DNA of 29,748 nucleotides from a virus: IMG/VR virus record IMGVR_UViG_3300036781_000255, positions 1 to 29,748 of that record. One strand, 5' to 3'. The notes below the pieces were generated by a model. The model was not told the origin of the DNA. It worked only from the letters and a program-made list of their open reading frames with translations, and searched no databases. How positions within the stretch are numbered: position 1 is the first letter of the stretch; every line of letters begins with the position of its first letter. Both the position numbers and the translations under genes were made by a program. Shown here one piece after another: positions 1 through 29,748 of the stretch.

Positions 1-206
1 GTGCGACGCACGAAGGTATGGCCGCGGTATTTGATGATGTCCGGCGCCTTCATGTTCCTGGGAATGCGCACGGTCGCGAACCTGCTGCGGCCAGACCTAG
101 GCTGCCCCTGGAAGATCAGGGATACGCTGCGCATCTCCCGCGGAGACACGGCTTGCCGCGGCGCCTCATAGGCCGTGATCCGGTCGTTTTTCCAGTAGCG
201 GTGCAC
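1..206 (-). CDS. Phage structural-operon protein, N-terminal part only
   Basis: The frame is open from a GTG at 206 to the window edge, giving 68 residues that begin MHRYWKNDRI and include a YRGHTFVRR stretch. The GTG follows the TGA of the upstream gene by four bases, the spacing seen between other coupled genes here. I do not recognise the family. Its position after the head-tail connector genes suggests a neck or tail component, which is inference from gene order only. The C-terminus is outside the window. Confidence 0.6.
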   Translation of the reverse strand, partial: MHRYWKNDRITAYEAPRQAVSPREMRSVSLIFQGQPRSGRSRFATVRIPRNMKAPDIIKYRGHTFVRR

Positions 207-210
207 CGCT

Positions 211-678
211 TCAATCGACCCACGCCCGGAAGCTGCTGGACAGGAGGCCCGTATCGAAAAAGCTGGCGCGAGGATCGCCATACTGAACCTTGCTGCGGCG
301 CGGTCCCCCGCGTTTGCGTGGCCGCTTCCAGCTATGCCGCACGCCGTTCAGCGCCGCCTGGGTCGGCACGCCGCGGATCTTCCAGTCATAGCTTTGCATA
401 TCGATGGCATCGCGGAATAGCTCCTCGATGCCACCGGTAGCGCTGTTGAAGGCATTCGCCCGGATGCGATCGAGGTTAGGCCGCCGCTGCATGAACATCG
501 TCTCCAACGCGCCTTGGAGGCTGTTCTCGACCTCGTGCGCAATGACGGGGCCGTGCATTTCGGCAAAGACCGAGAACAGGCCATACTTGGCCTGTAGGAT
601 CTCCGCCACATCCCCCGTCGTCTTCGCCCCGGCGTGGCCATACGTTTGGTCGACCACGCCGAGATGGAGCGTAGGCAT
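211..678 (-). CDS. Head-tail joining (tail completion)-type protein
   Basis: A 155-residue protein starting MPTLHLGVVD. The start is set by a TGATG overlap with the stop of the preceding gene; the frame stays open further upstream, but that part is antisense-like and lies over the 144-residue gene. The C-terminus contains a basic segment (WKRPRKRGGPRR) followed by DTGLLSSSFRAWV, a pattern I associate with tail-completion or HK97 gp10-like proteins of tailed phages. Position downstream of the capsid and connector genes fits a neck role. Family assignment is by pattern only and moderately uncertain. Confidence 0.6.
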   Translation of the reverse strand: MPTLHLGVVDQTYGHAGAKTTGDVAEILQAKYGLFSVFAEMHGPVIAHEVENSLQGALETMFMQRRPNLDRIRANAFNSATGGIEELFRDAIDMQSYDWKIRGVPTQAALNGVRHSWKRPRKRGGPRRSKVQYGDPRASFFDTGLLSSSFRAWVD

Positions 679-1112
679 CAGGGGGTCGCAGGCGCTGCCG
701 GCGTGTTGGCGGTCACGGCCGCTGCCAGGTCGCCGCTCTGTGCCGCGACCGAGGCGTTCAGGTTGTTCAACTGCTGGAGCTGGTCGGCGGTAGCGCCGCC
801 GGCTGCTGCTGCCGCGATGGCCGCTGCAAGCTGCTGCGACAGGCCGTTGAGCAGCGCGATGGCGCTCTGGTCGACTGTCGTCAACTGGGCAACGTTGTTG
901 GTGAGGGTGGTGATCTCGGCGTCGAGTGTGTCGGACATGGTCTGGATCTCCTTGCGTAGCGCAGCGACCTGCTGCGATAGGTTCTGGATTGCAATCAGCA
1001 GGACACCGGGTCGCAAAGCGCCTATTTGTTGAGCGATGCCATGGACCTGAGCGCCAACAGCGTGCACGGCAGTGATAACGTCCTGGTTCGGACGTCGGGG
1101 AATCCAACTCAT
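678..1112 (-). CDS. Coiled-coil, alanine-rich phage structural protein
   Basis: 144 residues from an ATG at 1112, ten bases after the preceding stop. Residues about 30-90 carry regular hydrophobic heptads (IQNLSQQVAALRKEIQ and on), typical of a coiled coil. The C-terminal third is rich in Ala, Gln and Asn and ends in a short Ala-Pro-Thr tail. There is no enzymatic motif and no signal peptide. Coupled by TGATG to the next gene in the head-tail operon. A trimeric fibre, tail-chaperone or neck-associated protein would all fit; I do not recognise the family. Confidence 0.6.
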   Translation of the reverse strand: MSWIPRRPNQDVITAVHAVGAQVHGIAQQIGALRPGVLLIAIQNLSQQVAALRKEIQTMSDTLDAEITTLTNNVAQLTTVDQSAIALLNGLSQQLAAAIAAAAAGGATADQLQQLNNLNASVAAQSGDLAAAVTANTPAAPATP

Positions 1113-1122
1113 CCTGTATCCC

Positions 1123-1590
1123 CTATGTAAGACCCCATATATTTTGACCGTATGACTGCGCGAAATCCAAGTATATACGGCCGTATGGCGTTTTCATCAT
1201 CTGAAGGTCAGTGAGTGTAAAGCGCTTCGCCGCCTCGATGATCTCCAGGCTCTGAGATGTGCCCTGGTCGGATGATGCGTTCACGAGGCCGGCAGAGAAT
1301 GCGTTGATCTTGAGACTCGCCCGCATGTCCGCAAAGTAGCTCTCTCCGGACTGGTCAAGTGCGAAGTTGATGAGACGATCGGCAGCGAAGTTGTAAACCG
1401 CCAGCGTGTAGATCGTGCCGGTCGTATCGGCGAACTTGAGTGACAGATTCACCATGCCGATAGCCATGTCGAAGGTGGTCTGCACCCACAGCGAATCATC
1501 CGGCAGGAATGCCGGGCCAATGCCGAGGCCTTGGCGGATGAACGTCAGATAGTCGGCAACGTTCGGCTTTCCGGGCGTTGAGAAGCTCAC
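1123..1590 (-). CDS. Conserved phage head-tail connector-position protein
   Basis: 155 residues with a GTG start at 1590 that overlaps the stop of a 28-codon gene (GTGA). The C-terminal half (FTLTDLQMMKTPYGRIYLDFAQSYG split over 117-149) and the LAVYNFAADRLINFA segment match a pattern I recall from many siphovirus proteins encoded two or three genes after a DUF2184 capsid protein. Such proteins are usually annotated as hypothetical or connector. The role in the neck is inferred from position; no catalytic motif is visible. Confidence 0.6.
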   Translation of the reverse strand: MSFSTPGKPNVADYLTFIRQGLGIGPAFLPDDSLWVQTTFDMAIGMVNLSLKFADTTGTIYTLAVYNFAADRLINFALDQSGESYFADMRASLKINAFSAGLVNASSDQGTSQSLEIIEAAKRFTLTDLQMMKTPYGRIYLDFAQSYGQNIWGLT

Positions 1591-1673
1591 GCCTCATCGT
1601 CCTCGCCAAGCGGCCCCAGCAACAGCAGCACGGCCACGGCAAAGACCGCCGTGGCGATGAATAGCGAGATCAT
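1587..1673 (-). CDS. 28-residue membrane microprotein
   Basis: A short frame beginning MISLFIATAVFAVAVLLLL and ending in an acidic tail (GEDDEA). Its ATG overlaps the TGA of the upstream gene (ATGA) and its own TGA overlaps the GTG of the downstream gene (GTGA), so it fills the gap exactly, which is strong evidence that it is translated. It is a single transmembrane helix with an N-out or N-in topology that cannot be decided. A holin-like, spanin-like or assembly role is possible; none is shown by the sequence. Confidence 0.55.
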   Translation of the reverse strand: MISLFIATAVFAVAVLLLLGPLGEDDEA

Positions 1674-2200
1674 GCGCGCCTGCGACCGCCCTCGATTGGC
1701 GTCAGATGGTCGATCGTGATGCCCTCGCCGAACTTTGGCGCGTCGCTCTCCTCCAGGGTCTCGACATGGAGCTTCTTGACCATGGTCGATCCCCGTATCT
1801 CGCCGCGATGCTGAGCATCGATCAGGGTATTCTCGAATGCCTGATCGGCCGCCATAGCAGCCTCCTCGCGGTTCTTCACCCCGAGGTCGTAGAGCACCCC
1901 CGAGTTGTGATCGACGCCGTAGTTCATCTGATCCAGATTAACCGGCTGGTCGAATGAGAAGCAGAGGCCCACAAAACCCTTGGTCTTAACGACCTCAGAT
2001 GCTTCGATGAGACCGTATTGCCGATGCTGATCGACGATCGCCTCAAGCACGGCCAGCGGAGCCTCGTTATGGATCTGCTGTTGAGTGCCTTTGTGGATCT
2101 TGCGGAATTGCGCCTGCCGGGCATAGCCTTCTTCGGCAGGAACACGGTACCAGAAGTCGTGGTCCTGCCGCGAGAGGTTGGCGATGTATAGCCGCGCCAT
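1670..2200 (-). CDS. Conserved phage head/neck protein
   Basis: 176 residues from an ATG at 2200 overlapping the capsid stop (TGATG); a longer in-frame start at 2266 would run into the capsid gene and is rejected. It begins MARLYIANLSRQDHDFWYRV, a start I associate with small proteins encoded immediately after DUF2184-type capsid proteins in siphoviruses. The C-terminus is charged, with no recognisable domain. Likely a head-completion or decoration-type component, inferred from position. Confidence 0.6.
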   Translation of the reverse strand: MARLYIANLSRQDHDFWYRVPAEEGYARQAQFRKIHKGTQQQIHNEAPLAVLEAIVDQHRQYGLIEASEVVKTKGFVGLCFSFDQPVNLDQMNYGVDHNSGVLYDLGVKNREEAAMAADQAFENTLIDAQHRGEIRGSTMVKKLHVETLEESDAPKFGEGITIDHLTPIEGGRRRA

Positions 2201-3219
2201 CAGAAGCCCATCGAAATCAGAGTGATGGCCTCTGGACGGAGCACCCATCCAGGAGTTGCGCGCCACTCGGACAGCACATCGATAGCGCCACCCGCGAGCG
2301 GTGTCGGGATCTCACGAGGAGACGCCATGTCGAGGTATTGCAGCGTGCAGGCGTCGAGGCCCGTCGCGATGTTGGCAAACTCGTTGGTATTGAACGGACG
2401 ACCAACCGGCTTCTTCACTTCCGGCATGACCATGATGATCATGTCGGTGCCGCCCGATCCCTTGCCGATGAGCGTGTCATCGTAAGCAAGCACGATCTGG
2501 TCGCCGTTCTCTGCCTCGACCATCTGGAGAACGCCAGCCGTGGTCGCAGTGCCAGAGCCAGGCCGCTGGAACGCAGTGAGCTGCACGATGTTCTGCGTGG
2601 CCATACCACCGAGAATCCGCTGCGGACCAAGGATCACAAACCGGTTCGGCATGCCGAACTGGAAGGTCCGGGTTTTCAGGTTCGAAATCTGGGTCAGGAA
2701 GAAGATGGCGAGCTGACCATTGTCGTAGGTGCTGAAGGTCGTATTGCCGCCAGAATCTGCCGGGAGCGACACCGTTACAGCGCCCGCCGCGTTGATCAGG
2801 CCCTCACCGTTCGCCGGAAGCATGCCATAGAGCAGCATGTTGCGCAGAAGCTGGAAGTGGCCTTGACGCATGCCGAGACGCTGCACTTCGACGATCGATG
2901 CGCCCCATTCCGCTGTGGCCGCCGTGTCGTGATGGTCATACTCAGCGCGCACCCTGTTCAGATAGGTGGGCACCGACATCATGCTCATTGCCACGTTGAC
3001 GCTCGGGAGCTGATTGTAGGCGTTCTGGCCCGAAGCAACGCGCGTGCGAACATCAAAGCGCTTGGCGTAGACGTACAGGTCTTCGCTGCTGATCTTCACA
3101 CGCGGGTCAGCGCCTGCCAGGGTCTCAAAGGCACCGCTGGCCTGGTTATAGGGTAGCAAGACCTCTGGCTCGATGAACGAGGGATGCACCTGCGTCCACG
3201 ACGGGCTGATAGTAGCCAT
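2200..3219 (-). CDS. Major capsid protein, DUF2184 family
   Basis: 339 residues from the ATG at 3219; a GTG one codon upstream is also possible, but the AAGGA at about eight bases favours the ATG. The central part (VQRLGMRQGHFQLLRNMLLYG, then GEGLINAAGAVTVSLPADSGGNTT) is the hallmark of the DUF2184 major-capsid family, which forms the shell lattice of many siphovirus heads. Length is normal for the family. It follows the scaffold and a structural protein and precedes connector-type genes, the usual order. It is the strongest single marker of a tailed-phage head module here. Confidence 0.85.
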   Translation of the reverse strand: MATISPSWTQVHPSFIEPEVLLPYNQASGAFETLAGADPRVKISSEDLYVYAKRFDVRTRVASGQNAYNQLPSVNVAMSMMSVPTYLNRVRAEYDHHDTAATAEWGASIVEVQRLGMRQGHFQLLRNMLLYGMLPANGEGLINAAGAVTVSLPADSGGNTTFSTYDNGQLAIFFLTQISNLKTRTFQFGMPNRFVILGPQRILGGMATQNIVQLTAFQRPGSGTATTAGVLQMVEAENGDQIVLAYDDTLIGKGSGGTDMIIMVMPEVKKPVGRPFNTNEFANIATGLDACTLQYLDMASPREIPTPLAGGAIDVLSEWRATPGWVLRPEAITLISMGF

Positions 3220-3250
3220 CACTGGTTTCCTTCAGATTTGTGGAAAGGCG

Positions 3251-3272
3251 CATCACCCCGCGCCGGGGGATT
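3251..3272 (-). other. Short GC hairpin between two capsid-region genes
   Basis: In the 56-base gap after the 298-codon structural gene, CCCCG-CGC-CGGGG forms a five-base-pair stem with a three-base loop (3256-3268). There is no U tract on the minus-strand transcript, so it is at best a weak attenuator or RNA-processing site that lowers read-through into the capsid gene. Confidence 0.25.
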
Positions 3273-3275
3273 TGG

Positions 3276-4172
3276 TCAGATCAGAATGACGGCTGTCGTT
3301 CCGCTTCTGTCCCAGTTCACATAGTTGTTCACCGGGTCATAATTCACGACCATGGAACCGCCGATATTCAGACCGAGCAGCTTCACTGCGAGGGATGTGC
3401 CGAAGTAGGCAACAACGATCGTGCCGGCGATGGTGCCCCATGTGCCCTGATTGGTCGGCAGGTTGAACGTGAACACCGTCTGGCTGGTGACTGTGGTCAC
3501 CTTCTGCGCGGTGTTCAGCAGCCCGACAGGCGCGGTGCCGGAGTTTGTGGCGCCCGAGAAGACCACCGTATCCCCGACCGTCACCGTCCACGGAAATGCA
3601 CCGGCCATGGTCACGGTGGCTACGCCGGCCGACACCGTGATGCTGGTGACCGATGCGGTCGTGGTCGACGCCTGATAGGGCTGGAGCACCTGTGCCGTGC
3701 AGTCCCAGGAGAACATGTTGCTGGCGTTCGTCGCGCCGCCCTCAAGCGAGGCCAGCGCCGGATCGGCCTTGACCACGATGCGCGCGCCACTGCCGATGCG
3801 GAAGTAGTTCACGCCCATGTTGGTCCCAGCGCTCGGCGCGGTGCTCTGCGGGCTGGTGATCCACGAGTGCGACTGGTCGAACACCGAGAAGCCCTGCACC
3901 AGTGCCGTGGTCGTGGCACGTCCGATGATGGCGCCAAGGTTGTCCTGCGGGTTTGAGGTCTGGATCGGCGGATATGGCACATCTTCGAAGATGCCCACGC
4001 CGCCCCACATCGGCACAGTCTCGGCAGTCGCCAGCACGCCACCCGAGAGGGCGAAGCGTACCGCCGGATCAGCCATGAATGTGCCCTGGATGTAGCCTTC
4101 CGACTGAACGGAGAACGAACCCGGAGCCGCAGTCACCAGCATCGGGTTGAACGAAATGTTCGCGGTAGCCAT
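3276..4172 (-). CDS. Phage virion structural protein, head decoration-like
   Basis: 298 residues, ATG at 4172 with GAGGAG nine bases upstream. It is rich in Thr, Ser, Val and Gly. The segment at about 170-265 (alternating Thr-Val repeats such as [15 protein letters not shown]) looks like an immunoglobulin-like or beta-sandwich insertion typical of decoration and tail-tube proteins. It lies between the scaffold and the major capsid protein, where Bcep781-like and related siphovirus maps carry a minor head protein. No enzyme motif is visible. A capsid-cement role is inferred. Confidence 0.6.
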
Positions 4173-4185
4173 TGCTGGTTACTCC

Positions 4186-5214
4186 TCAGAACCGGTTCGG
4201 ATTGGTGTTGATGCCAAGAACGCGCATCGGCGCCATGCGGAATGGAGCAAGCGCGCCATTGACCGCATTCACCGGGCCGACGAACTCGCTGATCCAGCGC
4301 CCGGTGCGGTCCTGCCGGCGAACCTCGCGCTGCATGCCGCCCTCAGACGGCTCAACCCGGTATGCAGCGGAGATGCTGTCGGTGCGGATCTCGGGTGAGA
4401 TGACGCTGGCGACGACCTCGATCGGCATCGCGGAGAGGTCAGCGTCTTTCCATTTGGCTGAGTGCTTTTGGAACTGCTTCGCCATGCGCCGGTCGTAACT
4501 GTTGATCCGCTCGCCATCGAGCGGCCGAGAGGCACGCAGCCCGTGCATCTGTGCGACGCGGTCCCACTCGCTCTGCTTCTCGGAGATGGCGTTAAGCTCG
4601 TCGTCGGTCATAACGCGTGTTCGCCGCGGGATGCTGCGCTCCAGCCGAGCGACCTGTTCCTTGAGGGCGCGGATGGTGGCGCTGTCGGCCCGCGCATCGC
4701 CACGCTTGTCGTCACGCGCCTTGTCGTCGTCCTCATCCTCGTCCTTGCGATCGGCATCATCGCGGGCCGCATCCTTCTTGCGGTCCTTGCGGCGGTCGTC
4801 GGAGGCCATCGGCTCAGGCTCGGACTCGTCCTTCTTGGCGTCGCCCTTCTTGTCCTTGTCTTCTTCCTCGTCCTCGTCCTCGTCATCGCGGCTTTCGTCG
4901 CCCTTGGACTCTTTCTTCTCGTCTTCGTCCTCATCCTCGGACTCGTCGTCGCGCTTTGCGTCCTTCTTGGCGTCTTTCTTGCCGAACAGCGCATCGCGCG
5001 CCGCGTCCTTCTTCGCCTTGTCGTCGCGGGCCGCGTCGTCGCGCGCATCATCGCGCTCGGCATCGTCACGGCTCTCGTCATCGCGGGACTCATCAGCCTT
5101 CGCGCTATCCTTGCGTGCTACGAGGCCGCGAACCGTGGTGATCAGCTCGGATAGAGCCGACTCCATCGCATCGAGCTTCTGCTCAGTGGTCGGCTTGGCC
5201 TGATTGTCAGGCAT
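4186..5214 (-). CDS. Highly charged scaffold-like head assembly protein
   Basis: 342 residues, ATG at 5214 with GGGAG nine bases upstream. Residues about 40-185 are almost entirely Asp, Glu, Lys and Arg in repeated RDD, KKDA and DED units, predicted disordered or helical. This is followed by a coiled-coil stretch (about 187-200, IRALKEQVARLERSI) and a folded C-terminal domain of about 130 residues. It sits directly after the protease and before the capsid genes, as scaffolds do. The charge-repeat region makes a serine-rich shadow frame on the opposite strand. Confidence 0.65.
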   Translation of the reverse strand: MPDNQAKPTTEQKLDAMESALSELITTVRGLVARKDSAKADESRDDESRDDAERDDARDDAARDDKAKKDAARDALFGKKDAKKDAKRDDESEDEDEDEKKESKGDESRDDEDEDEEEDKDKKGDAKKDESEPEPMASDDRRKDRKKDAARDDADRKDEDEDDDKARDDKRGDARADSATIRALKEQVARLERSIPRRTRVMTDDELNAISEKQSEWDRVAQMHGLRASRPLDGERINSYDRRMAKQFQKHSAKWKDADLSAMPIEVVASVISPEIRTDSISAAYRVEPSEGGMQREVRRQDRTGRWISEFVGPVNAVNGALAPFRMAPMRVLGINTNPNRF

Positions 5215-5229
5215 GGCGACATACTCCCT

Positions 5230-5266
5230 GCCGGCAAACCGGCCATGCTTACCCGTTCGAAACGGG
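5230..5266 (-). other. Two adjacent hairpins between protease and scaffold genes
   Basis: The 60-base gap holds GCCGG-CAAA-CCGGC (5230-5243) and CCCGTT-CGA-AACGGG (5252-5266). Neither has a U tract downstream on the minus strand, so they are not convincing terminators. They could set relative amounts of protease and scaffold message by RNA processing. Confidence 0.35.
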
Positions 5267-5274
5267 AATTCCTG

Positions 5275-6213
5275 TTAGATGTGAGAAAGAAGGTCGGTCA
5301 GTGCGTCCAGCGCGCGACCAACACGATCTATGCGACTTGCCTCTTGCGGCAGGTCTTCGGCTGGCCCTTCGGCCGTTTCAGGAGCATCGCCGAGCGATAT
5401 GCCGGTCGGATCACCGCCCCGATCCCAGACTCCCAACTCGCACACCGCGAGATGATCTACGAGGGACGGCTCGCCTTCGATCAGCAGCGTTCTGCCGCCT
5501 TCGAGCTTGCGCGTCTCGTTCACGCTGGCATCGCCGAATACGACCGCCGGGGATGTGCTCAACTGCCTGTCGCGCATCATCTGCGCCGCATCCTGGTCAT
5601 AGATACGAGCGACGCCCCAGACCTCATCCTCGACGAGGTAGGGCAGCATGATCGACCCGATGACCCGTTTCTCGAACTCTGCCTGGGTCAGTTCGTTGCC
5701 GGGTGGATGCTCCCAGATCACCGGCAGGCCGTTGCACCGGTCGAGGAAATCGCCGGTCAGGTAGAGGCCGGGATCACGCCAGACGTGCTCGTTCAGTTCC
5801 GGCCGGTAGCTGGCGCCTGTACCGGTGATCCGCATGGCGAACAGCCAGATATTCTCGTACTGCTGCGGAGAGGACATCTGCTTGCCTGCGATCGCGCGGG
5901 CGATGTCCAGTTCGTGCATGCGCGGCGTCGTGGCCGCATCTCCGCGCGCCTCCTTCTCGAATAGCTTGCACCAGTCGTCGGGATCGATGTCGCCCTCGAC
6001 CAGCGCGCAGGCATCAGGCGCCTGGAAGTGTTTGCAGATGCTGCAATGCGACGACGGCATACCCTTGCCGTAATCGACCGTCTCCTTGGCCTGCTTCTCA
6101 GCGTCGTGTCGCGCCGCTTCCTCTGCGTGCTCGATCTCAGCGAGTGACGGTGGAACTACATCCGGCTGGAATACCCAGGTCGCCCCGGTGGGTGTCTCGA
6201 CCTGGATGAACAT
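5275..6213 (-). CDS. DUF2213 prohead protease-like protein with N-terminal four-Cys motif
   Basis: 312 residues, ATG at 6213, two bases after the previous stop. Residues about 100-270 match the DUF2213 family of phage capsid-operon proteins regarded as prohead maturation proteases (features: PVIWEHPP at about 163, LSTSPAVVFG at about 218, DHLAVCELGVWDRGG at about 255). Residues 57-82 hold Cys57-x2-Cys60-x8-Cys69-x12-Cys82, ending in WCKLFE, which resembles the cluster-binding pattern of high-potential iron-sulfur proteins. The two parts form one frame. Whether the cysteines bind a cluster or zinc is not shown. Confidence 0.7.
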   Translation of the reverse strand: MFIQVETPTGATWVFQPDVVPPSLAEIEHAEEAARHDAEKQAKETVDYGKGMPSSHCSICKHFQAPDACALVEGDIDPDDWCKLFEKEARGDAATTPRMHELDIARAIAGKQMSSPQQYENIWLFAMRITGTGASYRPELNEHVWRDPGLYLTGDFLDRCNGLPVIWEHPPGNELTQAEFEKRVIGSIMLPYLVEDEVWGVARIYDQDAAQMMRDRQLSTSPAVVFGDASVNETRKLEGGRTLLIEGEPSLVDHLAVCELGVWDRGGDPTGISLGDAPETAEGPAEDLPQEASRIDRVGRALDALTDLLSHI

Positions 6214-6215
6214 GG

Positions 6216-6410
6216 TCAGTCGCTGTCATCAACCAGCCGAACATTCAGACCGCAGCAATCCCGGAGCAGATCATCGTTGTGCATGATGCGGGTATGGACG
6301 CTATCGAGCAGCGTCAGGATGTTGGACCGGATGAACACCTCGCCCTCGTCGATGACATTCTCCCCGGCGTCGAGGAATTCAACCATGTAGCTGTTGTCAT
6401 CCTGCTGCAT
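6216..6410 (-). CDS. Small unknown protein (64 aa)
   Basis: Starts MQQDDNSYMVEFLDAGENVI at 6410, overlapping the end of the lysozyme-fold gene by 14 bases, and ends two bases before the DUF2213 gene. It is acidic, has no membrane segment and contains a CC pair near the C-terminus. Its fit between two genes supports translation. Function unknown. Confidence 0.55.
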   Translation of the reverse strand: MQQDDNSYMVEFLDAGENVIDEGEVFIRSNILTLLDSVHTRIMHNDDLLRDCCGLNVRLVDDSD

Positions 6411-6870
6411 TGCTCGCCACCGTGCTGCATGCCATGGAATAGGCAGGTCCCCATCGGGTCTCGTCGGGCTTTCCGGGGCGCCAGTTGCGCGTGTAGTAGC
6501 CCCAGCACCCCGACGCATCGCCGATAGCGGGAAGCGCCGCCGGGTCGCCCCAGAGCAGCAGGCGGGCGAATACGCAGGCAACGGCGTCGTTGTATTGGAT
6601 GGCCGGCATGACCTGGGATGCCGGAATATCCAGTGTCGCGAGGACAGCCAGCGCCAACAGAGCCTGCGTCTTAAGCACCGCGTCCGCGCCGGCTGGCTCG
6701 AACTGCCAGTAGCCGCGCGCTGGGCCGTTGGTCTGCGCGCGTGCCGCCCAGTTGCTCTCCTGGCCAGCGATTGCCATCAGGGCCACACGCGCCTGAGCGG
6801 AAACCATGTAGCCGGGCAGCAGCGCCAGCCCAGGCTCGACGACACGCTGTAGGAACAGGCGCGGACTCAC
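6397..6870 (-). CDS. Lysozyme-fold (muramidase/transglycosylase-like) phage protein
   Basis: 157 residues with a GTG start at 6870 overlapping the preceding TGA (GTGA). The segment MAIAGQESNWAARAQ (about 32-46) followed by GPARGYWQFE (49-58) matches the lysozyme-like superfamily, with Glu38 the likely catalytic acid and the G-x-WQF element lining the cleft. No signal peptide. Because it lies inside the head operon and next to a cysteine peptidase, it may be a virion-associated muramidase or the endolysin. The reaction, cleavage of peptidoglycan glycan strands, is inferred from the fold. Confidence 0.65.
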   Translation of the reverse strand: MSPRLFLQRVVEPGLALLPGYMVSAQARVALMAIAGQESNWAARAQTNGPARGYWQFEPAGADAVLKTQALLALAVLATLDIPASQVMPAIQYNDAVACVFARLLLWGDPAALPAIGDASGCWGYYTRNWRPGKPDETRWGPAYSMACSTVASNAAG

Positions 6871-7649
6871 GCCCGCAGCGCCAGCATCTGCTGCTGGAGC
6901 TGATCGATGGTCAGCCCGCCCGGTGTCGTGCCTCTCGCGCTGATCCATTCCGGGTCGGCGATGGCATACGCCTCGCTCACGAACTTGTTGCGGAATGCCT
7001 TGGTCATGCGATAGGCCCGCAGGCCCCAGGACACGATGGTCAATGTCATCGACCCATTGAACCCCGGAGCGATAACGTCGTGGCCACCGACGATGGTGTT
7101 GTCGGCATTGGGGTCGATGTCCCACAGCATCGGGGGCGGGTCGCCATTCTCCGGCATCAGATAGGCCGGGACGTTGAAGCCGATATTGATCGCACCGCAA
7201 TCAATGATCGCATTGGCAATGTCGATATCGTTCTGCGGATCGACCTCGACCACGGCGAGCGCCTTGTTCACGCCGTCGTCCATCGGCACGCCGTTGCGCA
7301 GCCAATATCGCATGACGTGCTGCATGATGCCGCCCTGGTCAGTGCTGGGATCGCCCGGCACGTAGCCGTCGATCTCCTGATATGCACGCTCGACTATGGC
7401 GTCAGGCTCGGTCAGCATGTTGCCGGCGAGCGTAAACGACCAAAGCTGGATCAGATGATAGATCGCAGCGCACGTGCAGTCGCCGAGCTGGTCGTTGAGC
7501 ATCATGCCGAGGTCGGGCGGCATTTTCGACGACCAGTCGATCGGTGGCGGCATTACCAGTGAGCGCCGACCCGCCATGATGGCGGACATATGCGGGAAGC
7601 GCGGGTCGCGCTCGCGCGGCTGGCGGCCGAGCCTGAAGCGATGGGTCAT
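6867..7649 (-). CDS. Papain-like cysteine peptidase-type protein
   Basis: 260 residues, ATG at 7649 with GAGG six bases upstream. Residues 52-62 (NDQLGDCTCAA) follow the DQ-x2-GDCT pattern of papain-like folds with Cys58 as candidate nucleophile. His190 in VGGHDV and Trp208 in SWG occupy the expected positions of the catalytic His and the following Asn/Trp region. It could be a peptidoglycan endopeptidase, a virion protease or a host-modulating peptidase. No signal peptide. Coupled to the lysozyme-fold gene by GTGA, which favours a joint role in cell-wall passage or lysis (inference). Confidence 0.6.
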   Translation of the reverse strand: MTHRFRLGRQPRERDPRFPHMSAIMAGRRSLVMPPPIDWSSKMPPDLGMMLNDQLGDCTCAAIYHLIQLWSFTLAGNMLTEPDAIVERAYQEIDGYVPGDPSTDQGGIMQHVMRYWLRNGVPMDDGVNKALAVVEVDPQNDIDIANAIIDCGAINIGFNVPAYLMPENGDPPPMLWDIDPNADNTIVGGHDVIAPGFNGSMTLTIVSWGLRAYRMTKAFRNKFVSEAYAIADPEWISARGTTPGGLTIDQLQQQMLALRA

Positions 7650-7657
7650 CGGCTACC

Positions 7658-7816
7658 TCACCAGATGCGGTGATACGGAAGCGGTGTGAACAGCGACAGC
7701 ACGATCACGACGATCAGCACCAGTAGGATGATACCGAGTGGATCGGCCGGCCATCCCGAACGAATGGGGCCAGCAATCACGCAGATCAGCAGGATGATCA
7801 GCAGAAGCTCCAGCAT
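7658..7816 (-). CDS. 52-residue membrane microprotein, DUF3309-like
   Basis: Starts MLELLLIILLICVIAGPIRS at 7816, four bases after the preceding gene, and stops eight bases before the next. Two hydrophobic helices flank a central Gly-Trp-Pro turn (GWPADPLG), and the second helix ends in LFTPLPYHRIW. This two-helix plan with a GWxxxPLG turn resembles the DUF3309 family of tiny membrane proteins. A holin-type function is possible in a phage operon that also encodes a muramidase, but nothing proves it. Confidence 0.55.
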   Translation of the reverse strand: MLELLLIILLICVIAGPIRSGWPADPLGIILLVLIVVIVLSLFTPLPYHRIW

Positions 7817-7819
7817 CGA

Positions 7820-8653
7820 TCATCCTCCGTTGTGCATATACGGCAATGGCCCCAGCAGGACATGCCCTGTCTGTGTGTCGTAGCGCACCGCCTTGTATCC
7901 AGGGGGGTACTTGGCCAACCATTCATTCATCGCCGAATTGACGGTGCAGAACGCCGTTACGTCGTCGATCAGGATGTATTTGGCGCGGCCCCAGCACAGG
8001 CCGATGTCGTGCAGCGCGCCCTCATGGCTGTGGTTGCCATCGACGTGCGCCAGGTCGTAGGTGCGCGACAGGTGCGTCATCGTGCCGCTGTCAGCGCGTG
8101 CCAGTCTCAGGTCATGCTGCGGGAATTCCTCGTGCAACATGCCGTTGGCATATTCGAGGCTGTTGATATCGACGCCATGGTACGTCGTGCCAGCCGGGCA
8201 TCCGCTGAGCATGGCCCATGCCGAGTAGCCGTAGCGCACGCCGATCTCGAAGATGCTGGTCGGCTTCAGTCCGGAGCAAAGCTCCGTGTATAAGCTGTAA
8301 TTCGCGCCATATTTGGCGGTCGAATAGTCCTCGCGAAAGCCGTCGCCCGGAGCGAAGATGCGATCAGGCAGGCGATAGCGGGTGCCATCGAACGGAGCAA
8401 CCGGCAGGGCGTCCAGCGCCTCCTGCGGCCCGATTTTGCGAATGAAGACGTGCCGCGCGTCGTCAGTCTCATGGATCTCAAGGTCGAGCGCCGGATTGCC
8501 GGTGATCAGGAACCGCACGCGCGCATCGGCCAGTGGCTGGTAGTCCTTCTCCGGCATCTTCTCCCGTGGGGATAGGAAGATAACGCAGTCCTGCGTGTTG
8601 GCGATCTCAGCCCAGACGCGGGTAATCTCGGCGCTGATCTCTTGGTCGGTCAC
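7820..8653 (-). CDS. Class I SAM-dependent methyltransferase with novel N-terminal part
   Basis: 277 residues with GTG at 8653 overlapping the upstream TGA. Residues 135-142 (FEIGVRYG) are the glycine-rich SAM-binding motif I. Asp162 in YHGVDIN is motif II, and residues 200-215 plus YILIDDV at about 226-232 fit the Methyltransf_24 type. The first 130 residues have no recognised domain. It is embedded between the head-morphogenesis protein and a peptidase, so it may modify a virion component, a small molecule or a surface glycan. The substrate cannot be told from sequence. Confidence 0.65.
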   Translation of the reverse strand: MTDQEISAEITRVWAEIANTQDCVIFLSPREKMPEKDYQPLADARVRFLITGNPALDLEIHETDDARHVFIRKIGPQEALDALPVAPFDGTRYRLPDRIFAPGDGFREDYSTAKYGANYSLYTELCSGLKPTSIFEIGVRYGYSAWAMLSGCPAGTTYHGVDINSLEYANGMLHEEFPQHDLRLARADSGTMTHLSRTYDLAHVDGNHSHEGALHDIGLCWGRAKYILIDDVTAFCTVNSAMNEWLAKYPPGYKAVRYDTQTGHVLLGPLPYMHNGG

Positions 8654-9471
8654 GCGGTCATTCTCTCCCTTGCTTCGGCCAGCGCAGCCTTGCCGCGCTC
8701 GGTCAGCATGTCGGCAGGCACATCGCGGAGGTTGTAGACGTAGCGCGCGTAGCAGCGGCAGAAGACGAACTCGCCCGGCTTCTCATGGTCCTCCCACGCA
8801 CCCTGCTCGCCGATGCGGAGGAAGCGCCGCTGCACCGCCCAGCTATCTCGTATGGCGTAGAAGACCTTGTCCCGCTCCTTGTGGTCCTCGCGATAGTCGT
8901 AGCCGCTCTGGCGCCAATGGGAGCGCCACACAGCGCCAATCGCATCGGCGTCCTGGGCGACTATTTCGGAGAGTGCCGCGTTGAGTTTATGCCCCTGGTC
9001 GACCACTACCCTCCGCTCCTCGAAGGGCAGCGACGTGAGGGACTTGCGGATATGCCGTTTTAGCTCGCGCCGGTCTATTTGATAGACGCCGCCAGCTGGT
9101 ATCGATGTGGCCCAGCCCTGGAACCGGCGCAGCGTGTCGTTGATGGCCTGCTCACGGTTGAGGCGGATCAGGTTGGCGCTGGCCAGAAGACGGCGGTCGA
9201 GTTCCGACCGTAGGTGCGGTGCAATGCGCTGGAGCGTGAAGCGATCAACACCATTGTGGTGGTGCAGAATGCTGCCGTCCTCGATCAGCCGCTCGAATGT
9301 AGCACCAAGAACGCGCTTTAATTTCCTGGTAAGCGCCGTCTCTGACACCATGTCCTGTTCGGCGGCCCGGCGTATCTCGCCGATCCAGTATTCAAGCCGC
9401 TCCGCGCTCTCATAGCCGTATTCAGCGATGTCGTTGATCGCGTCGGTTACGGTTGCGAAGAATGACGGCAT
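8650..9471 (-). CDS. Phage head morphogenesis protein, Mu gpF / SPP1 gp7-like
   Basis: 273 residues, ATG at 9471; the start overlaps the small membrane gene by 50 bases, but the N-terminal helices look genuine. The C-terminal block (YREDHKERDKVFYAIRDSWA at about 197-216, then a CRCYARYVYNLRDVP and LTERGKAAL ending) is the Mu F-like minor head domain, including the conserved Cys-x-Cys after a Gly-Glu-Phe-Val strand. These proteins enter the procapsid with the portal. Location directly after the portal is canonical. Confidence 0.75.
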   Translation of the reverse strand: MPSFFATVTDAINDIAEYGYESAERLEYWIGEIRRAAEQDMVSETALTRKLKRVLGATFERLIEDGSILHHHNGVDRFTLQRIAPHLRSELDRRLLASANLIRLNREQAINDTLRRFQGWATSIPAGGVYQIDRRELKRHIRKSLTSLPFEERRVVVDQGHKLNAALSEIVAQDADAIGAVWRSHWRQSGYDYREDHKERDKVFYAIRDSWAVQRRFLRIGEQGAWEDHEKPGEFVFCRCYARYVYNLRDVPADMLTERGKAALAEARERMTA

Positions 9472-9613
9472 ATGCTGAATCTATCTTTCTTCGCCACTTC
9501 CAGTCGCGCCGCTGGGAAAGCATGAAAATTCCGATGACCAGAGCCAGGCCCAGCGCGATAGGTATGAACACGGCGTAGGCGACAAGGCGCACGATCCAAA
9601 GCGGATCGATCAC
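9422..9613 (-). CDS. 63-residue single-helix membrane protein
   Basis: GTG at 9613 overlaps the portal stop (GTGA). Residues about 5-32 are one long hydrophobic helix (LVAYAVFIPIALGLALVIG), followed by a strongly basic tail (RRDWKWRRK ... RNRNRRDQRHR). The 3' end runs 50 bases into the head-morphogenesis gene. This basic-tailed topology occurs in phage holins and lysis regulators, but the role here is unknown. Confidence 0.5.
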   Translation of the reverse strand: MIDPLWIVRLVAYAVFIPIALGLALVIGIFMLSQRRDWKWRRKIDSAYAVILRNRNRRDQRHR

Positions 9614-11142
9614 TTATTGCCGCCACCCACCAGCTTGAAGTTCGGCAGCTTCGGCTGGCCCATGCCACCCATGGGCTTCTGCGCACCGCCCTCACCTTGG
9701 GCATCCGCAGCGCCAGTGGCCATGGCCATATCGTGCTGCTCCTGCATCTGCTCCTGCTGCTCCTGGGCATGCTCGATCAGCGCCTCGGTATCGATCGATA
9801 GCGTGGAGCTGAACAGCAGCTCGGACTGATTGACGGCGTCCACAACCCAGTCGATGAACCTGCCCTTGTTCTCCGGGTCCATCTCGACCGACAGGAGCTG
9901 ATACGTGGCGAGCGCTGCTTTGAGCCGGATGTCGTCGACCTTGACCTTCTCGCTGTCCGGCTCCTCCAGCAGCGACGGCCACTCGGCCTTGAAGTTGTTC
10001 TGCCACTGGGTCAGCGCCGCGTCGAATTTAACGTTGCCGTATTCCTGCGGATAACGCTGCTGTATGTCGGTGTAGAAATCCTGGTTCCAGGCCCTGTGCT
10101 GAACGATATTGTCCATGAACTCGTAGGTCGGCTCCATCGTCTCGCGGAACCGCTCGACATAGCGCGCCACAACCTTGGCGTCCTCAGTGCCTTCGCCAAA
10201 GCCCTCGGTCAGTGTCTCGTTCTCAAGCAACACCGCAGGCATGTCAGCACCAGTGGCGATGTTCTTGAGGATGTCGGTGCGCGCCCATCCTCCAGCCGCA
10301 TCGACGTTCTGAAGGTTCAGCGATGCGATGTCTTCCTCGATACCTATCGACAGCACATTGTCGGTTTGCGCCTCTCGCAGCATCGCACGCTTGGCGGCGA
10401 ACAGCGATGTCATGGCGCGATTGATGATGCTGCCGGGGGAATTCATCTTGGCGATAAGCACGCCCGCCTTCCGCGCGACCATGTCGTCGGTCATCATCGT
10501 CTGTAGGAACGACTTTAGCGGGAAGAGCACACGCTGATAAACAGACCGACCAACAAAGCCGAACGCGCTTTGTGTATACGAAATGTATATAGGCTCCTCG
10601 TTCATCACGATGCAGACGCGCGAGCGGTGGTATGTCTCACCCTGCGTTGTGATCTGCGTGGTCTTCTGGAATAGCGGGCTGTTCGTGTTCTGATCCAGAA
10701 CCAGCGAGCCTGCCGTATTCAACGGGTCCAGGACGTTGAAATAGATGCTGTCGGTCGCGAGCGTCTCAGGCTTAAGTGGCTGGTCGCTGCCCTTGCCCAC
10801 CACGCCCAGCACGACGGACGAGATGCCGTAGATGCGGGATTGCTTGACAACGTTGTGGATGATCTTGTCCGCGTGTATCGATCGCCATTCTTTCTCGAAT
10901 GCCTCGGCCACACGCTCCGGCGCTCCAGAGACGGTGATCTTGCGTGGCTGGCTCTGTGCCAGGTTAATCGGCGCCTCTGCCATCTTCGCGCCCAGCGGAT
11001 GGTAGAGATAAATCAGCTTGCAGAGGTTGTAGTCAGCATCGGCTCCCGGCTGAATGTCGTCCGCAGCCAGGATGGTCATGAGCGCTGTGCCCATGGTCGA
11101 GCCGCTAAGGCTTATGCTTGAGCCTTGCGGCAGATCGGACAC
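9610..11142 (-). CDS. Portal protein, DUF1073 family
   Basis: 510 residues from a GTG at 11142 with AGGAG eight bases upstream. The sequence from GAKMAEAPINLA (about 52) through IYGISSVVLGV, then the TGADMPAVLLENETLTEGFGEG segment, matches DUF1073 (anti-CBASS Acb1-containing portal superfamily). The C-terminal 70 residues are Gln/Met/Gly-rich and disordered. The portal forms the dodecameric ring at the packaging vertex, docking terminase and then the neck. The terminase gene lies just upstream and the Mu F-like gene downstream. Length is typical. Confidence 0.85.
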   Translation of the reverse strand: MSDLPQGSSISLSGSTMGTALMTILAADDIQPGADADYNLCKLIYLYHPLGAKMAEAPINLAQSQPRKITVSGAPERVAEAFEKEWRSIHADKIIHNVVKQSRIYGISSVVLGVVGKGSDQPLKPETLATDSIYFNVLDPLNTAGSLVLDQNTNSPLFQKTTQITTQGETYHRSRVCIVMNEEPIYISYTQSAFGFVGRSVYQRVLFPLKSFLQTMMTDDMVARKAGVLIAKMNSPGSIINRAMTSLFAAKRAMLREAQTDNVLSIGIEEDIASLNLQNVDAAGGWARTDILKNIATGADMPAVLLENETLTEGFGEGTEDAKVVARYVERFRETMEPTYEFMDNIVQHRAWNQDFYTDIQQRYPQEYGNVKFDAALTQWQNNFKAEWPSLLEEPDSEKVKVDDIRLKAALATYQLLSVEMDPENKGRFIDWVVDAVNQSELLFSSTLSIDTEALIEHAQEQQEQMQEQHDMAMATGAADAQGEGGAQKPMGGMGQPKLPNFKLVGGGNK

Positions 11143-11437
11143 CTGCTATTCTCCTGATGCCGGTAGTGCATCTGGCGTGAAGTGAGTGGGGATCAGTGGA
11201 TCGGCGTACGCGCGCCCATGTCGGACCCATAAGTGGATCGCTAGGAACCGATGAGCATGAGCGCGGCGCTGCATCCTAGGTAGGGCCTCGGCCCAGCAGC
11301 ATCCGAACCGCGGCCGGCAACGTTCTCCCCTAAAAGCCCCCGGCCCAAATTGCATGGGTGCAGCCTCGGGCCGGGTTGGTTTGGTAGGTTGGGGAGGGAA
11401 ACGCACCTACGCGCGTGATTGCAGCACGCGGCAGGCC
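11143..11437 (-). promoter_or_regulatory. 295-bp leader between terminase and portal with hairpins
   Basis: There is no convincing gene here; an 86-codon frame has poor composition and no ribosome site. An 8-bp perfect inverted repeat, CCCGGCCC / GGGCCGGG (11339-11346, 11368-11375), is followed on the minus transcript by GGCTTTTAG, so it may act as a terminator-like attenuator. Downstream, CTAGGA / TCCTAG (11241-11246, 11274-11279) encloses an inner AGCG / CGCT hairpin. The block ends in the AGGAG of the portal. It may hold a promoter for the head operon, but no clear -35/-10 pair was seen. Confidence 0.45.
11338..11376 (-). terminator. Terminator-like hairpin after terminase large subunit
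   Basis: On the minus strand the stem CCCGGCCC pairs perfectly with GGGCCGGG across a 21-base loop that itself contains TGCA / TGCA. A short TTTT follows after four bases. The U tract is short and offset, so partial termination or attenuation is more likely than a full stop. It lies 62 bases after the terminase stop codon. Confidence 0.4.
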
Positions 11438-12745
11438 TCAGAAGCCCTTGGCGTCACCTAACGCCAGGGCAATGGAGTACGTGAAGCAATCGAGGAGATC
11501 ATCTGTGCCAACGCCAGCATCGATACCGACGCGATAGCCGACCACCTGGCTGCGGAGATGATTGGCCGATATCTCCTTGAACACCAGGATCCGGTCGTAG
11601 GCAGCTTGGCTGAACTTGACCATGCCGCGGTGCACATAGCCGCTCACGCTAATGGCCCGCGCGTCCTTGCCCAGATCGGTCAGCTTGCTTTCGATCGCGA
11701 TGGCCTTCCAGCCTCGTCTGCGGGCTTGCTGGAGCAGGATAGTCCCAGACCCCTTGTCCTCGATGAACGCGCCCAGCGAGCCACCACGGGACCGGCAGGC
11801 GCGGGATAGCTCCTCCAGCCGCCTGTAGACGCCAGGTAGCCACTCCTCGAGCAGCGAGCCAGGGATCTGCAACACGTCGTAGTCCAGTAGGATCAGAGGC
11901 ACGCCGTAATGCTGCGACAGCGAACAGTAGAGAACCGCGGTGCCGTCGTGTTCTTTGCCATCCTTGATGGCAGTATCGATAACAGCGAACACGCCATCGC
12001 AGAACTTTGGATATTCGACCGGCTGGTGGTTCTCATCGAGCAGCGACTCAAGCGGGAAGAACGCATTGCCCGAGAAGTCGACGAACTTAGCCTCGTATTC
12101 CTGCTCGAATACCAGCGGATGCGTGCGAGCCTTGAGTGCGTCGAGTTCGGCTGCCGGCAGATACGGATTGTTGGCGCTTGGCGCCCAGTATTCCGTGAAG
12201 CCCCACTGCGGGTCGTTGCATAGCTGGTAGAAGAAGTTGCCGGGGTCTGCGCCGTTGGTGTTCGATGTCGCGAGCGCAGAGCCGATAAAGTCGAGCAGCG
12301 TCGGCTCGATGCTCTTGCGCCATATCTCGATGGTGCCAGGCTTGCAGAATGCGGCCTCGTCGATGATGACCTGGTGATAGCGCCTGCTTCTCCCAGCGCG
12401 TTCGTTGTCCAACGACCAGAAATCGATGCGACCACCAGTGGTGAGGCGTATGACGCCATCCATGCGCGACGAGCGACTGATGATCGGCGAGAGGTAATAC
12501 GCGATGTCGGTGTAGGCTTCGGACAGGAACTTGTATTGCGGCGCGAAGAAACCGACCAGCTTGCCAGCGATCGCTAGTTCGCACGCCATCGTCTCGGCCA
12601 GCAGCGTCTTGCCCCAACGCCGCCCGCATCGGATGGCCTTGTGCCTACCTGGAACTGCAAGCGCCTTGACCTGGTCAGGATGCGGCGTCGGCAGTTCGAT
12701 CTCGATCTCTCTCAATGGCCTTTCTTGCGGAACTGGTGCCGGCAT
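11438..12745 (-). CDS. Terminase large subunit
   Basis: 435 residues, ATG at 12745. The N-terminal ATPase has Walker A GRRWGKT (41-47) and Walker B VIIDEA (126-131). The C-terminal RNase H-like nuclease shows VFAVIDTAIKDG at about 249-260, an acidic FIEDKGSG at about 335, and a final Asp pair in GVGTDDLLDCF. It cuts concatemeric DNA and pumps it through the portal. It is preceded by a small membrane gene and the small subunit, and followed by the portal, the usual packaging order. All catalytic acids appear present, so it should be functional. Confidence 0.9.
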   Translation of the reverse strand: MPAPVPQERPLREIEIELPTPHPDQVKALAVPGRHKAIRCGRRWGKTLLAETMACELAIAGKLVGFFAPQYKFLSEAYTDIAYYLSPIISRSSRMDGVIRLTTGGRIDFWSLDNERAGRSRRYHQVIIDEAAFCKPGTIEIWRKSIEPTLLDFIGSALATSNTNGADPGNFFYQLCNDPQWGFTEYWAPSANNPYLPAAELDALKARTHPLVFEQEYEAKFVDFSGNAFFPLESLLDENHQPVEYPKFCDGVFAVIDTAIKDGKEHDGTAVLYCSLSQHYGVPLILLDYDVLQIPGSLLEEWLPGVYRRLEELSRACRSRGGSLGAFIEDKGSGTILLQQARRRGWKAIAIESKLTDLGKDARAISVSGYVHRGMVKFSQAAYDRILVFKEISANHLRSQVVGYRVGIDAGVGTDDLLDCFTYSIALALGDAKGF

Positions 12746-12748
12746 TGG

Positions 12749-12937
12749 CTATTCGTCGCGCCGCCTTTGGTCTCTACGATGTCTCATGGACTTGCGCAGT
12801 CTGTGAACGGTGATGATTATGTTGATGAACTGTGCAACCGACATAAAGATCCAAGGCGTTGCGATGAACGCCATGCCTATCATGGCCATGCGCCAGTCGA
12901 TGTGTATCCAGAGGCCGGTTACCGACTGCTCGGGCAA
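12749..12937 (-). CDS. 62-residue membrane protein between the terminase genes
   Basis: The frame starts with TTG at 12937 directly after the TAA of the small subunit; an internal ATG at residue 17 or 19 is an alternative. Residues 17-45 form one hydrophobic helix (MAMIGMAFIATPWIFMSV and on), followed by a basic tail (HRLRKSMRHRRDQRRR). It ends three bases before the terminase ATG. The weak start codon makes me moderately unsure. Function unknown. Confidence 0.45.
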   Translation of the reverse strand: MPEQSVTGLWIHIDWRMAMIGMAFIATPWIFMSVAQFINIIITVHRLRKSMRHRRDQRRRDE

Positions 12938-13303
12938 TTACTCGTCGCTCGGCTCGCGCTGCACCGACGCTATGCCACCACGCACAATGATCGTGGTGTC
13001 GCCGCCACCGCCGGCTTCTTCCGGCTTCTGCTTCCACTCAGGGCCGCCACGACATGCGAGCCAGTAGCGTATTGCGCCGATGTTGCCGCCGAGTGACGCT
13101 TTGACGAGCGCCGCACCCACCATGCTTTTCACTTGCTCGAAGCCGGTGTCCAGCTCGCGGCGATAGTGCTTCATTAGCGTCTTCTCATCGACGCCCATCA
13201 CCATTGCGATGGTCTTGTGCGTATTGCCGTTGGCCTTCAGGACCTGGACCATCTGGCGTGATTTATCAGTCGGCTTGTGTGTTATAGACAAGCACGTGCA
13301 CAC
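12938..13303 (-). CDS. Terminase small subunit-like DNA-binding protein
   Basis: 121 residues from a GTG at 13303 with AGGAG twelve bases upstream. Residues about 12-50 (PTDKSRQMVQVLKANGNTHK then TIAMVMGVDEKTLMKHYRRE) form a helix-turn-helix of the small-terminase or resolvase-like type. A helical C-terminal part (ALVKASLGGNIGAIRYWLACRG) is usual for small subunits. It recognises the packaging site and recruits the large subunit. It lies just upstream of the large subunit, separated only by a tiny membrane gene. Confidence 0.75.
   Translation of the reverse strand: MCTCLSITHKPTDKSRQMVQVLKANGNTHKTIAMVMGVDEKTLMKHYRRELDTGFEQVKSMVGAALVKASLGGNIGAIRYWLACRGGPEWKQKPEEAGGGGDTTIIVRGGIASVQREPSDE
13274..13291 (-). 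promoter_or_regulatory. Third, shorter copy of the TTGACTATAA-ACACACAAG motif
   Basis: The minus strand reads TTGTCTATAACACACAAG, equal to the virB-upstream motif apart from one substitution and a two-base deletion. It overlaps codons 5-10 of the small terminase frame. CTTGT / ACAAG at its two ends is a dyad. It may be a regulatory site for the packaging genes, or chance; the gap lowers confidence. Confidence 0.3.
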
Positions 13304-13318
13304 ACATTCCAGGCGCTC

Positions 13319-14593
13319 CTATAGGGCGCTGGAAGTGTCGGCCCCCTGCATTTGCATCTCCTCGGCACGCTCAGCGTATGTCTGTCCTGTGCGTTCTAGC
13401 GTCGCTTGCTGGCCGGTGAAATTCTGCCAGCGTTGGATTGCGACATCGACATATTGCGGACTAATCTCGATGGCGTGGCACACGCGGCCGGTCATTTCGG
13501 CGGCGATGATCGTGGTTCCTGAACCAACGAACGGATCATATACCGCTTGGCCAGGGCTGGAGTTGTTCTCGATAGGGCGCTTCATGCATTCGACGGGCTT
13601 CTGCGTGCTGTGGCCGGTGTCGTTATTCCGATGCTTGTCTATTTGCCAGAGCGTAGTCTGTGAACGACTACCACTCCAGTGGCCCGTCCCGCTTCGGCGG
13701 ACTACATACCAGCAGGTCTCGTGCTGGTTATGATAATGCCCTCGACCGAAGGTATGGGCTGCCTTGGCCCAAACTATCAGGTTGCGGGTCTCTAATCCAA
13801 CCGCCTCCATCTGCCGCGCCATCGACACCAACTGCCGCTCACCGTGCCAGACATAGGCAACATCGCCAGCGAACAGCGACCATGCCTCCGACCAATCAGC
13901 CTGGTCGTCGTTTCCTACCTTGCCGATCGACCGTTTGTAGGTAGGCTGTTGGCCAATAGCCTTCTGATATTCGTTCCGCCACTCTGCATCATAGCTAACC
14001 CCATAAGGCGGATCGGTGACCATCAGGTGCGGCCGCACGCCGCCCAGCGCCAGCGCCACGTCAGCCTCGCTCGTCGCATCGCCGCACGCCAGCCGGTGCC
14101 GCCCAAGCAACCATACATCGCCTGTGCGAGACACAGACTCGGCCGGTGCCTCGGGCACCTCATCGGGATCAGTGAGGCCATCCGTGCGTGGCGTAAGCAG
14201 TTCGGTAAGTTCGAGGCCGGAGAAGCCGGTCAGACCTAGATCGAAGCCATCGAACTGCAGATCGATCAGCTCTGCCCGCAGCAGTTCGTCCGACCAGCCG
14301 GCATTGAGCGCGAGCTTGTTGTCCGCAATGCGCAGCGCGCGCTTCTGGGCGGCTGTGAGGCCATGGAGCGCGATGGTGGGGACTTGCTCCATCCCGAGGC
14401 TGGCCGCCGCCAGAAGCCTGCCATGGCCCGCGATGACGCTGTTGTGGTCGTCGGTCAGGATCGGGTTGGCAAAGCCATACTCGCGGATGCTGGCGGCGAT
14501 CTGCGCAATCTGCTCGGGGCTGTGGGTGCGCGCGTTCTTCGGATACGGTGCTAGATCGGCAATGGGGAGGTAGCAGATTGCCAGGTCGGGCAT
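13319..14593 (-). CDS. ParB-domain fused DNA methyltransferase (beta class, N6-A or N4-C)
   Basis: 424 residues, ATG at 14593 with GGGAG six bases upstream. Residues about 5-110 are a ParB/Srx-like N-terminal domain (NARTHSPEQIAQIAASI, VIAGHGRLLAA). TDPPYG (193-198) is the catalytic motif IV, and DPFVGSGTT (353-361) is the SAM-binding motif I. The order IV before I marks the beta class. It methylates adenine or cytosine in phage DNA, perhaps for protection or packaging control. It lies just upstream of the terminase small subunit, and no matching restriction enzyme is near. Confidence 0.85.
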   Translation of the reverse strand: MPDLAICYLPIADLAPYPKNARTHSPEQIAQIAASIREYGFANPILTDDHNSVIAGHGRLLAAASLGMEQVPTIALHGLTAAQKRALRIADNKLALNAGWSDELLRAELIDLQFDGFDLGLTGFSGLELTELLTPRTDGLTDPDEVPEAPAESVSRTGDVWLLGRHRLACGDATSEADVALALGGVRPHLMVTDPPYGVSYDAEWRNEYQKAIGQQPTYKRSIGKVGNDDQADWSEAWSLFAGDVAYVWHGERQLVSMARQMEAVGLETRNLIVWAKAAHTFGRGHYHNQHETCWYVVRRSGTGHWSGSRSQTTLWQIDKHRNNDTGHSTQKPVECMKRPIENNSSPGQAVYDPFVGSGTTIIAAEMTGRVCHAIEISPQYVDVAIQRWQNFTGQQATLERTGQTYAERAEEMQMQGADTSSAL

Positions 14594-14625
14594 CTAATTC
14601 TCCCGCACCAGTAGCAAGGCTAGTG

Positions 14626-14658
14626 CATTGACACGCCTAGCTTTCCCCATTGTCAAGC
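14626..14658 (-). promoter_or_regulatory. TTGACA-17-TGTCAA inverted repeat upstream of the ParB-methyltransferase
   Basis: In the 59-base gap the minus strand reads TTGACA (14656-14651), 17 bases, then TGTCAA (14633-14628). It is both a perfect 6-bp inverted repeat and a consensus -35 with a poor -10. It could be an operator or the promoter for the methyltransferase and terminase genes. The ParB-methyltransferase ribosome site lies about 25 bases further on. Confidence 0.35.
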
Positions 14659-15228
14659 CATTCCGTAGTGGTCGGTGAGGCGGGTGAGGCCGACATCTAG
14701 TATGTCTCGGGATGTGCCATGCCTACATCTGCGTGACATATCAACGACTTGCAGGGTCACATGGCCCAGCACGACGAGGCGCACGATATCGGCGACCATG
14801 GCGTTGTTTTCTGGCCCGCGGATGGCCAGCCACGCCTGCCGCACGCTGCGTTGGGCATCGAGGAGAAGCTGGGCGGGGGTTTGGCCGTCTCCGGCGGCAG
14901 CGGCGATGTAGCTCATCCAGGCCATGGGGCGGACGCCGTTGGCAATGGCGTTGTGGCGGCGGAACTCCTCTGCGGCGAGCCACTGGGCGCGGCCTGGGCC
15001 TTCGCGGGTCACGTCGAGGATGGCGATGAGCGGGTCGATGCGGCGGGCCACACGGACTGTGGCGCCGCGTTTGTCGGGGTGTTCGATGTCGACGATGTCG
15101 GCCAGTTCCATGTTCGCGGAGGCACCGATGCGGGTGGGTGTGAGGCGCGCGTTGCGGCGCACGAAGGCGTGGCCGTAGTCGTCCGGGTGGTCGAGCAGCG
15201 CGGTCGCAGCGGGGCGGTGCTTAACCAC
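14653..15228 (-). CDS. Unknown phage protein, DUF6456-like C-terminus
   Basis: 191 residues; GTG at 15228 overlaps the preceding TAG by one base. The C-terminal segment (DILDVGLTRLTDHYG) and the middle RRHNAIANGVRPMAWMSYI remind me of the DUF6456 region seen in alphaproteobacterial phage proteins, a weak match. The N-terminus begins MVKHRPAATALLDHPDDYGH. No catalytic motif is visible. Lying between the replication and packaging genes, it could be a late regulator. The family call is tentative. Confidence 0.55.
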   Translation of the reverse strand: MVKHRPAATALLDHPDDYGHAFVRRNARLTPTRIGASANMELADIVDIEHPDKRGATVRVARRIDPLIAILDVTREGPGRAQWLAAEEFRRHNAIANGVRPMAWMSYIAAAAGDGQTPAQLLLDAQRSVRQAWLAIRGPENNAMVADIVRLVVLGHVTLQVVDMSRRCRHGTSRDILDVGLTRLTDHYGMA

Positions 15229-15656
15229 TATGGAGCGTCCTCCTCTGTGGAGGATTTGGCACGCAGATCACTAGCCAAACCTTCGAGTAAACCGGCCAAT
15301 TTACGAGCCTCTAACTGCTCCTCGGCACCCAGCCTGAATACGTTTTTCCGATAAGCGCCGCGTTGTTTGATAAAACTATCGATCAGTTCTGCTAGGCTGA
15401 TCCTCAGCGGCATTTCATATTCGAACAGTCCGAAGGTAAGTGTTCCGTCACTCCCGATATCTGCCATCGTCGTTTCACGTATCTGCTCCAAGACTGCAAC
15501 TGCGGCCCTTCGGAAAAGAGCCGTGATGACCGGATTGGAATCGAAATCAGACCAATCCCATTGAGCCAAGTAGTCAGCGATCTTTTCGTCGTTGGTATCG
15601 AGGGTTACGCCCCATTCATTGGGTTCTTCGGTCGCAGCAGGTCGGTGTCGGGGCAT
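15228..15656 (-). CDS. Unknown protein (142 aa)
   Basis: Starts MPRHRPAATEEPNEWGVTLD at 15656. It is acidic, mostly helical, with WDWSDFD at about 33-39 and a long helix near the C-terminus (GAEEQLEARKLAGLLEGLASDL). No recognised domain, membrane segment or catalytic motif. Coupled by TAGTG to the next gene. It is the first gene after the structured 282-bp intergenic block. Its G+C is lower than that of its neighbours, which may mean a separate origin. Confidence 0.55.
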   Translation of the reverse strand: MPRHRPAATEEPNEWGVTLDTNDEKIADYLAQWDWSDFDSNPVITALFRRAAVAVLEQIRETTMADIGSDGTLTFGLFEYEMPLRISLAELIDSFIKQRGAYRKNVFRLGAEEQLEARKLAGLLEGLASDLRAKSSTEEDAP

Positions 15657-15720
15657 CTATTGTCCGTCCCATTAATAAGACATTGCCGGTCTTTGCGGAG
15701 AACTGGGCGCGCCGGACACT

Positions 15721-15830
15721 GGACCGTAGGTAAAGCTGGAGAATCCGCCGCGCAGAGCGCGTGCGAACTTCTGCGAGCTTTTTGGCTCGCAAAGTACGCA
15801 TGCGGACTTCTCCACTTTACCTTTAGGTCC
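15721..15830. repeat. Large inverted repeat predicted to fold as a three-way junction
   Basis: The outer arms (15721-15748 and 15801-15830) align as GGACC, AGGTAAAG, TGGAGAA and TCCGC blocks with only short bulges. Inside are a side hairpin CGCGC-AGA-GCGCG (15749-15761) and an apical stem built from TGCG / CGCA, ACTT / AAGT and TGCGAGC / GCTCGCA (15762-15800) with a T-rich loop. The same fold is possible in DNA cruciform or RNA on either strand. No U tract follows on the minus strand, so it is not a simple terminator. Confidence 0.6.
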
Positions 15831-15911
15831 GGGGAGAAGTTCCCCGCACCATTTGCGAGGTTCTGCGGAGTTATCCGGGCAAGAAGTCCGCAGAAGATGA
15901 AGAAGTCCGCA
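15801..15911. repeat. Three copies of the 11-mer AGAAGTCCGCA
   Basis: Exact copies at 15882-15892 and 15901-15911 are in direct orientation, 19 bases apart. One exact inverted copy lies at 15801-15811 and forms part of the large foldback. A degenerate copy (AGAAGTtCCcCGCA) lies near 15835-15848. Even spacing and inverted placement look like protein-binding iterons or operators, perhaps for the adjacent helicase or its C-terminal winged helix. Confidence 0.55.
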
Positions 15912-15935
15912 CCCCCAATAAGGGAGGAAAACACC

Positions 15936-15971
15936 ATGTCAGATCGGCTCCTGGAACTGTCCCATTCCTGA
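15936..15971 (+). other. 11-codon leader-like frame with strong ribosome site, opposite strand
   Basis: On the plus strand, AAGGGAGGA sits eight bases before an ATG that encodes MSDRLLELSHS and stops. It overlaps the 3' end of the minus-strand helicase gene. The ribosome site is one of the best in the window, yet all neighbouring genes run the other way. It may be chance, a leader peptide, or the remnant of an inverted gene. Confidence 0.2.
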
Positions 15972-17192
15972 GACTTTAGCGAGATTGACCCGGACGCAGG
16001 CCGTCAGATGGCGCGACTTAGGCGATAGATACTGTCCTTCTTCCAGGACCCCGCTCGCCTTCCACTGCTTCAGCATCAGCTTGGCCTGTTCCTTGGTTTT
16101 GTCGGCGTCATCCATGATTACGGCGCCGGCCCAGCGGTCCTTCGACTGCGGGGAGAAGGCGTAATACTCACCATCTCCCGGACCCTGGTCGATGAGTTCC
16201 AGGATGCGAACAACCCTGGACATTGGGATGCCATCCCAGGCTGACGGCGGCTCCCACGATATCAGAGCCGCAACATGGTCACCGTTGGGGTAGGCCACAG
16301 TGCCATTATCGAGCGAGACCTGATCGAGCCTGAACCATTTCGCCTTAGCGGCGGGCGCCATGTTGCGCTTGGCGTCGTCGAGACGAACGTACTGCCAGCA
16401 GTCATCGGCCTCGATGCCGAAGGCCTGCCCCTCCGCGACATTCATCGTCGACATCAACAGGCCGACCCTGGCGCTGTCGGTCAACGCCTTGGCGCCACGA
16501 GCGGCGTCTATGCCGCCCGCGTCCCCTTTGCGCACATGATGCACCAGCAGCACCGCGCAGCCTGTAGCGCGCGCCACGCGGCGCCACGCCGCCGCTGCCT
16601 TGACCATCTGAGGGTTGCTGTTTTCCTCTAGGTTGTGACTCTCGGCGTAGGGATCGCAGATCAGCACCCCGATTTTGTTGCGCTGGATCTCTTTGATAAG
16701 CTGCTCCTCGTCGGGGAACACGATGGAGAACCCGTCATCTCCTAGCGCCGCCATGGTCAGGCTGCGCTCCTCTCCGGTGTCGAGGAATAGCCGTCCGGCG
16801 ATGTCGTCGCGCTTTATCTTGTGGCGTATCATGAGCGCCGCCAGCCTGCGCTCCAGTTCGTCCATCGGATCTTCTAGATTGAAGATGGCGGAATTGACCT
16901 GGCAGAAAATATGATCGCCCAGCACCGACTTGTTGGCCGTTAAACCCAACGCCAGCGCCATGGCATACGCCGACTTACCGGTCCCACCGGGGGCGACCAG
17001 GACCGTGACATACCCGCGTACAAGCTGTGTGCCGTAGAGCCATTGACGAGGGGGGATGGTGGATGGGTCAGGCAGCCTGGCCGGATGAAGGGTGAGCGGC
17101 GGCTTTTCCTCGACATCACCATTGACCAGCCTGGGGCGCGGCCTAGCTTCACCCCGCTCATATGCGCGCCAGGTGGCCTCATGCGTATCCAT
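15939..17192 (-). CDS. RepA-like AAA (RecA-fold) replicative helicase
   Basis: 417 residues. The ATG at 17192 is chosen because GGGAGG lies seven bases upstream; an in-frame start seven codons earlier lacks this. Walker A is APGGTGKS (67-74), Walker B is VLICDPY (176-182), and VLLVHHVRKG at about 217-226 matches the AAA_25 / RepA hexameric helicase pattern. The C-terminal about 100 residues look like a winged helix (DRWAGAVIMDD ... LMLKQWKASGVLEEG). It probably unwinds phage DNA at the origin, and the structured repeat block lies immediately downstream. Confidence 0.8.
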   Translation of the reverse strand: MDTHEATWRAYERGEARPRPRLVNGDVEEKPPLTLHPARLPDPSTIPPRQWLYGTQLVRGYVTVLVAPGGTGKSAYAMALALGLTANKSVLGDHIFCQVNSAIFNLEDPMDELERRLAALMIRHKIKRDDIAGRLFLDTGEERSLTMAALGDDGFSIVFPDEEQLIKEIQRNKIGVLICDPYAESHNLEENSNPQMVKAAAAWRRVARATGCAVLLVHHVRKGDAGGIDAARGAKALTDSARVGLLMSTMNVAEGQAFGIEADDCWQYVRLDDAKRNMAPAAKAKWFRLDQVSLDNGTVAYPNGDHVAALISWEPPSAWDGIPMSRVVRILELIDQGPGDGEYYAFSPQSKDRWAGAVIMDDADKTKEQAKLMLKQWKASGVLEEGQYLSPKSRHLTACVRVNLAKVSGMGQFQEPI

Positions 17193-17646
17193 GGCGCCGC
17201 CTCCCATAAACAACAGGCAACGAGTTGTTCACGGTGTCGACTGCTGCCTGCGTTACCTGCTCCTCTGTGAGCCAACGCCCGGACGAGCCATTTACCCCGT
17301 GCGCCTCGGCTAGAATGACATTCTTGGTCTGGTGCTCTTTGATTAGCGGATGCAGGCAATCTGCAATGCGTCGCTCGATGTCGCATCGGATGCGATAATG
17401 ATGGCTGACATGATTGGAGTAAGTCTGCCATACCCTTTGGAAGAGGCCCGCATTATCTGGGGCTTTGCTGGATGCCAGGGCCAGCGCAGCGTATGCATGA
17501 GATGGATATAGATAGTTCCGTCCAGTCGCCCTCGCCAAGCAACATGCTAGAGAATGCACGGTCTCATGATCGGGATCGGGCACTTGGGCGCGTATTCTCA
17601 GTGGCAGAGAATTGCGCGCAGCACGTCGCGCATCGACCGAGATCAT
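17179..17646 (-). CDS. Unknown protein upstream of helicase (155 aa)
   Basis: ATG at 17646 with a near-perfect AAGGAGG nine bases upstream. The protein begins MISVDARRAARNSLPLRIRA and is His/Tyr-rich in the middle (QTYSNHVSHHYRIRCDIERR). It contains four Cys but no clear zinc pattern. It overlaps the helicase start by 14 bases, so it is translated together with it. A replication accessory role is inferred only from the neighbour. Confidence 0.6.
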   Translation of the reverse strand: MISVDARRAARNSLPLRIRAQVPDPDHETVHSLACCLARATGRNYLYPSHAYAALALASSKAPDNAGLFQRVWQTYSNHVSHHYRIRCDIERRIADCLHPLIKEHQTKNVILAEAHGVNGSSGRWLTEEQVTQAAVDTVNNSLPVVYGRRRHGYA

Positions 17647-17718
17647 GAGACAAAGCCTCCTTGACCGCAGGCCCGAGGCTGCTTATGGTGGGATTTCTCA
17701 GGACCCAACATACCCAAC

Positions 17719-17775
17719 CCCAAGCTCGCGCTTGGTTATCCATAGACCGCCCGAGCATTCCAGTGCCGGGCGGTT
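17719..17775 (-). terminator. Two hairpins after the 64-residue gene, possible terminator
   Basis: ACCGCCCG / CGGGCGGT (17746-17753, 17767-17774) is an eight-base-pair stem with a 13-base loop, beginning three bases after a minus-strand stop codon. CCAAGC-TCGC-GCTTGG (17720-17735) is a second, tight hairpin. A T-rich stretch follows the first stem only in the plus direction. On the minus strand they may pause or process the message before the AAGGAGG of the next gene. Confidence 0.35.
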
Positions 17776-17777
17776 CT

Positions 17778-17972
17778 TCATTGTGGCGAGCGCTCGGAGT
17801 CAGGTCCATAGGCGATTAATGCCTCGCCCCGGTCCAGTAACCGCAACCTCGTCGTAGCGAGCCGCGCCATAATCGGATGGGCGTGCGCCGCTTGGTACTG
17901 ATACGCACAGCGTAGCTGGTCAGGTGTGAGATGGATGGCGCAGGGCCTGAAGGCCTCCGGATCATCGATCAT
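17778..17972 (-). CDS. Small unknown protein (64 aa)
   Basis: Starts MIDDPEAFRPCAIHLTPDQL with an ATGA overlap to the zinc-ribbon gene; longer in-frame starts upstream run antisense-like through that gene. It is helical, with RCAYQYQAAHAHPIMARLATTRLRL in two pieces across the middle. No known motif. Translation is supported by coupling on its 5' side. Confidence 0.5.
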   Translation of the reverse strand: MIDDPEAFRPCAIHLTPDQLRCAYQYQAAHAHPIMARLATTRLRLLDRGEALIAYGPDSERSPQ

Positions 17973-18139
17973 GCTGCCTTCTCCCCCACCCAGCACTCCA
18001 TGCACTTGCACCGCACCGGCTCGCCGCGCTTGAGCAGGAACAAGTCCCGCACCTCGTCGTCGCCCGGCGCGAACGCGACGATGTCCTTCGATCCGCATTC
18101 GTCGCAGCGCAGGTCGGCGATGCGGATGTCCATCATCAT
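17969..18139 (-). CDS. 56-residue zinc-ribbon protein
   Basis: Starts MMMDIRIADLRCDECGSKDI, ATG at 18139 overlapping the methyltransferase stop (ATGA). Cys12-x2-Cys15 and Cys44-x-Cys46-x2-Cys49 make a zinc-ribbon pattern, with the pairs about 30 residues apart. Such tiny ribbons in phages act as transcription or DNA-modification accessories. Here it is coupled to a DNA methyltransferase on one side and an unknown protein on the other. Confidence 0.6.
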   Translation of the reverse strand: MMMDIRIADLRCDECGSKDIVAFAPGDDEVRDLFLLKRGEPVRCKCMECWVGEKAA

Positions 18140-19218
18140 GCCATCACCACATCAGCAAACAGTGGTGCATCGCCAACTATTCGTTCATGAGCCTGATCGG
18201 TATATTGGTCAGTGTTTAATTCGATCAGCACAGAATGGCGCTGGTGAATGTCAGCAGCCAGTCCAGTGGTGCCCGCCCCGCCGAACGGGTCTAGCACCGT
18301 ATCGCCGATGCGCGAGCCGGCCAGGATGCAGCGTGCCGCCAGGTCAATCGGCATGGTGGCGAAGTGGGCGCCTTTGTATGGCTTGGGCGTGATCGTCCAG
18401 ACATTGCGGGCGTTACGTTTGCCGTCCGCGCGGTTGCCCGCCCGACCTTTGACCATACCGAAGTCAACGAATCCATCTGTTCCGCCAGTATCCCGACGCT
18501 TGCCGGTTGATTCGGCTTGTTCCATAATCGCATCCGCATCATAGAAATAGCGATCCGACTTCGCCAACAGGAACACCATTTCGTAAGCCGAAGTCGGCCG
18601 GTCCCGCACGCTTTCCGGCATCGGGTTGGGTTTGTGCCAGATGATCGCCGAGCGCAGCCACCAACCGTCAGCTTGCAGCGCGAACGCTACGCGCCAGGGG
18701 ATACCGAGCAAGTCTTTGGGTTTTATGCCTTCGCCCGTGGTGTTTGGACGGTCAAAGCCGCCACCTGCCAGCGCGTAGCCTTGCGTCCGCCGCCCGTCGC
18801 TGCCGCCCACATTTGCATACGAGTCGCCCAAATTCAGCCACAGCGTTCCATCGTCGCGCAGCAGCCGGCGCACGCCGCGGAACACGTCCACCAACCGCGC
18901 CACGTATTCGTCGGGCTCCTGTTCAAGGCCGATCTGGCGGTCTACACGGCGGGCGCCGCAGTGGCCGCAAACGTCTTTGAACCCTTCCTGCAGGTGCCCG
19001 GTGGTTTTCTTGCCGCCGCCAAGAGTGCTTTTGCTGATTGCCCCCGCTTCGTCCTGCACCTTCTTGTGGTCACAGTCGGCGCTGCCGCCTTCCCACTCCG
19101 CGGTCCCATAGTCCCGCAATCCGTAATACGGCGGGCTGGTGACGCAGCACTGCACCGACGCATCGGGCAGTGTGCGCATTATCTCGCGGCAGTCGCCATG
19201 TAGGATCCGGGTGATCAC
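18136..19218 (-). CDS. DNA methyltransferase (TSPPY type) with cysteine-rich insertion
   Basis: 360 residues from a GTG at 19218 that overlaps the GcrA-like stop (GTGA); a longer frame start lies inside that gene and is rejected. TSPPY (27-31) is motif IV and DPFGGAGTT near residue 310 is the SAM-binding motif, in beta-class order. An insertion at about 48-90 carries CDH and CGHC groups, a likely zinc site. It probably makes N4-methylcytosine or N6-methyladenine. Coupling to a GcrA-like activator suggests methylation-linked transcription control. Confidence 0.8.
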   Translation of the reverse strand: MITRILHGDCREIMRTLPDASVQCCVTSPPYYGLRDYGTAEWEGGSADCDHKKVQDEAGAISKSTLGGGKKTTGHLQEGFKDVCGHCGARRVDRQIGLEQEPDEYVARLVDVFRGVRRLLRDDGTLWLNLGDSYANVGGSDGRRTQGYALAGGGFDRPNTTGEGIKPKDLLGIPWRVAFALQADGWWLRSAIIWHKPNPMPESVRDRPTSAYEMVFLLAKSDRYFYDADAIMEQAESTGKRRDTGGTDGFVDFGMVKGRAGNRADGKRNARNVWTITPKPYKGAHFATMPIDLAARCILAGSRIGDTVLDPFGGAGTTGLAADIHQRHSVLIELNTDQYTDQAHERIVGDAPLFADVVMA

Positions 19219-19706
19219 CCCACTTCCACCGACCGGCTGCGCGGCGCATACGCGAGCTTGCGACACTCCGGGCAATACGGCTGTCCCCGCTCCGCCGGCT
19301 CGCAACAGAACCTAAAATCCCGCGTTCCTGGTTCACCGATCGGCCAGCAGCATTCGGAATCTTTCCGAATCGCAGGCTTATCGGCCGGCGGTGATGAAGG
19401 CCGGCGAACGACTGGCATGATCGCCTCCCGCTTGAACGGCTCCTCGGCAATGGCCCGCAGCGATGCGAGCGCTGGTAGAACCGATGCGGCGCGGTCCTGC
19501 GCAACGAACGGCACGATCCGCGTATCTGGGCTGACCGGCAGCCGCGCAGTGGGGGACGCAATCAGCTTTGGTAGATGAAGCCTGTGCGCCCGCCCTACGA
19601 CCGAACACTTGGATCGGCCGTCTAAATATTCTCCGATCTTGGATGCCGAGATTTTCCCCCAATTATCGCGGAGGAACAGGTCGTCGCGCTCGGACCATTC
19701 TTTCAT
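19215..19706 (-). CDS. GcrA-family transcription regulator
   Basis: 163 residues; the ATG at 19706 overlaps the previous stop (ATGA) and follows a GGGGGG tract. The N-terminal 48 residues (EWSERDDLFLRDNWGKISAS, then IGEYLDGRSKCSVVGRAHRL) are the GcrA DNA-binding homeodomain-like fold. The C-terminal end (CCWPIGEPGTRDFRFC, PYCPECRKLAYAP) is the GcrA sigma-binding and cysteine-bearing tail. In Caulobacter, GcrA activates promoters carrying methylated GANTC with sigma-70. A phage copy next to a methyltransferase may redirect that control. Confidence 0.85.
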   Translation of the reverse strand: MKEWSERDDLFLRDNWGKISASKIGEYLDGRSKCSVVGRAHRLHLPKLIASPTARLPVSPDTRIVPFVAQDRAASVLPALASLRAIAEEPFKREAIMPVVRRPSSPPADKPAIRKDSECCWPIGEPGTRDFRFCCEPAERGQPYCPECRKLAYAPRSRSVEVG

Positions 19707-20206
19707 AGCAAAATCCCCCCAGGTTCGCGCTCCGGTACTTTCCGGATTGCGCGCAGCTTCAATGTCGTTGGTGCGGTCGTCGTCTTGGTCGACGCCTTGC
19801 GGATCTTGGCCAGGACATGCTCGTCGGCGATCTGCGCGACGGTGCGCCAGTTGCCGTACAGCGGCACGCCGAAGCGTTCGCATTGCTGGCCATACATCGT
19901 GACGGAATTGGCCCAGGCGGATCGGTGACCGAGGTCGTTCAGGCGCATCAGCAATTCTGACTGCTGGCTGTCCTCAGGCAGTCTGATGCCTGGAGCCTTC
20001 AGCTCGACCCGGAATGTGCGCCCGCCTTCGAGCAGCAACTCAGTATCCGGCCAGCCGCGGCGAATGCCACGACGCGATTGGAAGATATGATCGTTGGGCG
20101 TCTTGGGCGCTGCCCGGTCGTGCGACGCAAACTCGTGCGGCACTGCAACGCACCGTCTGCAAAAAACCCGCACCGCCTCTTGGAGTTTATGTTCCCTGAG
20201 TACCAT
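19703..20206 (-). CDS. VRR-NUC domain nuclease
   Basis: 167 residues, ATG at 20206. IRRGWPD (48-54), RVELK (66-70) and QQSELLMRLNDLGH (81-94) are the conserved elements of the VRR-NUC PD-(D/E)XK family: Asp54, Glu68 and Lys70 form the catalytic set. These stand-alone phage nucleases are thought to cut branched DNA in replication or packaging. The C-terminal 45 residues are basic and less conserved. Coupled by ATGA to the GcrA homologue. Confidence 0.8.
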   Translation of the reverse strand: MVLREHKLQEAVRVFCRRCVAVPHEFASHDRAAPKTPNDHIFQSRRGIRRGWPDTELLLEGGRTFRVELKAPGIRLPEDSQQSELLMRLNDLGHRSAWANSVTMYGQQCERFGVPLYGNWRTVAQIADEHVLAKIRKASTKTTTAPTTLKLRAIRKVPEREPGGILL

Positions 20207-20215
20207 GTGAGTTAT

Positions 20216-20497
20216 TCACGTGTTGACTTTAATACACACATGTCCCAGTCTTGGGACTGGTTGCGGCTCCGCAACACGCCGGGTGCTGTCAAAGGAGGGA
20301 GCTTGCTGGTTCTCGTCATGGTCGCGGATGAAGTCGCGAGCCTTGTCGATATTCCTCGCGGTCACATTGCCGCCCTTACGCAACCTGAAGACGAACTGCT
20401 CGTCGTTCAGGACTCTTTTCCCGAACCCGGACGCCGACATCTGCGCTCGCTGAAGGAACGCTTCGACTTCCGAGAGGACCTGGTCTGTGAGTGACAT
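20216..20497 (-). CDS. Small HTH (Cro-like) DNA-binding protein
   Basis: 93 residues, ATG at 20497. The first 60 residues (LSEVEAFLQRAQMSASGFGK, then RVLNDEQFVFRLRKGG) match a helix-turn-helix family common in alphaproteobacterial phages, in which FGK-x-LND-x2-FV is the turn and recognition region. The C-terminal 30 residues look unstructured. It is the first gene of the leftward operon, only three or so bases after the predicted transcription start, so it is probably leaderless. A Cro-like or early-regulator role is inferred. Confidence 0.7.
   Translation of the reverse strand: MSLTDQVLSEVEAFLQRAQMSASGFGKRVLNDEQFVFRLRKGGNVTARNIDKARDFIRDHDENQQAPSFDSTRRVAEPQPVPRLGHVCIKVNT
20223..20242 (+). 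promoter_or_regulatory. Copy of the 20-nt motif also found upstream of virB1
   Basis: TTGACTTTAATACACACATG differs at three positions of twenty from the copy at 24907-24926. It spans the 3' end of the small HTH gene and lies 17-36 bases upstream of the VRR-NUC start. The orientation is opposite to that gene. It may be an operator, or a promoter for rightward antisense transcription toward the XRE gene. Confidence 0.45.
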
Positions 20498-20506
20498 GGG
20501 GCCGCG

Positions 20507-20535
20507 AGACTATTGGGAACTATCCCAACACGCAA
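20507..20535 (-). promoter_or_regulatory. Candidate leftward promoter with operator in its spacer
   Basis: The minus strand reads TTGCGT, 17 bases, TAGTCT. The spacer is filled by the palindrome TTGGGAACTATCCCAA (20513-20528; six-base arms, four-base centre). The hexamers are weak, but the geometry equals that of the rightward promoter at 21013-21040. A repressor dimer bound here would block the leftward operon. Confidence 0.55.
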
Positions 20536-20588
20536 GCGGAAAGATCGTTGCAGCCGCCGCGGCTACGTGTGTGGGATTATTACCAGAC

Positions 20589-20987
20589 ATGTCAGACCAG
20601 CGGCTCGCCCCCAGCGTCAGCCATCTTGTGCGAGCTATTTTCTCACGGATGGTGCGTCTTGGCCTTACTCCAGCCTCGCTCGCCGCCAAGACGGGGCGGA
20701 ACGCGACCTATTTCCGTGACCTCTTTCAGGGCCGTTCACGCGCACCGAGCGCCCAGTATCTGCCAGCTATAGCCGCAGCCTTGGAATGCGAAGTGGCGGA
20801 TTTACTACACCCAAGGGAACCCGGCAGTGAGCCAGGCGCCCGTGGCGATGTATATGAGCTGGAGGAGATCGCGTTGATCGGCTTTTGGCGGGTCCTGAGC
20901 GACGCCGGCAGGCGCCGCGTCATGCGTGCGATCATCCGAGAGGCCGACAAAGCGGCCAGGGGCGAACCCGAGGGCGTCGACAGCTAA
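20589..20987 (+). CDS. XRE-family regulator, likely phage repressor
   Basis: 132 residues from the ATG at 20589. The frame is open back to 20487, but an earlier start would include the leftward operator, so I prefer 20589. Residues about 8-62 (IFSRMVRLGLTPASLAAKTG, then RNATYFRDLFQGRSRAPSAQ) are a Cro/C1-type helix-turn-helix. The C-terminal half is a helical domain without the LexA-like Ser-Lys peptidase motif, so RecA-driven self-cleavage is not expected. It lies between two matching operators, the position of a CI-type repressor. Confidence 0.7.
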   Translation: MSDQRLAPSVSHLVRAIFSRMVRLGLTPASLAAKTGRNATYFRDLFQGRSRAPSAQYLPAIAAALECEVADLLHPREPGSEPGARGDVYELEEIALIGFWRVLSDAGRRRVMRAIIREADKAARGEPEGVDS

Positions 20988-20998
20988 ACCCGGAAATA

Positions 20999-21040
20999 TC
21001 CCAACTTCGTTGTTGACTTTGGGAGAAATCCCAGGGTAAT
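20999..21040 (+). promoter_or_regulatory. Candidate rightward promoter with operator in its spacer
   Basis: TTGACT (21013-21018) and GGTAAT (21035-21040) are 16 bases apart, and the spacer is exactly TTGGGA-GAAA-TCCCAG (21019-21034), the same 6-4-6 palindrome as at 20513-20528. An extra half-site TCCCAA lies at 20999-21004. The promoter would drive the recombination genes and stands 35 bases upstream of the first rightward gene. Confidence 0.6.
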
Positions 21041-21074
21041 CTCCCTCCAGTGAACGATCTGGAGGCGCTGGCAA

Positions 21075-21512
21075 ATGGTTTTCGTCCCCGGACATTCTTC
21101 TTCCCCCGTTCGAGAGGTTCCTACCGGTCGTTATGCTGCCCCTCGGGGAAGGCTAGGCGCCGAAAAGTGCGTTAGCGATCCGTCAAATGACAGTTGTGCG
21201 ACTGCCGGCAACCACACGTCAATGCCGTCGTCGCTTGCAATCGCGGATTGCTCGGACGACGCGCTATTCGATCCATATCAGCCAGCAAGGCTGCCCTATG
21301 ATCTGAGCAACCCATTCGATCGCACGAGCCTGGCGACCGGCATCCAGCGCCAGATCGACCGAAGTGAGGACTACCTGTCGCTAGCGCTATGCCTGTTCAG
21401 CGATGGGCGGATGTCCCGCGAGGACTATTCGACCCGAACCGAGAGAGCGGCGGCGCAACTGCGCCATTGCCGCCACGCGCTGCTCCGTCTCGGCGAGATC
21501 GGGAGCTACTGA
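21075..21512 (+). CDS. Unknown early protein (145 aa)
   Basis: The ATG at 21075 is chosen because GGAGG lies nine bases upstream; a shorter protein from 21219 (97 residues) is possible since the first 48 residues have poor coding character. The second half (DPYQPARLPYDLSNPFDRTS, then ATGIQRQIDRSEDYLSLALC) is convincing, mostly helical and charged. No known domain. First gene of the rightward early operon. Confidence 0.5.
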   Translation: MVFVPGHSSSPVREVPTGRYAAPRGRLGAEKCVSDPSNDSCATAGNHTSMPSSLAIADCSDDALFDPYQPARLPYDLSNPFDRTSLATGIQRQIDRSEDYLSLALCLFSDGRMSREDYSTRTERAAAQLRHCRHALLRLGEIGSY

Positions 21513-21513
21513 C

Positions 21514-21723
21514 GTGAGCTTCGATCCGAAAGTCTACGAACTCGCCGAATACTACGCGGACGGGAATGTCCGGGAATTCGACAAGATCGCGCTCGCCCAG
21601 GAGATCCAGGACACCGTCGAGGCTTTCCTGATTGCTACCGGCGCCCTGCCGCAGTGGATGCGGTGGGCCGAGGAGCCGAAGCCTCTGGTCAGTTGGAAGC
21701 GAGCGGCTGGAGGCCGGGCGTGA
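21514..21723 (+). CDS. Small unknown early protein (69 aa)
   Basis: GTG at 21514 one base after the previous stop, encoding MSFDPKVYELAEYYADGNVR and on to a basic end. It is acidic and helical, with a Trp-rich patch (PQWMRWAEEPKP). It is coupled by GTGA to the next gene. Function unknown. Confidence 0.55.
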   Translation: MSFDPKVYELAEYYADGNVREFDKIALAQEIQDTVEAFLIATGALPQWMRWAEEPKPLVSWKRAAGGRA

Positions 21724-21902
21724 CTTGGCTGACATTCAAGACGCCGCGCACCGACGGCCGCGATGACGAGGCTGTGCGACGCATCATTTCCCACGCGCTG
21801 CTGTGGGGCCGCGGCTCTTATGAGGCCCCGGATAAGTGGGCAGCCGCCATCCTCAAGCGCCTGGACTTTGAGGGCTACGAAGTAATGCCGAAAAAACGCT
21901 AG
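21720..21902 (+). CDS. Small unknown early protein (60 aa)
   Basis: GTG at 21720 overlaps the previous TGA. The protein starts MTWLTFKTPRTDGRDDEAVR and ends in a basic PKKR. The middle (IISHALLWGRGSYEAPDKW) looks like a short folded helix pair. No recognised motif. Confidence 0.55.
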   Translation: MTWLTFKTPRTDGRDDEAVRRIISHALLWGRGSYEAPDKWAAAILKRLDFEGYEVMPKKR

Positions 21903-21915
21903 GAGAAACACATAC

Positions 21916-22176
21916 ATGCCACGTCAATTCGTACTTGAGTGCCTCGTTGATCTGCCGCCCGATGCCTTCGATCAGGCCGAGATCATCGCCAAGATCAAGG
22001 CCCCATGGGCCACGCTGGTCGAGGCACTGAACGACAGCTCCGTCAACTTCCAGCAGAAGTCCGAGATCATGGAGGTGCGCGCCAAGCCTGCCACAGGCGC
22101 CAAGCGCGGGCGCAAGCCGAAGGCCCAGCCTGCTCCAGCGCTCGCCTTCGCGCCGCCCCCAGAGGCCGCGGAATGA
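21916..22176 (+). CDS. Small unknown early protein with basic Ala/Pro-rich tail (86 aa)
   Basis: ATG at 21916 with AGGAGAAA ten bases upstream. Residues 1-55 form an alpha/beta fold (MPRQFVLECLVDLPPDAFDQ), followed by a KRGRKPKAQ segment like an AT-hook and an Ala/Pro tail. It may bind DNA as a partner of the nuclease whose start overlaps its stop (ATGA), but this is inference. Confidence 0.55.
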   Translation: MPRQFVLECLVDLPPDAFDQAEIIAKIKAPWATLVEALNDSSVNFQQKSEIMEVRAKPATGAKRGRKPKAQPAPALAFAPPPEAAE

Positions 22177-23081
22177 AGATCAGCGCGCCCGGCGTCTACT
22201 CGATGCCTTCGGCCGAATACCACAGCGATTGCTGTGACGGGCCGTCGCTCAGCAGCACGGGCGCGCGCACTCTCGTGCGTCAATGCCCTGCTGCCTACAA
22301 GTGGGAAAAGGCCAATCCTCCCGTCAAGTTGGAATTCGAGATCGGCAACGCCACACACCTCCTGGTGCTGGAGCCGCATCTTTTCGAGCAGGCGGTGCGC
22401 CGCATTGCCTATGACGACTATCGCACCAAGGCCGCGCAGGAGGCGCGCGATGAGGCTCGTGCCGCAGGGCTGATCCCATTGCTGCCAAAGCAGCAGGAGC
22501 AGGTAGACGGCATGCGGTCGTCGCTGCTCGGCGATCCAATCGCTCAGTTCGCACTATCTGGCGGGTTTGAAGTCGAGCAGTCGATGTTCGCGCGTGATCC
22601 AGAGTTTGACGGGTCCTGGGTGAAGTGCCGGCCCGATGTCAGGCCGAAGTCACGTCGGTATCTCGCCGACCTGAAAACGACATCCAATGCAGACCCGGAA
22701 GCCTTCTCAAGAGCGATCTTCGATTACGGCTACCACCAACAGGCGGCCTGGTATCGCTGGGTCGTCGATCTGGTTCTCGGATACCGCGCCAAGGACTTCT
22801 ACTTCCTGGTCGTATGCAAGCAGCCGCCGTATCTGGTCACCACCATCCGCCTAGACGATGAGGCGATCGGCTGGGGCGAGATCCTGAACCGCCGCGCCCG
22901 TGGCGTCTTTGCCTGGTGTCTGCGCCACGACGAGTGGCCGTCCTATCGGCCAGTGCTTCACGAGCCGCCTGCCGCGTTCAACGTGGGCCTGCCTGGGTGG
23001 GCGGTGCGTGAATACCAACGCCGACACGAGGAGGGGGAGTTCGAACCCCCGCCAATGGAACCGGAGGAAATGGCAGCATGA
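22173..23081 (+). CDS. PD-(D/E)XK exonuclease, RecE/YqaJ-like
   Basis: 302 residues from the ATG at 22173 (ATGA overlap); a longer frame from 22005 is antisense-like and rejected. FEIGNATHLLVLEP (55-68), RPD (153-155), YLADLKT (163-169) and YHQQAAWY (187-194) give the motif set of phage RecB-family exonucleases: Asp155, Asp166, Lys168 and the Gln pair. It degrades one strand of duplex DNA so that the partner protein can anneal. The next gene encodes the likely partner. Confidence 0.8.
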   Translation: MKISAPGVYSMPSAEYHSDCCDGPSLSSTGARTLVRQCPAAYKWEKANPPVKLEFEIGNATHLLVLEPHLFEQAVRRIAYDDYRTKAAQEARDEARAAGLIPLLPKQQEQVDGMRSSLLGDPIAQFALSGGFEVEQSMFARDPEFDGSWVKCRPDVRPKSRRYLADLKTTSNADPEAFSRAIFDYGYHQQAAWYRWVVDLVLGYRAKDFYFLVVCKQPPYLVTTIRLDDEAIGWGEILNRRARGVFAWCLRHDEWPSYRPVLHEPPAAFNVGLPGWAVREYQRRHEEGEFEPPPMEPEEMAA

Positions 23082-24217
23082 GCGATCAAGCAGAATATGA
23101 GGGCGATATCATTGAGCCGCCCCGAACCTCGTCTCCACCTGTCCCGCACAATCCGTTTGCGGTCGCTGCGCCGGAGCATCTGAGTGCTGGCGCAGTCGCG
23201 ATCGAGAGCCAGCGTGGCGTTGCCGAAGTCCAAGGCCGGATGCTGATCGCAAAGCGGTTCCCGCGTGACAGCGCCCTTGCCTATCAGCGGACGATGACTT
23301 CATGCCTGCGCATCGGCCTAGCCACTGAGGCACTTTACAAGTTTCCCCGAGCTGGCGGCGCGGTCGAAGGACCAAGCATCAGGCTGGCCGAGGAGATGGC
23401 CCGATCCTGGGGTAACGTGGAGTATGGACTAAACGAACTGTCGCGCCGATCGGGCGAGTCCGAGATGGAGGCCTTCGCCTGGGATCTTGAGACCAACACT
23501 AGATCGTCCCAACGCTTCACCGTGCGTCACATCCGAGACCGGACGGAGGGCGGTAAGGCTCTGGATACAGAGCGCGACATCTACGAGATCACGGCCAATA
23601 TGGGTGCTCGCCGCATGCGTTCCCGCATCTTGGCGATACTACCGCCGGAATTGGTGCGTGACGCAATCGCTCGGTGCAAGCAGACGATGCGTGATGGCGG
23701 TGGTGAGCCGCTAGAGGACAGGATTAAGCGGATGATGGCGGCATTCCAGCCGCTCGGCGTGATGCCGCAGATGATAATTGACCGCCTGGGCCATTCCATA
23801 GACAGGGTTACCCCTGACGAACTGGTGGACCTCGCCGGCATCTACCAGTCGCTGAAGGACGGCCAGACCAAAGCGGCTGACTGGTTCGGTCGCAAGGATC
23901 CGCCGAAGGACGCCGATCCATTCGAGCAGGCAGCAGCCGGCAAGCGGCCAACGAAAAAGCAGCAAGACAACACGTTCGAGCAAGCGGCGGCTGGCGCCCC
24001 TACGACGCTGGTGGAGAAGCCGAAGGATGAAGCCGCTGAGATAGGCGACGAGGCCGCTCAGTTCATCTCCCAGTTAGCCGGCATGTCGCAGACCGAGGTC
24101 GAGCGCCTCGACACCAACCCCGCCCACAAGGCGTGGCTGAAGAAGCTGCCGAAGCCCGAGTATGACCGAGTGGCGCAGGCCATCACCGACCGCCTGTTAG
24201 CGAGGCTGGGCGCATGA
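23078..24217 (+). CDS. Conserved phage recombination-associated protein (annealing-protein candidate)
   Basis: 379 residues, ATGA overlap with the exonuclease. Residues about 40-205 (AIESQRGVAEVQGRMLIAKR, PSIRLAEEMARSWGNVEYG, ITANMGARRMRSRILAILPP) belong to a family I recognise from many phages, always next to a RecE-like exonuclease. It is usually annotated as hypothetical. By position it is the single-strand annealing partner, a RecT/Erf analogue. The C-terminal 110 residues hold two copies of a FEQAAAG segment (about 287 and 308) and an acidic linker, possibly an SSB-binding tail. Confidence 0.65.
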   Translation: MSDQAEYEGDIIEPPRTSSPPVPHNPFAVAAPEHLSAGAVAIESQRGVAEVQGRMLIAKRFPRDSALAYQRTMTSCLRIGLATEALYKFPRAGGAVEGPSIRLAEEMARSWGNVEYGLNELSRRSGESEMEAFAWDLETNTRSSQRFTVRHIRDRTEGGKALDTERDIYEITANMGARRMRSRILAILPPELVRDAIARCKQTMRDGGGEPLEDRIKRMMAAFQPLGVMPQMIIDRLGHSIDRVTPDELVDLAGIYQSLKDGQTKAADWFGRKDPPKDADPFEQAAAGKRPTKKQQDNTFEQAAAGAPTTLVEKPKDEAAEIGDEAAQFISQLAGMSQTEVERLDTNPAHKAWLKKLPKPEYDRVAQAITDRLLARLGA

Positions 24218-24330
24218 GCCTGGTATGTACAGCGGCCAGCATTGTCGTTGGGTGGATGGCTGCCGGACTGCTGATCGCTCTGGTGCTGGGCGAGATCCTG
24301 CGCGGATCCAAAAGGAACGGAAAAGACTGA
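24214..24330 (+). CDS. 38-residue membrane microprotein
   Basis: ATG at 24214 overlaps the previous TGA (ATGA). Residues 3-28 form one hydrophobic helix (VCTAASIVVGWMAAGLLIAL), followed by a short basic tail (RGSKRNGKD). It closes the recombination operon. Coupling supports translation; function unknown. Confidence 0.5.
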   Translation: MSLVCTAASIVVGWMAAGLLIALVLGEILRGSKRNGKD

Positions 24331-24611
24331 AGGCCAAGATCCCTGGGGGTGAGGCCCAATGGTGACCCTCCGGCGCATCCAGTGGTCGTGCTCGTGTCAA
24401 ACCCACTGGGTCGGTTCGTCGTCAACGCACCCCGGAGGAGATCACCTCTATTGTATCTTCGCGACACGCCACGACACGGCAAAACACCGCACATTACGCC
24501 ACGACACTTCACCACACGACACTTCACCACACGCCACAGCACTACGCGTCATGCCATTGTCCCATTTACCACTAGCGGCGCGCGTCACATTGTGGCAACG
24601 CTGCGCGCAAC
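24331..24611. other. 281-bp non-coding junction with nested inverted repeats and tandem repeat
   Basis: CCTCCGG / CCGGAGG (24367-24373, 24432-24438) encloses CCAGTGG / CCACTGG (24379-24385, 24403-24409). Further on, the plus strand is rich in A and C and poor in G from about 24465 to 24545. A 15-base unit, ACGACACTTCACCAC, occurs twice in tandem (24501-24530) with a partial third copy. Frames here reflect the repeats. This could be a rho-utilisation type leader, an accessory origin, or a transfer-associated site at the border between recombination and secretion genes. Confidence 0.5.
24501..24538 (+). repeat. 15-bp tandem direct repeat, two perfect copies plus partial
   Basis: ACGACACTTCACCAC is repeated exactly at 24501-24515 and 24516-24530, then ACGCCACA follows. 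Related CACGCCACGACAC text lies about 30-40 bases upstream. The G-poor character suggests an unstructured RNA or iteron-like DNA site. Confidence 0.65.
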
Positions 24612-24857
24612 ATGCGGAAAGCGCGCCCCAGGGGACAGGCGGCGGTCATACAACGCACGCTCGGGCAGAACGTCTACGAGCTGCGGGAGGCTGCCGGCAT
24701 GAGCCAAGAGAAGCTGGCGTCCCTGTCCTCTCTAAGCAGGAGCTACATCATCCGCATCGAGAGAGGCGCCGCCAATGCCACGATCGGCACAATCGTCAGT
24801 ATTGCTCGCGTGTTCGACGTGACGATCAACGACCTACTGACCAGAGAATGCTGCTGA
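24612..24857 (+). CDS. XRE-family regulator upstream of the virB operon
   Basis: 81 residues, ATG at 24612 without a clear ribosome site. Residues about 18-76 (QNVYELREAAGMSQEKLASL, SSLSRSYIIRIERGAANATI) form a classic single-domain Cro/C1 helix-turn-helix; the RSYIIRIERG recognition helix is well conserved. It lies just before the gap carrying the 20-nt motif and the virB1 start, so it is the best candidate for control of the secretion operon. Confidence 0.8.
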   Translation: MRKARPRGQAAVIQRTLGQNVYELREAAGMSQEKLASLSSLSRSYIIRIERGAANATIGTIVSIARVFDVTINDLLTRECC

Positions 24858-24906
24858 TCTAAAAACCGCTTGCACGGTTGTGCTGCATAGTGCACACTTC
24901 GCGTTG

Positions 24907-24926
24907 TTGACTATAAGACACACAAG
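24907..24926 (+). promoter_or_regulatory. 20-nt motif upstream of virB1 (operator or promoter)
   Basis: TTGACTATAAGACACACAAG lies between the XRE gene and virB1. It matches 17 of 20 bases of the copy at 20223-20242. TATAAG (24912-24917) could be a -10, but no good -35 is placed correctly, and TTGACT has no -10 before the coding start. A dyad TTGT / ACAA flanks it. I favour a regulator-binding site. Confidence 0.5.
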
Positions 24927-24935
24927 GATGGGGTG

Positions 24936-25391
24936 GTGCTGCTGACCAAAGCCATGGTGATCCATTACGCAATCACGTGCGGGCATGTTGACCCGGACGT
25001 GGCGGCTATGATGGCGATCACCGCCTGGAAAGAGAGCCGGTTTGAGACAACAGCGATCAGCCCGCCCAACCGCGACGGCACCCGCGACTTCGGTCCCTAT
25101 CAGATCAACGCAAAGAACCTCGCGCCCCTTGGCCTAACCGAGCAGACGGCGCTCGATCCCTGTGAAGCGTCACGCGCCGCAGCGACATGGTTCAAGGTTC
25201 TAAGCGTCTACAATACCGGCACCGAGCGCGCCGGCATCCTCAACGGATATGCCGGCGATACCTACGCACACCGACACGACGCGGGAGGGGTGCCAGTATC
25301 GCCGCCGCACGCGGCAGAACCCGACACAACACCCGAGCCAGTTCGTGGTGCCCAGCAAATCCTAGTCTTCGATGGATGGAGCAAAGAATGA
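24936..25391 (+). CDS. virB1: VirB1-like lytic transglycosylase
   Basis: 151 residues from the GTG at 24936, chosen over the GTG at 24933 because AAGGA lies seven bases upstream. WKESRF gives the catalytic Glu33; DFGPYQIN (about 51-58), ALDPCEASRAAATW and NGYAGDTYAHR are the conserved parts of VirB1 and related SLT-domain proteins. It cuts peptidoglycan to let the secretion channel or pilus pass. There is no N-terminal signal peptide, which is odd for a periplasmic enzyme. Coupled to virB2 by ATGA. Confidence 0.8.
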   Translation: MLLTKAMVIHYAITCGHVDPDVAAMMAITAWKESRFETTAISPPNRDGTRDFGPYQINAKNLAPLGLTEQTALDPCEASRAAATWFKVLSVYNTGTERAGILNGYAGDTYAHRHDAGGVPVSPPHAAEPDTTPEPVRGAQQILVFDGWSKE

Positions 25392-25663
25392 CCCCAATCG
25401 CGGAACGCGTAATAGCCACGCTTGTCTTCTGTCTGATCGTGACGGCAGCGATGGCGCAGAATGTTGACTTCGACGCATCGATGCAGGGCTGGTCAGCTAT
25501 CGCCTATGGAACCGGCGCCAAAATACTAATTGGCAGCATCATGGGCTATCTCATGTATTACGGGCTTGCCCACCAACATTTGTGGGTCTCTCTCTGCGGA
25601 GTCCTGGGAGCCGTCGCGTATTTCAGCGTCGGCGTGCTGATGGGCCGCATGAAAATAGTCTGA
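25388..25663 (+). CDS. virB2: VirB2-like pilin
   Basis: 91 residues, ATGA overlap. Residues 1-23 form a signal peptide (VIATLVFCLIVTAAMAQ, cleavage likely after AMA). Two hydrophobic helices follow (TGAKILIGSIMGYLMYYGLA and VSLCGVLGAVAYFSVGVLMG), the standard VirB2/TrbC pilin plan of small, two-helix cyclic or linear pilins. It would form the pilus shaft. Identification rests on architecture and gene order, as pilins vary in sequence. Confidence 0.7.
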   Translation: MTPIAERVIATLVFCLIVTAAMAQNVDFDASMQGWSAIAYGTGAKILIGSIMGYLMYYGLAHQHLWVSLCGVLGAVAYFSVGVLMGRMKIV

Positions 25664-25983
25664 TGACCGAAGACGACGAGATCGCCGATCGGTTGCTGTT
25701 GCCACCGTGCCGGCCGGAATTGATGCTGGGCATCCCCTATTATCACTTCCTCGCCTTGTGGGCGATCTGGGCTGTCGGTCTTATCGTGTTCGGGGCGATC
25801 ATCACCGGCACCGGTCTTTGCGTCATCGCCGGCCTATTCGAGCGCGGCATTACGGCCTGGGACTTCAATGCAATCCCTGTTGCCATGGTTTATCGCCGCA
25901 CGAAGCTAGTCGCTACCCGCTCTACGGTCTGGATCAGTGGCGTCACTCTCGATCCACTTTACGGACAGAGAAAGCCGCGATGA
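25663..25983 (+). CDS. virB3: VirB3-like inner-membrane protein
   Basis: 106 residues, TGATG overlap with virB2. It starts MTEDDEIADRLLLPPCRPEL. RPELMLGIPYYHFLALWAIW followed by GLIVFGAIITGTGLCVIAG gives two membrane helices typical of the VirB3 family, and the C-terminal DPLYG motif is commonly seen. VirB3 anchors VirB4 to the inner-membrane complex; the next gene is virB4. Confidence 0.75.
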   Translation: MTEDDEIADRLLLPPCRPELMLGIPYYHFLALWAIWAVGLIVFGAIITGTGLCVIAGLFERGITAWDFNAIPVAMVYRRTKLVATRSTVWISGVTLDPLYGQRKPR

Positions 25984-28343
25984 TCCGCATCCGGCCCGGT
26001 GGTGGAGACGTGCTGAAATATGCCGACTACGAAGGGCATATCCGCCCGAACGTCATCAAACGCGGAGATGACTCCTATGTCGCCATGTGGCGCGTCGAGG
26101 GACTGCCATTCGAAACGCTGGAGGACGACCTACTCTATGCCCGCCGCAACGATGTCAACACGCTGCTGATCAATATCGCCAGCGAGCGGCTGGTCATTGC
26201 GGCCCATGAAGTCCGCACGCTCGCCGAGGACAACATCATCCCAGACGGCGAGTTCGTCACAGAGTTCGGCCAGTCATTCCATGAGGCATTGCGCGAGCGT
26301 CTGACCAGGGGTAGCGCGCCGCTCTATTCCATCGAGCAGTTCCTAAGCCTAACGGTTCGTCCCCACGCCCCAATGGGCCGCACGGTCGCCGGCTTCCTGC
26401 GCTCGGCGCAATTGCAGGAGGACGAAAGCGAGGAAGACGCAATCAAGTTCCTAGAGGATCGCGCTGCGATGATAGCGGCCGGCCTCAAAGCCTATGGCCT
26501 GCGCCGGCTCGGCTACAGAGAGACCCACGAGGGACTGTTCAGCGAGCCGGGCGAAGCGATGGTGCTGATCCACAGCGGACGCCGCACGCCGGTTCCGGTG
26601 CCCGATGGCCCGCTCGGCGATGCGCTCTACGTCGAACGGACCCACTGGGGACCGGGTAGGACAATTACGATAGACCAGGCTGACGGCAGGCAACGCTATG
26701 CCTCGGTCTTTGGCTTCAAGGTGCCTGGCCATCCATGCAGACCGTGGGTATTCAACCACCTGAAATCGAGCGCGCTGGAGTATTCGTTCTCGCGACATTT
26801 TCACTACATGCCATTGGCCAAGGGCGAGGCCACGACCAAGAAGAAGATTCGCCGCCTGGAGATCACCAAAGATCCAGGACTTGATCAGGCGGCCGCGCTG
26901 CAAGCGCTCCGAGGGCGCTTGATGAGCCGGCGCTCGATGATGGGAAATCATCACAACGTGCTGACCATCTTCGCCGACAGTCCGGAGGGACTTGAGCTTG
27001 CCGCCCCCGAGGCGCAGGCCCAGCTCGCGCGCAACAACGCCTCGGTCGTGCGCGAGGATTGGGTCGATTTGCCGGCCTACTGGTCGCACCTTCCTGGCAA
27101 TGTCCATCTGTGGCCGCGCCCGATGCCTGTGACCAGCGACAACTGGGCCAGCATGGCGTCGTTCAACGCCTATCCGATTGGACCTGAGAAAGGACGCTGG
27201 GGGCCGCCCGCAATCATATTCCGCAGCGCCGGCGGAACGGCCGTGCGCCATCACTGGCACCGCCGCGATGTCGGCAACTTTGCTTGGTTCGGTCCTACCG
27301 GGGGCGGCAAGACGGCAGGAGTGCTTGCGCTGTTGGCGCAGAGCGAGCGCTACGACCCCCGCCCCCAGATCGTCTACTTCGACCAATACCGCGGCGCCGA
27401 CATAGGCCTACGGGCCTTGGGCGGCGCTGACAACTACCACGTCTATCAGGACGGTTTGGAGACTGGATGCGCCCCACTCAAGGCCCTCGATCCGAGCCTC
27501 CCGCGCGACATGGCCTGCCTACGCTATATCGCCCGCGGCCTGATCGGCGGCCAGATCGATCGCGAGGAACAACGCGCCATCGCGTTGGCATTGAACATGG
27601 TCATGGAGATGCCGGTCGCTGACCGCTCATGGGGCGAGGTACGCGCCATGCTCGGCTACGAGCGCGGCGGCATCGGCGAACGGCTGGAGCCATGGTGCCG
27701 CGGCAACGAATACGGCTGGGCGCTCGATTGCCAAGAAGACCGGCTTTCCTTCGCTAGTCGCGTGTCTGGTCACGATACGACCGGCATCGTCAGCAATGAG
27801 GCTGTCCTGGGGCCGATCCAGGGCTATCTGGCCTACCGCACGGAATCAATCCTGGATGGTCGCCGCGCGATCATCATCATCGACGAGTTCCACCACTGGA
27901 TCGAGAACCCGTTCTGGGCTAAGCGCGCCGCGTCTCTCGCGCGCACTATCAGGCGTCGTAATGGCATTCTCGGAATGTTGACCCAACACCCGGCCGATAT
28001 CGCCAAGTCATCCTTCGGCCACACGCTAATGCAGCAGACGCCGCAGCAGTTCTTTGCGCCTGACCCGCGCGCCAAACCCGAGGACTACGTCGGCGGCGCG
28101 CAGGTCACCGAGATTATGTTCAACAAAATTAAGCGGGGGATGAAGTCGGGCGCGGGCCTGCATCTCCGCGTCGTCGACGGCGAGGCGATGGTCGTGCAAC
28201 TGCCGCTCTCCGGTCTCGACGCACACCTCGCCGTGCTGTCGTCGCGCGACACGGCGGTCGCACTGGCCGGCGAGATCCGCCAGCAGAGTGGCAAGGAATG
28301 GGTCAACGAGTTCATGCGCAGGCATGAGGAGGCAGCGGTATGA
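25980..28343 (+). CDS. virB4: VirB4-type secretion ATPase
   Basis: 787 residues, ATGA overlap with virB3; a frame extending back to 25707 reads through virB3 and is rejected. The CagE/TrbE/VirB4 N-terminal domain occupies about 1-400. Walker A is FGPTGGGKT (about 436-444) and Walker B is AIIIIDEFHH (about 628-637). The TQHPADIAKS segment after Walker B is also typical. Length is normal (VirB4 proteins are about 790-820). It powers assembly and substrate movement in the T4SS. It is intact and clearly not a phage terminase. Confidence 0.92.
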   Translation: MIRIRPGGGDVLKYADYEGHIRPNVIKRGDDSYVAMWRVEGLPFETLEDDLLYARRNDVNTLLINIASERLVIAAHEVRTLAEDNIIPDGEFVTEFGQSFHEALRERLTRGSAPLYSIEQFLSLTVRPHAPMGRTVAGFLRSAQLQEDESEEDAIKFLEDRAAMIAAGLKAYGLRRLGYRETHEGLFSEPGEAMVLIHSGRRTPVPVPDGPLGDALYVERTHWGPGRTITIDQADGRQRYASVFGFKVPGHPCRPWVFNHLKSSALEYSFSRHFHYMPLAKGEATTKKKIRRLEITKDPGLDQAAALQALRGRLMSRRSMMGNHHNVLTIFADSPEGLELAAPEAQAQLARNNASVVREDWVDLPAYWSHLPGNVHLWPRPMPVTSDNWASMASFNAYPIGPEKGRWGPPAIIFRSAGGTAVRHHWHRRDVGNFAWFGPTGGGKTAGVLALLAQSERYDPRPQIVYFDQYRGADIGLRALGGADNYHVYQDGLETGCAPLKALDPSLPRDMACLRYIARGLIGGQIDREEQRAIALALNMVMEMPVADRSWGEVRAMLGYERGGIGERLEPWCRGNEYGWALDCQEDRLSFASRVSGHDTTGIVSNEAVLGPIQGYLAYRTESILDGRRAIIIIDEFHHWIENPFWAKRAASLARTIRRRNGILGMLTQHPADIAKSSFGHTLMQQTPQQFFAPDPRAKPEDYVGGAQVTEIMFNKIKRGMKSGAGLHLRVVDGEAMVVQLPLSGLDAHLAVLSSRDTAVALAGEIRQQSGKEWVNEFMRRHEEAAV

Positions 28344-28711
28344 ACTGGAATGGCATAGGTTGGTGCGCGAGTGGGCTGCTGGTTGGTGGCGTGACGGCTC
28401 CGCTCATTATCTGGTGGCCGCAGATCAGCAGCACGACACCGATCGGACATGGCGGCAGGGCGCCTCCAGCCGCTGAGCAACCCGCGCCAGCCGCCGTGGC
28501 GATCCTGGTGCCGGTACAGCCGCCCCAGCCCGAGATCCATTCCGTTCCATGGTTCGTGGAGCATGAGAGCGCGATTGCGCCCCGGCGCGCAGACTGCGCA
28601 AACAATGCGCCGGCATCCATGGCGGCGGCGGCAGAATGCGGCAACGCAGACCGCGCCAGCCTGCACGTCTTCAATCAGCAACTACGCGCAAAGTATTTTG
28701 GCGGGAAATGA
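28340..28711 (+). CDS. EexN-like small protein of the T4SS operon
   Basis: 123 residues, ATGA overlap. Residues 5-26 form a membrane helix. A Pro/Ala-rich linker leads to a C-terminal part WFVEHES...CANN...ECGNADRAS, which follows the W-x2-H ... C-x2-N ... C-x-NA pattern of EexN/TrwH-family proteins. EexN proteins reduce entry of related conjugative elements. Here the N-terminal segment is a non-cleaved anchor rather than a clear lipobox. Family match is by pattern and moderately uncertain. Confidence 0.55.
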   Translation: MNWNGIGWCASGLLVGGVTAPLIIWWPQISSTTPIGHGGRAPPAAEQPAPAAVAILVPVQPPQPEIHSVPWFVEHESAIAPRRADCANNAPASMAAAAECGNADRASLHVFNQQLRAKYFGGK

Positions 28712-29496
28712 AACGGCTCATTCTCACAGTCGCATTGCTCGGCATCTGTCCGTTAGGCGCGCACGCCGACGTGCCGGTCATCGACTTCGCCGGACTCAGC
28801 GCACAGATTAAATCGTTCGCTGAAAGCGCAAAGCAGACCGTGCTACAAAACGCGGTAGTCGCTAACACGCTGGATACCGTCCACACGGCGCAAGGCATCC
28901 TACGCGATACGACCGGGACGCTTCAGGAAGTGACCAGCCTCTACGGTTCAGTGACAGGCGTCCGAAGCATCGGCCAGGGCGTTAGTCTTGCGCTTGGTAG
29001 GCTCGGCATTCAGGACCCATTGCCATACTCGGTCGGTTCGGTCTCTGGCCTGATGAACAGCCGCAATCCCATGGGGTTGATAAGTTCGCTGGGCGCACTC
29101 GGCTCATCCTACACTGCCGACACCGGATACAACACGATATGGCACCCGTCCGATCCGAACAGCGACGGCGCGCAGGCGATGACAGCGAGGATCGGCGTGG
29201 TTTCGGCAGCCCAAGGTACCGGCGAGACGATGTTCACCGCAGCGCAGAACCGCATGCCACTGCTGCGCAACCTGACCGACCAGGTGAACAACGCAAAGGA
29301 TGGCGCAGAGCGCGAGGTCCTGCTCGCTCGCTTACAAGGTGAGACCGCATTGACGCAGGCGGCCACCAACGAAGCGATCTCTGCGCAAATGATGGCGTCT
29401 GCCGCAAAGGACGCGGAGGACCTACGCGCGCAGCAGCGCCAGCAACAATCGCTGCACGAATTCAACGACGCAGCGCGTCAGTCGGTGGGGTGGTGA
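28708..29496 (+). CDS. virB5: VirB5-like minor pilus protein
   Basis: 262 residues, ATGA overlap; a longer frame start at 28636 lies in the previous gene and is rejected. Residues 1-21 are a signal peptide (LILTVALLGICPLGAHA). The rest is nearly all helical, with Gln/Ala-rich coiled segments near the end (AAKDAEDLRAQQRQQQSLHE), the pattern of VirB5/TraC/TrbJ pilus-tip proteins. It sits between the EexN-like and VirB6-like genes, the usual place. Confidence 0.7.
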   Translation: MKRLILTVALLGICPLGAHADVPVIDFAGLSAQIKSFAESAKQTVLQNAVVANTLDTVHTAQGILRDTTGTLQEVTSLYGSVTGVRSIGQGVSLALGRLGIQDPLPYSVGSVSGLMNSRNPMGLISSLGALGSSYTADTGYNTIWHPSDPNSDGAQAMTARIGVVSAAQGTGETMFTAAQNRMPLLRNLTDQVNNAKDGAEREVLLARLQGETALTQAATNEAISAQMMASAAKDAEDLRAQQRQQQSLHEFNDAARQSVGW

Positions 29497-29748
29497 TGGA
29501 TTTCTTTCTTCATGTGTTCCAGAATACTTGGGCATGGATAGATGCACCATTGACTACAATGGCCGTCCAAATGAGCGGGCGCCTTTTTAGTTATGTACGC
29601 CCTAACCTCAAGACGGTTACGCTGCTGTTTCTGTCGTTTACCATAGCAAGCTCTATCCTTCGTTCGGTCGGCCAGGACATGTTTCTGCGTTTCCTGCCGG
29701 CGCTGGTATCCGTGGCGTTGTTTATGACCACAATCCTGACCGTGCCGT
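29496..29748 (+). CDS. virB6: VirB6-like polytopic membrane protein, N-terminal part
   Basis: TGATG overlap with virB5; 84 codons before the window ends. It starts MDFFLHVFQNTWAWIDAPLT, followed by TVTLLFLSFTIASSILRSVG and FLPALVSVALFMTTI, two membrane helices. The position after virB5 and EexN and the topology fit VirB6/TrbL, the inner-membrane channel protein. The C-terminal part is needed to confirm. Confidence 0.6.
   Translation, partial: MDFFLHVFQNTWAWIDAPLTTMAVQMSGRLFSYVRPNLKTVTLLFLSFTIASSILRSVGQDMFLRFLPALVSVALFMTTILTVP

Follow-up and report, generated by a model that had tools for sequence, protein, structure and literature searches.

A probable replication origin of repeated words and a foldback beside a RepA-type phage helicase gene, with the helicase's own winged helix as predicted reader

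Ring helicases of the DnaB/RepA type (SF4) usually depend on an initiator that is a separate protein, and in many cases on a loader as well. The window analyzed here, i.e., the whole stretch of 29,748 bases of IMG/VR virus record IMGVR_UViG_3300036781_000255, raises the question of what fills the 282-bp gap (15657–15938) between the gene of such a helicase and a small ORF (15228–15656, minus strand). The original prediction offered two answers for the repeats and hairpins of this gap: an origin recognized by the helicase, or a structured RNA. The gap is very probably the replication start site of the phage, as argued below from sequence comparison, and the origin is the better supported of the two options owing to the co-variation of a helicase wing with the repeated word across 86 relatives and to the presence of the same unit on circular phage-plasmids.

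Word copies and foldback of the gap

The features of the locus are listed in Table 1. Exact copies of AGAAGTCCGCA occur only three times in the window, all inside the gap. With up to one mismatch allowed, the window holds five matches, four of which fall in the gap, against 0.42 expected and a maximum of 2 in 100 shuffles. The three 11-bp copies described originally are therefore real as exact copies, although one of the three is inverted and further near-copies are present. Folding of the block yields the three-way junction with two side hairpins that had been described, together with the third hairpin and an additional one further along. Relative to shuffles, the whole gap folds with RNA parameters at z -5.1 on the plus strand and -6.4 on the minus strand, and the 112-nt core (15721–15832) folded as DNA reaches z -10.4. 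The block had been judged unlike a terminator, and this holds: the stem lacks a U tract and no terminator-like site was found in 15500–16100. Sigma-70-like promoter sites are likewise absent from 15500–16100, no tRNA was found in the analysis of the gap, and no Rfam family matches anywhere in the window at the gathering score.

Table 1. Features of the block and of the neighboring helicase gene
Feature	Position	Strand	Basis or remark
AGAAGTCCGCA, exact copy	15901–15911	+	Word count in window
AGAAGTCCGCA, exact copy	15882–15892	+	Word count in window
AGAAGTCCGCA, exact copy, inverted	15801–15811	-	Word count in window
One-mismatch copy AGAAGTTCGCA, arm of central hairpin	15762–15772	-	Word count
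Near-copy AAGTACGCA, opposite arm of central hairpin	15792–15800	+	9-mer array scan
Near-copy AACTCCGCA	15864–15872	-	9-mer array scan
Putative iteron array, phage-specific word AGAAGTCCGCA, direct and inverted	15762–15911		Score 4.8; largest shuffle score 2.2
Three-way-junction foldback, 110 nt	15721–15830		Fold prediction; outer stem 15721–15748/15802–15830 around hairpins 15749–15761 and 15762–15800
Third hairpin GGGGAGAAGTTCCCC	15831–15845		Fold prediction
Hairpin TTCTGCGGA...TCCGCAGAA, word copy paired with inverted near-copy	15861–15895		Fold prediction
RSF1010-RepA-type (AAA_25, RecA-fold) replicative helicase gene, C-terminal winged helix	15939–17213	-	PF13481 E 5e-36
C-terminal winged-helix domain, residues ~329–418, proposed iteron reader	15960–16229	-	AF2 and structure matches
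Wing tip, residues 397–406, including R401, H402, C406 (best word-tracking positions)	15996–16025	-	Column and block association
Small conserved gene overlapping helicase start; negative control for co-variation	17179–17646	-	No known domain

Arrays and stems in the relatives

Another IMG/VR contig, L002, shares this block apart from an indel of one base at the far end. The phage and plasmid collections hold no DNA-level relatives of the window, and relatives were therefore gathered via the helicase protein, which retrieved two loci from bacterial genomes and about 200 from viral contigs; 107 remained once redundancy was removed. Words were sought as 9-mers with one mismatch allowed, so that the register of a reported word may shift. 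A significant word array, as scored against shuffles of the same stretch, follows directly 3′ of the helicase gene in 86 of the 107 relatives; it starts a median of 9 bp past the helicase stop codon and has a median of seven copies. The word is approximately 9–10 bp long and phage-specific: its sequence varies between phages and the architecture is constant. The words are widely different, e.g., AATTGGCGC, TTATGGCGC, AACCGTAGC, GAAGTGGCGT, AAGTGCTGC, TTTGTAGCG, AATTGACGC, GACTGACGA, TTCCGCACC, and TGCTCCACC among the relatives and AGAAGTCCGCA in the window; GGCGC, CCGTAGC, and TGACGC are examples of word types in natural relatives. An inverted copy is present in 81 of the 86 arrays, and 73 show the order W..rcW..W (W, word; rcW, its inverted copy). 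A GC hairpin is common between rcW and W, and the usual architecture is W..rcW-hairpin-W..W within a longer stem. Spacings between words on the same strand peak at 11–12 bp (145 of 336), which is close to a single turn of the helix. The array of the window is less canonical than most, with three exact copies and with outer copies that are inverted relative to those of most relatives; in word and wing it comes closest to L094 (GAAGTACGC/GAAGTCCGC) and L086 (GAAGTTCGC).

Each word is nearly absent from the remainder of its locus. Of 40 multi-kb loci tested over their full length, 37 have their strongest word cluster at the array. Phased direct repeats that are unique to one site are a general feature of iteron origins, and the arrays share this feature. 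The threshold for an adjacent array was failed by 21 of the 107 relatives; some of these, including L031, L073, L110, and L116, have no significant word cluster near the helicase. Three other loci outside the 86 have a displaced cluster of the type that their wing suggests: AAGCGTAGC at +1.8 kb in L078, GAAGTTCGG at +3.6 kb in L087, and AGTGGCGCA at +0.3 kb in L090, a check made post hoc, once the association of wing and word described below had been noticed. The exact string predicted for L078, CCGTAGC, is absent there; the cluster found by the scan shares its CGTAGC core.

Further observations stand beside this set. The isolated Rhodoferax phage P26218, whose RepA-type gene is more distant, carries a TTGTAGCAG array with a foldback (L040, 2840–3000) approximately 0.5 kb beyond that gene, and Microcystis phage Mae-Yong1326-1 is another isolated phage that has the system. 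In addition, the Acidisoma genome that contains L037 holds a second RepA-type helicase, L121, and the words differ (ATTGGCGCA in L037 and CCACACTAG in L121), as expected if private words separate co-resident elements.

Because a global MAFFT alignment of the arrays contained too many gaps for covariation to be read column by column, the pairing of stem arms with their own partners was compared with that of arms exchanged between phages. With the word copies removed, the outer-stem arms of 31 loci pair at -20.9 kcal/mol with their own partner vs. -13.7 kcal/mol when exchanged (permutation p 2e-4), and the arrays of close relatives (L043, L047, L055, and L056 compared) show clean C-G to G-C double exchanges. 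Compensatory changes, whose absence from relatives had been named among the refuting conditions of the original prediction, are thus present, and both results indicate that the foldback structure is maintained. Folding favors neither strand across the 86 loci (the sense strand is better in 38), which agrees with a hairpin or cruciform in DNA and lends no support to an RNA.

The unit of array and helicase gene is shared by four complete circular plasmids from Alphaproteobacteria, i.e., Rhodoplanes serenus plasmid 1, Microvirga terrae pR24_3, Methylobacterium indicum pVL1_6, and a Microvirga lotononidis plasmid, with the array directly after a related RepA helicase gene. At least two of the four carry annotated phage genes (terminase and portal on the Rhodoplanes plasmid, tape measure on the Methylobacterium plasmid). 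On pR24_3, pVL1_6, and the Microvirga lotononidis plasmid, a toprim primase gene either adjoins that of the helicase or overlaps it, and the gene tables of pVL1_6 and pR24_3, which are incomplete and list many genes as hypothetical, name no other initiator.

Other genes of the window contig were also noted. Type IV secretion genes lie at 24933–29496 (plus strand) on the same contig as terminase, portal, and head genes, with matches to VirB4 (PF03135 E 2e-18), a VirB5-like protein (PF07996 E 5e-14), an SLT transglycosylase-like protein (PF01464 E 5e-6), and a VirB3-like protein (E 2e-4, just under the cut-off); the contig may be a conjugative phage-plasmid or may run across a junction into another element. 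At 22005–24217 (plus strand), an Exonuclease VIII/RecE-like gene (phrog_412 E 5e-83) is followed by that of a phrog_3657 protein (E 1e-98), RecT-like by position only, and the two are likely a phage recombination pair. A ParB-N domain fused to an N6/N4 DNA methyltransferase is encoded at 13319–14593 (minus strand), and a second methyltransferase gene lies at 18136–19305 (minus strand).

The helicase and its winged helix

A profile of the helicase relatives matches one solved family, RSF1010 RepA (1g8y, E 1.2e-24), and the core of the AF2 model superimposes on RepA (1olo) with Z 22.9 and an rmsd of 3.3 over 240 residues, followed by DnaB and T7 gp4. The helicase core is homologous to RSF1010 RepA (PF13481/1g8y) and has the RecA fold. 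The C-terminal domain matches no Pfam family, and its profile search returned weak matches (FeoC E 0.03; SlyA/MarR E 0.12); its fold was recognized through structure only. Modelled alone by AF2, the domain has a pLDDT of 86.6 and the element order H-H-H-E-E-H, and winged helices make up the overwhelming majority of its structure matches (BLM/RECQ1 RQC, PadR, MarR, and MecI; best Z 7.2 with 87 aligned residues). A Z of 7 is modest, yet the order H-H-H-E-E of the model and the kind of matches agree on a winged helix.

If the helicase binds the word, the word should track the DNA-reading residues of the helicase, and this prediction was tested across the relatives. The distance between words correlates with that between winged helices (r 0.50), and the partial correlation given the ATPase core is 0.36 (p 0.0005, indicative because the relatives are phylogenetically related rather than independent points, which makes Mantel p-values optimistic). 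The reverse partial correlation, of word with ATPase core given the winged helix, is 0.064, and sets of ATPase columns matched for rate reach at most 0.19. The nearest neighbor by winged helix also predicts the word better than the nearest neighbor by ATPase core, distant pairs included. Among 338 columns, those best associated with the word are 402, 360, 406, and 401 (window numbering), three of which lie in the wing; lysine at position 402 accompanies a GGCG-core word in 31 of 39 loci, whereas arginine does so in 2 of 36. In ten-residue blocks, the partial r is 0.343 for 397–406 and 0.169 for the next best block. Block 407–416, the nearest to the array, has a partial r of 0.041; linkage is therefore a poor explanation of the signal, since the residues closer to the array are unassociated with the word and those of 397–406 are associated. 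This strong co-variation marks the C-terminal domain of the helicase as the predicted iteron reader.

The small gene overlapping the helicase start, which has no Pfam or PHROG match, is kept in 30 relatives and stands where the phage-plasmids have their toprim primase gene. As a candidate word reader it was rejected: in these 30 loci its correlation with the word is r 0.04, and that of the winged helix is 0.51.

Origin, rival readings, and known systems

The case for origin function is circumstantial. A GC-skew change was looked for at the block in the window and did not appear, and the mean skew of 36 relatives shows no switch there either (0.014 on the left and 0.007 on the right, with the right exceeding the left in 17). 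Nor is there a clear AT-rich melting region, the sequence before the array showing a mild dip to 54–56% from 62% GC. Moreover, co-variation ties the wing to the word and not to replication, and many winged helices are repressors, so that the words could form an autoregulatory operator through which the helicase or another regulator controls transcription of the replication genes, with replication starting elsewhere. We regard this as unlikely: the arrays of the 86 relatives lie 3′ of the helicase gene rather than upstream, the window block lacks a promoter-like site, a covarying foldback is not a feature of operators, and the tables of pVL1_6 and pR24_3 offer no other named initiator. The wing codons do lie within a few hundred bases of the array, and a single recombination block could carry both, leaving wing and word functionally unlinked and the cluster a product of chance, of selfish repeats, or of co-inherited neighboring DNA. 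We give this reading very little credence because the association is held by 397–406 and not by 407–416 beside the array, because arrays displaced by kilobases keep a word of the type of their wing, and because the words are essentially confined to the array site.

The strong fold obtained with RNA parameters and the covarying stem arms would also suit a structured RNA transcribed from the block, whether a 3′ UTR element, a small RNA, or an antisense RNA. This second option of the original prediction appears very unlikely, given the lack of strand preference over the 86 loci and of any Rfam match; furthermore, the direct copies phased at 11–12 bp lie outside the fold, suit binding to double-stranded DNA, and follow in sequence a DNA-binding wing. 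Repeat arrays with stems are known from centromeres and pac sites as well, and both the ParB-N/methyltransferase gene and terminase genes share the contig; a partition (centromere-like) or packaging site is nevertheless highly improbable here, as the array accompanies the helicase, the word tracks the helicase wing, and the terminase genes are some 3–4 kb distant.

The reading that we prefer, and consider probable, is that the gap is an origin whose iterons are bound by the helicase's own winged helix and whose foldback serves opening, loading, or priming. The word array, here of AGAAGTCCGCA, would constitute the iterons, and the protein acting on them would be encoded directly upstream on the same strand. 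Through binding by the C-terminal winged helix, copies of the ring helicase would be brought to the origin, and no further initiator would be needed to bind the iterons. Once the iterons are occupied, the central rcW-hairpin-W, inside the longer covarying stem, may extrude as a cruciform or single-strand hairpin and thereby provide a single-stranded entry or priming site. Computation shows the array and its architecture, the winged helix, the co-variation of wing and word, the covariation of the stem, and the conservation of the unit; physical binding, origin function, and the role of the foldback are what we infer from these comparisons.

Parts of this arrangement have precedents. Phage P4 alpha carries a winged-helix origin binder, a helicase, and a toprim-type primase on one chain and acts with iterons. 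The window protein likewise appears to join a putative winged-helix origin binder to a helicase, with iterons, but it lacks a primase domain, and three of the phage-plasmids have a toprim gene immediately upstream of that of the helicase. P4 alpha and its ori are discussed in PMC4234260. The IncQ plasmid RSF1010 uses RepA, RepB′, and RepC, its oriV iterons being bound by the separate RepC and its hairpins ssiA and ssiB serving as priming sites (PMC4234260). The window system shares with it a helicase homologous in profile and fold, and iterons and hairpins at the putative origin. By contrast, RSF1010 RepA is a single-domain protein, whereas the iteron reader of the window is proposed to be fused to the helicase; the C-terminal winged helix and the tracking of the iteron by the wing indicate a RepA-family helicase but not an IncQ-type replicon. 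In the pRN1-family plasmids and phage BIP-1, a C-terminal winged helix is combined with a stem-loop origin of approximately 100 nt downstream of the replication gene, conserved in structure and not in sequence (PMC4234260). A large conserved stem-loop 3′ of the replication gene and a C-terminal winged helix recur in the window system, although pRN1 has a primase/SF3-helicase fusion and no iterons, whereas the window has a RepA-type helicase and iterons in and around the stem.

PMC7581432, with reference to Ubeda et al. (2007) and Mir-Sanchis et al. (2016), describes for SaPI Rep an iteron origin right after the gene of the initiator-helicase, whose C-terminal domain reads the iterons, and proposes the same for SCCmec Cch2; initiator and helicase are united in one protein, self-loading is proposed, and the cores are DUF927 or D5/Primase_Cterm. 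The window phage and its relatives agree with these systems in having the array immediately downstream of the helicase gene and differ in their AAA_25/RepA RecA-fold core. Lactococcus phage F13 GP46 is a 5′-3′ phage helicase of the same RepA/AAA_25 type, for which the accessible text of PMC8965321 describes no origin, iterons, or winged helix. The window system joins SaPI-, pRN1-, and RSF1010-like features on a RecA-fold helicase, a combination that appears to be new although each kind of feature is known; a literature search, with most subscription journals outside its coverage, found no description of it.

With somewhat less than even confidence, we suggest that this is a widespread replicon of phages and phage-plasmids whose ring helicase, of the RecA fold (SF4), is its own loader at the origin, in which a short wing code determines the word that is read, in which wing and word drift together to give each phage a private origin, and in which a cruciform that includes the iterons is also the single-strand loading or priming site. 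One phage protein appears to unite the motor with the origin reader, and the co-variation of wing and word amounts to a readable wing-to-word code across many phages. The helicase gene alone may thus allow origins to be predicted in unculturable phages, and origin specificity, phage incompatibility, and the role of origin cruciforms would become testable.
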